Assembly (NCBI RefSeq): GCF_017052585.1
Contig: NZ_JAFFHZ010000001.1
Location: forward strand, 3,633,501 to 3,697,500
Source: Paenibacillus apiarius
Lineage (GTDB): Bacteria; Bacillota; Bacilli; Paenibacillales; Paenibacillaceae
Length of the DNA: 64,000 nt
Direction of reading: 5' to 3'
Part shown: in pieces, positions 1-64,000 of the stretch
Layout: each line of letters opens with the position of its first letter
How positions within the stretch are numbered: the first letter of the stretch is position 1
Notes under the pieces: model-generated
The model's input: only the letters and a program-made list of their open reading frames with translations
What the model was told of the DNA's origin: nothing
The model's database searches: none
Translations under genes and position numbers: made by a program

Positions 1-1
1 G

Positions 2-571
2 ACGATTATTCAGAACGTATCGAACAATAACATTCAATCGATTCGCGATACGGTCAAAATATTGGATGCGCCCATGGTGGCGCTGGCGGTAGAGGCGATG
101 CACAAGGCGGATCGGCTGTACTTTTTCGGCTTGGGGGCCTCGAACCTGATAGCGCAGGATGCGCAGCACAAATTTTTGCGGATTAACAAGACAAGCTTTT
201 CTTTTACCGATCCGCATTTGCAATTGACCTCATCGGTGATGCTCACGTCGCGGGACGCGGCTATCGGCATCTCGTATTCGGGGGAGACGGAATACGCCAT
301 TGCCAGTCTTAAAGCAGCTCGCGAAGCAGGCGCGACCACGATTAGCATTACGAAGTACGGACACTCTACGCTAAGCGGCATTGCCGATATTCCGCTCTAT
401 ATTTCCTCGACGGAGAACGAGATCCGCAGCGGAGCGATGGCATCCCGCATTACCCAGCTCAATATTATCGATATTCTCTATCTGGGGGTGGCGAGCCGCA
501 ATTACGACAACTCAGTCACCTATTTGGAGAAGAGCCGTGCCATCATTCACGATGTGAAGGGCAAGGGCTAA
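2..571 (+). CDS. MurR/RpiR-family transcriptional regulator, C-terminal SIS part (5' end outside window)
   Basis: The reading frame is open from base 2, so the start and the N-terminal helix-turn-helix lie before the window; 189 residues are visible. They form a SIS (sugar isomerase) domain, which in RpiR/MurR regulators binds a phosphorylated sugar and controls DNA binding. Visible family marks are the FGLGASNLIAQD loop and ISYSGET, the phosphosugar-binding SIS motif. The next genes encode a sugar ABC transporter, but a terminator and a 430-bp gap separate them, so control of that transporter is only a guess. The ligand cannot be read from the sequence. Confidence 0.9.
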   Translation, partial: TIIQNVSNNNIQSIRDTVKILDAPMVALAVEAMHKADRLYFFGLGASNLIAQDAQHKFLRINKTSFSFTDPHLQLTSSVMLTSRDAAIGISYSGETEYAIASLKAAREAGATTISITKYGHSTLSGIADIPLYISSTENEIRSGAMASRITQLNIIDILYLGVASRNYDNSVTYLEKSRAIIHDVKGKG

Positions 572-642
572 TGGCCCGTAGCGCCCGGAAATTAAGGAGA
601 GCAGACGGCAGGAACCGAATACCGATTGGAGATTAGTAGTTT

Positions 643-681
643 ATCCTTGATGCGCCTGACAGGTGTATCAAGGATTTTTTT
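643..681 (+). terminator. Rho-independent terminator after the RpiR-type gene
   Basis: A 9-bp perfect stem (643-651 with 667-675) is followed by a run of T. It closes the regulator transcript. The rest of the gap up to 1003 contains repeat copy A1 (726-764) and an AT-rich leader with a loose dyad around 934-954 near a possible -10 (CATAAT), but no gene. Confidence 0.85.
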
Positions 682-725
682 GCGCCTGGATGCTGTCACT
701 TGGGCTTTGCCGGAGAGCAGATATG

Positions 726-764
726 GCTGTTCCATCCTTTGTCTCACTCTCCCCCTTATTCAGG
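726..764 (-). repeat. Dispersed intergenic repeat family A, copy A1
   Basis: About 38 bp that match 14682-14720 closely in the same orientation. Both share TTCCATCCTTTG followed by CTCACTCTCCCC and ATTCAG. Read on the minus strand it resembles three direct copies at 16002-16030, 16077-16107 and 16156-16184. All copies are intergenic. Function unknown. Confidence 0.6.
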
Positions 765-1003
765 ATCTGATGATGGGTCTGATCTCAGTCTGAGCGCGGC
801 TGTTACGAACGCCATATTTCAAGAATGCCCAAGAGTCGACGCGTGATTATGTAACAGATGATTCGGCTCAAGGAGTTTTAATCAATAATGATGTGAGGAT
901 TTCAATAGAAATGATGAGGATTTTCTGTTCTTTATGAACGATGTCTTCGTCATAATAAATTCATAGCCGTATATGCTTTACAACAAAAGGGAGGTTGTTA
1001 GGA

Positions 1004-2044
1004 ATGAAGAAATGGACGGCAACGCTGCTTATCGGCGCCATGCTGACGGTTGTGGGCTGCTCCTCCGGTTCGTCCGGCGCGGAAGGGGGCGATTCGGGCG
1101 GAGCCGGCACCGAGCCAAATATCGGGGTTGCGATTTATAAGTTCGACGATACGTTCATGACCGGTGTGCGCAATGCAATTACGGAAGCGGCAAACGGCAA
1201 GGCGAAGGTCGATATCGTAGACAGCCAAAATTCACAACCGACTCAGAATGACAAGATCGATTTGTTCATTACGAAAAAAGTGGATGCGCTTGTGATCAAT
1301 CCGGTCGATCGAACCGCGGCTGGAGTCATGATCGACAAGGCGAAGGCGGCCGACATTCCGGTCGTATTTCTGAACCGTGAACCGCTGCCGGAAGATATGA
1401 AGAAGTGGGATAAAGTGTATTATGTCGGTGCCAAGGCGGAAGAATCCGGCACTATTTCAGGCCAGCTCATCGTCGATTATTGGAAGGCCAATCCAGACGC
1501 GGATAAGAACAAGGACGGCGTGCTTCAATACGTCATGCTTAAGGGGGAGCCGGGCCACCAAGATGCGGAGCTGCGCACGAAGTACTCCGTTCAGGCGCTT
1601 GAGGATGCGGGCATTAAGGTGGAGAAGGTGGCGGAAGACACCGGCATGTGGGATCGCGTGAAAGGCCAAGAGAAAATGGCGGCGTTCCTTGCCGCTCACG
1701 GCGACAAAATTGAAGCGGTGCTTGCGAACAACGATGACATGGCGCTTGGCGCTGTTGAGGCGCTGAAGGCAGCGGGATATTTTACGGGCGGCAAGAAGAA
1801 GATGCCGGTCGTCGGGGTCGATGCGACCGCTCCGGCTCTCCAAGCGCTCAAGGACGGCACGATGCTTGGCACGGTGTTGAACGACGCCAAGAACCAAGGG
1901 AAGGCGGCGCTGAATCTGGCCGCTGTATTGGCGAAGGGGGAAGTCCCGAACAAAGACAGCAGCGGATATGATCTGACGGACGGCAAGTTTGTCTGGATTC
2001 CGTATAAAAAGATTACAAAGGACAACATCGATGACGCCCAATAG
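1004..2044 (+). CDS. mglB: Galactose/methyl-galactoside-type ABC transporter substrate-binding lipoprotein
   Basis: Periplasmic-binding-protein type 1 fold lipoprotein that captures a sugar for the MglAC transporter. The ATG at 1004 is chosen because the AAAGGGAGG site ends at 994, directly against the alternative TTG at 995. The signal peptide ends in a VVGC lipobox with Cys19 as the lipidated residue. Family features include the NIGVAIYKFDDTF opening strand, the DALVINPVDR segment, VVFLNREP and LANNDDMALGAVEAL, all typical of MglB rather than RbsB. The length of 346 residues fits. It is followed by mglA after 28 bp and mglC. The sugar is most likely galactose, glucose or a methyl-galactoside; binding-site residues were not modelled. 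Confidence 0.88.
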   Translation: MKKWTATLLIGAMLTVVGCSSGSSGAEGGDSGGAGTEPNIGVAIYKFDDTFMTGVRNAITEAANGKAKVDIVDSQNSQPTQNDKIDLFITKKVDALVINPVDRTAAGVMIDKAKAADIPVVFLNREPLPEDMKKWDKVYYVGAKAEESGTISGQLIVDYWKANPDADKNKDGVLQYVMLKGEPGHQDAELRTKYSVQALEDAGIKVEKVAEDTGMWDRVKGQEKMAAFLAAHGDKIEAVLANNDDMALGAVEALKAAGYFTGGKKKMPVVGVDATAPALQALKDGTMLGTVLNDAKNQGKAALNLAAVLAKGEVPNKDSSGYDLTDGKFVWIPYKKITKDNIDDAQ

Positions 2045-2072
2045 ACCTTTCCCCGCGAACGGAGGCACATCA

Positions 2073-3593
2073 TTGAATAACGAACCCTATTTGTTGGAAA
2101 TGAACAGCATCTCGAAGCAATTTCCGGGGATCAGAGCGCTTGACCAAGTTACGCTCAAGGTGCGCGCGGGAACGGTACATGCGCTTATGGGGGAGAATGG
2201 AGCGGGCAAGTCGACACTCATGAAATGTTTGTTCGGCATTTATCAGCCTGATGAAGGAGACATCGTCTTGCAGGGGCAAAAGGTAAGCATTATGGATTCG
2301 AAAAATGCGCTCAAGCTCGGCATCTCGATGATTCATCAGGAGCTGCATCCAGTTCCGCATCGCAATGTAATGGAGAATATTTGGCTCGGGCGATTTCCGA
2401 TGAAGGGGATCGGTCCGTTCAAAATCGTTGACGAGAAGACGATGCTGCAGGATACAGAGCGGCTGATGGCTGATCTTGGCATGAACATCGCGCCGTTAGT
2501 TCGAGTCGGAAGCTTGTCCGTATCCAAAATTCAAGCGCTTGAAATTGCGAAGGCAGTCTCCTTTCAGTCTAAAATCATTGTCATGGATGAACCGACCTCA
2601 TCGTTAACGGGCAATGAGGTGGAGCAGTTGTTTACGATTATCGAGCAGCTTAAGCGGCAGGGCGTGGCCATTATTTATATTTCTCATAAAATGGAAGAAA
2701 TTTTACGCATTTCCGATGAGGTTACGATTATGCGGGACGGCAGGCATATCGGCACTTGGCCGGCGCATGAAATGACGACCGATCTCATTATTTCAAGGAT
2801 GGTCGGACGGGAGTTGACGGAGCGGTTCCCGGAGCGGAGCAATGTGCCGGGCGAAGTCATTCTGCGCGTCGACGGATTGACATCACCGCTTCCAAAATCA
2901 TTCCAGCATGTCAGCTTCGAGCTGAGGCGAGGAGAAATATTGGGGGTGGGCGGGCTCGTCGGCGCGCAGCGGACCGAGTTGCTTGAAGCGCTGTTCGGCT
3001 TGCGCCCCGTGCAATCCGGCACACTCGCCCTTCACGGCAAGCCTGTGCGCATCCGCTCGCCATTCGATGCCAAGAAGCACCGCATGGCCTTGCTGACGGA
3101 GGAGCGGAGGGTGACAGGGATTTTTCCGGTGCTGTCCGTCATGGAAAACACGGTTATCGCGAATCAAGCCCAATATGTTGCTCCGTATGGGTTATTGAAT
3201 GACAAGAAGCGAAGAGCGGACGTAGCGCGGAGCGTCGAAATGCTGCGCGTAAAGACCCCATCGATAGGCACGCTCATTCAGAACTTGTCTGGGGGTAATC
3301 AGCAGAAGGTGCTGTTGGCGAGGTGGCTGCTCACCGATCCTGAAATTTTGCTGCTGGATGAACCAACCCGCGGGATCGATGTCGGCGCAAAATACGAAAT
3401 CTATTCCATCATTGCCGAACTGGCGCAGCAGGGCAAGAGCATTATTATGATCTCTTCCGAAATGCCCGAGCTGCTGGGCATGTCCGATCGCATCATGGTC
3501 ATGTGCGAGGGAAGATGTTCCGGAATTATCGATGGGAAGCAGGCTACCGAAGAAGAGATTATGCGTCTTGCTGCCCAGCATGCCGCACACTGA
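2073..3593 (+). CDS. mglA: Sugar ABC transporter ATP-binding protein (two fused nucleotide-binding domains)
   Basis: Energises sugar import at the inner face of the membrane. The TTG at 2073 sits 7 bp after GGAGG (2061-2065); an in-frame ATG at 2031 would overlap mglB and lacks a good site. The 506-residue protein has two ABC domains. The first has Walker A GENGAGKST (residues 40-48), a relaxed LSVSKIQ signature and Walker B IIVMDEPTSSLT. The second has a degenerate P-loop (VGGLVGAQRTE) but an intact LSGGNQQKV signature and LLLDEPTRGIDVG, the normal asymmetry of MglA/RbsA/XylG proteins. It lies between its binding protein and permease genes. Confidence 0.92.
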   Translation: MNNEPYLLEMNSISKQFPGIRALDQVTLKVRAGTVHALMGENGAGKSTLMKCLFGIYQPDEGDIVLQGQKVSIMDSKNALKLGISMIHQELHPVPHRNVMENIWLGRFPMKGIGPFKIVDEKTMLQDTERLMADLGMNIAPLVRVGSLSVSKIQALEIAKAVSFQSKIIVMDEPTSSLTGNEVEQLFTIIEQLKRQGVAIIYISHKMEEILRISDEVTIMRDGRHIGTWPAHEMTTDLIISRMVGRELTERFPERSNVPGEVILRVDGLTSPLPKSFQHVSFELRRGEILGVGGLVGAQRTELLEALFGLRPVQSGTLALHGKPVRIRSPFDAKKHRMALLTEERRVTGIFPVLSVMENTVIANQAQYVAPYGLLNDKKRRADVARSVEMLRVKTPSIGTLIQNLSGGNQQKVLLARWLLTDPEILLLDEPTRGIDVGAKYEIYSIIAELAQQGKSIIMISSEMPELLGMSDRIMVMCEGRCSGIIDGKQATEEEIMRLAAQHAAH

Positions 3594-3606
3594 AGGAGGA
3601 CATATT

Positions 3607-4620
3607 ATGACCCGCATCAAAAATGCACAGCAGTTCGCGTCACAACATGCGATATACATCGTACTGCTCCTGTTAGTTGTGGGCATTGCTTTCTGGGACC
3701 CGAGATTTCTGTCCGTAACGACAATTCGCGATATATTCCTGCAATCGTCTACGCGGGCGATTATTGCGCTGGGAGCGGCTTTTATTCTCATTACCGGCGG
3801 AGTCGACCTGTCCGCAGGGCGCGTCGTCGGCTTGACGGCGGTTCTGTCGGCCTCAATGCTGCAATTGTCCGAGTATCCCCGCAAATTTTTCCCCGATTTG
3901 CAGCAGCTTCCGCTTTGGGTTCCGGTCCTGTTGGCCATTGCGGCAGGGCTTATCGTCGGGCTAATCAATGGTTTTATCGTGTCGAAGTTCAGTGTGCCGC
4001 CGTTTATCGCCACGCTTGGCACGATGGTTGCGGTGTATGGGCTCAACTCAATTTATTTCGATATGGAGCCGAATCAATCGCAGCCTATCGGCGGATTGCG
4101 CGAGGACTTCAGCCGCCTCGGAACCGGCTACATCGGACCGAACGGGCCGTACTCCGTGCCGTATATCGTCATCATCGCGATTGCGGTCGCGCTGCTCGTC
4201 TGGATTGTATTCAACAAGACGCGGCTCGGCAAGAACATGTACGCCATCGGCGGCAACATACAGGCGGCGAAGGTGTCCGGCATTAACGTCAGCCGCAATT
4301 TAATCGCGATCTATGCCATTGCCGGCGCGCTATACGGCTTGGCCGGGGTGCTGGAAGCGGCGCGCACGGGCGGAGCGACGAACAACTACGGGAATATGTA
4401 TGAACTTGACGCCATTGCAGCCTGCGTCGTGGGAGGCGTATCGACCTCGGGCGGCATCGGTACCGTGCCCGGCATTATGGCGGGCGTGCTCATCTTTGGA
4501 GTCATTAATTACGGTCTGACCTTCATCGGTGTCAATCCGTATTGGCAGCTTATTATTAAAGGGCTTATCATTGTATTGGCCGTCGCATTCGATATGCGCA
4601 AATACGTCTCCAAAAAATAA
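3607..4620 (+). CDS. mglC: Sugar ABC transporter permease
   Basis: Membrane channel of the MglBAC importer. The ATG at 3607 follows AAGGAGGA with good spacing; longer in-frame starts lie inside mglA. The 337 residues hold about nine hydrophobic segments and BPD_transp_2 family marks such as ALGAAFILITGGVDLSAGR near the N-terminus, GNIQAAKVSGIN and the VVGGVSTSGGIGTVPG loop. It is the last gene of the operon and is closed by a strong terminator. Confidence 0.92.
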   Translation: MTRIKNAQQFASQHAIYIVLLLLVVGIAFWDPRFLSVTTIRDIFLQSSTRAIIALGAAFILITGGVDLSAGRVVGLTAVLSASMLQLSEYPRKFFPDLQQLPLWVPVLLAIAAGLIVGLINGFIVSKFSVPPFIATLGTMVAVYGLNSIYFDMEPNQSQPIGGLREDFSRLGTGYIGPNGPYSVPYIVIIAIAVALLVWIVFNKTRLGKNMYAIGGNIQAAKVSGINVSRNLIAIYAIAGALYGLAGVLEAARTGGATNNYGNMYELDAIAACVVGGVSTSGGIGTVPGIMAGVLIFGVINYGLTFIGVNPYWQLIIKGLIIVLAVAFDMRKYVSKK

Positions 4621-4622
4621 TG

Positions 4623-4650
4623 AACCGGGGGCAGAGCCCCCGGTTTCTTT
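4623..4650 (+). terminator. Terminator of the mglBAC operon
   Basis: A 10-bp GC-rich perfect stem (4623-4632 with 4636-4645) has an AGA loop and is followed by TTCTTTG. It begins two bases after the mglC stop codon. Confidence 0.9.
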
Positions 4651-4804
4651 GTTAAGAACTTCCATATAAGAATACTCCTCCGCCTACGGACTATACCAGC
4701 ACTTTCCATCGTATTCAATCTCCAATTAATTCGCTTTTCTCGGTTTATATCCGCCTGATTCCTTCGTCGCGTAGTCCGGCTTCGCACCCATGCGCCATTA
4801 CATT

Positions 4805-4871
4805 ACATGTCAGGTTTGTACATCCATAATATACATATGTTCTTTTTGGGGAGACATAAAACTTGACATGT
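4805..4871. promoter_or_regulatory. Spaced inverted repeat upstream of the IclR-type gene, candidate operator pair
   Basis: Two 14-bp arms face each other. 4805-4818 reads ACATGTCAGGTTTG and the reverse complement of 4858-4871 reads ACATGTCAAGTTTT, 12 of 14 identical. Their centres lie 53 bp apart, close to five helical turns. They sit 30-100 bp upstream of the putative -35, where looping by a tetrameric IclR protein could occur. The rest of the gap is AT-rich without an ORF. Confidence 0.5.
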
Positions 4872-4901
4872 CCACATGGTAAAAACGAGGAAAAAAAGTT
4901 G

Positions 4902-4929
4902 TTGATCTTTCTTCGGCATCGTTTATAAT
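4902..4929 (+). promoter_or_regulatory. Sigma-A promoter of the IclR-type gene
   Basis: The -35 TTGATC (4902-4907) and the -10 TATAAT (4924-4929) are separated by 16 bp. Transcription would start near 4936, about 75 bp before the chosen start codon. Confidence 0.6.
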
Positions 4930-5012
4930 GATGAAAAATTATTTATAGAAACAGTGTATCTATAATCGGTACAGAAGCCTTGCTCAAAGAAACTAGGGGA
5001 AGAGGTGAGGAT

Positions 5013-5774
5013 GTGTCACTCAAGACGCTGGCCAAATCGCTCGAATTGCTCGATTGCTTTACATCGGATCATCCGATATGGGGGGTGCGTGATTTAGCGA
5101 AGAAGCTGGGAATGCACCATTCGGTCGCGCATCGCATCGTATCGACGTTTGAACAGCACGGCATTCTAGTTCAGAACAAAGACACGCAGAAGTACCATCT
5201 CGGCTTGAAGCTGCTGGAATACGGGAAAGTCATCACCGATCAGCTCAACATTCAGCAGTATTTTCAGCCAATATTGAAGGAGATTGCGAATTCAACCGGG
5301 GAGTCGGTCTACCTGAATATGCTGGAAGGGAAGGAGGGCGTCTGCGTATCCATCGTCCTCAGCTCGAAGGACATTCAATATTTGATTCCGGTTGGCGACC
5401 GTTCGCCGCTGTATGCCGGAGCTTCCCAGAAGGTCATGATGGCGTATGTATCTGCGGAGCTTCAGGAAGAAATTATTCAGGAGGGGTTGACGTCCGTCAC
5501 TTCCCGAACGATTACCGATCCGCTGCGCTTGCGGGCCCAATTGGCGCAGATCAAAGAGGAAGGCTGGTGCATCTCTGTCGGTGAATATACGGAAGACGTG
5601 GTAGGCATTTCCGTACCGATGCTGGATAGTCATAGACGTATACTGGGCTCCATTACGATTGCAGGACCGGGATACCGGATTGACGAAGCGCGGTGCGAAT
5701 CCTATTTGCGCCTCTTGCTCAACCAAGTCCCTTTAATACGGCAAAGCTGCAATATTATATCGCATATGTGGTAG
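5013..5774 (+). CDS. IclR-family transcriptional regulator
   Basis: Likely local regulator of the downstream transporter and catabolic cluster. The GTG at 5013 is preferred because AGAGGTGAGG precedes it, although close; the TTG at 4980 has no ribosome-binding site. The product of 253 residues has an N-terminal winged helix (WGVRDLAKKLGMHHSVAHRIVSTFE) and a C-terminal effector domain (SVYLNMLEGKEGVCV, PLYAGASQKVMMAY, EDVVGISVPM). IclR proteins bind small acids or related metabolites and commonly sit next to the catabolic operon they control. The effector is unknown. Confidence 0.9.
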   Translation: MSLKTLAKSLELLDCFTSDHPIWGVRDLAKKLGMHHSVAHRIVSTFEQHGILVQNKDTQKYHLGLKLLEYGKVITDQLNIQQYFQPILKEIANSTGESVYLNMLEGKEGVCVSIVLSSKDIQYLIPVGDRSPLYAGASQKVMMAYVSAELQEEIIQEGLTSVTSRTITDPLRLRAQLAQIKEEGWCISVGEYTEDVVGISVPMLDSHRRILGSITIAGPGYRIDEARCESYLRLLLNQVPLIRQSCNIISHMW

Positions 5775-5848
5775 CCAGGCTTCACATTTTTACACAGCAA
5801 TACTTTATTTAACTAACGAGATACCGCTTTAAAGAGGGAGGGGTTGCA

Positions 5849-6859
5849 TTGCTACAATTCATTACTCGACGTCTGTTATACCTCATACCAAGCTTGCTCG
5901 GCATCGTGCTCATCACGTTTATCCTGTCAAGAGTGCTGCCGGGCGATCCTGCCTTGATGATAGCCGGAGAACAAGCGCCGCAGCACGTGGTGGAAAATAT
6001 TCGTGCTCAGCTTGGGTTGAACGATCCGCTGTATGTGCAGTTTGGCGCTTATATAAAGCAGCTGTCGCAAGGGGATCTTGGCGTGGCTTGGCACACAGGG
6101 CATACGGTGCTGGAGGATTTCGCCGTCCGTCTGCCTGCCACGATCGAGCTTGGCTTTGTCAGTCTGCTTATCGCGTTATTGGTAGCCATCCCGGTAGGCA
6201 TCGTGGCCGCTACTAAGAAAGAATCGATAGTGGATCATATCTCCCGCATTTTTTCGCTTATCGGCGCCTGCATGCCGGTCTTTTGGCTCGGACTGCTTCT
6301 CATCTTGTTTTTCTACTCCAAGCTTGGCATTGCGCCTGCTCCAATGGGCCGTATCGGCGGAGACATCCTCCCGCCAACGCATATTACCGGATTATATCTT
6401 GTAGACAGCTTGCTTACTGCCGATTGGGTGGCGTTCAAGCAATCATTATCTCATCTTCTTCTCCCGGCGATTTGCCTTAGCGCCGGCACGATGGCCATTA
6501 TCGCCCGCATGATGCGCTCCAGCATGCTGGAGGTTATCGGTCAGGATTATATCCGGACTGCCAGAGCAAAAGGCTTGAATGAGCGTTCCGTCGTCTACAA
6601 GCACGCTTTGGTCAATGCTTCGATACCGACGGTTACGATGATCGGTTTGCAAATCGGCTATCTGCTCGGAGGCGCGGTCATCACGGAGACCATCTTTGCT
6701 TGGCCCGGCGTCGGAAGCTATGTTACGGAATCCATTTTGGCGACGGATTACGCCCCGATTCAGGCGTTTACGCTGCTAAGCGCCGTCGTGTATAGCTGTA
6801 TCAATTTGCTTGTCGATATGGTGTATGGCTTAATCGACCCGCGCATTCGCTATGAATAA
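5849..6859 (+). CDS. dppB: Peptide-type ABC transporter permease (DppB/OppB family)
   Basis: First permease subunit of a dipeptide/oligopeptide/nickel-type importer. A TTG start at 5849 lies 5 bp after AGGGAGGGG. The protein (336 aa) has the classic N-terminus RRLLYLIPSLLGIVLITF, RVLPGDPA, and the EAA loop region around residues 225-245 (EVIGQDYIRTARAKGL). Six hydrophobic segments are apparent. It opens an operon that runs without a clear terminator through the AroM-family gene at 14570. Confidence 0.92.
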   Translation: MLQFITRRLLYLIPSLLGIVLITFILSRVLPGDPALMIAGEQAPQHVVENIRAQLGLNDPLYVQFGAYIKQLSQGDLGVAWHTGHTVLEDFAVRLPATIELGFVSLLIALLVAIPVGIVAATKKESIVDHISRIFSLIGACMPVFWLGLLLILFFYSKLGIAPAPMGRIGGDILPPTHITGLYLVDSLLTADWVAFKQSLSHLLLPAICLSAGTMAIIARMMRSSMLEVIGQDYIRTARAKGLNERSVVYKHALVNASIPTVTMIGLQIGYLLGGAVITETIFAWPGVGSYVTESILATDYAPIQAFTLLSAVVYSCINLLVDMVYGLIDPRIRYE

Positions 6860-6897
6860 TCAATCTCTCATGTCATGACATCTTAGGAGGTGCAACT

Positions 6898-7821
6898 GTG
6901 ATGAAAGCATCAACCTCATCGTCCGCTGCAATAGCTGCGGCGAGCGAACCGTCCATGCTGCAGGAGGCTTGGTTTGCGCTGCGGCAGTGGAGCAAGCTGT
7001 TCCTCCGCAACAAGCTTGCCGCGCTCGGCCTCTTCCTGATCGTGTTATGGACGCTCTTTGCCATTGCCGCGCCGCTTGTCGCGCCTTATGCGCCGGATGC
7101 TACGCAGCTGGAAGCGAAGCTGCAGGGTCCGAGCGGAACGCATTGGTTCGGAACGGACCAGTTCGGCCGGGACATTTTCAGCCGTGTCGTATACGCAGCG
7201 CGCATATCGATTTGGACCGGGCTTATCGCCGTCGGAATTTCCTTCTTCATCGGCGTTCCGCTCGGCGGCATCGCCGCTTATTATGGCGGCTGGATCGGGA
7301 ATCTCATCATGCGCGTAATGGACATTTTTCTTGCGTTTCCTTCGCTTATTCTGGCGATGGCTATCGCAGCCGCCATGGGTCCTGGCCTCATTAGCGCGAT
7401 GATGGCGGTAGGGATCGTCGGCATTCCGGAGTTCGCCCGTCTCATGTATAGCCAGACAATCTACTTGAAGGAACGCGAATTCGTGGAGGCGAGCCGTTCC
7501 ATCGGGGTGAAGGATAGCGCCATTCTTGTCAGGCATATTTTCCCGAACGCGCTGGCTCCGCTGCTTGTCCGCATTACGCTCGGGATGGGCTTTGCCATTT
7601 TGACGGCAGCGAGCTTGAGCTTTCTCGGCCTTGGCGTTCGACCGCCGCTTGCGGAATGGGGGGCGATGATATCCGAAGGACGCGAGTACATTATTACCGG
7701 CGAATGGTGGCTCGTTACGTTCCCGGGGCTTGCCATAGCAACGACAATACTCGGTTTCAACCTGCTCGGCGACGGGCTGCGCGACGTGCTTGACCCGCGG
7801 CTTCGCACGAGCCGCAAATAA
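6898..7821 (+). CDS. dppC: Peptide-type ABC transporter permease (DppC/OppC family)
   Basis: Second permease of the importer, 307 aa. TAGGAGG at 6884-6890 serves either the GTG at 6898 or the adjoining ATG at 6901. Family marks are the extended N-terminus, HWFGTDQFGRDIFSRVVY near residues 81-98, an EAA loop (EFVEASRSIGVKDSAI) and FLGLGVRPPLAEWG. It follows dppB by 38 bp and precedes the binding-protein gene. Confidence 0.92.
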   Translation: MMKASTSSSAAIAAASEPSMLQEAWFALRQWSKLFLRNKLAALGLFLIVLWTLFAIAAPLVAPYAPDATQLEAKLQGPSGTHWFGTDQFGRDIFSRVVYAARISIWTGLIAVGISFFIGVPLGGIAAYYGGWIGNLIMRVMDIFLAFPSLILAMAIAAAMGPGLISAMMAVGIVGIPEFARLMYSQTIYLKEREFVEASRSIGVKDSAILVRHIFPNALAPLLVRITLGMGFAILTAASLSFLGLGVRPPLAEWGAMISEGREYIITGEWWLVTFPGLAIATTILGFNLLGDGLRDVLDPRLRTSRK

Positions 7822-7859
7822 GCAATGATTCCAGTTTGAACATCCAGGGGGAGGAAAAA

Positions 7860-9473
7860 ATGATGAAACGAAGCAACTTGATGATGGCCATTGCATTGAC
7901 GCTCATTTTGACTTTGGTTGCGGGCTGCGCGCCAAAGGCGAATCAAGCCGGAGGAGAGAGCTCTGCCGGCGCAACGGGAGAACAAACGAATGCGCCTGCG
8001 AATGGCGCCGGCGGCAAGACGCTGACCGTCGCATATTCCGAAGGCGGGCAGACGCTCGATCCGGCGGAAGCGAACGATCTGACTTCTGATACATTGGTGC
8101 TGTCCACCTATGATCAGCTCGTAACGTATGGCGTCAAAAATGTAGATGGCGCGGATATCGCTGCCACGGAAGAAATCAAGCCGATGCTGGCCGAGTCGTG
8201 GGACGTATCCGATGACCAGAAGACGTATACGTTCAAGCTGCGCAAGGACGTGAAGTTCCATAGCGGCAATCCGCTGAATGCCGATGCGGTCGTGTTCTCG
8301 CTCGATCATATCAAAAACTCGAACTCGGGCGGATTTTTGTATCAGCAGGCTTCTATCGAGTCGTTCCGCAAGGTGGATGATAATACGGTGGAAGTGAAGC
8401 TGGAGCGTCCGAACCATATGTTTTTGCAAATCTTGGCGATGTACTCCTTCTCGGTCATCGATCCGCAAGCGATAGAAGGGGATGCGAATGAGTTCTTGAA
8501 GACGAAGACGGCCGGTTCCGGTCCGTTCAAGCTTGAAAAATGGGATCCTTCCTCCGAAGCTGTGTTCGTAGCGAACGACAATTACTGGCAGGAGCGGGCC
8601 AAGCTGGACAAAGTTGTCATGAAGTTCATGAAGGAAGCATCGTCCCGCACGATGCTGCTGAACAAAGGCGACATTGATCTGGCCATGGAAATTCCGCCGA
8701 AGGATGTCGATACGCTGAAGCAGAACAGCGGGCTGACTGTACGTTCGGATGCGAGCAACCGCATTTTGTATATGGGTCTGAACAATAATGTGAAGCCGTT
8801 CGACAATCCGAAGGTGCGTCAAGCGATCGGATATGCGATTCCGCATGAATTGCTCTTGAAGGACGTCATGTACGGACAAGCCAAGCAAATGAAGAGCATC
8901 GTGGCAAGCAATACGCCTGGTTTCTCCGATAAGGGCTATGTGTATGAATATAACTTGGACAAAGCGAAACAACTGCTGAAGGAAGCAGGCTACGAGGATG
9001 GCTTCCAGTTCGATTTCACGCTGGGCTCCGGCTTTAAAGACTGGGAAGACGCCGCTACGGTCATTCAAGCAGAGTTGAAGAAGATCGGCGTCACGATGAA
9101 CATCAACAAGTTGGCGCGCGCGCAGTTCCTGGAACAGCTTCGCACCGGCAACGTGCAGGCATTCATGTCGAAATGGACCTCGTTCGTCAATGATCCGGAA
9201 TATCATCTTGGGTTCTTGGTGGATAGCGAAAGCTCGTCCAACTATGTGCATTACAACAATGCGAAGGTGAATGAGCTGCTGAAGGAAGCAGCCGTCGAGA
9301 CGGACATGACGAAGCGCAACGGAATGTACGAAGAGATCCAAAGCTTTATTAATACGGACATGCCTTACGTGTACATGTACGAATATAACCGCCTCGTGGC
9401 ATTTAAGAACAACGTGAAAGGTTATATTTTCTTCCCGGATGAATGCTTGCGTTTTTACCCGATTTCAAAATAA
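7860..9473 (+). CDS. dppA: Peptide-type ABC transporter substrate-binding lipoprotein (DppA/OppA, SBP_bac_5)
   Basis: Captures the substrate outside the membrane. The ATG at 7860 lies 7 bp after GGGGGAGG; the TTG at 7836 is upstream of that site. The signal peptide ends with LVAGC, the lipobox. The mature protein carries the SBP_bac_5 signature LAESWDVSDDQKTYTFKLRK and DVKFHSGNPLNADAVVFSLD. The family takes dipeptides, oligopeptides, nickel chelates, opines and N-acylated amino acids, so the fold does not name the ligand. The adjacent deacylase argues for a peptide or acyl-amino-acid substrate. Confidence 0.9.
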   Translation: MMKRSNLMMAIALTLILTLVAGCAPKANQAGGESSAGATGEQTNAPANGAGGKTLTVAYSEGGQTLDPAEANDLTSDTLVLSTYDQLVTYGVKNVDGADIAATEEIKPMLAESWDVSDDQKTYTFKLRKDVKFHSGNPLNADAVVFSLDHIKNSNSGGFLYQQASIESFRKVDDNTVEVKLERPNHMFLQILAMYSFSVIDPQAIEGDANEFLKTKTAGSGPFKLEKWDPSSEAVFVANDNYWQERAKLDKVVMKFMKEASSRTMLLNKGDIDLAMEIPPKDVDTLKQNSGLTVRSDASNRILYMGLNNNVKPFDNPKVRQAIGYAIPHELLLKDVMYGQAKQMKSIVASNTPGFSDKGYVYEYNLDKAKQLLKEAGYEDGFQFDFTLGSGFKDWEDAATVIQAELKKIGVTMNINKLARAQFLEQLRTGNVQAFMSKWTSFVNDPEYHLGFLVDSESSSNYVHYNNAKVNELLKEAAVETDMTKRNGMYEEIQSFINTDMPYVYMYEYNRLVAFKNNVKGYIFFPDECLRFYPISK

Positions 9474-9518
9474 GAGATAGAGATTGCAACGGATATGGAT
9501 AAACAGGAGGGGATTGCG

Positions 9519-10778
9519 GTGAACGAATGGAAGCAACGCTGGTTAGACGAAGTGGAACAACGCAGAGACGAATTGCTGGGCTTGTGCTCGAAGCTCATTC
9601 AATTCCCAACAGAGAATCCTCCCGGGGACTCGCGTGAAATCAGTCAATTCATTATCGACTACTTGGCAGAGGTCGGCATAGAGACGAAGGTGCATGACGC
9701 AGGCGATAATATGCTGAATCTAATTGCGACGATCGGCGATGAAGCCGCTTCGGATCGCCATCTAATCTATTGCGGCCATACAGATGTCGTGCCGGCAGGC
9801 GACCGTTCCCGCTGGAATTTCGACCCGTTCTGTGGCGAGGTGCGGGACGGATATGTGCTTGGACGCGGGGCGAGCGATATGAAATGCGGTTTGGCGGGAC
9901 TTATTTTCAGCGTAAAGCTGCTGAAGGAACTGCAAGTTCCGCTTCAAGGCAGACTGTCGCTGCTTATCGTGCCGGATGAGGAAACCGGCGGCCACCTCGG
10001 CGTGCCGTGGGTATTCGAACGGAAGCTCATTCATGGCACGGCGGCGGTCATTGCCGAGCCGTCGCATCCGCTGCATCCGACAATCGGGCAGAAGGGCAGC
10101 TGCTGGTTCAACTTCACGGTGACGGGAACGCCGGGACACGGCAGCTTGTCTCCGCTGCTCGGAGACAATGCGATTATGAAGGCGGCCGCAGCCGTTCAGG
10201 CGCTGCAGCAGCTGCATCACTATCCGGTGGAGCTGCCGAATGAAGTGAAGGACATTATCGAAGTGACGAAGCGCTATATCGCGGAAAAAGAAAATGCAGA
10301 TTTCTCCGCCATCATCGACCGCGTGTCGGTCAATGTAGGCCTCATCGAAGGCGGAACGAAGACGAACGTCGTGCCTGACCGCTGTACGGTCAGTGTCGAT
10401 ACGCGCCTGCCGTTCGGAGTCGAACCAAGCCAAGTGCTGGCCGAGGCGAAGCGGCTGCTCTCCGAGATCGGCATTGAGACGGAGCTTCACCCTGAAGGCT
10501 TCCAAGGATTGGCCAACTGGACGCCGCCGACCGATCCGATCGTGGAGGAGCTTGTGCAGCATATATGCGACGTGAAGCAGGAAGAAGGATACGGAGTATT
10601 GCAATGGGCTTCCAGCGATGCGCGGCATTTCCGCCGCGCCGGCATTCCGGTGCTGCAATACGGTCCGGCAGAGCTGTCCACGATACACGGCTTCAACGAA
10701 AAAGCTCCGGTGCAGGATGTGGTGGATGCAGCCAAGGTGTATGCGTTGACCGCGCTCAGCTACTTGGGTGGTGAGTAA
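9519..10778 (+). CDS. M20-family metallopeptidase/deacylase (ArgE/DapE/ACY1 type)
   Basis: Predicted cytosolic zinc hydrolase that would cleave the imported compound. The GTG at 9519 is 6 bp after AGGAGGGG; the ATG at 9495 has no site. The 419 residues contain the two-metal centre: [10 protein letters not shown] (His near residue 87), [10 protein letters not shown] (bridging Asp), catalytic PDEETGG, a later EPS metal ligand and a C-terminal HGFNEKAPV histidine. A dimerisation lid is present around [18 protein letters not shown]20 members remove acyl groups or split dipeptides; substrate preference cannot be read. Its stop codon is one base before the dppD ATG, so the two are translationally close. 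Confidence 0.88.
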
Positions 10779-10779
10779 A

Positions 10780-11760
10780 ATGGAACCGGTGCTGCAAGTC
10801 GAACAGCTGGAAACAGAGTTTGTTACGAACGGGGGCGTCTTCAAGGCGGTGGACGGCGTAAGCTTCCATGTGCACCAAGGAGAAACGCTCGGCGTTGTCG
10901 GCGAATCGGGCTGCGGCAAGAGTGTAACCTCGTTGTCCATCATGGGACTCCTGCCGAAGAAGATCGGGCGGGTGAAGGGAGGGCGCATTCAATTTCATGG
11001 AAGCGACCTGCTGAATGTCCCGGAGAAGCAGATGAGGTCCATTCGCGGCAATCGCATCGCTATGATTTTTCAGGAGCCGATGACTTCGCTCAATCCGGTA
11101 TTCCGTATCGGCGATCAATTGGCGGAGGCCATCCAGCTTCACATGCAGCTGAAGCGCAAGGAGGCGATGAGGCATGCCGTCGACATGCTGCGCAAGGTCG
11201 GCATCCCTCATCCCGAGTCGGTGGCGCAGGAATATCCGCACCAGCTCTCGGGCGGAATGCGGCAGCGGGTCATGATAGCGATGGCGATGTCCTGCAATCC
11301 CGAGGTGCTGATCGCCGATGAGCCGACGACGGCGCTTGACGTGACGATTCAAGCGCAAATTTTGGATTTGATGCGCCAGCTGCAGGAAGAAGAGAAGACG
11401 TCAATCCTGCTCATTACCCACGACCTCGGGGTCGTCGCGGAGATGTGCCACCGCGTGGTTGTCATGTACGCGGGGCAGGTCGTAGAGGAGGCGGATGTGG
11501 ACACGCTGTTCGAATCGCCTCAGCATCCATATACGCAGGGGCTGCTGTCATCGCTGCCGCAGCTTGCCGGAGAGCAGGAGCGGCTGGAATCGATACCCGG
11601 CACGGTGCCGAGCCCGCTTAATATGCCGCCAGGCTGCCGCTTCGCGCCGCGCTGCAAATATCGCGTGGAAGCGTGCGAACAAGTGCAGCCCGGGCTGACG
11701 GATTTGGGAGATGGGCACCGTTGCCGTTGTCTGCTCGTTGAGAAGGGGGTGGCGCGATGA
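10780..11760 (+). CDS. dppD: Peptide-type ABC transporter ATP-binding protein (DppD/OppD)
   Basis: One of the two ATPases of the importer. The ATG at 10780 is preferred; in-frame GTG codons at 10768 and 10771 would overlap the deacylase gene. Motifs are Walker A GESGCGKS, signature LSGGMRQRV, Walker [12 protein letters not shown] and the H-loop [12 protein letters not shown]. The C-terminal oligopeptide-transporter tail ([17 protein letters not shown] and a later HRCRC) holds several conserved cysteines. In a related mycobacterial DppD such cysteines bind an iron-sulfur cluster, as I recall. It overlaps dppF by four bases (ATGA). Confidence 0.92.
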
Positions 11761-12719
11761 CTGCGTTGCTGCAAGTGCGCAATCTAAAAAAGCATTATCC
11801 GATTCGCCAAGGACTGCTTAATAAACAGGTCGGTTCCGTGAAGTCGGTGGATGGCTTGAACTTCGACATATATGAAGGAGAGACGTTCGGCATCGTCGGC
11901 GAATCGGGCTGCGGCAAATCGACGACCGGCCGCTCGGTCTTGCGCTTGATTGAACCGACGGAAGGCGAAGTATGGTTTCAAGGACGCAACATTATGCAGC
12001 TTGGTCCGAAGGAGCTGCGCCTGTTGCGTCCCGAGATGAGCATGATCTTTCAAGATCCTTATGCATCGCTGAATCCGCGCTGGACCGTTCAGCGCATCTT
12101 GGAGGAGCCGCTTCAGACGCATCAATCGATGCGAACGGCGGAGCGCAAGCAGCGCGTGCAGGAGCTGATGGAGCGGGTGGGGCTGTCCGCATTTCAAGCG
12201 AACCGCTTCCCGCACGAATTTTCCGGAGGCCAGCGTCAGCGCGTCGGCATCGCCCGTGCCTTGGCGCTGAATCCGAAGTTCATTGTCTGCGACGAGCCGG
12301 TCTCGGCGCTAGACGTATCGATTCAGTCACAGGTGCTGAACTTGATGCAGGATCTGCAGGAGCAATCGAAGCTGACCTATATGTTTATTTCTCACGACTT
12401 ATCGGTCGTCAAGTTTTTGTGCACCCGCGTCGGCGTCATGTATCTTGGAAAAATGGTGGAGCTGGCGCCGAAGCGCAAGCTGTATGCCAATCCGTTGCAT
12501 CCATATACGAAGGCGCTCATGTCGGCCGTGCCTGTGCCGAATCCGAAGGCGAAGAAGGAGCGCATCGTGCTGACGGGCGAGGTGCCAAGCGCCAAGAACC
12601 CTCCCCAAGGCTGCGCCTTTCATCTCCGTTGCCCGATAGCGACGGAGCATTGCCGGAGCGTGCAGCCGGAGTGGCGGGAGGCTGATGAAGAACATTGGGT
12701 GGCTTGCCACAATTTATAA
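11757..12719 (+). CDS. dppF: Peptide-type ABC transporter ATP-binding protein (DppF/OppF)
   Basis: Second ATPase of the importer, 320 aa, starting inside the dppD stop codon. Motifs are [41 protein letters not shown] and [12 protein letters not shown]. The tail [15 protein letters not shown] repeats the cysteine-rich C-terminal domain of peptide-transporter ATPases. After the stop codon there is a small hairpin and then the DUF1177 gene. Confidence 0.92.
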
Positions 12720-12723
12720 TGCC

Positions 12724-12742
12724 TGCACGGTGGCCCCGTGCA
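12724..12742 (+). other. Intra-operon hairpin without a T tract
   Basis: A perfect 7-bp stem (12724-12730 with 12736-12742) encloses a 5-base loop. It starts right after the dppF stop codon and has no T run, so it is more likely an RNA-stability or processing element than a terminator. Confidence 0.5.
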
Positions 12743-12790
12743 AGGCCAATACGGACATCTATGATATCGAGCTGAAAGGGAGAGAAAATC

Positions 12791-13738
12791 ATGGCTTTAC
12801 TGCAAACGTTGCAAATATATGAAGCGGTAGACAATGCATTTACATCCGGCGAAGCGGTGAAGGAGCTGTTCAAGCCTTACCCGCTTGCTGACGTAAGTGT
12901 GCAGCGCGTTCATGGGGAAAAGGGATTTACAGATTTCATCCGCATCTTCATCCCGGGAACGGAAGGCAAGAGTCAGGGCGGACAAACGCCGAGCTTCGGT
13001 ATTGTCGGACGGCTGGGCGGACTGGGTGCGCGGCCGCAGCGCATCGGACTCGTCTCCGATGGCGACGGCGCAATTGCGGCGTTGGCGGCTGCGTTGAAGC
13101 TTGCCGACATGAGCGGGAAGGGTGACCGGTTGAAAGGGGATGTGTATATTACGACCCATGTATGCCCGGACGCACCGACCTTGCCGCATGAACCGGTTGA
13201 TTTCATGGATTCGCCCGTCGATATTGCGACGATGAACGAATACGAGGTGCTGGAAGAGATGGAAGCCATTTTGTCCATCGATACGACAAAAGGCAACCGT
13301 GTCATCAACCATAAAGGGATTGCCATTTCCCCGACGGTGAAAGAGGGCTACATCATGCGCATTAGCGATGATTTACTTCGGATTATGGAGATGACGACCG
13401 GACAGCATCCGGTCACGTTCCCGATTACGATGCAAGACATTACTCCATACGGCAACGGGCTGTATCACATTAACAGCATCTTGCAGCCTTGCGTGACGAC
13501 CGCCGCCCCGGTTGTAGGCGTCGCGATTACGGCACAGTCTACTGTACCGGGCTGTGGTACGGGAGCCAGCCATGAAGTGGATATTGCCTTGGCTGCTCGC
13601 TTCGCGGTGGAGGTAGCCAAGGAATTCACGAATGAAGTCTGTTCCTTCTATAATAAAGACGAGTTCGAGCACATGTTGAATTTATATGGACCGATGAATG
13701 CCCTGCAGACGCTGGGCAGACCGTTAGCGGAGGTCTAG
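12791..13738 (+). CDS. DUF1177-family protein
   Basis: Protein of 315 residues recognised as DUF1177 from its overall sequence; its biochemical role is not established. The start follows AAAGGGAGAG. Conspicuous conserved-looking blocks are FGIVGRLGGLGARPQRIGLV, a DGDGAIAALAAALKLADM segment, ITTHVCPDAPTLPHEPVDFM rich in potential metal ligands (His, Cys, Asp, His), NHKGIAISPTVKEGYI and GCGTGASHEVDIALAARF. The layout loosely recalls metallo-aminopeptidases with a carrier-type fold, but this is speculative. It is linked to the dpp/M20 genes and precedes the AroM-family gene. Confidence 0.8.
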   Translation: MALLQTLQIYEAVDNAFTSGEAVKELFKPYPLADVSVQRVHGEKGFTDFIRIFIPGTEGKSQGGQTPSFGIVGRLGGLGARPQRIGLVSDGDGAIAALAAALKLADMSGKGDRLKGDVYITTHVCPDAPTLPHEPVDFMDSPVDIATMNEYEVLEEMEAILSIDTTKGNRVINHKGIAISPTVKEGYIMRISDDLLRIMEMTTGQHPVTFPITMQDITPYGNGLYHINSILQPCVTTAAPVVGVAITAQSTVPGCGTGASHEVDIALAARFAVEVAKEFTNEVCSFYNKDEFEHMLNLYGPMNALQTLGRPLAEV

Positions 13739-13758
13739 GACAAAGCGGCCGTTCAACG

Positions 13759-13814
13759 ATCGGCAATTGGAGTTCGGCATCGGCATTCTGCATTCTACAG
13801 TCGGCATTCGGCCC
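13759..13814 (+). repeat. Short imperfect tandem repeats of TCGGCATT type
   Basis: The spacer between the DUF1177 and AroM-family genes carries several imperfect copies of TCGGCATTC or CGGCAATT. No promoter or terminator is recognised in this 127-bp gap, so the operon may continue through it. Confidence 0.4.
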
Positions 13815-13865
13815 AAGCGCTAAGTCGTCTCATATAGGCTCATGATGGGGAAAGGAGAGATTCGG

Positions 13866-14570
13866 ATGGAACGAAGCGATAGTTGGCAAGGCGTGAAAAT
13901 AGGGCTCATTACGATAGGTCAAGCGCCACGAACGGATGTGCAGCCGCTAATCGAGCGTTGGTTGGCCCCTTGCGCAGATGTGCTGCAAGTCGGCGTCTTA
14001 GACGGTATGACGCTGGCGCAGATTGAACGCGAGCTTGGCCCGCAGCGAGGCGAGTTCGTGCTGACGACGCGGCTGGCCGACGGTGAAGCTGTCGTCTTGT
14101 CCGCGGCGAAAACGGAAGAAGCCATGCAGCGCTTGATCGACGAATGTGAACGGAACGGCTGTCAAGTGATCGTCCTGCTCTGCACCGGAGCGTTCCGCAA
14201 TCTCGGCACTGAACGGGCCTTGTTGATTGAACCTGAACGTGTGCTGACTCCTGCTATTGCGAAGCTGGCGGGCAGGACTCCGCTTGGGCTTATTATTCCG
14301 CTTGCGGAGCAGGCAGAGGAGATGCGCCGGAAATGGGGAGCCTTCGACGCGGCGATTACGACAGCCGCGGCTTCCCCCTATACGGCAACGAGCGGGCAGA
14401 TCGCGGCGGCGGCACAGGAATTGAGAGCTGCGGGCGCCGGAATTATCGTGCTCGATTGCATGGGATACACGTTAGAACACCAATATATCGCCAGAGAGGC
14501 GAGCGGATGCTTCGTGCTGCTGTCGAGCAGCTTGCTGTTCAAACTGTTGACTGAGCTATGCGAGCTTTAA
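13866..14570 (+). CDS. AroM-family protein with two racemase-like cysteines
   Basis: 234 residues; the ATG at 13866 is 7 bp after AAAGGAGA, which rules out the ATG at 13842. The sequence matches the AroM family, named after an E. coli gene next to aroL whose function is not established. It opens with GLITIGQAPRTDV and carries VLLCTGAF (Cys106) and IIVLDCMGY (Cys198), each at the end of a predicted beta strand. Two such cysteines are the catalytic acid-base pair of cofactor-independent Asp/Glu/hydantoin racemases; assigning that chemistry here is inference. Being last in a transport and deacylation operon, it may invert or otherwise process the released amino acid. Confidence 0.82.
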   Translation: MERSDSWQGVKIGLITIGQAPRTDVQPLIERWLAPCADVLQVGVLDGMTLAQIERELGPQRGEFVLTTRLADGEAVVLSAAKTEEAMQRLIDECERNGCQVIVLLCTGAFRNLGTERALLIEPERVLTPAIAKLAGRTPLGLIIPLAEQAEEMRRKWGAFDAAITTAAASPYTATSGQIAAAAQELRAAGAGIIVLDCMGYTLEHQYIAREASGCFVLLSSSLLFKLLTELCEL

Positions 14571-14584
14571 ATCTATAAGAGTCG

Positions 14585-14634
14585 AATACCGCCTGTTGTT
14601 TGCCGGGAGCAAGCAGCGGGCGGTATTTTATTTT
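14585..14634 (+). terminator. Terminator of the dpp-M20-DUF1177-AroM operon
   Basis: A 9-bp perfect outer stem (14585-14593 with 14619-14627) with inner pairing is followed by TTATTTTG. Confidence 0.8.
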
Positions 14635-14681
14635 GAAGTGCCCCTGTCATGTTGCCACTTTATTCTTCTGGGAGATAGCCT

Positions 14682-14720
14682 GCCGTTCCATCCTTTGCCT
14701 CACTCTCCCCTCCATTCAGA
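14682..14720 (-). repeat. Dispersed intergenic repeat family A, copy A2
   Basis: Closely matches copy A1 at 726-764 (GTTCCATCCTTTG, CTCACTCTCCCC, ATTCAG). It lies immediately upstream of the gene fragment that ends at 15034, so it may mark a rearrangement edge. Confidence 0.6.
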
Positions 14721-14734
14721 GAATTGAAAGCACC

Positions 14735-15034
14735 CACTTTCCATTGATCAATGGAAGGCAGTCTTTTGTTCTTGTTCAAGTGTGGTTTAGATATGACCCT
14801 TCAAACCATGTTGTAAGTGAGACATTAAGAGCCAATGAGTCCCATTGGAATATTAACCCTTCAACTCTCGTGGACGATCAAGGTAACGAACACTGGGTTT
14901 CCGGCACATTGGCATGTGCTGTAGGTAAATTTAAAGTATCTCTCACACTTTCTGGCGGAGCAATCTCAACTACACATAGATTATATATTCAATGTGATGA
15001 TATTGATGTTGGTGGATGGATAGAAAATGGGTAG
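14735..15034 (+). pseudogene. Probable 3' fragment of an unknown gene
   Basis: About 100 residues of protein-like sequence (for example VWFRYDPSNHVV, WNINPSTLVDDQGNEHWVSG and RLYIQCDDIDVGGW) end at a TAG at 15032-15034. The frame is open back to 14600, but that part overlaps the previous terminator and repeat A2, and no start codon has a ribosome-binding site. Base composition is clearly more AT-rich than the flanking operons. I read it as a beta-rich domain whose 5' part was lost. A short intact gene with a weak start cannot be excluded. No family recognised. Confidence 0.4.
14739..14756. repeat. Perfect 18-bp palindrome
   Basis: TTCCATTGATCAATGGAA is identical to its reverse complement. 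It lies at the 5' edge of the AT-rich fragment, next to repeat A2, and could be an operator or a recombination site. Confidence 0.5.
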
Positions 15035-15071
15035 AATAATATTAATAACCTCACATATAAGGGGAGCAACT

Positions 15072-15332
15072 ATGATTAAATGGAGGGATAATATGAGTAA
15101 AAAGCCACTTTGGTATCATATTTTATTATTAGTTGTTCTTTTGCCAGCCATAGAAGGATTGATTACAAACACACAAAGCTCCCATTTTAGAGTTATGATA
15201 TCCATAACAGCAGTGCTTTGGATTATAGGGATGATGGAAATTAGGAAAAATTTAAACGTGGCGATTTGGTTGTTAGTACTCTTTGCTCTAATGTTTATTT
15301 TAATGGCAGAAATATCAAAAATAAGCGCCTAG
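15072..15332 (+). CDS. Small membrane protein of unknown function
   Basis: 86 residues from the ATG at 15072, which follows AAGGGGAG; a second well-placed start is the ATG at 15093 after GGAGGGA (79 residues). Two or three hydrophobic segments are visible (YHILLLVVLLPAIEGLI, VMISITAVLWIIGMM, AIWLLVLFALMFILM). AT-rich codon use matches the preceding fragment and differs from the flanking genes, suggesting a shared recent origin. No family recognised. Confidence 0.55.
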   Translation: MIKWRDNMSKKPLWYHILLLVVLLPAIEGLITNTQSSHFRVMISITAVLWIIGMMEIRKNLNVAIWLLVLFALMFILMAEISKISA

Positions 15333-15521
15333 GCAATGGAGTAGTGCCAGAAAAACATACATATCTGAATTCGTCTAATCATTCTCAAGCATGTTCATTT
15401 TGGTAATGTGTAAAAATGAATCCAACCCGACAAAATCTTCCGGCAATGCGTGAGCGTGTTCGGATTATTAAATTATCCCCAATGCTTCTTTTTCCACGCC
15501 ATCCGGGTAGTTAGCGGCCCC

Positions 15522-15593
15522 AAAAGCCCAATGGAACAACCTTGAGCCACTTTCCGGTTATGCCATTAGTAGTTCTGGATTGCTTGGGCTTTT
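15522..15593. repeat. Inverted repeat with 52-base spacer
   Basis: AAAAGCCCAA at 15522-15531 is the exact reverse complement of TTGGGCTTTT at 15584-15593. No transposase remnant was recognised beside it. Confidence 0.4.
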
Positions 15594-16001
15594 AGTGGGT
15601 CCTCATTCAGGCTCTATTTGGAATGTAACGTTGTTTTCCGCGTCAAATAACCCTCTATTTATTTGTTCTTAAATCTCTCCATTTTTTTTCATATCCTAAT
15701 TTCTACATGTTCATTTTAAAGTGAATTTGAAAGTGGACTCCAATTCTTCTTTTCTGCCGGTGCAGTGTTTCCAATCGCTGCAATGAGCGTTATTCAGACC
15801 TTGATTTTTAGACATAACACAGAACATGAGATCGGGCTTCCTTTTCCCATAGCCCTTAGATCCATTCTCCCTTTAAGTCAGAAAGGACAGCATTGGGGCC
15901 AAGGCGCTTAAGGCTTGCAGCAGACATCATTCGGTAGATTCGGCTAACTATGACAGCATTTTTACTTGATAGCGTTTAGCATCAGCATTACAGTGACATC
16001 T

Positions 16002-16184
16002 TCTGAAGGAAAGGGAGAATGAAGCAAAGGTTGCTAAGAGACTGAATCGGTGCCCTAGCACGTAAACGTGCCATCATCTGACGAAAGGGGAGAATGGAGC
16101 GAAGATTGTAGAAGAAGGCCAATCTCCCCTCTCAGCCGCGAACAATGCGCAGCCCTCTGAAGGAAGGGGAGAACGAAGCAAAGG
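16002..16184 (+). repeat. Three direct copies of repeat family A
   Basis: Units at 16002-16030, 16077-16107 and 16156-16184 share TCTGAAGGAAGGGGAGAA followed by a GAAGCAAAG-like part and a GAAGAAG tail, spaced about 75-80 bp. The reverse complements of 726-764 and 14682-14720 show the same core. Spacing and divergence look like old tandem duplication. Confidence 0.6.
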
Positions 16185-16412
16185 CGTTGAAGAAGCGAAG
16201 CTCCTTTTTTACAAGATGGAGCGACTCAGTAGAATCGGAAGAAGGCGGGACATGTATGAAAGTCGCTTGCTTAGCCATAGAATATTATGGAATATATTTG
16301 TATAATTAAGGGAATCGTTTGTTTCCCTGCACTCTGGCACGTTTAGAAAGTGCGGTTCCGGTAATCTATCATGGTTCCCTCTTTTTTTAGGCCTCTATAA
16401 AGGAGCTCAGGT

Positions 16413-17423
16413 ATGACTTTGCCTATTCTATATATGGTCGTTCCTTGTTATAACGAGGAGGAAGTGCTGCCGCTTTCCATACGAAAGCTGACTGATGTGC
16501 TGACTGTGCTTGTTCAGGAACAATTAGTGTCGTGCGAGAGTCGACTGCTGTGTGTCGATGACGGCAGCCGTGACGCCACTTGGATGCGTATCGTCGAAGC
16601 GCGAGAGCGAAATCCGTGGGTTGGCGGATTGAAGCTGGCCCGCAATGCCGGCCATCAGAAAGCGCTATTGGCAGGTTTGATGTATGCGAAAAATTTTGCG
16701 GATTGCATCATTACATTGGATGCCGATTTGCAGGATGATGTTGCGGCGGTGAAGGCGTTCGTTCAAAAATTTCATGAAGGGTACGAAGTCGTCTATGGCG
16801 TTCGCGAAAGCCGGGATTCGGACACATGGTTCAAACGTTGGAGTGCGGAGTCGTTCTATAAGCTGATGCGCCGAATGGGGATTCCGCTCGTATTCAACCA
16901 TGCCGACTACCGCTTGTTAAGCCGGCGCGCCGTGGAACATCTGGGTGAGTTCCAGGAAGCCAATCTGTTCCTGCGCGGTATTGTGCCGATGATCGGTTTG
17001 CGCCAGACCGAGGTTTCCTACCGGCGGCAAGAGCGGGCCGCTGGCGAATCCAAATATCCATTGCGCAAGATGCTGTCGTTCGCGTGGAATGGCGTTACAT
17101 CGTTCAGCATTAAGCCGATAAGGATCGTAACGACGCTTGGCTTCATTAGTTTGGGGGCGTGCGCAGTGGCGGGAACGTACTCGCTTGTTTCCAAGATAGC
17201 GGGTCAGACCGTATCGGGCTGGACGTCCATCATGCTGTCGTTGTGGTTTATCGGCAGCATACAGCTGCTGGCGCTTGGTGTCATCGGGGAATATATCGGC
17301 AAAATCTATAATGAAGTGAAACGCAGACCGCCATATATTATCGATCTCGTGCTGGCTGACAAGCCTGCGTCCGAACAACCGGCTTGGATGGCCACCAGAG
17401 GATGGTCCGAGGGGATGCTATGA
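16413..17423 (+). CDS. GtrB/DPM1-like glycosyltransferase family 2 protein
   Basis: Transfers a sugar from a nucleotide donor to undecaprenyl phosphate on the cytoplasmic face. The 336 aa start at an ATG after AAGGAG. The GT-A domain shows VVPCYNEEEVLP, LLCVDDGSRDATW, the TLDADLQDDV acidic metal motif and HADYRLLSRRAVEHL. Two C-terminal membrane segments (around residues 235-255 and 267-290) are as in GtrB, CsbB and YkoT. The next gene, overlapping by ATGA, encodes a GtrA-like flippase, and a GT-C-like protein follows: a three-component glycosylation set. Confidence 0.9.
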   Translation: MTLPILYMVVPCYNEEEVLPLSIRKLTDVLTVLVQEQLVSCESRLLCVDDGSRDATWMRIVEARERNPWVGGLKLARNAGHQKALLAGLMYAKNFADCIITLDADLQDDVAAVKAFVQKFHEGYEVVYGVRESRDSDTWFKRWSAESFYKLMRRMGIPLVFNHADYRLLSRRAVEHLGEFQEANLFLRGIVPMIGLRQTEVSYRRQERAAGESKYPLRKMLSFAWNGVTSFSIKPIRIVTTLGFISLGACAVAGTYSLVSKIAGQTVSGWTSIMLSLWFIGSIQLLALGVIGEYIGKIYNEVKRRPPYIIDLVLADKPASEQPAWMATRGWSEGML

Positions 17424-17923
17424 GGCCGGTATTGCTGAAGTTGGCCCGGTTGTTCAGCCGGTATGCCCTGGTAGGGGTCGTCAATACATTCGTTGGGCTT
17501 GGTGTCATTTATGTGCTCATGCATGCGGCGGGCTGGGATCATTTAGCGTCTACCTTTACGGGGAACACGGCAGGAGTGCTGTGCAGTTACGTGTTGAACC
17601 GCTTCTATACGTTCCGGTATGAAGGAGCGATGCTTCGCAGTTTTGTCCGGTTTGCCGCCATTTCCATGCTGTGCTATGGATTCGCCTACATGCTGCTGCA
17701 TTCGTTCATCGCAAACACGATCGAAGGAGCAGTGCCATTCCTTGCGGCAGTCTGGCGGGATTCGGCTGTCGTATTGGCTGAGTCCGGCGTATACACCGCC
17801 GCTTCGTTTCTGCTGCACCGTTATGTTACGTTTGCCGACAAGCGTTCTCTTCCCGCCGCCTCATCGCCATTAGAGCCTCATGCTGCGGATGACTATGGGA
17901 AGCAGCGCAATGCCGAGCATTGA
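17420..17923 (+). CDS. GtrA-like family membrane protein, putative lipid-linked sugar flippase
   Basis: 167 residues, four hydrophobic segments (FSRYALVGVVNTFVGLGV is the typical GtrA N-terminus; YVLNRFYTFR follows the second segment). The ATG overlaps the stop of the glycosyltransferase gene. GtrA/GtcA proteins are thought to move undecaprenyl-linked sugars across the membrane. A perfect hairpin (17924-17929 with 17936-17941) follows the stop codon directly, but without a T tract, so read-through to the next gene is likely. Confidence 0.88.
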   Translation: MRPVLLKLARLFSRYALVGVVNTFVGLGVIYVLMHAAGWDHLASTFTGNTAGVLCSYVLNRFYTFRYEGAMLRSFVRFAAISMLCYGFAYMLLHSFIANTIEGAVPFLAAVWRDSAVVLAESGVYTAASFLLHRYVTFADKRSLPAASSPLEPHAADDYGKQRNAEH

Positions 17924-18029
17924 AGAACTGCATGGAGTTCTCAGAGCTGCACTCGAGCTTTTCATTGATTGTTGTGTAAAGCTTGTCATAACAAAGAGAA
18001 GCATTACTTAGGGGAGAGTGGAATTAGAA

Positions 18030-19448
18030 ATGAATAGAATGGATTGGGTCACGTGGAGCGCCATCGGGATCGGTGCCGCCCTGCTTTTTTGCATCCTGTT
18101 TGCCCCTCCGTTCATCGGGGTTGCCGACAATGGGGATTTTGCCCGTATTTTGGGGAGCGGAGGCATATCTCCATTAAATGATACTTATTCGTATGCGGAC
18201 AAATATTTCGGCTACAGCCACTCCAGTTATGAATACGGGCCTTTCTCGATCGGATACGTCTCATCGCAAATTCTGTTCGTCTTTACAGCAGGCTTGCTGG
18301 GAAGATTGCTCAATCCGGATCAATTTCCGTTGGAAGCGATGGGCATCGTATATTCGGTGCTGCTATTGCTGACTTTGTTCATCATTGTGCGTTATGCATG
18401 CGCCGGCAAGCGTTGGCTGCAAATTACAATTGCGGCATGCGTCTTGTTCATTTTTTTCGATATTGGCTATGTCGCTTATTTTCAATCCTTTTTCGGCGAA
18501 CCGGTATCGCTTATTTTTTTGCTGCTGTCCACCGCGATTTCGATCGTGTTGGCGGTGCAGAACAAGCCGTCTGCCTATTGGCTTGCGCTGCTCTTTGGCT
18601 GCGCCGTTATTTTGGCGGCTTCAAAAATTCAGAATGCTCCGGTCGGACTCGCGTTTGCGCTCTACGCCTTCCGCTTGTATCGAAAGCGCCCGGACCGCTC
18701 ATGGAGATGGCTTATTATAGGCGGTTCCGCTTTCATGATAGCAACGACGGGTCTGATGTATGTTTTTGCACCGCAGGAGCTGAAGCAAATCAATTTATAT
18801 CAAACGATTTTTTTCGGTATTTTAAAAGATTCGCCGCATGTGGCGCAAGATTTGGAGGATCTGGGCATTCCGCAGAAATATGCGGTGCTGGCCGGAACAA
18901 ATTATTTTCAGACCGATGTGCCGATAAAGCAGGATGCGCCCGAATTGAGGGAGCATGTCTATTCCCGGCTTGGCCATTTTGATGTGTTAGGCTACTACTT
19001 GCGTCATCCTGGGCGCATTATTGACAAGCTGGAAGCCGCCTCTAGCCAGGCGACGATGATACGGCCTTATTACTTGGGAAACTATGAGAAGGAGTTGGGC
19101 AAGCCGCGGGGCGCACTCTCCTATACATACAGCCGCTGGAGTGAAGGCAAAAAGAAAATCATTCCGCAGCATTTTGTTTTTTTTCTTAGCTTCTTCCTAG
19201 TATATTTCGCAATCATTGCCAAAGAATATATGCGCAATAAATCGCGCAGACATGTGCTCGACGTCCTGCTGCTCGTCAGCAGCGTCGCCATTTTCTCGGT
19301 GGCGGTTCCGCTCGTAGGCGATGGGGAAGCCGATCTGGGAAAGCATTTGTTTTTGTTCAATGTCAGCTTCGACATCATGATTGTGGCATCTGTCGTCTGG
19401 CTGATCGCTCAGGTCCGCCGGCTGTTCGACCGTTCGCCGGAGCTGGAG
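18030..19448 (+). CDS. Polytopic membrane protein, likely GT-C-type glycosyltransferase (WsfD-like)
   Basis: About 472 residues with some ten hydrophobic segments. The ATG at 18030 lies after AGGGGAGAG; the in-frame GTG at 18018 overlaps that site. The first extracellular loop contains GVADNGDFARIL, an acidic motif where GT-C enzymes carry their catalytic Asp. In three-component systems the third gene is a polytopic enzyme that moves the sugar from undecaprenyl phosphate to an acceptor outside the cell. The name WsfD (S-layer glycan hexose transferase) is suggested by general resemblance only. Acceptor unknown: teichoic acid, S-layer glycan or lipid. Confidence 0.65.
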
Positions 19449-19568
19449 TAAGTTGAGACTGTGACATTGGTCCTTGTCAAACGATAATCATGCGTTTACG
19501 GTGAAAGAAATGAAGGATAGAGACTGTTGCTGGAGCGAACTAACTTACAAGAGGGAGAGATTCGCGCG

Positions 19569-20816
19569 ATGGCTCACGCATGCATGGACATACGTTCACC
19601 CCAAGGTGTCATGTGGAAGACAGTATCGGAGGATTGCAATCTGGCTTGCGACTATTGTTATTATAGTTCATGCCAAGGGAAGCCTGGTTCTGCGATCCGC
19701 CGGATAGATGATCGAGTATTGGAAACGTTTATTCAAAAGTATATGGCTGCCGTGACTGGTGCGGCTTCCTTCGCATGGCAAGGGGGCGAGCCGCTGCTGG
19801 CAGGCAAGGGCTTCTTCGAGCGCGTCGTCGCGTTGCAAGCGTCGTATGCGCCTCCGCATACGATAATAAGCAATTCCGTGCAGACGAACGGAACGTTAAT
19901 CGACGCGGAATGGGCAGACTTTTTCCGCAAGTATTCCTTTTTGCTTGGCGTGAGCTTGGACGGCCCGCAAGCGATTCATGACAAGCGGCGGGTAACCGGC
20001 TCAGGGGCCGGATCCTATACGGCAGTCATGCGCGGCATCGATCATTTGCGCCAGGCCGGGGTGGATTTCAACATTTTAACGGTCGTGCATGAGGACAACG
20101 TGCAGGAGGCCGCAGCGGGCATGCAATTCTATGCGGAGCAGCAATTTACGCATGTGCAGTTCATTCCGTGCATGGACTTCCGTTCGCAGGATGTGGATGC
20201 TCCCGGACGCTATGTGATTACGCCGGAACAATATGGGGAATTTTTGTGCGAAGCTTTTGATATTTGGTATAACGAAGGGAATCCGTTATTTTCTGTGCGC
20301 ATGTTCGATAATGTGCTGCAAGCGGAGATCGGCATGGAGCCGGAGATGTGCATCCACCGCTCTTCCTGCCCGCAGACGCTCATTTTGGAACAGAACGGGG
20401 ACGCTTATCCGTGTGATTTCTTTATCCATGAGCGGTACAAGCTAGGCAATGTCGCCACGGATGAGCTGCAGCATATTTTGAACCATCCCGGCTGGAAGCA
20501 GTTCCTCCAGATGAAGCAGGATATGCCTGCAGCATGCCGGAAGTGTGAGTATGAGCGCTTTTGCCATGGCGGCTGCCCGCGCAACCGCATCGGCCAAGGT
20601 TGGGAAATGAACGAGCATACCGATTATTTCTGTGCGAGCTATCGGATGCTATATGCTCATGCGGCCGAACAAATTCGCCATCTGGGCCGCGTGATTCGCG
20701 CGCGCGAGCTGGTCCGTTATCAAGCGGCAGGCGGCAAGCTTCCCGGCCGCAATGAGCCTTGCTTGTGCGGCAGCGGGCGCAAATTCAAGCAATGCTGCGC
20801 GACTCTCTTATCGTGA
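19569..20816 (+). CDS. Radical SAM/SPASM protein of the anaerobic sulfatase-maturase type with C-terminal SEC-C motif
   Basis: 415 residues from the ATG at 19569, nine bases after GAGGGAGAG. Cys23, Cys27 and Cys30 form the CNLACDYCY radical SAM cluster site. A SPASM region with many cysteines follows (QNGDAYPCDFF, CRKCEYERFCHGGCP and a last CASYRML) and would hold two auxiliary clusters. The Asp in QNGD is the proton acceptor position of anaerobic sulfatase maturases. The final 20 residues (GRNEPCLCGSGRKFKQCC) are a zinc-binding SEC-C motif, an accessory tail. These enzymes oxidise Cys or Ser to formylglycine in sulfatases, but no sulfatase is in this window, so another peptide target is possible. 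Confidence 0.85.
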   Translation: MAHACMDIRSPQGVMWKTVSEDCNLACDYCYYSSCQGKPGSAIRRIDDRVLETFIQKYMAAVTGAASFAWQGGEPLLAGKGFFERVVALQASYAPPHTIISNSVQTNGTLIDAEWADFFRKYSFLLGVSLDGPQAIHDKRRVTGSGAGSYTAVMRGIDHLRQAGVDFNILTVVHEDNVQEAAAGMQFYAEQQFTHVQFIPCMDFRSQDVDAPGRYVITPEQYGEFLCEAFDIWYNEGNPLFSVRMFDNVLQAEIGMEPEMCIHRSSCPQTLILEQNGDAYPCDFFIHERYKLGNVATDELQHILNHPGWKQFLQMKQDMPAACRKCEYERFCHGGCPRNRIGQGWEMNEHTDYFCASYRMLYAHAAEQIRHLGRVIRARELVRYQAAGGKLPGRNEPCLCGSGRKFKQCCATLLS

Positions 20817-20838
20817 ACAAAGCCGCTCGATAAACATA

Positions 20839-20872
20839 GGAAAGGCGATGCCATGCGGCATCGCCTTTCCTG
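20839..20872. terminator. Strong palindromic terminator between convergent genes
   Basis: A perfect 14-bp stem (20839-20852 with 20857-20870) has a four-base loop. It lies between a plus-strand and a minus-strand gene end. T tracts are poor on both sides, so the function rests on stem strength. Confidence 0.6.
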
Positions 20873-20890
20873 AGAAATCTATTTTCGTTC

Positions 20891-21541
20891 CTACCGCTTG
20901 ATCCAGAGGTCGCCTTTCCATGTCACGACTTGTGCCCACAGCTGGCCTTTACCGTCCTTTTTCTCGTTTTTAATCTTGACGGTTTGCGGGGACAAGGAGC
21001 CGACCTTTTTCCCGTTTATCGCATTATATAAGGTCGTTGCTTTCTTCAAAGTAACCTGCTCCACTTGTTGGGCAGGATCGATAATCCAATGTTTCCCCTT
21101 GTACGTATTGATTTGGAACCATATGAACCCGGAATCGTCCATACGCTCGCTAATAATATTGGCAGTCTGCGAACCGAGCAGGCCGAGGCGATCGCCGTTC
21201 GGTGATTTATAGAAGGCCGTCTCATTCGGGATGACGACGGTTTTAGTCGAAGCGTTCGGATCCTTCATCCACGTGTAGCCAACCCATGTATGTATTTTAT
21301 ACCAAGTGATGTTGCTGTTGTCCGTCGTCGCTTCTTCAATCCCGACTTTTTGCGGCGCGAGATAACCGATTCTTTGGCCGCCAACGGCCTCATAGAACGC
21401 CGTCTTTTGTTTTAAATCCATCGTATCTGTCTGTGCGCTTACGGCCCCCGTCGTATTTCCGGTTTCCGCGGCAAAAGCCGCGGTTGCGGATACCGCACTG
21501 AATGCCAACGTCAATGCCATCACTGCAGCCAATTTCTTCAT
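20891..21541 (-). CDS. Secreted protein with three SH3-like repeats
   Basis: 216 residues. The start at 21541 has GAGAGGAG eight bases before it, and a signal peptide ends at AFA-AE. The mature part holds three repeats of roughly 57 residues. Each begins with a strand such as KTAFYEAVGGQRIGYL, ETAFYKSPNGDRLGLL or TTLYNAINGKKVGSL and ends with W-x-K/Q-x-TW or TYKGKHW/TWKGDLW. This is the pattern of bacterial SH3 or GW-like wall-binding modules. It probably binds the cell wall; no catalytic domain is present. It is a single gene, convergent with the maturase. Confidence 0.75.
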   Translation of the reverse strand: MKKLAAVMALTLAFSAVSATAAFAAETGNTTGAVSAQTDTMDLKQKTAFYEAVGGQRIGYLAPQKVGIEEATTDNSNITWYKIHTWVGYTWMKDPNASTKTVVIPNETAFYKSPNGDRLGLLGSQTANIISERMDDSGFIWFQINTYKGKHWIIDPAQQVEQVTLKKATTLYNAINGKKVGSLSPQTVKIKNEKKDGKGQLWAQVVTWKGDLWIKR

Positions 21542-21705
21542 TATTGAATTCTCCTCTCTCATGGTTATACAATGGTATAGTTTACAATTGGCAAGTGTGT
21601 CCGGAATTGCGCGCATCTCTTTCGTTCACTTGCTTGTACACTATGTAACCGCGCTCAATCAGGATGAAACAGCGTTTAGAAATTTTTGGGGAAAGGATGG
21701 GGAGA

Positions 21706-22278
21706 ATGAGAAAGCTAGGAAAGTGGTTGCTTAGAGTGCTGGCCTTCCTCCTTATTTTAATCATTATTATTGTGATTGCAGCATATTTCTATATTCGTCC
21801 GGGCGAGCCGATAGGGTGGCCGCCGAAGGTCGAAGTTAGCTTAATGGAACGATTGGAGCAAATGGTGCACAACCGCTCGCTGCGCTTGCAGCTGAAGGAA
21901 GATGAGATCAATGCGTTGGGGGCCGAATTTATGGAGAAGACGGAGCCATATCGGACCTACAAACAACAATGGAATATTACCGGGATGCGCATGCGGCTGG
22001 ATAATGATGCCGTGAACATTGACGTTCAGGCGGAAGCATTTGCCGGTGTTCAAGCCGGAGTGCGGGTCTCTTACAAGCTTGAGTGGAATGAAAGCACGCA
22101 GACGATTCGGGCCATCCCCGAAGGAACGCATGTCAAAGAACTGACCGTTCCCCAGTCGTGGCTTAAGCTCAAGCCGCTGGAGTTTCCGCTCGCATCCCAG
22201 CTTCCGGCTTGGGTTAAAATTAAGCGTGTCGAGTTCACTGCAGACGGCTGGTGGCTGACATTAGGGTTAAAGCTGTAA
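21706..22278 (+). CDS. DUF2140-like (YpmS-type) membrane-anchored protein
   Basis: About 190 residues. Three in-frame ATG codons (21664, 21697, 21706) compete; 21706 fits the AAAGGA site best. One N-terminal membrane anchor (VLAFLLILIIIIVIAAYFYI) is followed by an extracellular domain with LRLQLKEDEINAL and TVPQSWLKLKPLEFPL, resembling Bacillus YpmS. The family role is not established. It is followed by a MarR gene after 33 bp. Confidence 0.65.
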   Translation: MRKLGKWLLRVLAFLLILIIIIVIAAYFYIRPGEPIGWPPKVEVSLMERLEQMVHNRSLRLQLKEDEINALGAEFMEKTEPYRTYKQQWNITGMRMRLDNDAVNIDVQAEAFAGVQAGVRVSYKLEWNESTQTIRAIPEGTHVKELTVPQSWLKLKPLEFPLASQLPAWVKIKRVEFTADGWWLTLGLKL

Positions 22279-22311
22279 TCATATTTAATGATGTAGGAGA
22301 GTGACTTATCC

Positions 22312-22758
22312 ATGCCAAATCGGGAGGAACTGCTGCAGCTGCAGACGAACTTCCGCTCCATGCTGCGCCGCATGCGCATGCAGTGGGATCAGCATTTGGA
22401 TTCGACTTTGAATCCGACTCAATTCGCCGTCCTCGAACGGCTATACCGACATGGAGCCTTGAAAGTGACCGAAGTGGCGAATGAGCTCAGCTTAACGCCT
22501 GGAGCGGTGACCGGAATAACATATAAATTGATGGAAATGAATTATGTCGTCCGCAAAGGAGATCGGATGGACAGACGCATCAATTATTTGGAGCTGACGG
22601 AAGAAGGGCGTGAACGGGTAATCGAAGTGTCTGCCCAGCGCGAACGGCTGTTTGTCCGCTTCTTTGAAGGCATTCCGGATGAGGAGCTCCGTCATTTCAT
22701 GAATGTCTGCAAACAAGTAAATCAAAATCTGGATGAATGTAAGCAGAATGGGCAGTAA
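22312..22758 (+). CDS. MarR-family transcriptional regulator
   Basis: 148 residues, winged helix at roughly 30-110: LTPGAVTGITYKLMEMNYVVRKGDRMDRRINYLELTEEG contains recognition helix, wing and the basic DxR wing motif, split here as DRMDRR. It precedes the cystine symporter gene by 67 bp and may regulate it. The ligand is unknown and no palindromic operator stood out. Confidence 0.88.
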   Translation: MPNREELLQLQTNFRSMLRRMRMQWDQHLDSTLNPTQFAVLERLYRHGALKVTEVANELSLTPGAVTGITYKLMEMNYVVRKGDRMDRRINYLELTEEGRERVIEVSAQRERLFVRFFEGIPDEELRHFMNVCKQVNQNLDECKQNGQ

Positions 22759-22825
22759 TAATAACGCTATGTAACTGAACCGACCATCGCAAACAGAACA
22801 TCGACGGACGAAGGAGTGAAACGCC

Positions 22826-24223
22826 ATGACGGATGGATGGTGGATAATGCTTCATCTTGTGATTATTATAGCCTTCATTATCGTGCTGTACCTCATGCAG
22901 AGAAAGCATGCTTCCTTTACGAAGCGGGTATTTGCCGGCTTAGGACTCGGTATCGGTTACGGCGCTGTCTTGCAGTGGCTGCACGGTGTCGATCATCCGG
23001 TAGTCCACACGATAAACGATTGGTTCGACATCGTCGGCGGCGGATATGTGCGTTTGCTCCAGATGGTCGTTATTCCCCTTATTATCGTATCCATCATCTC
23101 TGCTATTCTGAACGTTACGGCCAAAGCGGGCGTAGGCAAAATGAGCGCCGTCATTATAGGGTTATTAATCGGGACTACTGCGATTGCCGCAGCGGTCGGT
23201 ATTGCATCGGCCTTGGCATTTGATTTATCGGCCCTTGATATCGAAGCGGGGAAGCAGGAGCTGGAGCGCGGCAATTTTCTGGACAGCAAATTGGACGAAG
23301 TCAGCGAGATGACAATTCCGAAGCAAGTGCTTGAATTCATTCCTGCCAATCCGTTCCTCGATATGACCGGAGCCAGACAGACATCGACGATTGCGGTCGT
23401 GATTTTTTCTGCATTTGCAGGTATTGCCGCATTGGGCGTAGCCCGGAAGAAGCCGGAGCATGGAGCCATGTTCAAATCGATGATAGATGCGCTTCATGCC
23501 ATTGTGATGCGGATGGTTACGATCGTGCTCCGTCTCACTCCATACGGGGTGCTTGCCTTAATGACACGGGTCGTATCTACGACGACTCCGGGTGAAATTA
23601 TAAAATTGGGAGAATTCGTGCTGGCTTCTTATGTCGCGCTGCTCGTTATGTTCGTTATCCATTTGCTGTTGATGGCACTCTCAGGAGTATCCCCGATTCG
23701 CTATGTGAAGGGTGCGCTGCCGGCCTTGGTATTCGCATTTACGTCGCGGACTAGCGCAGGCTCGATCCCGATAAATGTGGATACGCAGACAGGACGGCTC
23801 GGCGTACCCGAAAGCTTTGCCAATTTCAGCGCTTCCTTCGGCGCGTCCATGGGACAGAACGGGTGCGCCGGCATTTATCCGGCCATGCTTGCCGTTATGA
23901 TTGCGCCGACCGTCGGAATCGATCCGGCCACCCCCGGATTTCTGCTGCAGCTTGTCGCCGTTGTCGCCGTCAGTTCCTTCGGTGTGGCCGGTGTGGGCGG
24001 CGGTGCGACCTTCGCCGCGCTTATCGTGCTGTCCTCCATGAACTTGCCCGTTGCGCTGGCTGGATTGCTCATCTCCGTAGAGCCGTTAATTGATATGGGG
24101 CGCACTGCTCTGAATGTAAATGGTTCAATGACGGCAGGGTTATTGTCGTCCCGTTGGCTGGGCCAGTGGGATAAGGAACGGTTCCTTCATCAAGAAGCTA
24201 GTATTCATGACGATATCGTGTAA
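22826..24223 (+). CDS. tcyP: L-cystine symporter of the dicarboxylate/amino acid:cation family
   Basis: 465 residues, the size of Bacillus TcyP (463). It starts after AAGGAGTGA. Motifs are VVIPLIIVSIISAI in the third helix region, AFTSRTSAGSIPIN (the hairpin-1 serine-rich motif, variant of the glutamate-transporter SSS), NGCAGIYPAMLAVMIAP and DMGRTALNVNGSM, all as in TcyP/YdjN. It imports cystine with sodium or protons. It is followed by a strong terminator. Confidence 0.9.
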   Translation: MTDGWWIMLHLVIIIAFIIVLYLMQRKHASFTKRVFAGLGLGIGYGAVLQWLHGVDHPVVHTINDWFDIVGGGYVRLLQMVVIPLIIVSIISAILNVTAKAGVGKMSAVIIGLLIGTTAIAAAVGIASALAFDLSALDIEAGKQELERGNFLDSKLDEVSEMTIPKQVLEFIPANPFLDMTGARQTSTIAVVIFSAFAGIAALGVARKKPEHGAMFKSMIDALHAIVMRMVTIVLRLTPYGVLALMTRVVSTTTPGEIIKLGEFVLASYVALLVMFVIHLLLMALSGVSPIRYVKGALPALVFAFTSRTSAGSIPINVDTQTGRLGVPESFANFSASFGASMGQNGCAGIYPAMLAVMIAPTVGIDPATPGFLLQLVAVVAVSSFGVAGVGGGATFAALIVLSSMNLPVALAGLLISVEPLIDMGRTALNVNGSMTAGLLSSRWLGQWDKERFLHQEASIHDDIV

Positions 24224-24228
24224 CGACA

Positions 24229-24271
24229 AAAAACGATTCGCTATCCTAACGGGAGACGAATCGTTTTTTTG
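24229..24271 (+). terminator. Terminator of the cystine symporter gene
   Basis: An 11-bp perfect stem (24230-24240 with 24257-24267) is followed by TTTTTTTG. Confidence 0.9.
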
Positions 24272-24510
24272 TTGTATATGGACGGAAATCATAGTATCGT
24301 CTCGATTCATCTGCTATGATACTTTACGACCGGTAATAAGGGGAATCGGATACATAACCAGCCATGTGCAGCATGAAACAATTATCGCGGCTTGTTTCGC
24401 GCGAACCGGCAACGGGTACTTATAGATGATTCTTTTAACATCTGCAAGCAATTATCCGATAAGAAATGAATGTAAGTAGATATAACATTTTGAGAAGGGC
24501 GGAGATTTTC

Positions 24511-25170
24511 ATGTTAGTAGGGATAAGCTCATTAATAGCGGCCATCGCTTTTGTCGTATTGGTCGTATTCCTCATTCAAACGCTGCAGTCCGCAAAGCTG
24601 TCGCTCGATCGGGCAGCCAAGACGCTGGAAGAAGTGCAGCATACGGTAGAGCTGCTTAGCGGCGATCTGCAGGCGATAACGAAAAACGCGAATCATGTCA
24701 CATCAGAGCTGTCCGAACAAATGAAAAAAATAGAGCCGGTCGTTGATTCGGTCCAGCATGCAGGCGAGGCGCTGAACGAGATTACGTTGGCCGCGAAGCA
24801 AATCTCTGTCGGATTGGTGAACGGCGTGCGCAAGGCCGCTGTCCGATTCGAACGCAAACCAAATGGTGCTGCAGCACCTGCCGAACAGCATCAATCGAAG
24901 CCCGAGCCTGCTCCGCCAAGCAGGCATGAGGCTGTGCCTGCGAACAAGCCGCCCATTCCGGCTCTGACCCCCGGCTTGCCTCTGAGTGATGCGTTGCCTC
25001 AGCATCCTCCCGCACCCGATCGTCCGGGGCACTCCGAGACGCCTGCGGCAGCCGGTCAGCAAGCGGGATCTCAGGGCAATCAAGCGCAAGGAGCGGAAGC
25101 CAACCGGGATTGGCGCGCATGGGTAGACCTTGGCACGAAGGCATGGCAGCTGTGGAGACAAGGAAACTAG
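24511..25170 (+). CDS. DUF948-type (YtxG-like) membrane-anchored protein
   Basis: About 219 residues from the ATG at 24511. One N-terminal membrane helix (ISSLIAAIAFVVLVVFLIQT) is followed by heptad-rich helix (SLDRAAKTLEEVQHTVELL, IEPVVDSVQHAGEALNEI) as in DUF948. The tail of about 90 residues is rich in Pro, Ala and Gln and looks disordered. In Bacillus ytxG lies with ytxH in a sigma-B-controlled operon. Here a YtxH gene lies 9 kb away, beyond a sigma-B locus, so shared stress control is plausible but not shown. Confidence 0.75.
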   Translation: MLVGISSLIAAIAFVVLVVFLIQTLQSAKLSLDRAAKTLEEVQHTVELLSGDLQAITKNANHVTSELSEQMKKIEPVVDSVQHAGEALNEITLAAKQISVGLVNGVRKAAVRFERKPNGAAAPAEQHQSKPEPAPPSRHEAVPANKPPIPALTPGLPLSDALPQHPPAPDRPGHSETPAAAGQQAGSQGNQAQGAEANRDWRAWVDLGTKAWQLWRQGN

Positions 25171-25176
25171 ACAATG

Positions 25177-25216
25177 AGCCGGTTAAGCGATATCGTTAGC
25201 CGGCTTTCGTTTTTCC
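25177..25216 (+). terminator. Terminator after the DUF948 gene
   Basis: A 10-bp stem with one wobble pair (25177-25186 with 25196-25205) is followed by TTCGTTTTT. Confidence 0.85.
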
Positions 25217-25352
25217 CTAAATAGGGCCATTTTTTGTTAAAATCTTAAATATTAATGCGAGTTCTTGTTTTTTTCCGGTATAGTGGAAGTTGGGGTTTTT
25301 TATGTACGGTTACGATGCGCTGCGTCAAATAATTTGGTGAAGGGAGGAGAGT

Positions 25353-26498
25353 ATGATGAATGTTCTTGTTGTCGACGACAATCAAACGAATGTCATGCTC
25401 ATTCGCGAAATCCTGCGCAAAGCAGGTTATAACGGGATTCAGACCGCTGCCTCTGCTCGTGAAATGTATAATGTCTTAGGTATGGAGGGTCCGCTCGGTC
25501 CCTTAAAGGTCCCTGATATCGACTTGATTCTATTAGATATGATGATGCCCGAAATAGACGGCTTGGAAGCCTGCCGCACGATTCAGCAGTATTCGGAGTT
25601 AAAAGATATTCCCATTATTATCGTCACCGCGATCGGTGATTCTCATATGCTGGCTGACGCGCTCGATGCCGGAGCGGTTGATTATGTGACGAAGCCGATC
25701 AACCGCATCGAGCTGTTGGCGCGCATCCGGTTGGCCTTGCGTTTGAAGCGCGAGAAGGATTGGCATAAAGAGCGCGATCGGCACATTCGCGAGGAGCTCC
25801 GGCTTGCCGCGAAAGTGCAGACATCGGTACTGACAGAGCCGTTCCATGACGATCGCATTACGATAGATGCGCTCTACCAGCCCTCTGAAGAGCTTGCGGG
25901 CGATCTATATGCATGGTTCCCGCTCGGTCAGGGCCGTTATGGCATCATCATTATCGATATGATGGGACATGGCGTCTCTTCGGCGCTGCTGTGCATGTTC
26001 ATTGCTTCCGTCCTTCGAGATGCGGTGATGCAGATCGAGCAGCCGGATCTTGTCCTGAAACGGTTGAATACGAAATTCCATCAGCTTCATATGAATGGGA
26101 ATTTAATGCTCTATTATATGACGGCGCTATATGTGGTCATCGATATGAACAAGCAATGCATTCAATATGCCAATGCGGGCCATCCGCCGGGAATCGTCAT
26201 GATGGAGGACGGCCACATGATCCTGCTTGAATCGACAGGGTATCCGGTCGGCATGTTCCCTGAGCTGGAAGTAGAGACGCATGAGGTGCCGTGCAAATCG
26301 CGTGCGCGCATGGCGCTGTACACGGACGGGCTGATGGAAGCGGCAGGACACAGCGTGGAATCAGCGATGAAACGGATTGCGCAGCTGCTGCAGCAAGAGT
26401 CTGAGTTTCAGTCCAAAGCGTGGAATGAGTTGTTTCATCCATCGTCTGACATCGACAGCAATGATGACAAATGTCTCATCTGGGTCGACGTTCATTGA
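25353..26498 (+). CDS. Response regulator-PP2C phosphatase (RsbY/RsbU-like)
   Basis: 381 residues: receiver domain 1-130 (VVDDNQTN, phospho-acceptor Asp62 in LILLDMMMPEIDG, Lys in YVTKPI), a helical linker, and a SpoIIE/PP2C domain with metal-binding aspartates in LAGDLYAW and IIIDMMGHGVSSAL and late blocks YANAGHPPG and LYTDGLMEA. By analogy to B. cereus RsbY, phosphorylation by the adjacent hybrid kinase would activate it to dephosphorylate the RsbV-like protein at 32165. A GGGAGG site precedes tandem ATG codons (25353, 25356). It is first in the stress-signalling locus, 22 bp before the kinase. Confidence 0.88.
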   Translation: MMNVLVVDDNQTNVMLIREILRKAGYNGIQTAASAREMYNVLGMEGPLGPLKVPDIDLILLDMMMPEIDGLEACRTIQQYSELKDIPIIIVTAIGDSHMLADALDAGAVDYVTKPINRIELLARIRLALRLKREKDWHKERDRHIREELRLAAKVQTSVLTEPFHDDRITIDALYQPSEELAGDLYAWFPLGQGRYGIIIIDMMGHGVSSALLCMFIASVLRDAVMQIEQPDLVLKRLNTKFHQLHMNGNLMLYYMTALYVVIDMNKQCIQYANAGHPPGIVMMEDGHMILLESTGYPVGMFPELEVETHEVPCKSRARMALYTDGLMEAAGHSVESAMKRIAQLLQQESEFQSKAWNELFHPSSDIDSNDDKCLIWVDVH

Positions 26499-26520
26499 TT
26501 AATAGAGGGAGGAACGGACG

Positions 26521-29500
26521 TTGAAGATACGAACGAAGCTAATACTCGGATTCGTCTTGTTCATGGTCATCATTTCTTCATTGGGTTCGGTGTCGTATGT
26601 ACGAATGAGCAGCTTGAAGCAAGATCTGGATCGCTTCTATTCGGACAATTTCCGCAAGGTCGAACTGGCTTTCAACGTGCGGGACGATGCGAACAACATC
26701 GCCCGCGGGCTCGTCACTGAGCTGTTGAATCCGGATTATGGCGCTCCTGACGGGCTGGATAAAATCGATGAGGAAAAGAAAACCCGCGAGAAGATTATGA
26801 ATTCGCTCGAGGAATTGGACGAGAAAATAGTGAGCCCGCAAGAGCGTCAATTGATGGATAAGGCCAAAGGAGATTGGAAACGATTCGACGAGTATGTGGT
26901 CCAAGCGGTGAATTTAAGTGAAGTCAACCGTTATGAGGAAGCGAACAAGCTCCGCAACAAGGTTGGCTTGGACTATCAGGAAAACTTGCAGAATAGCTTG
27001 AACGAATTAGCTAATTACCATGAAACGACAATCAATGAGCAAGTATTGAGCGCAACCGAAAACTATGAAAATGCCGTCAGTTGGACGCTCGGCATCATGG
27101 TGCTCGGACTCATTATTACTTGCGGCGTCATGCTGTGGGTTATTCCGGGCGTGATGCGGAATTTGAACACGATGTCGCTTATGGTGCGCAGTCTGGCCCG
27201 CGGCAGATTGCGGGTCATTCGCAAGCTCGAACCGCACACGAATGACGAAATCGGAGCAGTCATTCACGTGTTCAAACAGATGGCGGAAGACATCGAAGCG
27301 CGAAAGCTTAGCGAAGAGCAATACCGGAAATCGCAAGAGGAGGAAGCGTGGGTCGACGGCAATATTGCCCGCGTCACTGAGCTGCTCAACGGCGCCACGA
27401 CGCTCAGTCAAGCCGGCCAGACCTTCGTCAGCGAATTCGTGCCGACGCTCGGAGCGCAATACGGGACTTTGTTCATTCGCGATGAGTTGAAGAATCCGAA
27501 GCGATTCCAATTGTTCGGCACTTATGCCGCGAGCGACGACTTGGATGCGGAACGGCAATTCCTGATCGGGGAAGGCCTGAACGGGCAGTGCGCAGCCGAT
27601 GAGAATCCGATTATCGTTCGCGATATGAAGGATTGCTCGATACGGATACAATCGGGAATATGCCAATCGCAACCGATTGAGCTGATTCTATATCCAATTA
27701 AGTTCGAACGCCGTGTTATCGGGGTGCTGGAGCTTGCCTCCCTGCAGTCGATGACTGACCTGCAATATCGATTGTTGGAACAGTTGGCGACGAATCTGGG
27801 TGTCATTATCCATACGATTAACGGCCGCTTGCGTGTCGAGGAGCTGCTGCGCGAATCGCAAGCGCTAACCGAAGAACTGCAATGCCAATCGGAAGAGCTC
27901 ATGACGCAGCAAGAAGAGATGCGCCGTTCGAACGAGCATCTGGAATCACAGAAAGAAGCGTTGAAGCGTTCGGAGGAAGTGCTGCAGCGCCAGCAGGAGG
28001 AATTGGAGCATTATAATACAGAGCTCATTGCCAAGACGCGCGCGCTGGAAGAACAGATGCTGGCGACCCAAGAGAAGAATGAAGAACTCGAACGCACGCG
28101 CACGACACTGGAGCGTCAAACGCTGCAGCTGGCTCTGGCATCGAAGTACAAGTCCGAGTTTTTGGCCAATATGTCGCATGAGCTGCGCACGCCGCTCAAC
28201 AGCCTGCTGGTGCTGTCACAGCTCTTATCCGAAAACAAAGAGGGCAACTTGCAGGAGAAACAGGTGGAATACGCGCGCACCATTCACATGTCAGGTTCGG
28301 ATCTGCTGAAAATGATCGATGAAATATTGGATCTGTCCAAAATCGATGCCGGCAAAATGAAACTGAATTTTGAAGAGGTCTATTTGGGTGAGTTGGCCTC
28401 CTTTATGCACGACAGCTTTGCCACGATAGCGGCCCAGAAGGGGCTCCGCTTTGAAGTGAGCATCGAGGACGGCTTGCCGGACAGCTTCATAACGGATGGG
28501 CACCGCGTGAAGCAAGTCGTGCGTAACTTGCTGGGGAACGCCTTTAAGTTTACGAACGAAGGCAAGGTGAAGCTGGACATTGCGGCGGCGCCGGCAGAGG
28601 AACTGGCTGCTCATTTCAGGGTGGCAGGCGGAGACTATCTCGCCTTGCGCGTAACGGATACCGGCATTGGCATTGCGAAGGATAAGCAGGCGCTCATCTT
28701 CGAGGCATTCCAGCAACTGGACGGCACGACAAGCCGGAAATACGGCGGTGCCGGCTTGGGCTTGTCTATCAGTCGCGAGCTTGCGCGGCTGCTGGGCGGC
28801 AGGCTGCATGTCGAAAGCCGCGAGGACGAGGGCAGCACATTCACCTTCTATATTCCGCTCAAGCATGCGAATCAAGCAGCCGCCGAAGCCGGTGCCCCGC
28901 CTCTGGCGGACCCGGCAGCGAAGCAGGGCCCGGATGGGCCGTTGGCACTGCCGCAGGGGCAGCATGCGGATGAGCAGGAGGCCGCGCAGGGCAAATCAGC
29001 CAAGAAGCGCGTTTCCCGTCATGGCGGCGATTCGCAGGAGCTTCGCAAGGCATGGGATGAAGCGATGAAGCAGGAAGCTGCTGCCGCCATTGAGAGTGAA
29101 TCGATCCGATCCTGGCCATTTGAACGCATGCGGAGATTGCTCATCGTGGAGGATGACGGTCCGCAGCGGCAATCGCTCATTGCCTTGATTGAAGGTGTCG
29201 ACGTGTCAGTGACCGCCGTATCGACGGGGAGCGAGGCGCTGAAGCAATTATCGGAGCGCAAATTTGACGGCATGGTGCTTGATTTGCTTCTTCCGGATAT
29301 GACCGGCTTCGAGCTTATGGATCGCATTAGCCGCAATCCGCAGCATAGACGTGTTCCTATCATTATTTATACGGGCAAGTCGCTGGATGAGAAGGAAGAG
29401 ACGGAGCTGAAGAAACGCGCTCAGAGCATCATCATTAAAGACGTCAAGTCGGCAGAGCGTCTGCTGCAAGAGACGATGCTGCTGTTGAACCGAATCGATG

Positions 29501-29931
29501 CGAACGACGCCGATGAAGAAGCGGACAGATCTGGACATTCGTCCACTGACGAGCTGTTGGCGGGCAAACGCGTGCTGCTGGTCGATGATGATGTCCGCAA
29601 CGTATTTGCGCTGTCAAGCGCGCTAGAGCAATACGATATGGATATCGTGTATGCGGAAAATGGGCGCGAAGCACTCGAAGCGTTGGACAAGCATACCGAT
29701 TTTGATCTTATTTTGATGGATATGATGATGCCGGAAATGGACGGCTATGAGGCAATGCGCCGGATTCGGGAAATGCCGCAGCATGAGAAGCTGCCGATTA
29801 TCGCGCTTACGGCGAAGGCGATGAAGGAAGACCGCAACAAATGCATTGAAGCCGGAGCATCAGATTACGTAAGCAAACCGTTCCAAACGGAGCAGCTGCT
29901 TTCGCTCATGCGCGTCTGGCTGTATAAATAA
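26521..29931 (+). CDS. Large membrane hybrid sensor histidine kinase (RsbK-like)
   Basis: 1136 residues from a TTG eight bases after GAGGGAGG. Order: membrane helix (about 7-24), an extracellular four-helix region (25-185), second membrane helix (about 187-210), HAMP, GAF (about 290-430), a long coiled coil (440-540), HisKA with His553 in NMSHELRTPLNS, ATPase domain (NLLGNAFKFTN, DTGIGIAKD, GGAGLGLSIS), then two receivers with Asp921 (VLDLLLPDMTG) and Asp1067 (ILMDMMMPEMDG). A low-complexity linker separates the ATPase and receiver 1. Architecture and neighbours match RsbK of B. cereus, which senses stress and phosphorylates RsbY; the second receiver and the linker look like elaborations. Confidence 0.88.
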   Translation: MKIRTKLILGFVLFMVIISSLGSVSYVRMSSLKQDLDRFYSDNFRKVELAFNVRDDANNIARGLVTELLNPDYGAPDGLDKIDEEKKTREKIMNSLEELDEKIVSPQERQLMDKAKGDWKRFDEYVVQAVNLSEVNRYEEANKLRNKVGLDYQENLQNSLNELANYHETTINEQVLSATENYENAVSWTLGIMVLGLIITCGVMLWVIPGVMRNLNTMSLMVRSLARGRLRVIRKLEPHTNDEIGAVIHVFKQMAEDIEARKLSEEQYRKSQEEEAWVDGNIARVTELLNGATTLSQAGQTFVSEFVPTLGAQYGTLFIRDELKNPKRFQLFGTYAASDDLDAERQFLIGEGLNGQCAADENPIIVRDMKDCSIRIQSGICQSQPIELILYPIKFERRVIGVLELASLQSMTDLQYRLLEQLATNLGVIIHTINGRLRVEELLRESQALTEELQCQSEELMTQQEEMRRSNEHLESQKEALKRSEEVLQRQQEELEHYNTELIAKTRALEEQMLATQEKNEELERTRTTLERQTLQLALASKYKSEFLANMSHELRTPLNSLLVLSQLLSENKEGNLQEKQVEYARTIHMSGSDLLKMIDEILDLSKIDAGKMKLNFEEVYLGELASFMHDSFATIAAQKGLRFEVSIEDGLPDSFITDGHRVKQVVRNLLGNAFKFTNEGKVKLDIAAAPAEELAAHFRVAGGDYLALRVTDTGIGIAKDKQALIFEAFQQLDGTTSRKYGGAGLGLSISRELARLLGGRLHVESREDEGSTFTFYIPLKHANQAAAEAGAPPLADPAAKQGPDGPLALPQGQHADEQEAAQGKSAKKRVSRHGGDSQELRKAWDEAMKQEAAAAIESESIRSWPFERMRRLLIVEDDGPQRQSLIALIEGVDVSVTAVSTGSEALKQLSERKFDGMVLDLLLPDMTGFELMDRISRNPQHRRVPIIIYTGKSLDEKEETELKKRAQSIIIKDVKSAERLLQETMLLLNRIDANDADEEADRSGHSSTDELLAGKRVLLVDDDVRNVFALSSALEQYDMDIVYAENGREALEALDKHTDFDLILMDMMMPEMDGYEAMRRIREMPQHEKLPIIALTAKAMKEDRNKCIEAGASDYVSKPFQTEQLLSLMRVWLYK

Positions 29932-29973
29932 AACGCTTGATTACTAATTGAGATGAAGGAGCAAGGGATTGAC

Positions 29974-30840
29974 ATGAACGGACACGGCCTCGGTTTGCAC
30001 GATGACAAGAGACGGCCCCAAGACACCGACCGAGAACGAATTGAAATCGAACTGTTACTTGAAGGGGTTTTTCGGGTATATGGTTATGACTTCCGAGATT
30101 ATGCTTATCCTTCGCTCAAAAGACGAATTTGGCATCAAGTGTTCTTCGAGCAAGTAGAGACGATATCGGAGCTGCAAAGCCGCGTCTTGCACGAACGGGA
30201 CTGCTTGCAGCGGCTCGTCCACAGCTTATCGATTCCGGTGACGGAAATGTTCCGTGATCCATCTATGTTTAAGGCTTTCCGCGAGCAGGTTGTCCCGTTG
30301 CTGCGCACGTATCCGTACATTCGGATTTGGCACGCGGGATGCTCGACCGGGGAAGAAGTGTATTCGATGGCGATTTTGCTGCATGAAGAGGGCTTGTATG
30401 AAAAAGCCAGACTATATGCGACAGATATGAATTCGCGCTCGCTGCACCAGGCAAAAGAAGGCATCTGCCCGTTGGACAAAATGAAGCTGTACACGAAAAA
30501 CTATATGGAAGCGGGAGGAACGAGCTCGTTCTCGGAGTACTACACCGCTTCCGGCGATGGAGTGGTTATCCATCCTTACTTGCGCAAAAACATCATTTTT
30601 GCCGAGCATAACTTGGCGACAGATCGTTCTTTTAATGAATTTAACGTGATTCTGTGCCGGAATGTCATGATTTACTTTAATGAACCGTTACGCAATCGCG
30701 TGCATCAACTATTCTACGAAAGCCTGGCTCCGCTTGGCGTGCTCATTGTCGGTTCGAAGGAATCCCTGCACTTCACCGAACGTGAAGCTCAGTATGAGGA
30801 AGTGGACCGGAACGAGAAGATTTATCGCAAAATACGGTAG
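29974..30840 (+). CDS. CheR-type SAM-dependent methyltransferase (RsbM-like)
   Basis: 288 residues; the ATG at 29974 is preferred to 29953, which has no ribosome-binding site. An N-terminal helical domain ([16 protein letters not shown]) and a SAM-binding core ([45 protein letters not shown]) define CheR. No chemotaxis genes are present; instead it follows a hybrid kinase, as RsbM follows RsbK in B. cereus, where glutamate methylation of the kinase restrains sigma-B. The same role is inferred here. Confidence 0.86.
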
Positions 30841-30851
30841 GAGGTATTGTC

Positions 30852-32066
30852 ATGGCTACTTTGGAGCCGATAAATATCCTGCTCGTCGATGACCGACCAG
30901 AGAACTTGTTAGCGCTCGAAGCTGTATTATCCGAGGAGAGCTACCGTTTAGTGAAAGCAACCTCCGGTGAAGAGGCTCTGCGGCATCTGATGAAAGAAGA
31001 GTTCGCAGTCATCGTGCTTGACGTTCAAATGCCAGGGATGGACGGAATTGAAACGGCAAAGTGGATTAAGGCGCGCGACAAAACAAAAAATATTCCGATT
31101 ATTTTCGTGTCCGCCAACTATAAGGAAACGGAGCATCTGTTCGCTGGTTATTCTGCCGGCGGCGTGGATTATATGGTCAAGCCTTTTGTCCCGCATATTC
31201 TGAAATCGAAGATTCATAGCTTTGTCGGCATGTTTCAGGCGCAAAAAAGGCTGCAGGCCCAAAAGATGCTGCTTCATCAGAAGACGCATGAGCTGGAGCG
31301 CATGAACCGGGAACTGGCGGCTGCCAAAGAAGCGGCGGAACGGGCCGCCTTGGCGCGCACTCAATTTCTGGCCATAATGAGCCATGAAATCCGCACGCCG
31401 ATGAATGGGGTTTTGGGCATGGTGGACCTGCTGCTTGATACGGAATTGTCGCCGGATCAAGCCAATTACGCTGAATTGATTCGCAAAAGCGCAGACTCGC
31501 TCATAAGAACGATCAATAATATTTTGGATTTCACCAAGATGGAGTCCGGCAAGCTGGAGCTGGAGGAATTCCCGTTCGATTGCTCTGCCTTGGTAACGGA
31601 AGTATATGAATTATTTACAGCCGAAGCGGGAAAACGGGATTTGAAGCTTGCTTATTCGTTGGATCCGGATGTGCCAAACTGCCTGTATGGCGATATGCTG
31701 CGTTTGCGGCAGGTTCTCATTAATCTTGTGGGGAATGCCGTGAAATTTACGGATGCGGGTAAAGTAAACATTCATATTTCTGTCTTGCAATCGCTGCGGA
31801 ATGGCAACGACGAGCTGCATCAGATTCAGTTCGAGGTAAAAGATACGGGGATCGGCATTCCAATTGATAAAATGGGCGGGTTATTTCAGCCCTTCGCACA
31901 GCTGGATTCCTCCATGAACCGGAAATATGGCGGCAGCGGGTTGGGGCTTGCGATTTGCAAATCGCTTGTTCAGTTAATGGATGGCGACATCCGCACCTTG
32001 CCGATAGAGGAAGGCGCATTGTTTGTTTTTGATGTCTGGCTGCGGGACTGCAATAATCAAAATTAG
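30852..32066 (+). CDS. Cytosolic receiver-histidine kinase hybrid
   Basis: 404 residues: receiver (Asp57 in [12 protein letters not shown], Lys in YMVKPF), coiled-coil linker, HisKA with His178 in [13 protein letters not shown], and an ATPase domain ([33 protein letters not shown]). No membrane segment. TAGGAGG precedes the ATG. A kinase with an N-terminal receiver can be input for the large kinase or a branch of the phosphorelay. It is extra compared with the B. cereus sigB locus as I recall it. Confidence 0.88.
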
Positions 32067-32164
32067 CGAGAGTGCGCGTTACAAACGTATAAATAGGTGT
32101 TTCGCGCGAATCGTTTAAGGTTATTTACCTATAAGCATCATACCTACAAATAGGAGAGGAAAAT

Positions 32165-32485
32165 ATGAGCGGAAATAAATTTTCAGTAATGACACAACAA
32201 GATAACGATAAAGTGGTTGTACACTTGCATGGTGATTTGGATCTGGCGGCAGCTAAAGAATTCCGCGCATTGATGGGGCCTATCGTTGAAGATGCAGCCA
32301 TTGATTTGGAGCTTGATTTAGAGCGGCTTACCTATATTGACAGCACAGGGATCGGCATTTTGATATCGATTTTGAAGATGCGTCATGAACAGCAGGCCTC
32401 GTTTGCGATTGCGAACGTGCCGCCGCATGTGCAGAAGCTGTTCGACATGACGGGAATTTCGAAGTTTTTGACTCCGAACGTTTAA
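32165..32485 (+). CDS. rsbV: Anti-sigma factor antagonist (RsbV-like STAS protein)
   Basis: 106 residues, STAS domain with phosphorylation site Ser60 in TYIDSTGIGIL. Dephosphorylated protein binds the RsbW-like kinase and frees sigma-B. The AATAGGAGAGG site is strong. The 98-bp gap upstream is AT-rich; I could not find a convincing GTTTAA/GGGTAT sigma-B promoter there. Confidence 0.9.
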   Translation: MSGNKFSVMTQQDNDKVVVHLHGDLDLAAAKEFRALMGPIVEDAAIDLELDLERLTYIDSTGIGILISILKMRHEQQASFAIANVPPHVQKLFDMTGISKFLTPNV

Positions 32486-32515
32486 ATCTAACACATTTAC
32501 GAAAGGGAATGAATC

Positions 32516-32974
32516 ATGGATAAGGAAAGAGCGCTGAAACGTGTTAAACTAGCATTGCCTGCCCAAGCCGAATACGTTGAATTGGCCCGTCTTGCATTGT
32601 ATGGCATTGCGAGCCGCATCGGATTTTCTTATGAAGAGATTGAAGATATGAAGGTCGCCATTTCAGAGGCGTGCAATAACGCGGTGCTGTATGCTTATGA
32701 TTCTCCGGGCGGAATGGTCGAAATCATATTTGAAGTGAGCGGGGATGAAATCGGAATCGTCATTCAGGATGAAGGCAGCAGCTTTGACGCAGAACGCAAG
32801 ACGAGCGGATTGGCTGGCTGGCACGAGAAGACTCTTGATGAAGTTCAAGCAGGCGGGCTGGGGTTTTATTTAATGCAAGCCTTGATGGATGAGGTGGAAG
32901 TCAAGAGCATGGAAGGACGCGGTACCGTTGTCAAGATGAAAAAACGATTGCAATCAAGCGGAGAGCTTGTATGA
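32516..32974 (+). CDS. rsbW: Serine kinase/anti-sigma factor (RsbW-like)
   Basis: 152 residues of the GHKL ATPase type: N box ISEACNNAVLYAY, G1 box IVIQDEGSSFD, and GGLGFYLMQALMDEV. It would bind and inhibit the sigma factor encoded next, or phosphorylate the RsbV-like protein. It follows rsbV by 30 bp and overlaps the sigma gene by four bases. Confidence 0.9.
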   Translation: MDKERALKRVKLALPAQAEYVELARLALYGIASRIGFSYEEIEDMKVAISEACNNAVLYAYDSPGGMVEIIFEVSGDEIGIVIQDEGSSFDAERKTSGLAGWHEKTLDEVQAGGLGFYLMQALMDEVEVKSMEGRGTVVKMKKRLQSSGELV

Positions 32975-33741
32975 GGGCTGAATCTCATGGCGCAATGGAA
33001 CATGCCAATGAACTCATTCATCAATATCAAGCAACGAAAGACAACGATATCGCCACCATCCTAATCAAGAAGTACGAGCCCATGATCAAAATGGCAGCCG
33101 GCAAGATTTCACGTAACCGCCCCGACTTGTTCGAGGATTTGATGCAGGTCGGCAATATGGCGCTGATCCGCTTGCTGCAGCAATTTGACAGCTCTTTGGG
33201 TGTGCCGTTCGAAGCGTATGCGATGAAAAGCATGATCGGCCATATGAAAAATTTCCTGCGGGATAAATCATGGTATATTCAAGTGCCGCGCCGGATTAAG
33301 GAAAAAGGAGCGCTCGTCCAGCAAACGATCGATGAGTTGACCGTCAGGTTGGAACGTTCACCGAACGTCGAAGAAATCGCGGCGAAGCTCGAGCTCTCCG
33401 TAGAAGAAACGGTCGAAGTGTTGGCTGGACGCGAATGCTATCACTATGTTTCTTTGGATACGCCGTTGTCTCAAGACGAGAGCGCGGCAACGTTAGGTGA
33501 ACTCATCAGTTCGGATACGGATGATTATAAAGCGGTGGAGCGCAAGATGGACTTGGCCGAAGCCATGAAAGCGTTGAAGCGGGAGGAACAGCAGGTGCTG
33601 TCATTGGTTTTTGATGAAGGTTTGTCGCAGCGTGCCGCAGCGGATCTTCTGGGTGTATCGCAAATGAGCGTGTCCCGCATACAGCGGCGGGCGACTGATA
33701 AATTAAAGCAGATTCTCACTTCACAAGACCATAAGCAATGA
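32971..33741 (+). CDS. sigB: Sigma-70 family factor, SigB/SigF subgroup
   Basis: 256 residues with region 2 (LMQVGNMALIRLLQQFD, VPFEAYAMKSMIGHMKNFLRD), region 3 and region 4 (EEQQVLSLVFDEGLSQRAAADLLGVSQMSVSRIQRR, split helix-turn-helix). The ATG overlaps the rsbW stop. SigB is favoured over SigF because the locus carries an RsbU/Y phosphatase and sensor kinases rather than spoIIA-type context. It directs the general stress response. Confidence 0.82.
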   Translation: MRAESHGAMEHANELIHQYQATKDNDIATILIKKYEPMIKMAAGKISRNRPDLFEDLMQVGNMALIRLLQQFDSSLGVPFEAYAMKSMIGHMKNFLRDKSWYIQVPRRIKEKGALVQQTIDELTVRLERSPNVEEIAAKLELSVEETVEVLAGRECYHYVSLDTPLSQDESAATLGELISSDTDDYKAVERKMDLAEAMKALKREEQQVLSLVFDEGLSQRAAADLLGVSQMSVSRIQRRATDKLKQILTSQDHKQ

Positions 33742-33774
33742 AAAGAGCCTGACATCCAGATTCATGTCAGGCTC
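33741..33774 (-). terminator. Terminator of the frameshifted minus-strand gene, probably bidirectional
   Basis: A 10-bp perfect stem (33745-33754 with 33765-33774) is followed on the minus strand by TTTT. It lies directly after the stop codon (33783-33785) of the reconstructed gene and after the sigma gene on the other strand. Confidence 0.8.
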
Positions 33775-33782
33775 ATTGCATG

Positions 33783-34257
33783 TTACTGCAGCGGATCGGG
33801 AAGCATCCCGTCTTTTATTAACGGGGCATTCGTCTGTATCTGCTTCCGGTCTTCGTCGAGATGCTTGACTGCCTGTTCATTCGACGCCATCGTGTTCAGC
33901 GCGGCGGCCAGGACTCTCTGCCGCTGCTGCCGCTTCTTGACATCCGATGCCAAGCTCGCTCGCTAACTTGGCGCACAGCGCTTGCAAAATGTCGGCCGCC
34001 TTGCGCTCCATAAATGAAGGTACGGGATGAAGACCTGAAAAGCCGGCGTTAACCGTATCGATACGCAAATCCCCGTTGGGGAGCTTGTGGGCCGGGACTG
34101 TAAACATGTGGCTGGCTCGGTCTTTATCCAACTGTTCGTTGACGAGTCCCAACACGAATACGACTTGTTCACTGCACTGTATACCGGTAAAGCCGTGCTG
34201 CAAAAACACTTTGCGCACGGCTTCAGCCTGAGCGGAAACAGGGGGTATGGATGTCAT
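33783..34257 (-). pseudogene. Unknown gene disrupted by a 4-bp tandem duplication frameshift
   Basis: The intact frame runs from 34257 to a premature TGA at 33877-33879 (126 aa, ending in an Ala-rich, low-quality tail). After the TCGCTCGC tandem at 33956-33963 another frame continues with protein-like sequence (VKKRQQRQRVLAAALNTM, NEQAVKHLDEDRKQ, LIKDGMLPDPLQ) to a stop at 33783-33785, just before the terminator. Removing one 4-bp unit gives a single protein of about 156 residues. N-terminal part: FVLGLVNEQLDKDRASHMFTV. Family not recognised. A sequencing error, a real mutation or a phase-variable switch are all possible. Confidence 0.65.
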
Positions 34258-34270
34258 AGAATCCCTCCCG

Positions 34271-34651
34271 TTATTCTTCTTTCAACTGGGCTGCTACTTC
34301 TTCTGCAACATCGGCGGATGCTTCTTTCAATTCATTCGCGGTGCTGGCTACTGAATCTTTAACGCTGGCAGCCAGCTGCTGAGATGCGTCCTTCACGCCG
34401 CTTACGACGGCTTCAGCTTTTGCTCCGACCGTTTTCACGACTTCTGATGTGCGAGTTCCGAGGTCGCAAGCGATTTCTTTTGTTTTGCCGCCTACGATCT
34501 GGGCTTTATCGTTCAACTCCGAACGCAATTCACGACCTGATTTGGGAGCAAGCAGCAAAGCGGCCGCCGCGCCGAGAAGACCGCCGACGACAAGACCTTT
34601 TACGAATGTTCCACCTGCGCAATTGTTATGGTTTTCTGTATTTTGACTCAT
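34271..34651 (-). CDS. YtxH domain-containing protein
   Basis: 126 residues from the ATG at 34651, six bases after AAAGGAGAG. An N-terminal membrane helix (FVKGLVVGGLLGAAAALLLAPKSGRELR) carries the YtxH signature LLxAPxSGxExR, followed by a long amphipathic helix rich in Ala, Lys, Glu and Val. Bacillus YtxH is a general-stress protein; the neighbouring sigB locus fits such control. It lies 13 bp upstream of the frameshifted gene and probably shares its transcript. Confidence 0.85.
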   Translation of the reverse strand: MSQNTENHNNCAGGTFVKGLVVGGLLGAAAALLLAPKSGRELRSELNDKAQIVGGKTKEIACDLGTRTSEVVKTVGAKAEAVVSGVKDASQQLAASVKDSVASTANELKEASADVAEEVAAQLKEE

Positions 34652-34764
34652 GACCATCTCTCCTTTTAATCTAGTTCTAAATTTTGCTTTAAGGAGGATT
34701 ACACTTATTTATGCAATTTGAAACAGCATGGTGTCGAATTCCGAGCTTCATGCTGCAATCATTG

Positions 34765-35475
34765 TTAAGATGTAATCGGATTTCTTCCCCTGCCTTTAAG
34801 CCATTGCATTGCATAAATGCAAGCAAGCAACCAGACAGCTCCTGCAGCGTAACCGGCTAATACATCCGTCACGAAATGCACGCCCAAATAAATGCGGCTC
34901 AATCCGATGCAGATGATGAGCAGCAGAGTCAGCACAAGCACGTAAGCCGCAGGCTTGCCTTGCTCCTTCAAGTGCAGCCATATAATGTAGCCAAGCATGC
35001 CATAGAAAGACATGCTGACCATCGAATGGCCGCTTGGGAAGCTGTAGCCGCTCGCGTGCACCCAATGCTCCCATGCCGGCCGCGCTCGTTGAATCAAATG
35101 CTTCATTACTTCATTAAATAACGAACTGCCGATAAGTGCAATGGCCAGCCTTATCGCATCCCAGCGCCGCTTGAACACGAAGGCCAATACCGCTGCCAAT
35201 AAGAGCGCAATCGGTATAATAATATGACTGGAAGCCAAATGTGTAATGAGCGTAACGAGCTTCGTAAGGGAAGGCGAAGCTGCGGAACGCACCGTGTCGG
35301 TGACAGCCAGGTCGAACTTATGGAAGCTGTCGCTCATTACGCCTCTTGTAAGGATGAAGAGGATGATGGCCAAAGCAGGCACAGTAACTGCTCCCCATAG
35401 CAAATTCAAGTTGAATTTTGCTGCTGGTGCGGCAGCAGAAGAAGAGGACTGAAATTGATTTTTAGATATTGTCAT
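34765..35475 (-). CDS. PAP2-family membrane phosphatase
   Basis: 236 residues with about six membrane segments. The three lipid-phosphatase motifs are intact: KHLIQRARP, FPSGH and SRIYLGVHFVTD, giving the catalytic histidines. AAAGGAG precedes the start. Likely substrates are undecaprenyl diphosphate or phosphatidylglycerol phosphate. It is a single gene, divergent from the asparaginase gene. Confidence 0.9.
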   Translation of the reverse strand: MTISKNQFQSSSSAAAPAAKFNLNLLWGAVTVPALAIILFILTRGVMSDSFHKFDLAVTDTVRSAASPSLTKLVTLITHLASSHIIIPIALLLAAVLAFVFKRRWDAIRLAIALIGSSLFNEVMKHLIQRARPAWEHWVHASGYSFPSGHSMVSMSFYGMLGYIIWLHLKEQGKPAAYVLVLTLLLIICIGLSRIYLGVHFVTDVLAGYAAGAVWLLACIYAMQWLKGRGRNPITS

Positions 35476-35609
35476 TGCTTCTCCTTTAGGTGTATGGTAG
35501 AAATGAAGATTCGCAATTCAAGAAGCGCATGGAAGTACGGCATGAAATTTTGGTAAATATATATATGCATACCATATTACCATAGATGGCAAAAAAGGAG
35601 AAAGTCGAC

Positions 35610-36608
35610 ATGCATGAACGGTTAGTAGTAGAGACTCGCAACGGCTGGCTTGAATGCGAGCATAGGGGCTCCATTTGCGGTATCGATCGGAATTTACATA
35701 TTTCATATGCGCTCGGAGATATTCAGTCTCCGATGTTCTTGCGTTCGGCGGGCAAACCGCTGCAGGCGATCCCTGTCGTGCGGAGTGGCGTGCTGGAGCA
35801 CTACGGGCTTGGCGACAAGGAATTAGCGCTTATGACCGCATCTCATCGCGGGGAGCCGTATCATCTTGAGACGATGGAGCACATCATGGAACAGAGCGGG
35901 CTTGAAGAGGACCGGCTCATTTGCAACCCGTCTTACCCGTTGAACGAAGAGGCGAAGGAGCTGCTTCTTCGTGCGGGCGGACAGCGGCGAAGAGCGTATC
36001 ATAACTGCGCAGGCAAGCATTTCGGCGTGCTCGCCTGGAGCAAGATGATGGATTGGGATTTGGCTGCGTATACCGAGCCCGATCATCCGGCACAGGTCGA
36101 GATCGCGCGCACGTTGTCGGAGATGTCGAACATGTCGTGCGAGCAGATGAGGGCGGGTACCGATGGCTGCGGATTCCCCGTCTATGCGCTGCCGCTGCAG
36201 GGCATTGCTGCCGCTTATTTGAAGCTCGCCTGTCCCGATCTGATTGAAGATGCAAGTACCCGGCAAGCGGTGACGCGGATAAGAAAGGCGATGCAGCGTT
36301 ATCCCCTGCTCGTCGGCGGCACGAAGCGGATCGACTCCATTTTAATGGAAGATGACAATATTATCGCAAAGGGCGGATTCAAGGGCATATTCGCTTTTGC
36401 CCTGCGCCGCGAAGGTTTGGGCTTCGCCTTCAAGGTGGCGGACGGTTCGGACGAAGAGTGGGCTCTTATCGTCGCGTCGATATTGGATCAGATCGGATAT
36501 GAGCGCACCCAGACGATAGAGAGCATTCGCCGCCAGTTCCCGGCAACGCTGACCAATGATAACGGAAAGACGGTAGGCGAGCAAAAGGCTGTGTTTGCGT
36601 TCAATTGA
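35610..36608 (+). CDS. Asparaginase II-type protein
   Basis: 332 residues from the ATG at 35610, nine bases after AAAAAAGGAG; the ATG at 35586 precedes that site. The sequence matches the asparaginase II family (MFLRSAGKPLQAIPVV, TASHRGEPYHLE, AYHNCAGKH, AGTDGCGFPVYALPL), whose rhizobial member hydrolyses asparagine. This family is unrelated to AnsA/AnsB. No linked amino acid genes. Confidence 0.88.
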   Translation: MHERLVVETRNGWLECEHRGSICGIDRNLHISYALGDIQSPMFLRSAGKPLQAIPVVRSGVLEHYGLGDKELALMTASHRGEPYHLETMEHIMEQSGLEEDRLICNPSYPLNEEAKELLLRAGGQRRRAYHNCAGKHFGVLAWSKMMDWDLAAYTEPDHPAQVEIARTLSEMSNMSCEQMRAGTDGCGFPVYALPLQGIAAAYLKLACPDLIEDASTRQAVTRIRKAMQRYPLLVGGTKRIDSILMEDDNIIAKGGFKGIFAFALRREGLGFAFKVADGSDEEWALIVASILDQIGYERTQTIESIRRQFPATLTNDNGKTVGEQKAVFAFN

Positions 36609-36649
36609 TTTGCATCATAACTTTACATCACGTTGAATGAGGTGACCTT

Positions 36650-37348
36650 ATGAATTCTATCGTACTCGAAGTTATCGGAACGACGCTGCAGGAGGTTAAG
36701 ACGGCGGCACAGCACGGAGCCGACCGAATCGAATTGATTACGGCCATAACGGAAGGCGGGCTTACGCCAAGCATCGGGCTCGTCGAGGAAGCAGTCGCTG
36801 CCGTGGACATACCTGTTAACGTGATGGTGCGCCCGCATAGCCGCTCCTTCGTCTACGATGCGGACGACATGCGCACGATCGTGGCGGATGTGCGTCGTAT
36901 TCGCCAGACCGGGGCCAATGCGATCGTATTCGGCGTCTTGACGCCGGGAGGGAGAGTTGATGTTCCCGCGTTGGAACATGTGCTGGCAGCCGCTGACGGC
37001 ATGCAGATGACGTTTCACCGCGCCATTGATGAAGCGAAGGATATTTACGCGGCATTAGACGCGCTTCTGGCCTATCCGCAGATTACGACGGTTCTTACTT
37101 CTGGCGGCAAACCGAGTGCGCTCGATGCGCGTGCGGAAATTGCGGCGATGGTTCGGCAAGCGGAAGGCTCTAAGCTGGCCATATTGGCGGGAAGCGGCTT
37201 GAAGCAGGATGCGGTGTCACGGTTCGTGCGCGATACGGGCGTGCAGCAAGTTCACTTCGGCTCGAATGTGCGGGTGAACGGACAAGCCTTGTCTCCCATC
37301 GACCCGGAGCGCCTCCGCAACTTAAAGGCAACGATTCGTTCGTTATAG
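36650..37348 (+). CDS. cutC: CutC-family protein
   Basis: 232 residues, TIM-barrel protein of the CutC family: LEVIGTTLQEVKTAAQHGADRIEL, VMVRPHSRSFVYD, FGVLTPGGRVD, TFHRAIDEAKD and VLTSGGKPSALD. First linked to copper tolerance in E. coli; the true activity is unsettled. It follows the asparaginase gene by 41 bp. Confidence 0.88.
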   Translation: MNSIVLEVIGTTLQEVKTAAQHGADRIELITAITEGGLTPSIGLVEEAVAAVDIPVNVMVRPHSRSFVYDADDMRTIVADVRRIRQTGANAIVFGVLTPGGRVDVPALEHVLAAADGMQMTFHRAIDEAKDIYAALDALLAYPQITTVLTSGGKPSALDARAEIAAMVRQAEGSKLAILAGSGLKQDAVSRFVRDTGVQQVHFGSNVRVNGQALSPIDPERLRNLKATIRSL

Positions 37349-37356
37349 ACAACTGC

Positions 37357-37397
37357 ATCTCCCTTATCTTGCCGTCTGGCGGCAGATTAAGGGAGAT
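37357..37397. terminator. Hairpin between convergent cutC and DUF1128 genes
   Basis: A 10-bp perfect stem (37357-37366 with 37388-37397) with internal GCCG/CGGC pairing. No clear T tract on either strand. Confidence 0.5.
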
Positions 37398-37411
37398 TAA
37401 TCAACTCCTCA

Positions 37412-37639
37412 TTAAGATCGGCGCAACCGTCCCAATTCTGATACGAGCGCTTCGACTTCGCTAATGCTGAATGAGGGCTTGCTGACCACGATATCATAGA
37501 TATCCTTAATATCATCGTATTGCTCCACGGAAAATGCGGATGACTGCATAGCGGCAGCGGTTGCCATTTTCAATCTGTCTTTAATCGTATTAATCATCTG
37601 TTCCACGCTAGCTTGCGTTCGATCCTGTACACTCATCAT
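37412..37639 (-). CDS. DUF1128-family protein
   Basis: 75 residues from tandem ATG codons after AAGGAGG; the longer frame upstream is not translated. DUF1128 is recognised from MINTIKDRLKMATAAAMQSS and YDDIKDIYDIVVSKPSFSIS. It is a small, probably all-helical cytosolic protein of unknown function found in Bacillales. Confidence 0.85.
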   Translation of the reverse strand: MMSVQDRTQASVEQMINTIKDRLKMATAAAMQSSAFSVEQYDDIKDIYDIVVSKPSFSISEVEALVSELGRLRRS

Positions 37640-37831
37640 TCGTTCCTCCTTGACTTCCTTCTTCCAACATGCTCGTATTGTATCACGAATGCACCGGAAA
37701 CTAAACGCCGATCGGCGACGATGCGATTGGCATCGTTTTTCCATTCGGGACTTCATGCTTCTACACTTGGCAGAGCGTGGATTGTAAAGTACAATAAGGC
37801 ATCATGTGGAGAAAAAAGGAGAACTTGCCCG

Positions 37832-38368
37832 ATGCAAGGCAACTTCATTTCAAATTTGGAAGTTCCGTTTACGGGACAGAGGCATAAACTGTCTGGGAAG
37901 CAGTTGGATGCTTTTTTTCAACAGCTGGATATAAAGCATTCGCTCGATCGCATGACGTTTGTCTGTATCGGCACGGATCGGTCCACGGGAGACGCGCTTG
38001 GGCCGCTGGTCGGGTCGCGTCTTGCAGCAAGCGGATTACGCCATGTCATCGGCACGCTGGATAATCCATGCGATGCCTCCAATCTGGAAGAACGGCTGGG
38101 TGCGATTCCGGAAGGAATGGTAACGGTGGCGATTGACGCGTGCTTGGGGCATCCGTCCACGGTCGGGCATTTCTTGGCGGGCGATCAACCGCTGCAGCCT
38201 GCGGAATCGGTCGGCAAGCCGCTGCCTGCGGTCGGGCAATATAGCGTCGCGGCCGTAGTGAACGTGCATGGACCGAAGCCATACTGGACACTTCAGACCA
38301 CATCGTTGCGCGTTGTAATGAACATGGCTGACGAACTCTCCAATGCTATCATTCGTTCATTGCTTTAA
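37832..38368 (+). CDS. yyaC: Sporulation protein YyaC (spore protease-like)
   Basis: 178 residues; the ATG at 37832 follows AAAAAAGGAG. The fold is that of Gpr/YyaC proteins: FVCIGTDRSTGDALGPLVGS, VIGTLDNPCDASNLEE, VAIDACLG, GQYSVAAVVNV. YyaC is a conserved sporulation-associated protein of uncertain enzyme activity. It supports an endospore-forming host. Confidence 0.9.
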   Translation: MQGNFISNLEVPFTGQRHKLSGKQLDAFFQQLDIKHSLDRMTFVCIGTDRSTGDALGPLVGSRLAASGLRHVIGTLDNPCDASNLEERLGAIPEGMVTVAIDACLGHPSTVGHFLAGDQPLQPAESVGKPLPAVGQYSVAAVVNVHGPKPYWTLQTTSLRVVMNMADELSNAIIRSLL

Positions 38369-38460
38369 AAGCGACATGCATAAATAATCAGACTCCCCCA
38401 TACAAATGATCTCGTGGGCCAATACAGAAAATGTTACAACCGGGCCCGGTAATAGAAAAA

Positions 38461-38510
38461 GGAGCCGGAACATGCATTCCGCCTCCACACACATAACGTT
38501 AACCAAGTGA
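38461..38510 (+). other. Hairpin-embedded ribosome-binding site with a 12-codon mini-ORF
   Basis: AAAAAGGAG precedes an ATG at 38472 and a 12-codon frame ending TGA at 38508-38510. The site and start lie in a near-perfect hairpin (38461-38470 with 38477-38486, one mismatch, loop CATGCA). A terminator follows at 38533. This could be a leader-type attenuation element or chance. Confidence 0.3.
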
Positions 38511-38532
38511 AAAAAGAGAACAACTGCGCTCC

Positions 38533-38562
38533 GATCCGTTCGTGGGGAACGGGTCATTTTTT
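38533..38562 (+). terminator. Plus-strand terminator overlapping the end of the toxin-like gene
   Basis: A 9-bp stem (38533-38541 with 38547-38555) is followed by A and TTTTTT. Its T tract lies inside the last codons of the opposite-strand ORF 38554-38649, so any plus-strand RNA ending here would pair with the 3' end of that mRNA. It may serve yyaC. Confidence 0.75.
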
Positions 38563-38649
38563 ATCGTGCCGGTCCGTCAGCTTAATAATGAGCTGAACCA
38601 GGCCAAGAATAAACGCGCTCGTGGCAAAGAACATTTCGAACCCTTCCAT
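38554..38649 (-). CDS. Tiny holin-like protein, candidate type I toxin
   Basis: 31 residues: a short N-terminus (MEGFEMFF), one membrane helix (ATSAFILGLVQLIIKL) and a charged tail ending TDRHDKK. The ribosome-binding site AAAGGAGGTGA is near perfect and spaced six bases from the ATG at 38649. Length and layout match the putative holin-like toxin family of Firmicutes (Hol_Tox; relatives of TxpA and BsrG). The mRNA overlaps a plus-strand terminator at its 3' end, as in BsrG/SR4-type pairs with a convergent antisense RNA. No antisense promoter could be fixed. It is not part of any neighbouring operon. Confidence 0.7.
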   Translation of the reverse strand: MEGFEMFFATSAFILGLVQLIIKLTDRHDKK

Positions 38650-38726
38650 GATCGTCACCTCCTTTCCTGTAGCGAATAAAGAGAACTGGAACAGTTCCTG
38701 CGCCATAGAAGGTGCTGATTCAGTTA

Positions 38727-38755
38727 TTTACAGTTTGTGTAATATACTCTATACC
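38727..38755 (+). promoter_or_regulatory. Sigma-A-like promoter of the alpha/beta hydrolase gene
   Basis: -35 TTTACA (38727-38732), 17-bp spacer and -10 TATACC (38750-38755). It leaves a leader of about 125 bases before the start codon at 38888. Confidence 0.5.
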
Positions 38756-38887
38756 TATGGACGATTTGGGCTTGCTAGAATCTTTGGACATGAAATCATA
38801 AATTTATTTTGTAATATTTGTAAAGGATACATAACAGGCAGAAGTCTTGCATATCATTACAGTTTATACGGAAAGAGGGAATGATGG

Positions 38888-39682
38888 ATGACACGTATCC
38901 GAGTAAACACAAATTTCAACGTGTATGTCGAGGAACAAGGGCAAGGCCCAGTTATCATATTGCTTCACGGCTTTTGCGGAAGCTCGAAATATTGGTCTTC
39001 CCTTATTCCGCTGTTATCCGAACAATTCCGGGTGATTGCTCCGGACCTGCGGGGACACGGCAAGAGCGACGCGCCAGTCGGCGCCTATACGATTGATCAA
39101 ATGGCGGATGACATATTGGACTTGGCACACGCGTTGGAACTTCCCAAGTTTGTTCTGCTTGGTCATTCGCTCGGCGGATACATCACATTGTCGTTCGCAG
39201 AGCGGTATGCCGATCGCTTGAATGGATTCGGCTTGATTCATTCGACCGGGTATCCGGATACGGAAGAAGGCAAGCAGAAGCGATTGGCCACGGTGCAGTC
39301 GCTGCAAGCCGGAGGCATCGTTCCGATGGTGGACGAGCTTATTCCGAAGCTGTTCGCTGCAGACCATATTGACGAACATGCCATACAGGTGAGCAAAGCG
39401 AAGGAAATTGGCTATCTTACGCCTCCACACGGCGCTGCTGGCGCTGCGCTGGCGATGCGGGAACGCCCTGATCGGACCGGGGTGCTTGCCGCCACGGCGC
39501 TGCCGCTGCTTCTGATCGCTGGAGAGCAGGATGGAATCGTGACCCCGGACAAGACGTTTACGGCAGATGGCCCCAATGTGACCCAAGTGACTTTGAAGGA
39601 CGCCGGGCACATGAGCATGATGGAAACGCCCCGGCGTCTTGCGGATGCGGTTGCTTCATACATGGAACAGATTAATGAGTAA
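38888..39682 (+). CDS. Alpha/beta-hydrolase-fold protein
   Basis: 264 residues from the ATG at 38888. Features are the oxyanion region ILLHGFCGSSKYW, nucleophile elbow LGHSLGG (Ser near residue 94), IAGEQDGIV with the acid and a catalytic His in DAGHMSMME. Likely esterase, lactonase or haloperoxidase-type hydrolase; substrate unknown. Single-gene transcript with its own promoter and terminator. Confidence 0.9.
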   Translation: MTRIRVNTNFNVYVEEQGQGPVIILLHGFCGSSKYWSSLIPLLSEQFRVIAPDLRGHGKSDAPVGAYTIDQMADDILDLAHALELPKFVLLGHSLGGYITLSFAERYADRLNGFGLIHSTGYPDTEEGKQKRLATVQSLQAGGIVPMVDELIPKLFAADHIDEHAIQVSKAKEIGYLTPPHGAAGAALAMRERPDRTGVLAATALPLLLIAGEQDGIVTPDKTFTADGPNVTQVTLKDAGHMSMMETPRRLADAVASYMEQINE

Positions 39683-39719
39683 CAGAGCTGCTTATATCAT
39701 TCACATGCAATGACAACGG

Positions 39720-39747
39720 CGCCTCCCTTGTGGGTGGCGTCCTTTTT
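39720..39747 (+). terminator. Terminator of the hydrolase gene
   Basis: A stem CGCC-T-CCC with GGG-T-GGCG (39720-39727 with 39732-39739) is followed by TCCTTTTTC. Confidence 0.8.
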
Positions 39748-39788
39748 CGTTATACTGTAGCTGATCTTTTAAGAGCGTCATCTAAAGC

Positions 39789-39840
39789 AATACTGCTTGA
39801 TTCAGCTGCATGTGCAGTCACGGGATAAGCAAGCAGTATT
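39789..39840 (+). promoter_or_regulatory. Perfect 11-bp inverted repeat with nested hairpin in the leader of the next gene
   Basis: AATACTGCTTG (39789-39799) pairs exactly with CAAGCAGTATT (39830-39840). The loop holds another perfect hairpin CTGCA/TGCAG (39806-39810 with 39813-39817). It lies 36 bp before the start codon at 39876 and has no T tract. It could be an operator or a structured 5' leader. Confidence 0.55.
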
Positions 39841-39875
39841 CATATACATTCCAAATCGGATCGGGGGAGAAGAGG

Positions 39876-40601
39876 ATGTATCGGAGAGATTATTTGCTGC
39901 GTCTAATACAGGAAATGACACAAATGATTGGCAAAGCGATGGGGCTCCGCGAACAGAAGAAACGGACGGAGCTGCTATTCGAATGGGATGAACTCATGCA
40001 GCGGCGCTTCCGCATAAACGGAGAACTGTCCGATAAGCTGTCATCCGATGATATGGCGCGCCTCTTCATGACCAATGGGCGGCTGCATGTCGATGAGCTG
40101 CAGGCGTTCGCATTTCTTCTCTTCGAGCGGGCGAAGCTGGAGAAAGAGAAGGGGCTGCATGAAGAAGAGGAAAGACATTTCGATTCGAGTCTTGAAGGCG
40201 GAGTGCCTGGGCAGACGGAAGCCATGTACATACGACGCTCCATGAAAGCCTTGAATTTGCTGCTCGAAGCGATGCTGCATGGCAGCGATCGGACAATGAT
40301 TCCGGTTATGCCGAGTGTGGAGCAGCTTCTTCACGAGTTGAAGCCGTACAAGCTGGAGGATAGCGCGCTTGCTCGTTTATGGCGGTGGTTCGAACAGGAA
40401 GGACGTTACGCCGAGGCGGAGGATGCGCTGTTTCACTGGCTGCAGAGTGCAGCAGAGCGGCCGGAAGAGCTGCAGCTGCGCAAGAAGCAGGCATATGGCT
40501 TTTACGAACGGATGGAAGCTTTGCCGGACGAACAGCTTGAGCAAGGAAGCCTGCCGCGTGATGAAATTAAACAGGGGATGGAAGACGTGTCATCCCTCTA
40601 G
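39876..40601 (+). CDS. Uncharacterised protein, possibly DUF6483 type
   Basis: 241 residues; the ATG at 39876 follows GGGGGAGAAGAGG. Mostly helical and charged: MYRRDYLLRLIQEMTQMIGK at the N-terminus and ALARLWRWFEQEGRYAEAEDALFHWL, a TPR-like helix pair, in the middle. No membrane segment or signal peptide. I associate the N-terminus with DUF6483 but am not certain. It is 22 bp before the methyltransferase gene and likely co-transcribed. Confidence 0.6.
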   Translation: MYRRDYLLRLIQEMTQMIGKAMGLREQKKRTELLFEWDELMQRRFRINGELSDKLSSDDMARLFMTNGRLHVDELQAFAFLLFERAKLEKEKGLHEEEERHFDSSLEGGVPGQTEAMYIRRSMKALNLLLEAMLHGSDRTMIPVMPSVEQLLHELKPYKLEDSALARLWRWFEQEGRYAEAEDALFHWLQSAAERPEELQLRKKQAYGFYERMEALPDEQLEQGSLPRDEIKQGMEDVSSL

Positions 40602-40623
40602 ATTGAGAATGTAGGAGCAGACA

Positions 40624-41817
40624 ATGGAACAATTACGACAACTAGTGAATCAAGTCATTCAGCAAGAAAAGTTGAGCAGCGCCGTCCTTAGTCAATTGCG
40701 CAGCAAGCCGGTTGAAGGATATACCAAGGTGACAGTTAAGCCTGTCCATGTCCGCGGACAACTGCAGCTGCAGTTCGAATATCATTACGACAACAAGGTC
40801 ACGCACGATAACGTGCCGGCTGAGGAGGCTGCGGCTCGGCTGATGTCTCTGCTGGAGACGACCTTCAAGCAAGCGCTCCTGCGAACGACGGAAGCGGACT
40901 ACCAGGTGCTCATCAGCAAAAAATATAAGGTGGCCATTCGCAAGCAAGCCGCTGTCGTGAAGCAGGTGGACGTGTCTCATAACCGCAAGAAGCGGTATAT
41001 ATTGACGGAAGGCGACCCCGTGCCTTTCCTAGTTGAACTAGGCATTATGAATCAAGAAGGCAAAGTGCTGGCCGCCAAGTATGATAAATTCAAACAAATC
41101 AACCGTTTTCTCGAAATGGTCGCAGACATTCTTCCCTACTTGCCTCAAGAGCGCATGGTGCGGATTATTGATTTTGGCTGCGGCAAATCGTATTTGACGT
41201 TTGCGTTGTACCATTTTCTTCACGTTCAGTCCCAGCTGCCGGTTCATATTGTCGGACTGGATCTGAAAAAGGACGTAATCGAGCGCTGTGAAGCGCTGGC
41301 GCGCCGTCTCGACTATGATGGATTGTCTTTCCTCATGGGAGATATCGCCCAGTATGAAGGGGCTGACGAGGTGGATATGGTCGTTACGCTGCACGCATGC
41401 GATACGGCTACCGATGCGGCGCTGAATAAAGCGGTACGCTGGGGAGCGCGCGTTATCCTGTCGGTTCCATGCTGTCAGCATGAGTTGAACAGGCAAGTAG
41501 AGCAGGAGGTGCTGGCGCCGCTGTTGTCTCACGGTATATTGAAGGAGCGGTTTGCATCGCTTGCTACCGATGCGATTCGGGCCAAGCTGCTCGATTGCGT
41601 CGGATACCGCACGCAACTGCTTGAATTTATCGATATGGAGCATACGCCGAAAAATATTTTAATCCGGGCCGTTCGCTCAGGGGAACTTCCAACGCCGGCA
41701 GATGCCCAGGCGTGGCAACAATATGAGGCGTTTCGGCAGTTTTTACATGCTGATCCGTACTTGGAACGGGCGCTTGGCGATATACTGTCGGACCGAGGAT
41801 ATCATCGGATGAAGTAA
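40624..41817 (+). CDS. Class I SAM-dependent methyltransferase with long N-terminal region
   Basis: 397 residues. The C-terminal Rossmann domain has the SAM loop IIDFGCGKSYLTFALY (near residue 182), acidic VGLDLKKDVIERC, GDIAQYEG and VVTLHACDTATDAAL, then SVPCCQHEL. This HACDTATD plus PCCQ signature occurs in the Methyltransf_32/GSTCD-METTL25 group. The N-terminal 150 residues (VTVKPVHVRGQLQLQFEYHY) may bind RNA. Substrate unknown. Confidence 0.82.
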   Translation: MEQLRQLVNQVIQQEKLSSAVLSQLRSKPVEGYTKVTVKPVHVRGQLQLQFEYHYDNKVTHDNVPAEEAAARLMSLLETTFKQALLRTTEADYQVLISKKYKVAIRKQAAVVKQVDVSHNRKKRYILTEGDPVPFLVELGIMNQEGKVLAAKYDKFKQINRFLEMVADILPYLPQERMVRIIDFGCGKSYLTFALYHFLHVQSQLPVHIVGLDLKKDVIERCEALARRLDYDGLSFLMGDIAQYEGADEVDMVVTLHACDTATDAALNKAVRWGARVILSVPCCQHELNRQVEQEVLAPLLSHGILKERFASLATDAIRAKLLDCVGYRTQLLEFIDMEHTPKNILIRAVRSGELPTPADAQAWQQYEAFRQFLHADPYLERALGDILSDRGYHRMK

Positions 41818-41824
41818 GACGCAG

Positions 41825-41858
41825 GAGGACCTTCACAGCGAGGGGTCCTCTTTTTTTT
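41825..41858 (+). terminator. Terminator of the methyltransferase gene
   Basis: A 7-bp stem GAGGACC/GGTCCTC (41825-41831 with 41844-41850) is followed by TTTTTTTT. Confidence 0.9.
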
Positions 41859-41942
41859 GAGACGTGTCCTTCCCGGAGCCCCGTTCCTTTCCGGAGAGGG
41901 TATGCCTTAACCGTTCCCTGATAGTAAAAAGCTGAACTCTTC

Positions 41943-42130
41943 AAAGATCGTCAATTTTGGACGATATAGAAACATGGGTAGTCGTGCCTATGATCAATCA
42001 GGCATCAGAGATGCGGCTGCATGTGCCGGAACGGGCGTTTTCCCTTGCTGTGCTAGACGCAGGCAGGTTAGCACAGGACCAAAGCTAACGTACAAGGGAT
42101 CGGTCCTTGGGCAGTGGGCCAGCGGACCTA
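41943..42130 (+). ncRNA. Structured leader region upstream of the PilZ gene, riboswitch candidate
   Basis: This 190-bp gene-free stretch has many nested helices. TCCCTTG/CAAGGGA (42041-42047 with 42093-42099) encloses a directly stacked CTGTGCTA/TAGCACAG hairpin (42048-42055 with 42069-42076). A competing GTTAGC/GCTAAC hairpin (42067-42072 with 42084-42089) cannot form together with the inner one. GGTCC/GGACC (42102-42106 with 42124-42128) follows, and GCATC-AGA-GATGC lies at 42002-42014. No terminator is seen; the ribosome-binding site starts at 42141. It does not match the c-di-GMP-I consensus that I know. Confidence 0.45.
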
Positions 42131-42152
42131 AAGAGATGATAGGAGGGCTTAA

Positions 42153-42833
42153 TTGAATATGAAAGATACGTATGTTACCGATACTCCCGAGCATTTATTG
42201 GTTGCATTGCTTCACAGCCGAACCGTGCTGGAGGGTGATAGCTGTGTGGCGACAGGTGTGTTATCCTATATGGAAGGCGATCTCATGGAAGTAGGATTGC
42301 CGGAATTCGAACGGTTTGAACTGGGAGAGGCGATTAAAGTCACCATCTATTCTCCAGTGGGAATTTTCAATTTTACTACGAAAGTCGTGGCGCGCCATCA
42401 AGGCTCGTTGTTAATCATTCATCCTCCTCAGCAGCAGCGGAAGTTCGCTGACAAACGCGAATACCCCCGAGTCGATGTGAACAAGGAAGGGGTTATTACT
42501 TCAAGGCAGACGATGCAGGGCGAAATAAATGTGCTGTCAACACCGGCTCAGATACATATTCAGGATATCAGCTTGAATGGTTTGGGGTTTACGATGAGCA
42601 CGGGCAGCGCTTTAAGAGAAGGGATGCAGGCAGATGCAGAGCTGCAGCTCGGGTTTGTTCTGCCGTGCCGCCTTCATGTCGTCCGCCACTATCCGCGCGA
42701 AGAAGAGATGTTTTGCGGCGCGAAGCTCATACTGAACGATGACGAATCAATGCGCTCCTTGCGGGCGTTCATTCTGCGAGAGCAGATAAAGGCGCATATC
42801 GATCGCAAGGCGAAGCGGGAGATACGGGGATAA
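42153..42833 (+). CDS. PilZ domain protein, c-di-GMP receptor (YcgR-like)
   Basis: 226 residues from a TTG five bases after AGGAGGG, or 224 from the ATG at 42159. An N-terminal YcgR-like domain (GDLMEVGLPEFERFELGEAIKV) precedes a PilZ domain with both c-di-GMP motifs: RxxxR in KREYPRVDV and DxSxxG in DISLNGLGF. Such proteins slow flagella or affect exopolysaccharide when c-di-GMP is high. No cyclase is nearby. The following genes encode a secreted protein and a glycan polymerase. Confidence 0.88.
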   Translation: MNMKDTYVTDTPEHLLVALLHSRTVLEGDSCVATGVLSYMEGDLMEVGLPEFERFELGEAIKVTIYSPVGIFNFTTKVVARHQGSLLIIHPPQQQRKFADKREYPRVDVNKEGVITSRQTMQGEINVLSTPAQIHIQDISLNGLGFTMSTGSALREGMQADAELQLGFVLPCRLHVVRHYPREEEMFCGAKLILNDDESMRSLRAFILREQIKAHIDRKAKREIRG

Positions 42834-42904
42834 ACGTGTCGTAACGGGCAGAACGCAGCAGCAGATTCAACAGCATTAATAGGAGTGAGAGGAGAAGATT
42901 CGAC

Positions 42905-44314
42905 GTGACAAACGCTTCCAGACGTGCTCGTACGCTTCTTATTTGGTTCCTGGGAGCACTTATCGTGCTTGCGGCCGTTCCATTCTTGCCGTCAAAGGCA
43001 GAGGCTGGCGGAAAGGTGTTTCCTGAGAAAATCTTCAGTGTCTATGAGGTCGATGTTAATGAAGACAAAAATGAACCCATTCCACCCACAGTAACGGGAG
43101 CTACCTATCAGAATCTCTTTAATGCGAGCCCGGACATCGCTGAAATAAATGTGGATTTGACTCAGGGCAATGGGATGTATACGATACATCCGAAGCAAGT
43201 CGGAACGACTACGGTTCAATATGAGTGGAAATTTCCCGATGACCGCATCATCGTGCATAAATTTACGGTAACCGTTACGGACGGGAATCTAATGCCTCCC
43301 AGAATAAACATTGATCAAGAAAGAAATTTAAACTGTTATTTTTTGCTTAACGAAAGTGGAAATAACAATATGACGATTTCGCTTGATCGATTATTTACCT
43401 TTTCTCAACCTATAAATTGGGGGAATCCATCGTCACTGCAAGTTATGGATGATATGAACTTATTCGTTATTGAGAAGAACCTTGTCAATTCTAAAGATAT
43501 CGTATTAAAAAACAGCGATCGCTCTGGTGATACCAGAGTAACGATAACGTTAACCGACATAGCCGGAAAGAAAGCCGTTTATTATCTCGACATCGCAACT
43601 AACTGGGAACCTGTGCCGCATCCCCAGCACGTCCATGTGTTAGCACAGCACCCAGTAACCATTTCTTTGGAAGAGTTAGGATTGTTCACGGATGCAGACG
43701 ATGACAAATTAAGTTTTTCATTGCTGGTCCAACCTGCTTTTCAAGCCCGGATCGAACAAGACGCATTGATCATTCAGACCGACTCAACCGGAGAAACTAC
43801 GCTCTATATAGGAGCTTCTGACGGGCGAAGAGGGAGCGCAATTGCGGAATTAACCGTCACATCGTGGGCTTCAGAAGAATCAGGGGTAGCGGGGACTTAT
43901 CCGGAAACAGACAATAGCATCGTCCTGACAAACGTAACGCCAGGGTCATACATTCTCGCTCCTATGCAAGTGAAAGTGCCTGCGGAGGCGGAGTTGAATC
44001 AATTGGTCTCGAATGGAAAGGCGCGCCTCGTTGAAGTGACGGACGGCAGCGAAGTCAGCGTCTCGGTTGATACTGTTAACGGTGTCCCTGAATTGGCGGC
44101 AGGAGATTATGGATTATACCGGCTGGACGGCTCCATTGTCTCTTTGGAGCAAGTTATACACACGCTTAGCAAAGACGTTATCTGGCAGCAACTAAAAGAT
44201 ATCGACGCGCGTCATGAAAATAACGGGGTTGATATTATGGATGCGAGAAGATGGCTTTTTGAGCATAACAATACTTATTTTTATACCAAAGTGGTATTAT
44301 CATTAATACAATAA
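42905..44314 (+). CDS. Secreted cadherin-like multidomain protein
   Basis: 469 residues from a GTG after GAGGAGAAG. A signal peptide (LLIWFLGALIVLAAVPFLPS, then KAEA-GG) leads to beta-rich domains. One near residues 30-135 ends TTTVQYEWKF; another near 230-325 carries LFTDADDDKLSFSLL, the calcium-binding DxDxD cadherin-like pattern. The C-terminal part (DIDARHENNGVDIMDARRWLF) recalls EF-hand/dockerin-like repeats. No sortase motif. Probably a surface or matrix protein. It precedes the polymerase gene by 87 bp with a weak hairpin between. Confidence 0.65.
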   Translation: MTNASRRARTLLIWFLGALIVLAAVPFLPSKAEAGGKVFPEKIFSVYEVDVNEDKNEPIPPTVTGATYQNLFNASPDIAEINVDLTQGNGMYTIHPKQVGTTTVQYEWKFPDDRIIVHKFTVTVTDGNLMPPRINIDQERNLNCYFLLNESGNNNMTISLDRLFTFSQPINWGNPSSLQVMDDMNLFVIEKNLVNSKDIVLKNSDRSGDTRVTITLTDIAGKKAVYYLDIATNWEPVPHPQHVHVLAQHPVTISLEELGLFTDADDDKLSFSLLVQPAFQARIEQDALIIQTDSTGETTLYIGASDGRRGSAIAELTVTSWASEESGVAGTYPETDNSIVLTNVTPGSYILAPMQVKVPAEAELNQLVSNGKARLVEVTDGSEVSVSVDTVNGVPELAAGDYGLYRLDGSIVSLEQVIHTLSKDVIWQQLKDIDARHENNGVDIMDARRWLFEHNNTYFYTKVVLSLIQ

Positions 44315-44321
44315 ATCGTGC

Positions 44322-44350
44322 AGAGGTCAACCCGGGGTTGGCCTCTTATT
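44322..44350 (+). terminator. Hairpin between the cadherin-like and polymerase genes
   Basis: An 11-bp stem with one wobble (44322-44332 with 44336-44346) is followed by TATTG, a weak T tract; partial read-through is possible. Confidence 0.6.
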
Positions 44351-44401
44351 GTTACGAGCGCACTGATAGCTGCGAAAGTTGAGCTGAAAGGAGAACGGCA
44401 G

Positions 44402-46375
44402 GTGGACACGGAAACGGTAAAATTGAATTGGCGGGTAAGCGCAGGCGCGGGCGCGGTATTCGCGGTATTGCTGCTCTCGCTCTGGCAAAAAGGTCTATTT
44501 TACGATCGGGATACGCACATGCTGTCGTTATTTTTATTTCTTGTCTCTTTCATTGTTATTGCATATACGCGAAAAGTGAGAATGACGCTGCCGCTGCTTA
44601 TCACGGCAATTGTAAGCGTCTGTTATGGGAGTGCGCTTATGCTTCATCCGGCAAGTACATATGGAACTGAGATGCACCTGATACGTTGGTCAATGTACGG
44701 CGGGTGGGTTATTCTCCTTACCGCTATAATAGATGGGGAGCGCGGTGGACGCGGATTTCGAGTGGTGCTGGCGGGAACGGCCGCAGTCGGTCTCATTGGC
44801 AGTGTATGCGCGCTGGCCATGCTATACGGATATTTTCCTTACAGCTCAGGTGTCATGACGAGTCAGGATGCGGAATTGTCAGCTCTTGGATTCCGGCTGG
44901 CGGGGTTCGTTCAATATCCGAACACGCTCGGTGCCATTGCGGGGGCGTTTGCGCTCCTGCATTTGCATGGTGCCGCTGCCGGCGCATCACTGCGGGAACG
45001 CATCCTGGCCGCGGTTCCCCTGCTGCCGCATCTAACCGTGTTCGGGCTAACTGAATCGCGCGGGGCATGGCTTGCTTTTGCCGTGGTGTGGGCGGCGGGT
45101 TATTGGTCCGTACGCGGCCGCCGCGCCGCTTATTTGCTGCACTCCGCATGGTTTGCGTGCTGGGCCGTGGCCGCCGTGGCGGGTACGGCCACGCTATGGC
45201 TGAACGAGAGCGGGCTCGTGCCGCTCCCCTTCATTGCTGCGTGGGCAGGCTCGATTGGGCTGTACATGCTGCTGGAGAAGCTTCGCGATCGCCGCCGGTC
45301 GTATATGTCCGGTTGTGTTATTTGCATGGCGGCGCTACTCGTCTTGGGAAGCATGATGATGCCTTCCGGCGCGGCGAACCGGGTGACGGATCATTATGAG
45401 ACGGCTGGCGCCCGCACTTTATTTTATAAGGATGCCTTGGCGCTATGGCAGCGCAACCCTTGGTTCGGCGCAGGCGGTGATGCATGGCGGCAGCAGTTCG
45501 CGAGCATGCAGAGCGAGCCTTACGTCGGCAAGGAGGTGCACAGCAGCGTCTTCGATTTGCTGCTCGACATCGGAGTTGCCGGCACGCTGCCCGTGCTGGG
45601 GCTAGCGGCCTTGGCGCTTGTCCTTGCTTGGCGAAGGCATGCCGGCCTCGGGATGGCTGGCGCCTTGCTTATGCTGCACAGCGCGATTGACTTCGATCTA
45701 GCCTATGGCTTCGTCGCGCTGTTGCTCCTGCTCTTTCTTACCCTGGGCACGGATCGGCATGCCGTCACCGTACCAAGGGACAAGCCGCGCCGACGGCTGG
45801 CGGCGCTCGCGCTGGCCGCGCCGCTAGCGGCCGTGGCCATGCTCGTGTCGTGCCACTTGGCGGCACAACACCTCGCGGCCTCCGGCGCCAAGGCGCAGCT
45901 GCACGCGGCGCTGCGCCTGACGCCTGCGGATACGGCGCTGCGCATCGCCGTGTCGCGGCGCTTGCCGCCGCAGGAAGCGGCAGCCCTGCTTGCGGAGGGG
46001 CTGCGCTATGAGCGGGACGGCAAGACGCTCTACCGCGAGCTCGCGCTGGCAAGCGAGCGCCGCGGCTGCGCCGAGGACGCCGCCGCGTACTGGAGGGCGG
46101 CGGCGGATAGCGACCGCTTCGACCGCGTCCTGCAGACGGAAGCGGTCGAGCGTCTGGCGGCGGCGGCGCGCACGTCATCGCTTCAGGGCGACCTCCAGGC
46201 GGCGGGCCTGCTCGCGAACGCGGCGGCGGAGCGGTTCCGCAGCTATGAAGCGGACGTGCGCCGCGTGGAGGCGATGCCGCATCCGGCGAACGGCAAGCGC
46301 TTCGCGATGACCGAGGACGCGCAGCGGGCGTTCGCCTCCATCTATCCGCTGTTGTCCGGGCCGCCTGCGAACTAG
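44402..46375 (+). CDS. O-antigen ligase/Wzy-like membrane protein with extended C-terminus
   Basis: 657 residues; the GTG at 44402 is eight bases after AAAGGAG. Around ten membrane segments fill residues 1-480. The Wzy/WaaL signature is visible: RNPWFGAGGDAWRQQF followed by VHSSVFDLLLDIGVAGTLPVLGL. Such proteins polymerise or ligate lipid-linked glycans outside the membrane. The last 200 residues (after DRHAVTVPRDKPRRR) are Ala/Arg-rich with TPR-like helices, and the DNA there is extremely GC-rich, opening long spurious frames on both strands. Confidence 0.82.
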   Translation: MDTETVKLNWRVSAGAGAVFAVLLLSLWQKGLFYDRDTHMLSLFLFLVSFIVIAYTRKVRMTLPLLITAIVSVCYGSALMLHPASTYGTEMHLIRWSMYGGWVILLTAIIDGERGGRGFRVVLAGTAAVGLIGSVCALAMLYGYFPYSSGVMTSQDAELSALGFRLAGFVQYPNTLGAIAGAFALLHLHGAAAGASLRERILAAVPLLPHLTVFGLTESRGAWLAFAVVWAAGYWSVRGRRAAYLLHSAWFACWAVAAVAGTATLWLNESGLVPLPFIAAWAGSIGLYMLLEKLRDRRRSYMSGCVICMAALLVLGSMMMPSGAANRVTDHYETAGARTLFYKDALALWQRNPWFGAGGDAWRQQFASMQSEPYVGKEVHSSVFDLLLDIGVAGTLPVLGLAALALVLAWRRHAGLGMAGALLMLHSAIDFDLAYGFVALLLLLFLTLGTDRHAVTVPRDKPRRRLAALALAAPLAAVAMLVSCHLAAQHLAASGAKAQLHAALRLTPADTALRIAVSRRLPPQEAAALLAEGLRYERDGKTLYRELALASERRGCAEDAAAYWRAAADSDRFDRVLQTEAVERLAAAARTSSLQGDLQAAGLLANAAAERFRSYEADVRRVEAMPHPANGKRFAMTEDAQRAFASIYPLLSGPPAN

Positions 46376-46458
46376 GCGGAAAGCGGAGGGATAAGCACCC
46401 ACACGCGTGAGACCATTCCTTCATACTGTGTAGCATATGAACGGAAGGAGATATCCGC

Positions 46459-46824
46459 ATGAGCATGGTCACAGGAGTTCCCCCTTTAAAAGACCCTAAC
46501 CTTAAGGGGAAAGCAACGAAGAGCCGCGTTCTCAAGACGGTTCACAAGAAGCAAGTGCTGGGCCCCATCCTGAACCGGTTTACCGTCGTCTGGGTACAGC
46601 CGAACGGGGTGCCGTTCAGAACGCCGGGATTTTTTGCGCGCGTCTTTGTGGGCAACCGCCTGATCTCCACCCGATCCTTCGACCGTTTCGGAGTGGTGCG
46701 CTTCAATAACATCGGCACGCTGACCAACGTGGCGCTGACGATTCGGATTTTCAACAGCAACGGTATATTGTTCCGTACGCGCCGAGTACCTGCCGGCGTC
46801 GAAGCGTTCGCAGTCATCGGCTAA
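46459..46824 (+). CDS. Small beta-rich protein of unknown function
   Basis: 121 residues from an ATG after GAAGGAGATA. No signal peptide or membrane segment. Basic N-terminus, then alternating hydrophobic strands (RFTVVWVQPNGVPF, FARVFVGNRLISTRSF, LTIRIFNSNGILFRTRRV). The regularity recalls a beta-sandwich of the kind seen in some spore surface proteins. Family not recognised. It has its own strong terminator. Confidence 0.7.
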   Translation: MSMVTGVPPLKDPNLKGKATKSRVLKTVHKKQVLGPILNRFTVVWVQPNGVPFRTPGFFARVFVGNRLISTRSFDRFGVVRFNNIGTLTNVALTIRIFNSNGILFRTRRVPAGVEAFAVIG

Positions 46825-46834
46825 TCACGGCGCC

Positions 46835-46872
46835 AACGACCGATCTCCTGGCCATGGGGATCGGTCGTTTTT
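46835..46872 (+). terminator. Terminator of the small beta-rich gene
   Basis: A perfect 11-bp stem (46835-46845 with 46859-46869) is followed by TTTTTC. Confidence 0.9.
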
Positions 46873-46919
46873 CATGAGTGCTGCGATTCATTTGTCTTGG
46901 GACTACAGGTCAGGTATAT

Positions 46920-47042
46920 ATGCCAATGGATTCAGACGGCGGGGCTGATACATATGGATGGATCGGGGAGCGGGTAAAGGATGCAGCTGAGCCGCTGCGC
47001 AATGATTACGGCCGGATCAGGCTTGCCGAGAAGACGCGGTAA
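46920..47042 (+). CDS. Possible 40-codon small ORF
   Basis: Protein-like composition (DGGADTYGWIGERVKDAAEP, RIRLAEKTR) in an otherwise empty 250-bp gap. The ribosome-binding site is weak (CAGGT), and a second ATG lies at 46926. It may be a remnant or chance; no family recognised. Confidence 0.2.
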   Translation: MPMDSDGGADTYGWIGERVKDAAEPLRNDYGRIRLAEKTR

Positions 47043-47122
47043 ACGGTCTGACGACCGCCAAGGCGCGAGGAATGCAGGATCCCATGCGAACGGACATGGG
47101 GCCTTCATTCTTCGCGTCTTCA

Positions 47123-48076
47123 TTAATATTGCTCATCGTAATTGACCACGTTGCGAGCAGGCTTGCCTAGCGCGAAGTACGCTTGCAAGTTCTCGATGAA
47201 CAATGCCGTCACCCGCTCCTTCAGCTGATCGGTATTGCCGCCGATATGCGGCGTGATGATGACGTTGTCCATCGACCATAGCGGATGCTCCTCGGGCAGA
47301 GGCTCGATATCGAACACGTCCAATCCGGCGCCTCCCAAACGGCCTTCCCGCAGGGAGCGCACGAGCGCGTCTGTCTCGACTGTCGTGCCGCGGCCGGCGT
47401 TGATGAACAGGGCACCGGATTTCATTGCCGCAAAGCGTCCTGCGTCGAACAGCCGGTTCGTCCGGTCCGTCTTCGGCAGCACGTTGACGACAACGTCGCT
47501 CTCTGCCAACACCTTGTCCAGCTCTGCCAGCGAATAAATAGCCTCGACATACGGCGCCGGTTGCTTCGAACGGCGCACGCCGATAACGCGCATGCCGAAC
47601 GCTTGGGCCAGACGGGCAATTTCGGAACCGATGTGGCCGACTCCGATAATGCCTATCGTCTTCCCAGCCAGCTCGGTGAAATGCCCCTCTTTACTCCACG
47701 AGCGGCGCTGCTGATTGCGGATAGCCTGCGGGAGCCCGCGGGTGAAGGCAAGCAGCATGGCGAACACCGTCTCGGCCATCGGGATAGGGTGAACGCCCCC
47801 GGCATCGGTGAGCGTGACGCCTTTGTCCCGCAGCGCCGCAAACGGCATGTAGTCAGCGCCCGAAGACCATAGCTGCACCCAGCGCAGCTTGGAATCCTGC
47901 CGAAGACATTCCTCCGCGGCCGTGCCGCACCAGCCCAGAATGATTTCCGCCTCGCGATAGACACTGCGGTCCAACTCATTCGGCTGCCCGAAGACGATAT
48001 TCCAATCCGGTGCCGCCGCGCGGATGCGTTCTTCTTGTTCTGGCGTCAATCCGTGCAGGCATATCATCTTGCGCAC
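47123..48076 (-). CDS. D-2-hydroxyacid dehydrogenase family protein
   Basis: 317 residues; a GTG start at 48076 six bases after GGAGGG. The nearby ATG is out of frame. NAD-binding motif TIGIIGVGHIGSEIARLAQAFG near residue 140, catalytic Arg in NAGRGTTVE, Glu in FDIEPLPEEHPLW and His in TPHIGGN form the active site. These enzymes reduce 2-keto acids. No co-transcribed gene; substrate not predictable. Confidence 0.9.
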   Translation of the reverse strand: MRKMICLHGLTPEQEERIRAAAPDWNIVFGQPNELDRSVYREAEIILGWCGTAAEECLRQDSKLRWVQLWSSGADYMPFAALRDKGVTLTDAGGVHPIPMAETVFAMLLAFTRGLPQAIRNQQRRSWSKEGHFTELAGKTIGIIGVGHIGSEIARLAQAFGMRVIGVRRSKQPAPYVEAIYSLAELDKVLAESDVVVNVLPKTDRTNRLFDAGRFAAMKSGALFINAGRGTTVETDALVRSLREGRLGGAGLDVFDIEPLPEEHPLWSMDNVIITPHIGGNTDQLKERVTALFIENLQAYFALGKPARNVVNYDEQY

Positions 48077-48110
48077 ATGACTCCCTCCTTCAATGAGAAT
48101 GTTTCGATGC

Positions 48111-48172
48111 CGTTTTTTGAAAAAAACTTGTGCTTCCCGTTGCTGAAAAGCGGTCTTTTGAACACGTGCATC
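48111..48172 (+). repeat. Dispersed palindromic repeat family B, copy B1
   Basis: About 52 bp (from AAAAAACTTGTGCTT to TTTTGAACACG) that match the reverse complement of 58699-58752 at roughly four of five positions. The ends are inverted (TTCAAAA/TTTTGAA type). It lies in the 280-bp gap upstream of the dehydrogenase gene, which otherwise is AT-rich and without a gene. Confidence 0.6.
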
Positions 48173-48304
48173 GTTTTCAAATTCCTCATCAACCTATAAA
48201 ATTCCTGTTAAACGGCAACATAATAAACGAAATAAATATAATTCTTATAATCTGGTGCGCCTAAACTAAAGTCTGCGCGTCAAGGACCATCGCCCAGCGC
48301 ACGC

Positions 48305-48341
48305 AAAAAAGGCCGCCAGGACAATAATGCGCGGCAGCCTT
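48305..48341 (-). terminator. Terminator of the 103-residue unknown gene
   Basis: A 9-bp stem with one wobble (48333-48341 with 48309-48317) is followed on the minus strand by TTTTTT. Confidence 0.85.
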
Positions 48342-48355
48342 GCCATTCAAGTCTT

Positions 48356-48667
48356 TCATCCGCCGAAGGATTGACGGAAGCATGCGGACAGCTTCGTCCG
48401 ATCCACATTCCATAGTTCTGCGAGATCGCCGCTAACGGCTTCATCGAACCAATCGGCAAGCTTCTTGCGGTTATTCGCGTTCTCGTGTACCCAGATTAGA
48501 TTGGCAATGACCCTTTTGTAATACAAATCTTCCCCTTGTTTCATCAGCTCGCCGGATATCCAGACGTTCATTCGTTTGACCGTGCGGTACAACTCATTGT
48601 TGCAGGCGCGGCGTATTTTTCTCGCGGACGGGAGGGACATGGCGTGGCGTTCTTTGGGTGCTTTCAC
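48356..48667 (-). CDS. Small uncharacterised protein
   Basis: 103 residues from a GTG 11 bases after AAAGGAG. Basic, soluble, helical: SARKIRRACNNELYRTVKRM, RVIANLIWVHENANNRKKLADWF, ELWNVDRTKLSACFRQSF. Family not recognised. Own terminator; upstream neighbour is divergent in role and separated by 107 bp. Confidence 0.65.
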   Translation of the reverse strand: MKAPKERHAMSLPSARKIRRACNNELYRTVKRMNVWISGELMKQGEDLYYKRVIANLIWVHENANNRKKLADWFDEAVSGDLAELWNVDRTKLSACFRQSFGG

Positions 48668-48774
48668 AGCGTGACTAGCTCCTTTCCTGCGGATATGCTA
48701 CAGCATATGCAGGATAACGGGCTGCGGTCGCTTTAGCCCCCTTGTTGACTTGTTGCAATTTAGGCACCTTTATG

Positions 48775-49227
48775 CTAATCGACGACGATATAGCCGATCA
48801 TCGGACCTTCGTGGCTTGCATCGGAATGAGTCAGGCAGACGATACGGTATATCCCCTCCTTCGCAGTAAAGGATACGACCGTTTCTTTATTTTTTTCCAC
48901 CTTTCCGCGCAGGTTCAGCCCTTCGATGACGAAATCGTGCTGATTGCCGTTCACGCCGCGAATGCGCAGCTCTACGCGCTCGCCGTCATTGGCAAAAACG
49001 GTGCCTGGGTCGAAGCGGTATACTTCCATCTCCCGGCCGTTTTCCAGCTTTGTCTTGAATTCTCCGGTAACCATGTGAATGACGCGAACGGCCTGCACCG
49101 CGGCTTGCGTCTCGCGTTCCGTTCGCAACGTCTCGTAGCGCCAGAATGCGGCCGCAACCATAACGGCAACGACGGCAATGGCGCCGAGCCGCCATTGCTT
49201 GCGGGACACTACCCAAAAACGGGACAT
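48775..49227 (-). CDS. Membrane-anchored cupredoxin-like protein
   Basis: 150 residues; the ATG at 49227 is nine bases after GAGGAGG, ruling out the TTG at 49236. One membrane anchor (LGAIAVVAVMVAAAFW) leads to an extracellular cupredoxin domain. Candidate copper ligands are His97 (NGNQHDFVI), Cys131, His134 or His139 and Met143 (CLTHSDASHEGPM). One Cys only points to a type 1 site rather than the CuA site of cytochrome oxidase. Likely an electron carrier or copper chaperone; no oxidase genes are adjacent. Confidence 0.75.
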   Translation of the reverse strand: MSRFWVVSRKQWRLGAIAVVAVMVAAAFWRYETLRTERETQAAVQAVRVIHMVTGEFKTKLENGREMEVYRFDPGTVFANDGERVELRIRGVNGNQHDFVIEGLNLRGKVEKNKETVVSFTAKEGIYRIVCLTHSDASHEGPMIGYIVVD

Positions 49228-49413
49228 ACTGCGCAACCTCCTCTAATCCAATAAGCTAGTAACATATGAAATGCGGATGAACTCGATAATTTCTTGTACA
49301 AGTATTGCTAGTCCATATGTATGCCGCTTCTGTGCGCGTCATGCCAGTGTTGGAGTCATGTCCACTCCTATGATAGAATAAACTGGTACAAAAACAGAGG
49401 AGAGAAGCGTGCT

Positions 49414-50031
49414 GTGGAAATGATCCATCAGATAGTCAGTTCGCTGCTGAGTTGGGTGCAGCAGCTTGGGGAATGGGGAATTATGCTGGGACTCATGATC
49501 GAAGTCATCCCTAGCGAGATTGTGCTGGCGTACGGGGGATTTCTAGTCTCGGCTCAGCAGATAAGTTTTATTGAAGCTGTTATTTTCGGCGTTATCGGCG
49601 GCGTGCTTGCGCAGCTATTTGTGTATTGGATTGGGAGATACGGAGGCAGACCGTTTCTGGAGCGTTTCGGGAAGTACATACTGATTAACAAACATCATAT
49701 CGACAAATCGGAGGAATGGTTTCAAAAATACGGAGCGGGGGTCATCTTTAGCGCGCGGTTCGTTCCAGTCGTCCGGCATGCGATCTCGATTCCGGCCGGA
49801 ATTGCCAGAATGCCGGTATGGCGCTTTACGATGCTTACGACATTGGCCGTCATCCCGTGGACGATATTTTTCGTCTATTTGGGATTTGTGCTCGGCGACA
49901 AATGGGAGACGATAAATGAAGCGGCGGCTCCCTATGTAAAGCCGTTCATTTTGGTTGCGTTAGCCATCCTTATCGTGTATGTTGTCATTAAATATACTAA
50001 ATCCAAGAAGAAGGCGGGGAAGCGGAAATGA
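49414..50031 (+). CDS. DedA-family membrane protein
   Basis: 205 residues; the GTG at 49414 is eight bases after AGGAGAG, better than the ATG at 49420. Marks are EVIPSEIVLAYGGFLVSA (conserved acidic/proline pair) and FSARFVPVVRHAISIPAGIARM (conserved arginines and glycine) with four or five membrane segments. DedA members act as lipid scramblases; some flip undecaprenyl phosphate. It overlaps the next gene by four bases. Confidence 0.9.
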   Translation: MEMIHQIVSSLLSWVQQLGEWGIMLGLMIEVIPSEIVLAYGGFLVSAQQISFIEAVIFGVIGGVLAQLFVYWIGRYGGRPFLERFGKYILINKHHIDKSEEWFQKYGAGVIFSARFVPVVRHAISIPAGIARMPVWRFTMLTTLAVIPWTIFFVYLGFVLGDKWETINEAAAPYVKPFILVALAILIVYVVIKYTKSKKKAGKRK

Positions 50032-50594
50032 GCAAAAACGTTGCTGCCGTTCTAGGCAAGGGCATATCACCGCAAGCATTCATCGATAGCATGCAAAAAA
50101 ATAAAGAAGCGTTTCTCTCATGGTACGAGCAGTTCGAATGGACGAATGAAGAGGATAAAGCGCATTTCGAATCGCTCCGATTCCGTGATGATATTCGCTG
50201 CCTTATCTTGGCTGCGGACTGGTGCGGAGACGTCGTTCGCAACGTCCCGGTCGTGTTCCGGGCGCTGGAGACGGCGCAGATGCAGACCGAAGTGCTCATT
50301 ATGGAGCAGTTCCCTGAAGTAATGGATGACTTTCTTACGATGGGCGGACGTTCGGTTCCCATCGTTATCTTTGCGGATACCGGAGGGCACGTATTGGGGC
50401 AATGGGGACCTCGTCCAAGTGACGTCCAGGCGCATATGGTTGCATTCAAGCAACAGAATCCGGATCGTGAAGCGGCGGACTATCAGGACAAACTTCAACT
50501 GGTCAGACAGCAGATGATGAAGCAATACGGCGAAGGCGCTGCTTATCATGCGCGCATTGTTTCCGAACTGAGAGAACTGCTGTCCGGCATGTAA
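50028..50594 (+). CDS. Thioredoxin-fold protein with single-cysteine WCGD site
   Basis: 188 residues of the thioredoxin-like family (Thioredoxin_9 type). The active-site region is LAADWCGDVVRNVP, where the usual second cysteine of CxxC is absent, and a cis-proline follows in GGRSVPIVIF. Dithiol oxidoreduction is therefore unlikely; a monothiol or structural role is possible. It is translationally coupled to the dedA-like gene (ATGA). Confidence 0.82.
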   Translation: MSKNVAAVLGKGISPQAFIDSMQKNKEAFLSWYEQFEWTNEEDKAHFESLRFRDDIRCLILAADWCGDVVRNVPVVFRALETAQMQTEVLIMEQFPEVMDDFLTMGGRSVPIVIFADTGGHVLGQWGPRPSDVQAHMVAFKQQNPDREAADYQDKLQLVRQQMMKQYGEGAAYHARIVSELRELLSGM

Positions 50595-50617
50595 TGATTT
50601 AAGGCGGAGGTATATAC

Positions 50618-51244
50618 ATGTTTCGTATTCAAAGTTATACATTGGGTCCCGTGCAGACAAACGCTTATGTGCTCACGAATGAAACGGCGAATGAAGCGAT
50701 CGTCATCGATCCGGGCATGAACCCGGAATCGCTGCTCGAAGCGCTGAAGGGTGTCGATGTCAAGGCCATACTGCTGACGCATGCCCACTTCGATCATATC
50801 GGGGGCGTAGATCGTGTGCGGGAAGCGCATGGCGATTGTCCGGTGTATATCCATGAACGGGAAGCGGATTGGCTGACGACCCCGGAGTTGAACGGCTCCA
50901 CGATGTGGCCGCAGGTGTCGCCTCCGATGTCAATGAAGCCTGCCGAGCATTTGCTCCGGGACGGCCAGACGTTGGAACTAATCGGACATGACTTCCAGGT
51001 CATGCATACGCCGGGTCATTCCCCGGGCAGCGTCAGCTTCCTGCATGAGAAGCATCTCTTCTCGGGAGACGTGCTCTTCCGCACGTCCGTGGGGCGCACT
51101 GACTTGCGGGACGGCGATATGGGGCAGCTGCTGCAGTCTATCCATGGAAAGCTGTTTCCGTTAGCTGACGACGTCACCGTATATTCGGGTCATGGACCTG
51201 TCACTACCATCGGTTACGAGAAGCAACATAATCCATTTGTGTAA
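50618..51244 (+). CDS. MBL-fold metallo-hydrolase (glyoxalase II-like)
   Basis: 208 residues with the metal motif LTHAHFDHIGG, further ligands in HTPGHSPGSVSF, FSGDVLFRTSVGRTD and SGHGPVTTIGYE. This is the YqgX/GloB-like pattern, hydrolysing thioesters such as those made from methylglyoxal and a thiol cofactor. It follows the thioredoxin-like gene by 23 bp and ends at a terminator. Confidence 0.9.
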   Translation: MFRIQSYTLGPVQTNAYVLTNETANEAIVIDPGMNPESLLEALKGVDVKAILLTHAHFDHIGGVDRVREAHGDCPVYIHEREADWLTTPELNGSTMWPQVSPPMSMKPAEHLLRDGQTLELIGHDFQVMHTPGHSPGSVSFLHEKHLFSGDVLFRTSVGRTDLRDGDMGQLLQSIHGKLFPLADDVTVYSGHGPVTTIGYEKQHNPFV

Positions 51245-51261
51245 ATAGGAATACCTATCCT

Positions 51262-51306
51262 GGCACGGCTTGCCGAACCTTCGGGTTCGAACGGGCCGTG
51301 TTTTCC
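51262..51306 (+). terminator. Terminator of the dedA-thioredoxin-MBL operon
   Basis: Stem CACGGC/GCCGTG (51264-51269 with 51295-51300) with an inner GAACC-TTCG-GGTTC hairpin, followed by TTTTCC. Confidence 0.85.
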
Positions 51307-51411
51307 CTATGTTCCCGAGCTCGATGAACGGAGGCGTCCGGCCGTTGGCGTGGATAGGCGTTCGTGGTATGATTAATATAATTGTTGATGATTGTTAGGA
51401 AGGGGAACCCT

Positions 51412-52644
51412 ATGATTTCGATGATGAAGCAGGAATGTGAAAGCCGGATATCCCGGCTGCAATCGATCATGAAGGAACAATCCATCGATGCCTATCTTGT
51501 CACGCAAAATATAGATATCTACTATTTTACCGGGTCAATGCAGACGGGGTATTTATTTATCCCGCAGAGCGAGGAGCCGGTATTTTTCGTAAAACGAAGT
51601 GTCGCGCGCGCCATTGAGGAGGCTTCGGTCCCCGTGCAGCCGCTTGGCTCGTTCCGGCAGTTCGCAGAGACGCTCGCGGCACAGTTTCCTGCCGTGTGGC
51701 CGCCCTCAAGCGCTGGAGGCAGCGTTGCGCCGGCTGTTGTCGCCACGGAATATGATGTGCTGCCCGTGCAACAGTATGAACGGCTCCGGGCGGTGCTGCC
51801 CGCGAATGTGACGTGGACCGACGGCTCGGTCCTGCTGCGCGAGCTGCGCATGGTGAAGTCGCCATGGGAAGTCGAGCGCATCATGACAGCGGCACGAGCG
51901 GCGCATCACGCCATGGAGCAGGCGGCCGCTTACGTGCGGCCGGGCATGATGGAACTGGAGCTTATCGCCCATATTGAGTATGCCTTCCGCATGCAGGGGC
52001 ATATCGGCATGATTCGCATGCGCGGCTACAATCAAGAGCTGGTGACAGGCATGGTAGCATCCGGCGAAGCGGGAGCGGAGCCGACCTATTTCGATGGTCC
52101 CGCGGGCGGGCGTGGGTTGACTCCAGCCAGTCCGCAAGGATCGAGCCGCAAAGTGATCGCAGTCAATGAGCCGATTCTGGTCGATATTGGCTGCTGCATT
52201 GACGGATACGTCATCGACCAGACCCGCACGGTTGTCATCGGGCAGCTCGATCACGATCTTCAGCAGGCGTATGAGGCCTCCGAAGCGATTTTGCGGGCGA
52301 CGGAAGAGCGCCTGAAGCCCGGTGTCGTCTGTGAGTCATTGTACGCAGACGCGCTGGAAATGGCGAAGAATTACGGCTTGTCCGATCATTTTATGGGCTT
52401 CGGGGCAGATCAAGTGAGATTTCTCGGCCACGGCATTGGGATGGAAATCGATGAATGGCCTGTTCTGGCCCGTGGCTTCAAGCATCCGCTCCAAGCGGGA
52501 ATGGTTATCGCGATTGAACCCAAATTCACTTTTCCGGGCCGCGGCGTAGTCGGAATCGAAAACACGTATCTCATTACAGAGACCGGATATGAGCGGTTGA
52601 CCACGGCTCCGGAAGGATTGATTTCCATTCCAGTGCCGCAATAG
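51412..52644 (+). CDS. M24-family Xaa-Pro peptidase-like protein
   Basis: 410 residues from the ATG at 51412 after AGGAAGGGG. The N-terminal creatinase-like domain (IDAYLVTQNIDIYYFTG) precedes the pita-bread domain with all five metal ligands: DIGCCIDGYVIDQTRT, GHGIGMEIDEWP, IAIEPKF and GIENTYLI. It would cut X-Pro bonds or related amides. Single gene. Confidence 0.9.
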   Translation: MISMMKQECESRISRLQSIMKEQSIDAYLVTQNIDIYYFTGSMQTGYLFIPQSEEPVFFVKRSVARAIEEASVPVQPLGSFRQFAETLAAQFPAVWPPSSAGGSVAPAVVATEYDVLPVQQYERLRAVLPANVTWTDGSVLLRELRMVKSPWEVERIMTAARAAHHAMEQAAAYVRPGMMELELIAHIEYAFRMQGHIGMIRMRGYNQELVTGMVASGEAGAEPTYFDGPAGGRGLTPASPQGSSRKVIAVNEPILVDIGCCIDGYVIDQTRTVVIGQLDHDLQQAYEASEAILRATEERLKPGVVCESLYADALEMAKNYGLSDHFMGFGADQVRFLGHGIGMEIDEWPVLARGFKHPLQAGMVIAIEPKFTFPGRGVVGIENTYLITETGYERLTTAPEGLISIPVPQ

Positions 52645-52826
52645 GCGCGGAAACTTTTCGTATCATTTATCGTAGTATAGTAGAGTTAGTTCAATAAGCG
52701 CTCTTTTGATCACGAAGCATCCCGGAATGTGCAGTGTCTAATTGCCGGAGCAGGGCGTATACATTTACAGGAACCATAAATTTTAGTACCATAGTAAAAA
52801 CAGCAAACGGATGGGAGGCACGGACA

Positions 52827-53204
52827 ATGCTGCATTTGGGAGAGAAGGTAGTCATTGTAGCCGACCGTTTCGAACAACATTTGCCTATCGGGGAATATGG
52901 CTATATCATTGCCCATGACCGCAATGCGGATAACGCATTCGATTACGTCATCCGGGTTCCGAAAGCAAACCGCAACTTCTTCGTACCGGCATCTGATGTC
53001 GAACAGGAAGATCTGCTGCTGCAGCAGGAAGCGGACCGCATCGAACGGGAAGCACTTATCGATTATGCCCTTGCGACCCGCAATGAGTCTCTGTTCCGCC
53101 GCATCATGAATGGCGATAATGCGGAAGAGGAAGAAGAGAAGGCGCAAGAAGCATTGTCTCAAGAAGAGTTTGTGCGCCAAGTGAATTTACGCGCTTGGAT
53201 TTAA
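52827..53204 (+). CDS. Small protein with IDEAL-like C-terminal motif
   Basis: 125 residues from the ATG at 52827 after GGGAGG. The N-terminal half (KVVIVADRFEQHLPIGEYGYIIAHDR) looks like a small beta barrel. It is followed by EREALIDYALATRNESLFRRIM, which resembles the IDEAL motif of Bacillus ComK/YpiB-type proteins, and an acidic stretch. Function unknown; soluble. Confidence 0.65.
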   Translation: MLHLGEKVVIVADRFEQHLPIGEYGYIIAHDRNADNAFDYVIRVPKANRNFFVPASDVEQEDLLLQQEADRIEREALIDYALATRNESLFRRIMNGDNAEEEEEKAQEALSQEEFVRQVNLRAWI

Positions 53205-53214
53205 TGAAGAGCCG

Positions 53215-53257
53215 AACACCGAGCACCGGAATTCATCCGGTGCATCGGTGTTTTTTT
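53215..53257 (+). terminator. Terminator before the gatCAB operon
   Basis: A 16-bp nearly perfect stem (53215-53230 with 53236-53250) is followed by TTTTTTT. Confidence 0.92.
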
Positions 53258-53331
53258 GTGGATTGGCGGCGCTTGGCCATATGGCGATCGCAAGCGCCCT
53301 CGTATCTGCGCCGCATTAACGGAATCGCGCG

Positions 53332-53360
53332 TTGAGTTGAATGCTCTTCTAAGCTATAAT
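53332..53360 (+). promoter_or_regulatory. Sigma-A promoter of gatCAB
   Basis: -35 TTGAGT (53332-53337), 17-bp spacer, -10 TATAAT (53355-53360); start codon 48 bp downstream. Confidence 0.8.
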
Positions 53361-53407
53361 AAAGGGATGAATTTGGCCATGATGGCGCAAGGAGGAGCAT
53401 GTTGCCG

Positions 53408-53695
53408 ATGAGCATCCACGTACAGGACGTTGAACACGTCGCCAAGCTGGCAAGACTCAATTTGAGCGACGAAGAGAAAGAACGCTATACGGAACAACTG
53501 AACGCCATATTGAAATATGCGGAGAAGTTGAACGAGTTAAATACGGATGACGTCTCGCCGACAACGCATGTTCTGCCGATTAGGAACGTGATGCGTGAGG
53601 ATGAAGTTCGTCCATCGTTACCGATAGAGAAAGTAATGGCTAACGCGCCGGAGGAAGAAGACGGGCAATTTAAAGTTCCGGCCGTATTGGACTAA
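53408..53695 (+). CDS. gatC: Asp-tRNA(Asn)/Glu-tRNA(Gln) amidotransferase subunit C
   Basis: 95 residues from the ATG at 53408, ten bases after AAGGAGGAG; the ATG at 53399 abuts that site. Typical GatC sequence VEHVAKLARLNLSDEEKERY and the C-terminal EEDGQFKVPAVLD. It tethers GatA to GatB in the complex that amidates mischarged tRNA. Confidence 0.95.
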   Translation: MSIHVQDVEHVAKLARLNLSDEEKERYTEQLNAILKYAEKLNELNTDDVSPTTHVLPIRNVMREDEVRPSLPIEKVMANAPEEEDGQFKVPAVLD

Positions 53696-53717
53696 GCGAT
53701 AAAGGAGGGTATCCGCA

Positions 53718-55175
53718 TTGACGCCACTTGAGATGTCTATATCGGAAATAAAACAAGCTTTAACGGATCGCAAGCTGTCCGCCTCCGAATTGGCGGACGC
53801 GTCGTATCGGCGCATTGCCGAGACGGATGAGCGCGTGCAAGCGTTTCTTACTTTAAATGAGGAAGGCGCCCGTGAGCAGGCAAGCGATACTGACGGCCGC
53901 ATCGCGCAAGGAGAAGCCGTCAATATTTTGGCTGGTGTTCCGGCCGGCATTAAAGACAACATCATGACCGAGGGGCTGCGCACGACTTGCGCGAGCCGCT
54001 TCCTCGACAACTATAACCCTATCTATGACGGAACCGTCTCCCGCAAGCTGAAAGAGGCGAAAGTCGTCACGATCGGCAAGCTGAATATGGACGAATTCGC
54101 CATGGGCGGTTCGAATGAGAACTCCGCCTTCAAGAGCACGCGCAATCCTTGGGACTTGGATCGTGTGCCGGGGGGATCTAGCGGCGGTTCGGCTGCAGCG
54201 GTTGCCGCAGGACAAGTGAGCTTTGCGCTTGGTTCGGATACGGGCGGATCCATTCGGCAGCCGGCCTCCTATTGCGGGGTCGTCGGGCTTAAGCCAACAT
54301 ATGGCCTCGTATCGCGCTTTGGCCTGGTGGCGTTTGCGTCCTCGCTCGACCAGATTGGACCGTTGACGAGGAATGTGGAGGATGCCGCTCATGTGCTGCA
54401 AGCGATCGCGGGTTACGACAAGATGGACTCAACTTCGGCTGATGTCCCGGTTCCGAATTACGCGGAGGCGCTCACTGGCGATGTGAAAGGCTTGCGCATC
54501 GGCGTGCCGAAGGAATACATTGGACAAGGTGTCGACCCGAAGGTGAAAGAAGCCGTGCTTGCCGCTCTGAACGTATTCGAGGGCATGGGAGCGACATGGG
54601 AAGAGGTATCCATGCCGCATACCGATTACGCGGTTGCGACGTATTACCTGTTGGCTTCTTCCGAAGCCTCGTCCAACTTGGCGCGCTTCGATGGCGTTCG
54701 CTACGGCGTGCGCGCGGACAATCCGGACAATCTGCTGCAGTTGTATCATGAGTCACGCAGCCAAGGCTTCGGTCCGGAAGTGAAGCGCCGCATCATGCTT
54801 GGAACGTATGCGCTCAGCTCCGGATACTATGATGCGTATTATTTGAAAGCCCAAAAAGTGCGCACGCTCATCAAGCAGGATTTTGATGAGGCGTTTAACC
54901 GATACGATATTTTGCTCGGACCTGCCGCGCCGACGACAGCGTTCCGCTTGGGCGAGCAGATTGACGATCCGCTTGCCATGTACTTGAACGATATTTTGAC
55001 GATTCCAGTCAGCTTGGCAGGCGTACCGGCGATAAGCATTCCGTGTGGTCTGGCAGATGGCTTGCCGGTCGGCTTGCAGCTCATCGGCAAGGCGTTCCAG
55101 GAGACGACGGTGCTTCGCGCAGCCCATGCGTTCGAGCAGCACACCGAGTACCATAAGCTGCGTCCGCAGCTGTAA
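53718..55175 (+). CDS. gatA: Asp/Glu-tRNA amidotransferase subunit A
   Basis: 485 residues from a TTG eight bases after AAAGGAGGG. Amidase signature with catalytic Lys in VPAGIKDNI, cis-Ser in [14 protein letters not shown] and nucleophile Ser in [12 protein letters not shown]. It releases ammonia from glutamine for the GatB kinase/amidase step. Middle gene of gatCAB. Confidence 0.96.
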
Positions 55176-55192
55176 TTGAGGAGGTTTGAGAC

Positions 55193-56635
55193 ATGCCGAG
55201 TGCAAAATATGAAACGGTTGTCGGCTTGGAAGTGCACGTCGAGCTGCATACCAACTCGAAAATTTTTTGCGGCTGCTCCACTGAATTCGGAGCACCGCCG
55301 AACACGCATACTTGCCCGATATGCTTGGGACATCCCGGCGTCCTGCCGGTATTGAACCGCCAAGCGGTTGAATTCGCGATGAAAGCCGCGATGGCGCTTA
55401 ATTGCGAGATTGCTTCGGTCAGCAAGTTCGACCGTAAAAACTATTTCTACCCCGATTCACCGAAAGCATACCAGATTTCCCAGTATGACAAGCCAATCGG
55501 AGAGAACGGCTGGATTGATATCGAAGTGAACGGCGAGACTAAGCGTATCGGCATCAACCGCCTGCATCTGGAGGAAGACGCAGGGAAGCTGACCCACGTT
55601 GACGGCGGGTACGCTTCGTTGGTCGACTTTAACCGCGTCGGCACGCCGCTTGTCGAGATCGTGTCGGAGCCGGAGCTGAGTTCCCCCGAAGAAGCAAAAG
55701 CATATTTGGAAAAGCTGAAAGCGATTATGCAGTACTGCGACGTATCCGATGTGAAGATGGAGGAAGGTTCGCTGCGTTGTGACGCCAACATCAGCCTGCG
55801 TCCTCATGGACAGAAGGAGCTTGGCACGAAGGCGGAGCTGAAGAATATGAACTCGTTCCGTGGCGTGCAGCGGGGATTGGAATATGAGGAAGAACGCCAG
55901 GCGGATATTTTGGACGATGGCGGGGCCGTCGTTCAAGAAACGCGCCGCTGGGATGAAGCGCAGGGACGCACGCTGTCCATGCGCAGCAAGGAAGAAGCGC
56001 ACGACTATCGCTACTTCCCGGATCCGGATCTGGTAACGCTCCATATCGATGACGAATGGAAGGAGCGTGTGCGCGCCTCTATTCCGGAGCTGCCGGATGC
56101 TCGCAAAGCGCGGTACACAGCCGAATATGGCTTGTCCGGATATGATGCGGAAGGCATTACGTCCTCCAAGAAGCTTGCCGATCTCTTTGAAGAAAGCCTT
56201 CAATATACGAAGGATGCCAAAGCGGTGGCGAATTGGATTATGGGCGATCTGCTCGGATATTTAAATGGAAACGGGATTGAAATCGATGCCGTGAAGCTGA
56301 GCGGTCAAGGCTTGGGCGAAATGATCGGGTTAATCGAGAAAGGGACGATCAGCAGCAAGATCGCCAAGACGGTATTCAAGGAAATGCTGGAGTCCGGCAA
56401 ATCTCCGCAAGTCATTGTGGAAGAAAAAGGCCTCGTTCAAATTAGCGATGAAGGCGCGATTAAAGCGATCGTGGAACAAATGATTGCGAAGAACCCGCAA
56501 TCGGTTGAAGACTATCGTGCGGGCAAAGAAAAAGCAATCGGATTCCTCGTCGGTCAAGTGATGAAGGAGACCAAGGGGAAAGCCAATCCGGGGCTTGTCA
56601 ATCAGCTTCTTGTCGATTGCTTGAAGCAGTCCTGA
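55193..56635 (+). CDS. gatB: Asp/Glu-tRNA amidotransferase subunit B
   Basis: 480 residues. Marks: [20 protein letters not shown], zinc-type cysteines in FCGCST and [27 protein letters not shown] and the C-terminal Yqey-like tail. It phosphorylates and amidates the tRNA-bound acid. Last gene of the operon; a CCTGAC/GTCAGG hairpin without T run follows. Confidence 0.96.
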
Positions 56636-56773
56636 CACTGCTTGGCTAGCCGTCAGGCGGGGGAAGCATCCCTCAGAGCGGAACAACTGACTGTGTTCAT
56701 TCATTTTTCAGATGGAAGGACACGCGGAGGTTCCGCTTTTTGATCAACTATTCAATGGAGCGAAGACGGGGGC

Positions 56774-57238
56774 ATGATGATGATCAAGCTGTTGGATATG
56801 AATGATGATGAGACGCTGGAACAACTATGGTATCTGCAGCGGTTGGCTTACCGCATCGAAGCGGATATTCTCGGCTTTGAGCGGATTCCGCCGCTTATGG
56901 ACACGATCGCGGACTTGCGGCAAACATCCGAAACGTTCTATGGTTGGTGGGCTGATGTGGAATTAGTCGGCGCCTTATCGTATGAAATGGCTGCGCCCGC
57001 CATTATGGATATTTGCCGTCTAATGGTGCATCCCGATCATTTCAGGCAAGGGATTGGTACAGAGTTGTTAAAACATGCGCTTCAGCTGCCACAGGCGTCG
57101 ACTTATTGGATTGCGACGGGTGTGCGTAATGTGGCTGCGTTGAAGCTGTACGAGCGCGAAGGCTTTCGGGCGGTGCGCGATGAAGAAATAGTATCAGGCG
57201 TATGGCTTCGTCATCTTGAGATGGTAAAGCCTTTATAA
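56774..57238 (+). CDS. GNAT-family N-acetyltransferase
   Basis: 154 residues beginning with three successive ATG codons after GACGGGGG. The acetyl-CoA motif is visible as RLMVHPDHFRQGIGTELLKHAL, then VRNVAALKLYEREGFRAV. Substrate unknown. Single gene with terminator. Confidence 0.88.
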   Translation: MMMIKLLDMNDDETLEQLWYLQRLAYRIEADILGFERIPPLMDTIADLRQTSETFYGWWADVELVGALSYEMAAPAIMDICRLMVHPDHFRQGIGTELLKHALQLPQASTYWIATGVRNVAALKLYEREGFRAVRDEEIVSGVWLRHLEMVKPL

Positions 57239-57297
57239 TAATCCGTTTCAAGTCTCTCCCCCGTCGTCAGCACACTTCAGCCTAGACTAAAGTCGGT

Positions 57298-57329
57298 GAA
57301 ACCTTCCTAGACTCAGGAAGGTTTCTTTC
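57298..57329 (+). terminator. Terminator after the GNAT gene
   Basis: A perfect 11-bp stem (57298-57308 with 57315-57325) is followed by TTTC. Confidence 0.8.
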
Positions 57330-57429
57330 ATTTCTTACTCCAACGTAAAATAGAGCTAAGCAAATTAATACGGTTGGCGAATGTTAAAAAGCCTACCATT
57401 GGCAGTGGAGGAAAGGAAGTCGACATAAC

Positions 57430-58017
57430 GTGTATCGCGAGCTGATGAAACAATCGGATGAGCTGCTGGTGCAGCATATATTGGAAGGCAATGAAGAAGC
57501 AATGAGCATAATGGTGGAAAGACATCGTTCCTTTGTGTTAACGTGTATTTGTCAAACGATTCAAGATCGTTATTTAGCGGAAGATATTGCTCAAGAGGTG
57601 TTTGTGAAAGCTTATCGCCATTTGCACACTTTTCGGGGTGATTCTAAATTTACGACATGGCTATACCGATTAACGAAAAATCAACTCATTGATTCAATTC
57701 GCAGGCAGCATAAGGGAGGACAGGTGGAACGGATGGAGCCGTATCATATCGTGTCGCTGCAATTCCATGATGTGTCGGAACTGCCGGAAGAGCAAGTAAT
57801 GAAGCGGGAATGCTGCGAAGAAGTGCGCCGTACGCTCCGCTCGTTGCCTGATAAATATCGGATGGTTATGGAACTTTATCATATGCGGGAGCGCACGTAT
57901 GCCGAAATAGCCGAAATGCTGAAAATGCCAATAAGAACGGTAGAAACCCGACTGTACCGTGCCAAGATGCTTTTTAAGCGCAAGTGGACGGAAAACGTGG
58001 GAGCAGGGGTGTTGTAA
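57430..58017 (+). CDS. ECF-type sigma factor
   Basis: 195 residues from a GTG ten bases after AAAGGAAG. Region 2 (DIAQEVFVKAYRHLHTFRGDSKFTTWLYRL, split) and region 4 (LPDKYRMVMELYHMRERTYAEIAEML, then IRTVETRLYRAKMLF) are complete. The genes after it encode membrane proteins rather than a zinc anti-sigma factor, so regulation is likely by the protein at 58030. Target promoters unknown. Confidence 0.9.
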   Translation: MYRELMKQSDELLVQHILEGNEEAMSIMVERHRSFVLTCICQTIQDRYLAEDIAQEVFVKAYRHLHTFRGDSKFTTWLYRLTKNQLIDSIRRQHKGGQVERMEPYHIVSLQFHDVSELPEEQVMKRECCEEVRRTLRSLPDKYRMVMELYHMRERTYAEIAEMLKMPIRTVETRLYRAKMLFKRKWTENVGAGVL

Positions 58018-58029
58018 GGAGGAATGAAG

Positions 58030-58698
58030 ATGGAAGATACAGAACGCAAAGGATTCAGCAACCCGCAGAACGATAACGATCAAGATAACAGGTATGGCAA
58101 TGAGCAGGAAGAACAGTTTCTTCGCCGACGAATGGCCTATTTGGAGCGGATGCGGCGCTCTCATCAAGGGCCCGGAGATGTTCCCCGCTATAACGAGATG
58201 CCTCCGGTGCCGCCAATGTACGGGACGATGCCTCCCAAGAAGAGCAAATTCATCGCGGTGTTGCTCTCTTTTATTTTTCCCGGGGTAGGGCACTTCTATT
58301 TAGGGTTAATGCAGCGGGGGTTAATTATCATTATGCTGTTGGCGCTTGATATTGTAGCAATCGTCTATTTTTCTGCCGTTGACGCGAAGGTCAATGTGCC
58401 CCTTATCGTACTGCTTGCCTTAATGCTGCCCGTCATTTATTTCTTTAATTTATTTGATGCGCTGCAAAGCACAGAACGGGTCAATCATCAGGCGATGTAC
58501 GGAACGGCAGAACATGTGCGTCAAGGACCTTGGCTCGGTCTGCTCCTACTGTTCGGAGGATTCATCATGCTGCTGTTCACGGTTGATCCGGTATGGCTGC
58601 GGTGGTTCTTTACTTATGCGGGTTCCTATGCCGGGGCGGCGGCGCTCATAGGCGGAGGGATCTTCTTATTGATTAAAGAGTCGAGAAAAAGACGCTAA
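58030..58698 (+). CDS. Membrane protein co-transcribed with the ECF sigma gene, candidate anti-sigma factor
   Basis: 222 residues from the ATG at 58030 after TAAGGAGGA; the ATG at 58024 is too close to that site. About 75 hydrophilic, acidic N-terminal residues (cytosolic) precede five membrane segments, starting FIAVLLSFIFPGVGHFYLG, a TM2/DUF5683-like hairpin. No zinc-binding HxxxCxxC motif of classic anti-sigma factors is present. Position immediately after the sigma gene suggests a sigma-binding N-terminus; not proven. Confidence 0.7.
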   Translation: MEDTERKGFSNPQNDNDQDNRYGNEQEEQFLRRRMAYLERMRRSHQGPGDVPRYNEMPPVPPMYGTMPPKKSKFIAVLLSFIFPGVGHFYLGLMQRGLIIIMLLALDIVAIVYFSAVDAKVNVPLIVLLALMLPVIYFFNLFDALQSTERVNHQAMYGTAEHVRQGPWLGLLLLFGGFIMLLFTVDPVWLRWFFTYAGSYAGAAALIGGGIFLLIKESRKRR

Positions 58699-58752
58699 AT
58701 GAACGTGTTCAAAAAGTACGCCTTTCTGTATCGGAAAGCACAAGTTTTTTGA
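58699..58752 (-). repeat. Dispersed palindromic repeat family B, copy B2
   Basis: Reverse-complement match of 48111-48172. Outer arms (TTCAAAAA/TTTTTGAA) and an inner CTTTC/GAAAG pair form a long hairpin. It lies inside the ECF operon, between the membrane-protein gene and the DUF4097 gene, so it may attenuate transcription. Confidence 0.6.
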
Positions 58753-58787
58753 ATAACCTCTAGCAGAACGTAAGGAGTTGGACTGCA

Positions 58788-59978
58788 GTGTTAAAGGTGG
58801 GTCGATTTACCGCATCGCTTTTGCTTGTAACGGTAGGTTGCATGCTGCTGATGGACCAATTATTCGGATTTCACAGCATGAACCAACTGCTTGTGTGGTG
58901 GCCCCTTATCTTTGTGCTGTGGGGTGTTGAATATATATGGTTTGGAATGCGCCATAAGGATAAGGACGGCAAACGGCAATGGAAGCTGGATTGGCTGGGC
59001 ATGTTTGTCGCCGTCTTCATTGCGATATCGGTGTTCACCGTGTCACAGCCGTCTTTATTCCGTGATTGGGTCAGAAGCATTCAGTTTGATTTCTCCATGA
59101 TGAAGGAAATGGCGGTAGGCGAAGGCATCCCATTCAAGCAGCCGAAGCAGACTCATCCCGTTTCCACTGAAGTTGAACAGCTGGCCGTACGCAACCATGA
59201 TGGCAATGTTATCCTTCGTTCTGCGGACGTCTCGAAGATAGAAGTGGAGACGACCGTAATCGTGGATGGCGCAACCCGTGAAAATGCGCAACTTCTAGCC
59301 GATCAATCACGTACACAAATAAAGGAACTCATCTCGGACAAGAAGCTGCATATTGAAGGCAAGCCCGCCCGAAATGTAAATAATCAACAGCGAGTGCGCA
59401 TGGATATTATCGTTACGGTTCCGGATACATTAAGTTGGAGGACGCATGTTCTATCCGATAACGGGGACATTCGCATTGAACAATTGAGTGGTGCGGTCGA
59501 AGCCAAGACGAAGAATGGTGTTGTTCAGCTTCGAGATATCGCGGGCTCCGTGTTAACGGATACGTTGAATGGGGATGTGTTCGTAAAGCAAATCCAAGGA
59601 GATGTGCAGGCCACTACATTGCACGGCAATATCTATATGAACGATGTTGGCGGGAACGTCACGACGGAGACGAAAAATGGCGATATCGAAATAAACCAAG
59701 CTGAGCGCGGCATTCAGGCCGAGACATTGAGCGGCGACTTAATCGTTGAGTCGGATATCATTGCAGGTGGCTGGAAGCTGCAAACCTTGGCGGGAGACGC
59801 CATGATTCGAATTCCGGAGGATGCAGATGTCTTCATCGAAGCAACCAACCTATTTGGTGAGATCGTTACGGATTTTCCGCTTGATATAATAAATAATAAG
59901 GCCGAGGGTTCATTAGGACACGGAGCTTTTCGGTTATCTTTGGAGACAAACGGTGATATCAGCATATTAAAACGTTAA
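58788..59978 (+). CDS. LiaF-like membrane protein with DUF4097 beta-helix domain
   Basis: 396 residues from a GTG after TAAGGAG. Three N-terminal hydrophobic segments (LLLVTVGCMLLMDQLFGF, LLVWWPLIFVLWGVEYIWFG, MFVAVFIAISVFTV) resemble LiaF/DUF5668. From about residue 125 a repetitive DUF4097 domain follows with recurring NGDI, NGVV, NGDV, GNIY and SGDLIV turns, forming a beta solenoid outside or inside the membrane. Such proteins modulate envelope-stress systems. Last gene of the ECF operon. Confidence 0.8.
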   Translation: MLKVGRFTASLLLVTVGCMLLMDQLFGFHSMNQLLVWWPLIFVLWGVEYIWFGMRHKDKDGKRQWKLDWLGMFVAVFIAISVFTVSQPSLFRDWVRSIQFDFSMMKEMAVGEGIPFKQPKQTHPVSTEVEQLAVRNHDGNVILRSADVSKIEVETTVIVDGATRENAQLLADQSRTQIKELISDKKLHIEGKPARNVNNQQRVRMDIIVTVPDTLSWRTHVLSDNGDIRIEQLSGAVEAKTKNGVVQLRDIAGSVLTDTLNGDVFVKQIQGDVQATTLHGNIYMNDVGGNVTTETKNGDIEINQAERGIQAETLSGDLIVESDIIAGGWKLQTLAGDAMIRIPEDADVFIEATNLFGEIVTDFPLDIINNKAEGSLGHGAFRLSLETNGDISILKR

Positions 59979-59998
59979 CTGTGCGTCATATATTAGCA

Positions 59999-60028
59999 TT
60001 GACAACAAAAACACCTTCCCCGTACAAT
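59999..60028 (+). promoter_or_regulatory. Sigma-A promoter of perR with A/T-rich dyad downstream
   Basis: -35 TTGACA (59999-60004), 18-bp spacer, -10 TACAAT (60023-60028). An ATTAT-N6-ATAAT dyad at 60041-60056 lies just after the expected start of transcription; it is a weak candidate for PerR autoregulation. A second TATAAT occurs at 60091-60096. Confidence 0.6.
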
Positions 60029-60121
60029 GGACATATAGAAATTATTTTTTGATAATCGTTACAATGTGCGATTTGAATCCCCGAATCTATTATAATGTGA
60101 GCGTAGAAGGCGGTGGACAGG

Positions 60122-60559
60122 ATGAAAACGCGGGTTCAACATGCATTGGAGCAATTAAAATTGTCCGGAGTACGCATCACGCCACAGAGACATGCAATTT
60201 TAGCCTATTTGATGGATGCCATGACTCATCCAACAGCGGATGAAATATATCGAGCGCTCGAACCTAGATTTCCGAGCATGAGCGTTGCTACGGTATATAA
60301 CAACTTGAAGTTGTTTATCGAGGCCGGGCTCGTTCGTGAATTGACTTATGGGGATAGTTCCAGTCGCTTTGATGCGGATGTGTCGGACCATTACCATGCC
60401 ATCTGTGAGCAATGCGGCAAGATCGTCGATTTCTCCATACCTTCTTTGGAATCAGTGGAGCAGACGGCGGCGGAACGGACTGGCTTTGTTGTACGAGGCC
60501 ACCGTATGGAAGTATACGGTGTATGTCAAGCTTGTGCGGAATCAGCTTCCAGCAAGTAG
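60122..60559 (+). CDS. perR: Peroxide-sensing Fur-family repressor PerR
   Basis: 145 residues; the ATG at 60122 is preferred to the GTG at 60113 on ribosome-site spacing. Near-identical blocks to Bacillus Per[70 protein letters not shown] and VCQAC. All regulatory iron/manganese ligands (His in MTHP, Asp in SRFD, two His in DHYH, Asp in IVDF) and both CxxC structural zinc pairs are present, which separates it from Fur and Zur. Confidence 0.94.
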
Positions 60560-60596
60560 AGGAGCCTTCCGCTATGATTATGTAGAAATGAACCAT

Positions 60597-60632
60597 GCGC
60601 GCAGCATTTATTTGCTTGCGCGCTTTTATTTT
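60597..60632 (+). terminator. Terminator of perR
   Basis: Stem GCGCGCA/TGCGCGC (60597-60603 with 60617-60623), extended by GCA/TGC with one bulge, followed by TTTTATTTTG. Confidence 0.9.
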
Positions 60633-60681
60633 GTCTACCACATGCATTATTAAGACAATCAGGGAGTAGGAGTGACGGATA

Positions 60682-62448
60682 ATGGGAAACAGAGGAGGGC
60701 GGCCAAACGCTCCGCACAATCGTTATGAGCAACCGCGCGGCAGGACGGCGCGATCTAATAAGAAGAAACGGGGTTGCGGTGGATGTCTGTTTATTTTGAT
60801 TGGGATCGGCATACTTATCATCAGTATATGGAAGGGATTTGACTGGTGGCCGAACAATGAGATTGCAGAATCGGACATGTCCAAGGTCGAGCAGCCGCTG
60901 ACTTGGAATGGGGCATGGAGCGGTTATGGCACGAAGGGACGCGGGGAAGAGCTGCTGATACCGCTGGAAGCGCTGCAGAAAAAGCTTCCGATTGCCTTTG
61001 AGGCAAAATCGAACACGGTTATATTGACCAGTGCGAAGGATGTGGCATCACTTCAGCTCGGACAAGCAAAGGGAACATGGAATGGGAAGGCGAAACGTTG
61101 GGATGCGGCTGCGGAAAATATAGATGGAGACGTGTATATTCCGATTGGCGTACTTGAGGAGATGTACGGGTTGCATGCGAGGCAATATTCGTCCAATGGT
61201 GGCGTTCAGCTTGGCTTTCCCGGACAGAGCCTGCAGGCAGGTGTAATCGCAGAGCAGAAGAACGATGATGATACGGTTGCGATGCGCCAAGAAGCGGATA
61301 ATCGCTCGGCCATTGTACAGAAGTTAGCGGGCGCGACGGAGCTGACAATATGGAAAGAACGTGACGATTGGGTGTATGTTGAAGCGGACGGCGGGGCTCT
61401 CGGCTATCTGCCGAAGGAGGATGTAAAGTACACCGACAAGCGTGTCATTCCAGATACGGCGCCGCCACCGAAGCCGCGGTTTGTAGAGGAGAAGAAACCT
61501 GTCAGTCTCGCATGGGAAGCTGTATATTCCCGTAATCCGGATCCATCGAAGCTTCCGTCCATGCCAGGGACGAATGTAATTAGCCCCACATGGTTCAGCT
61601 TAGCCGATAATGAGGGGAACGTGACGAGCAAGGGCGATCTGAGCTTAAGCAATTGGGCTCACCGCAAAGGCAAACAGGTGTGGGCGCTGTACAGCAACAG
61701 CTTCGAGCCGGAGCGTACGACGGAAGCATTGTCTACATTTGAAAGACGAAGCCGTACGATTGAGCAATTGCTGAAATTGGCAGAGCAATATCAGGTCGAT
61801 GGTATTAACCTTGATTATGAGAATGTGAATGTGGAAGATCGGGATCAATTAACGCAGTTCGTGCGGGAACTGGCGCCTCGAATGCATGCTCAAGGTTTGG
61901 TCATCTCCATAGATGTTACCGCCAAGTCAAGCAGCGGCCGGTGGTCGCAGTTTTTAGACAGGGAAAAGCTTGGTGAAGCCGTGGATTTCATGATGGTCAT
62001 GGCTTACGACGAGCATTGGGCAGCAAGCCCCGTCGCAGGCTCCGTCGCCTCTTTGCCGTGGGTGGAACAATCCGTGGCACGAATAATGGATGAAGATAAA
62101 GTGCCGGCGCACAAGCTGGTGCTCGGAATGCCTTTGTACACGAGAATATGGACGGAAGAAGTGAAGGACGGTGAAACGAAGGTAAGCTCCAAGTCGGTGG
62201 GCATGCGAACGATTCAAGAACTGATGCAGGAGCAAGAGCTGAAGCCGGTATTCTCGGAGCAAACGGGTCAAAACTATGTCGAGTACAAAGAGGACGGCGC
62301 CGTGAAAAAAATATGGATTGAAGATGAGCGCTCTGTTCAGGCGCGGATTGAGCTTGCGCAGCGGCTTGGATTGGGCGGTATCGCAGTCTGGGCGCGCAGC
62401 TTTGCGGATTCGGATATATGGAACGTGATTCATTACCCGGCATCATAA
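60682..62448 (+). CDS. Membrane-anchored GH18-family glycosidase with SH3-like domain
   Basis: 588 residues. Basic N-terminus, one membrane anchor (GCGGCLFILIGIGILIISIW), a copper-amine-oxidase-N-like region (about 60-180), a bacterial SH3 domain (about 190-250: MRQEADNRSAIVQKLAGATELTIW), and a GH18 barrel (about 275-585). The catalytic motif is DGINLDYENV; the Glu acid is kept and Asn replaces the middle Asp, as in YaaH/SleL-type peptidoglycan N-acetylglucosaminidases. Likely acts on wall or spore cortex. It lies between perR and ygzB. Confidence 0.85.
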   Translation: MGNRGGRPNAPHNRYEQPRGRTARSNKKKRGCGGCLFILIGIGILIISIWKGFDWWPNNEIAESDMSKVEQPLTWNGAWSGYGTKGRGEELLIPLEALQKKLPIAFEAKSNTVILTSAKDVASLQLGQAKGTWNGKAKRWDAAAENIDGDVYIPIGVLEEMYGLHARQYSSNGGVQLGFPGQSLQAGVIAEQKNDDDTVAMRQEADNRSAIVQKLAGATELTIWKERDDWVYVEADGGALGYLPKEDVKYTDKRVIPDTAPPPKPRFVEEKKPVSLAWEAVYSRNPDPSKLPSMPGTNVISPTWFSLADNEGNVTSKGDLSLSNWAHRKGKQVWALYSNSFEPERTTEALSTFERRSRTIEQLLKLAEQYQVDGINLDYENVNVEDRDQLTQFVRELAPRMHAQGLVISIDVTAKSSSGRWSQFLDREKLGEAVDFMMVMAYDEHWAASPVAGSVASLPWVEQSVARIMDEDKVPAHKLVLGMPLYTRIWTEEVKDGETKVSSKSVGMRTIQELMQEQELKPVFSEQTGQNYVEYKEDGAVKKIWIEDERSVQARIELAQRLGLGGIAVWARSFADSDIWNVIHYPAS

Positions 62449-62465
62449 TCATATATATTAAATAA

Positions 62466-62495
62466 GAAAGCCGTCTGCTATAGCAGGCGGCTTCG
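62466..62495. terminator. Hairpin between convergent GH18 and ygzB genes
   Basis: An 11-bp stem with one wobble (62468-62478 with 62483-62493) and TATA loop; followed by CGTTCGT, so the T tract is poor. Confidence 0.6.
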
Positions 62496-62591
62496 TTCGT
62501 ATTGCCCAACCATTCACCGAATGTGGCGCGTTGTACGGTCTGTGCGCGTTGAGTTGAGTTATGTATGTCGGTTATGTGCACGCACTTATTG

Positions 62592-62984
62592 TTATTTGCT
62601 CTCTTCCAACTGTGCAGCTTGAACGTCATTGTCTTTGACTTCCGGTTCGGCAGTCGCTTTGTCAGGGTCCAGCGTCAGGATGGTTCGGCAGAACATGCAC
62701 CGATCCGTCTTGCCGAGCATCTTGGTCTGGCGTCCGCATTCCGGACATTGCAGCACGACGGAGCTGGTGGAGAGCATTCCTGCCCAGAAGTAGATGGCTA
62801 CGCTTCCCAGAAGCACAATCATGCCGAGGACCATAAAAACTCCCGCAAAAGCTCTGCCTTGCAAGCCCCACATCAGAATTCCAGCAGTGCCAAGCACCAT
62901 CATCCCCATACCGGCCAATGTAAGGACGAGACCCCAAAGACGGAACTCGTTAATTTTACTTGTTCTAAAAATACGATGTTTCAT
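62592..62984 (-). CDS. ygzB: UPF0295-family membrane protein YgzB
   Basis: 130 residues, start after GGGGAGG. Two membrane hairpins (GLVLTLAGMGMMVLG, VFMVLGMIVLLGSVAIYFWAG) are followed by a zinc ribbon CPECGRQTKMLGKTDRCMFC, matching Bacillus YgzB (VYFWIGMLST and CMHC at the same places). Function unknown. In Bacillus it lies next to perR and ygxA, as here, with a GH18 gene inserted. Confidence 0.9.
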   Translation of the reverse strand: MKHRIFRTSKINEFRLWGLVLTLAGMGMMVLGTAGILMWGLQGRAFAGVFMVLGMIVLLGSVAIYFWAGMLSTSSVVLQCPECGRQTKMLGKTDRCMFCRTILTLDPDKATAEPEVKDNDVQAAQLEESK

Positions 62985-63101
62985 TGCAGCCTCCCCAATC
63001 GTGTATGAAAATGTTTTCGAATTAGAAGGAAAGAGAGCTTCTATGTAGAATTATAAACTATCATTCGATGTAAAAGAAAGCCAAAAAGCGTGGGATAGAG
63101 A

Positions 63102-63992
63102 ATGAAACAAGTAATGGATGACTCAATTGGCCAATTATCCGGTGCGGCAAGCGTAAGCGGTATTCTTGTCCTTGAGCACAATCAGCTTGACGGAGAAATG
63201 CACGAGCATACCGAATGGGACCGTTACATACTGGTTATCGACGAAGAGTGTCCGTCTCATCCTTATCATGCGATTCAAGTATCGAACGAGGATCGGTCCG
63301 TTACACGTTGGACCTGCGTTCACCCCGATGAGTGGGAAGATTGGATTACATCCATAGAAGTTCAGCCGCTTATATCTTCCTTGGGACGAGCGGATATTGT
63401 AGTCGACCGCAGCGGTGCGTTAACTGCATGGCAGAAGCGCCTTAAAGAGAGCGAGAAGGCGGCGTCACATCTGGAGTACATGAAGACGTACGCTTGTTTT
63501 CTGGATTGCTACACTCAGGCGAAGCATTTTTTGCAGATGGACTACTTGCTGGATGCTTGCCGTTACATGGATCAAGCGTTTTATTACTGGGCGCGTCTCG
63601 CTATTATGGACCAAGGGGAAATGCCGCGGGCCGCATTATGGCAGCAAGTCAAATGTTTTAATTTAGGCGTCTATAAAATGTATGAAGAGTTTATGATGAG
63701 TTCTGAATCCATGTCACAGCGGATTCAACTCGCATTGCTGGCTTGCGAGTTTTCATTGTCATCGAAGATTACGGAGAGCTGTGCGCCGTTGTTGGAATGG
63801 ATGAAGCAAGCACAGGGCCCTGTGCCGATGGCTAGCATTATGCAGCATACGGAGTTCAAATGGCTGGGGAAATACTTGCCCACACTGTTAAAGAAGCTTG
63901 TTCACCGCGGATATCTTCATGAGAAGTTGATGGAGCATCAGACGCCATATGGAAATTTGGGAAGCGTGCAAGCTTATGAATGGGTTGGATAA
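63102..63992 (+). CDS. ygxA: Nucleotidyltransferase-like protein YgxA
   Basis: 296 residues; the ATG at 63102 has only a weak ribosome-binding site. N-terminal nucleotidyltransferase-like fold (VSGILVLEHNQLDGEMHEHTEWDRYILVIDE) without the canonical GSxxxG-DxD set, then a helical C-terminal half (LDACRYMDQAFYYWARLAIM). Similarity and position next to ygzB fit Bacillus YgxA, whose function is unknown. The gene is complete and ends eight bases before the window edge. Confidence 0.82.
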   Translation: MKQVMDDSIGQLSGAASVSGILVLEHNQLDGEMHEHTEWDRYILVIDEECPSHPYHAIQVSNEDRSVTRWTCVHPDEWEDWITSIEVQPLISSLGRADIVVDRSGALTAWQKRLKESEKAASHLEYMKTYACFLDCYTQAKHFLQMDYLLDACRYMDQAFYYWARLAIMDQGEMPRAALWQQVKCFNLGVYKMYEEFMMSSESMSQRIQLALLACEFSLSSKITESCAPLLEWMKQAQGPVPMASIMQHTEFKWLGKYLPTLLKKLVHRGYLHEKLMEHQTPYGNLGSVQAYEWVG

Positions 63993-64000
63993 ATGCAGAG

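Follow-up and report, generated by a model that had tools for sequence, protein, structure and literature searches.

What does the eight-gene operon that stands behind an IclR-family regulator gene in Paenibacillus apiarius import, and how would its enzymes take the compound apart? The locus lies within a 64,000-nucleotide stretch of forward-strand sequence, referred to here as the window, and carries the following features.

4902..4929, + strand: promoter-like sequence TTGATC-16-TATAAT ahead of the IclR gene, agreeing with the consensus at 10 of 12 positions (a consensus match only)
5013..5774, + strand: IclR-family regulator (PF01614, 128.7 bits; PF09339, 47 bits; IclR_C in Pfam)
5849..6859, + strand: DppB/OppB-type permease (BPD_transp_1)
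6898..7821, + strand: DppC/OppC-type permease (BPD_transp_1)
7860..9473, + strand: family-5 solute-binding protein with a lipoprotein-like N-terminus (SBP_bac_5); reading frame opens at 7836
9495..10778, + strand: M20 amide hydrolase of the ArgE/DapE family (Peptidase_M20 and M20_dimer, TIGR01910)
10768..11760, + strand: DppD-type ATPase (ABC_tran and oligo_HPY)
11757..12719, + strand: DppF-type ATPase (ABC_tran and oligo_HPY)
12791..13738, + strand: DUF1177 protein (PF06675)
13868..14570, + strand: AroM protein (PF07302, NF007788); reading frame opens at 13842
14584..14628, + strand: terminator-like hairpin of 20 pairs with a T-rich tail, 3' of AroM

The operon and its importer

The nine genes, the IclR gene and the eight-gene operon, are all present on the forward strand where the first-pass annotation had placed them, and the M20 gene does sit within the importer genes, starting behind the binding-protein gene (end 9473) and overlapping the first bases of the DppD gene (from 10768). 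The junction spacings from IclR through AroM, taken from the ORF coordinates, are 74, 38, 14, 21, -11, -4, 71 and 103 bases. The IclR reading frame opens with a TTG at 4980 and has an alternative GTG start at 5013, while the AroM start at 13868, preceded by a GGAG-type site, looks better than the one at 13842. A second terminator-like stem (4622-4646) lies 3' of the gene preceding the operon. The signal scan returned 14 terminator-like sites, where shuffled sequences gave 10.2 on average, and 12 promoter-like sites, where they gave 8.5, so that only the long stem is good signal evidence. The identical nine-gene order recurs in relatives (L002, L003, L004, L044 and L058), as well as on a P. guangzhouensis plasmid, therefore the arrangement is not due to chance. 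An import-and-catabolism operon behind the IclR gene is supported.

The transporter subunits are Dpp/Opp-like by their family profiles, and the locus resembles E. coli DppABCDF in encoding all five subunit types, with a family-5 binding protein among them. However, the binding protein differs from DppA, since it scores only 216.5 bits against the DppA equivalog (cut-off 1005) and carries Phe and Lys at the columns of Asp408 and Arg355, which we take to be the ligand anchors of DppA, Asp408 presumably being the ammonium anchor. Asp was found at the Asp408 column in 0 of the 45 binding proteins compared, a set that includes L048, encoded on the opposite strand in another operon. In a control within the same genome, Asp occupies this column in only 2 of 14 family-5 proteins, the window's own included (18 matches, four of which do not reach the column). 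As most family-5 binding proteins of this genome that reach the column lack Asp there too, the missing anchor is weak evidence and was not leaned on as an argument against an ordinary dipeptide importer.

Neighbourhoods of the DUF1177-AroM pair

We surveyed 110 DUF1177 loci, comprising 80 named loci (the best 80 of 185 relatives) and 30 Bacillota regions. The latter come from 299 Bacillota genomes, 33 of which carry DUF1177; the regions cover 30 of these 33, all but the window's own genome, G145 and G215. Because L118 and L015 are one locus, 109 loci are distinct. The loci are related to each other and not phylogenetically independent, and the p values calculated from them take no account of this. 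The DUF1177 and AroM genes adjoin in many bacteria and in one archaeon, and the two are strongly linked to each other. AroM was not found in 12 of the 110 loci, some of which stand in quite different surroundings (L128-L130, L132, L134-L136). Strong AroM without DUF1177 was seen in 4 of 28 genomes, and E. coli, in the control sets, has AroM and no DUF1177 match. At some loci a 280-residue protein with no Pfam match above cut-off is encoded between DUF1177 and AroM.

Around this pair, the importers and the accompanying hydrolases are exchangeable. Dpp permeases occur at 44 of the 110 loci and OPT importers at 52, and at L065, L068, L069 and L080 the pair stands, among the families modelled, with an OPT importer only. 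The window-type M20 gene lies directly behind the window-type binding-protein gene in 33 of 33 cases (binding proteins with an HMM score above 600 only, with L048 omitted by hand, four others omitted for too little sequence, and one duplicate included), and was found at none of the 52 loci of OPT type, one of which (L114) does have a gene of another M20 subfamily nearby. Loci with lower-scoring binding proteins differ from this: at L071 and L125 an M20 gene follows the ATPase genes, at L126 and L131 there is a different M20-family gene, and L120 and L123 have none. The M20 count is 17 of 110 loci within 9 kb on the same strand, and 35 of the 80 named and 4 of the 30 Bacillota loci without these limits. 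This M20 therefore goes with this Dpp importer and not with DUF1177-AroM as such; it is not a common step, and we rejected it as the core enzyme of the system.

Where M20 is missing, a PepE or M29-like enzyme can accompany the pair. The M29-like protein is the commonest "peptidase-type" neighbour but, compared with solved structures, it scores 32 bits with 2,5-dihydroxypyridine 5,6-dioxygenase and 23 bits with the aminopeptidase PepS. Judged by its sequence, it may be a ring-cleaving dioxygenase-type enzyme and not a peptidase, which leaves the peptide argument with fewer loci to rest on.

Of the company expected by the first-pass annotation, Dpp genes are thus frequent near the pair, whereas M20 is tied to the Dpp binding protein. 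The order that it proposed, with M20 acting first and DUF1177 and AroM afterwards, probably does not hold in general, since some loci have the pair with OPT only, or with PepE or M29-like enzymes and no M20. It is more likely that the DUF1177-AroM pair does the unusual chemistry and that a peptidase finishes.

Predicted folds of AroM and DUF1177

Residue conservation was counted after dropping sequences with stops or below 80% of the length, which kept 110, 98 (AroM) and 32 (M20) sequences. The window M20 scores 261.2 bits with TIGR01910 (cut-off 217.6), the ArgE/DapE type, whose members are usually deacylases. Its H95, D128, E162, E163 and E188, which we take to be the metal-site residues, are kept in 32 of 32 sequences.

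AroM matches PF07302 with 229.9 bits (cut-off 23.8) and NF007788 with 223.8 bits (cut-off 198), and its predicted fold is that of the Asp/Glu/hydantoin racemase superfamily. C114 and C206, presumably the two catalytic cysteines by the roles known in this superfamily, are present in 98 of 98 sequences. These features point to a two-cysteine racemase/isomerase fold. In the structural comparison AroM comes nearest to a hydantoin racemase and OpaE, followed by arylmalonate decarboxylase and Asp/Glu racemases, although the whole range from the hydantoin racemase to the Asp/Glu racemases spans about 1 to 2 Z units; with hydantoin racemase and OpaE closest, free amino acids are not favoured as substrate. 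By sequence, similarity to the superfamily (2eq5 hydantoin racemase; arylmalonate decarboxylase) is marginal (E = 0.006), and AroM has families of its own.

The DUF1177 protein matches PF06675 with 451.2 bits (cut-off 25) over model positions 2-271 of 272. Its predicted fold is that of the di-zinc peptidases (M20/M28/M42), aminopeptidase-like, with an apparently non-canonical site. It differs from the di-zinc peptidases (M20, M28, M17, M42) in showing no significant sequence relation to them: its profile gave nothing significant against the M20, M42, M29-like and DUF917 alignments, and a search of solved structures gave chance-level matches only. These results took the support from a classical metallopeptidase. 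Arg74, His123, Cys125, Asp164 and Cys255 are conserved to at least 90% (register inferred). By the secondary-structure register, the profile alignments being non-significant, only two Asp residues of the classical site appear to be kept. The HxD and Glu-Glu motifs, classical di-zinc ligands, were not recognised in DUF1177, and its His, Glu and His ligands are apparently replaced, as judged from this register and not from superposition.

The first-pass annotation had described both families as lacking an assigned function. In the literature searched we found no experimentally assigned function for either, and DUF1177 has a single mention in its open-licence part; nevertheless, the racemase-like predicted fold of AroM was already in print (PMC11055893).

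Candidate substrates

Our leading reading, held tentatively, is that the operon imports and dismantles a ring-closed or epimerised dipeptide, with a cyclic dipeptide (2,5-diketopiperazine) as the most probable form. Import would be the task of the binding protein and DppBCDF, AroM, as a predicted two-cysteine isomerase, would invert an alpha-carbon to the cleavable form, and DUF1177, with its altered site on a predicted di-zinc-peptidase fold, would open the ring or cut an unusual amide. The M20 enzyme would cleave the resulting dipeptide, a role perhaps taken elsewhere by the aspartyl dipeptidase PepE, the M29-like enzyme, S9 or M18, and the IclR regulator would sense either the compound or its product. 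Asp-containing rings would be the first substrate candidates. Against this reading count the loci that lack AroM, the genomes with AroM and no DUF1177, the usual deacylase role of ArgE/DapE-type M20 enzymes and the unrecognisable di-zinc ligands of DUF1177.

Comparable neighbourhoods are the non-CDPS cyclodipeptide-oxidase (CDO) clusters (PMC11055893), which bring together AroM, DUF917, a hydantoin-type racemase, an importer of Dpp or OPT type, EamA and peptidases. The main text of that paper neither names DUF1177 nor proposes a shared DUF1177-AroM core. Both CDO genes occur at 10 of the 110 DUF1177 loci, and CDOB (PF19585) occurs in 9 of the 299 Bacillota genomes, near DUF1177 in only two of the nine (G045, G215); CDO was therefore rejected as a general diagnostic marker. 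The window's genome differs from these clusters, as profile searches found in it no DUF917 (PF06032), no OPT and no CDOB, the last in a scan where the control genomes gave no match either, with the same model that matches the nine genomes; thus, the cyclic-dipeptide link comes from relatives only. Within the same genus, Paenibacillus chibensis hydrolyses cyclic dipeptides in resting cells and crude extracts, by enzymes that the paper terms unknown, and hydrolysis by DSM 329 is not raised by added cyclic dipeptides (PMC3852281). One P. chibensis strain with a sequenced genome carries the cluster OPT-DUF917-DUF1177-AroM (L016), but it may differ from the hydrolysing strain (DSM 329 / NBRC 15958). 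No paper naming a gene for bacterial cyclic-dipeptide hydrolysis was found in the open-licence literature searched.

A hydantoin-type route is possible, though clearly less probable than the cyclic-dipeptide reading. Here the substrate would be a cyclic ureide with a five-membered ring (a thiohydantoin, or a hydantoin that is substituted or peptidyl), epimerised by AroM and a hydantoin-type racemase, opened by DUF1177 (elsewhere DUF917) and finished by M20 on the N-carbamoyl product. DUF917 proteins stand at 42 of the 110 loci and are related to the thiohydantoin desulfurases of NCBIfam, with a score of 276 bits that stays under the cut-off (440). The closest match of the cluster racemase, at 219 bits, is 2eq5, which bears the name hydantoin racemase, and Planococcus has its DUF1177 gene next to genes for DUF917 and hydantoinase/oxoprolinase. 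These three observations fit hydantoins at least as well as cyclic dipeptides. Related CN_hydrolase genes, of a family that includes D-carbamoylases, occur at L114 and L120 (the L114 copy was scanned). Andreas and Giessen (2024) suggest hydantoin or allantoin metabolism or secondary metabolites (PMC11055893). However, the constant peptide importers, PepE, S9 and M18 are not readily explained by this chemistry, none of the 25 NCBIfam matches listed for the window M20 (out of 53) is named a carbamoylase, and DUF917 is missing from the window's genome.

Somewhat more doubtful still is the salvage of linear peptides containing D- or iso-residues, from aged protein or peptidoglycan, which DUF1177 and M20 would cut and whose freed D-amino acid AroM would racemise. 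The predicted Asp/Glu racemase fold of AroM, the predicted aminopeptidase-like fold of DUF1177, the peptide importers with PepE and the acidic-residue theme are consistent with it, but hydantoin racemase and OpaE lead the structural matches of AroM with the Asp/Glu racemases close behind, no peptidoglycan-recycling family was found among the representative neighbour proteins scanned, and the binding protein lacks the ammonium anchor of DppA (a weak point). An ordinary importer of dipeptides or N-acyl amino acids, with the M20 peptidase acting first and DUF1177 and AroM in side roles, is improbable: it would suit the Dpp/Opp-like subunits and the M20 gene behind every window-type binding protein, but not the absence of this M20 from OPT-type loci, the DppA equivalog score of about 216 against 1005 or, weakly given the same-genome control, the missing Asp408.

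Cyclic dipeptides are common, acting as signals or toxins or arising as by-products in food, and cyclo(Asp-Phe) is a bitter by-product of aspartame (PMC3852281). A more far-reaching form of the cyclic-dipeptide reading, which we regard as unlikely, is that DUF1177 would be the hydrolase of cyclic dipeptides still missing from bacteria and archaea, its peptidase fold remodelled for diketopiperazine rings that are out of reach for ordinary peptidases. AroM would serve it as a dedicated ring epimerase, and the two would form a portable diketopiperazine-catabolic core that travels on plasmids and combines with various importers and peptidases. If the cyclic-dipeptide reading is right, two uncharacterised families, DUF1177 and AroM, could be given functions, and they would provide a tool for the breakdown of diketopiperazines such as cyclo(Asp-Phe).

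The operon and its DUF1177-AroM pair

The operon is present as it had been noted in the first-pass annotation, with the same gene order, strand, tight junctions and terminal hairpin. Nine genes on the + strand run from the IclR regulator (start 4980/5013) to AroM (end 14570), with gene overlaps at two junctions, M20/dppD and dppD/dppF, and the following feature closing the unit:

14584-14628, + strand, strong hairpin behind AroM

A sugar-type two-domain ABC ATPase gene and a permease gene, judged from their translations, lie directly upstream (window 1989-4620); a hairpin at 4622-4646 comes after them, and they look separate from the operon. The window belongs to a 6.58 Mb genome, and its DUF1177 shares 98% identity with the Paenibacillus profundus protein; as the gene occurs in only 7 of 19 examined genomes of the genus, it is an accessory trait.

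DUF1177 and AroM proved to be closely linked. Among the best 80 of 185 named-genome DUF1177 relatives, AroM lies within 1.2 kb of DUF1177 in 78 loci, and 77 encode a peptide importer, either Dpp permeases or OPT, on the same strand within 9 kb. Across 299 evenly sampled Bacillota genomes, 33 carry DUF1177 and 28 carry AroM at E < 1e-40 (32 with any match); both occur in 24, with the genes at most 3 kb apart in 21 of these, while DUF1177 stands alone in 9 and AroM (E < 1e-40) in 4 (Fisher p = 4e-24, relatedness ignored). The 30 Bacillota regions inspected have AroM close to DUF1177 in 19, an importer in 18 and M20, M29-like or PepE in 15. The two genes are also adjacent in the haloarchaeon Salinigranum, together with genes for a Dpp-type importer, DUF917, an Asp/Glu racemase, an aspartoacylase-family protein and one annotated as an aminopeptidase.

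The window AroM (13842-14570) diverges faster than DUF1177, with mostly about 39-50% versus 66-76% identity to more distant relatives, as if AroM were adapting to its substrate.

Exchangeable importers and hydrolases

The M20 enzyme and Dpp importer had also been placed in the pathway; in window-type Dpp sets, the M20 gene directly follows the binding-protein gene in 33 of 33 cases with room to see. Importer and accompanying hydrolase differ by lineage. Of the best 80 loci, 45 contain M20 or PepE at any position and 59 contain an M29-like gene. DUF917 accompanies OPT (38/52 OPT loci versus 4/58 others), PepE is found in 10 of 15 Enterobacterales loci, ordered IclR-OPT-DUF1177-AroM-PepE-racemase (e.g. 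L047, L060), and four loci (L065, L068, L069, L080) hold, among the families modelled, only IclR-OPT-DUF1177-AroM. Both subunits of a cyclodipeptide-oxidase (CDO)-like enzyme were detected in ten loci with HMMs built from these loci, PF19585 being confirmed on one representative. DUF1177 and AroM are thus the constant part, and their retention while importer and hydrolase are swapped argues that these two perform the chemically special steps.

In several loci, a protein of about 280 residues, with no Pfam match above cut-off, directly follows DUF1177 and precedes AroM; at L123, no AroM was found.

Positions of the ~280-residue protein directly after DUF1177
L111, 6155-7000
L114, 10204-11028
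L119, 8422-9282
L121, 8725-9561
L123, 10520-11362
L140, 1969-2829

DUF1177 without AroM occurs at seven further loci (L128, L129, L130, L132, L134, L135, L136) in differing surroundings, with RNase HII and MatE genes, with a CofD gene, or between two ABC ATPase genes in the vicinity of branched-chain-type permeases and an aldehyde ferredoxin oxidoreductase, which hints at a possible second role of the family.

Candidate substrates and chemistry

Judged from gene content, cyclic dipeptides would fit best as substrate class, since this class links peptide importers and peptidases with racemases and CDO-like genes. The importer would take up a dipeptide that resists ordinary peptidases because it is ring-closed or has an inverted centre; AroM would epimerise it, DUF1177 would open the ring or cleave an unusual amide, and in this operon M20 would cut the resulting linear dipeptide. 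Elsewhere, the last cut may fall to PepE, S9 or M18 enzymes, perhaps to the M29-like enzyme, whose peptidase role is uncertain because, against solved structures, 2,5-dihydroxypyridine dioxygenase (32 bits) outranks aminopeptidase PepS (23 bits).

Aspartyl rings would be the first-choice substrates, because the aspartyl dipeptidase PepE (70% identical to solved 1fy2, key residues kept) belongs to most Enterobacterales sets and because P. chibensis is reported (PMC3852281) to hydrolyse cyclo(Asp-Phe) and cyclo(Asp-Asp) and none of the nine other rings offered. One P. chibensis strain carries a DUF1177-AroM cluster (L016).

A hydantoin-type chemistry is a serious rival. Its best hint is a Planococcus plasmid locus (L235 3706-16605), where the surroundings of DUF1177 comprise DUF917, hydantoinase/oxoprolinase genes and genes of the cytosine-permease and aminopeptidase P types; AroM is absent from the incomplete gene table of this locus. 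The cyclic-dipeptide mechanism as a whole is plausible but unproven.

Mobility and novelty

The exact nine-gene set recurs at 1021-10713 of the 44.7 kb P. guangzhouensis plasmid NZ_CP045294.1 (L233), directly adjoining phage tail genes, which suggests a phage-like plasmid as carrier. On a Klebsiella pneumoniae plasmid typed as conjugative (strain from cattle faeces), the IclR-OPT-DUF1177-AroM-PepE-racemase set is flanked by transposase genes (L234 4559-9966) and looks like a portable catabolic cassette.

Andreas and Giessen (PMC11055893) described CDO-like clusters without cyclodipeptide synthases that contain genes for AroM, DUF917, a hydantoin racemase, Dpp, OPT, EamA and peptidases, and they already reported a racemase-like fold of AroM; the neighbourhood is therefore partly known and the operon partly anticipated in print. 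Within the open-licence literature searched, only PMC4738358 names DUF1177, and absence there is no proof of absence. The operon is real, conserved, uncharacterised and catabolic; this analysis adds DUF1177 as AroM's constant companion, a fold prediction for DUF1177, the smallest versions of these loci together with the parts that can be swapped, and the CDO-free Dpp-M20 form of the window.
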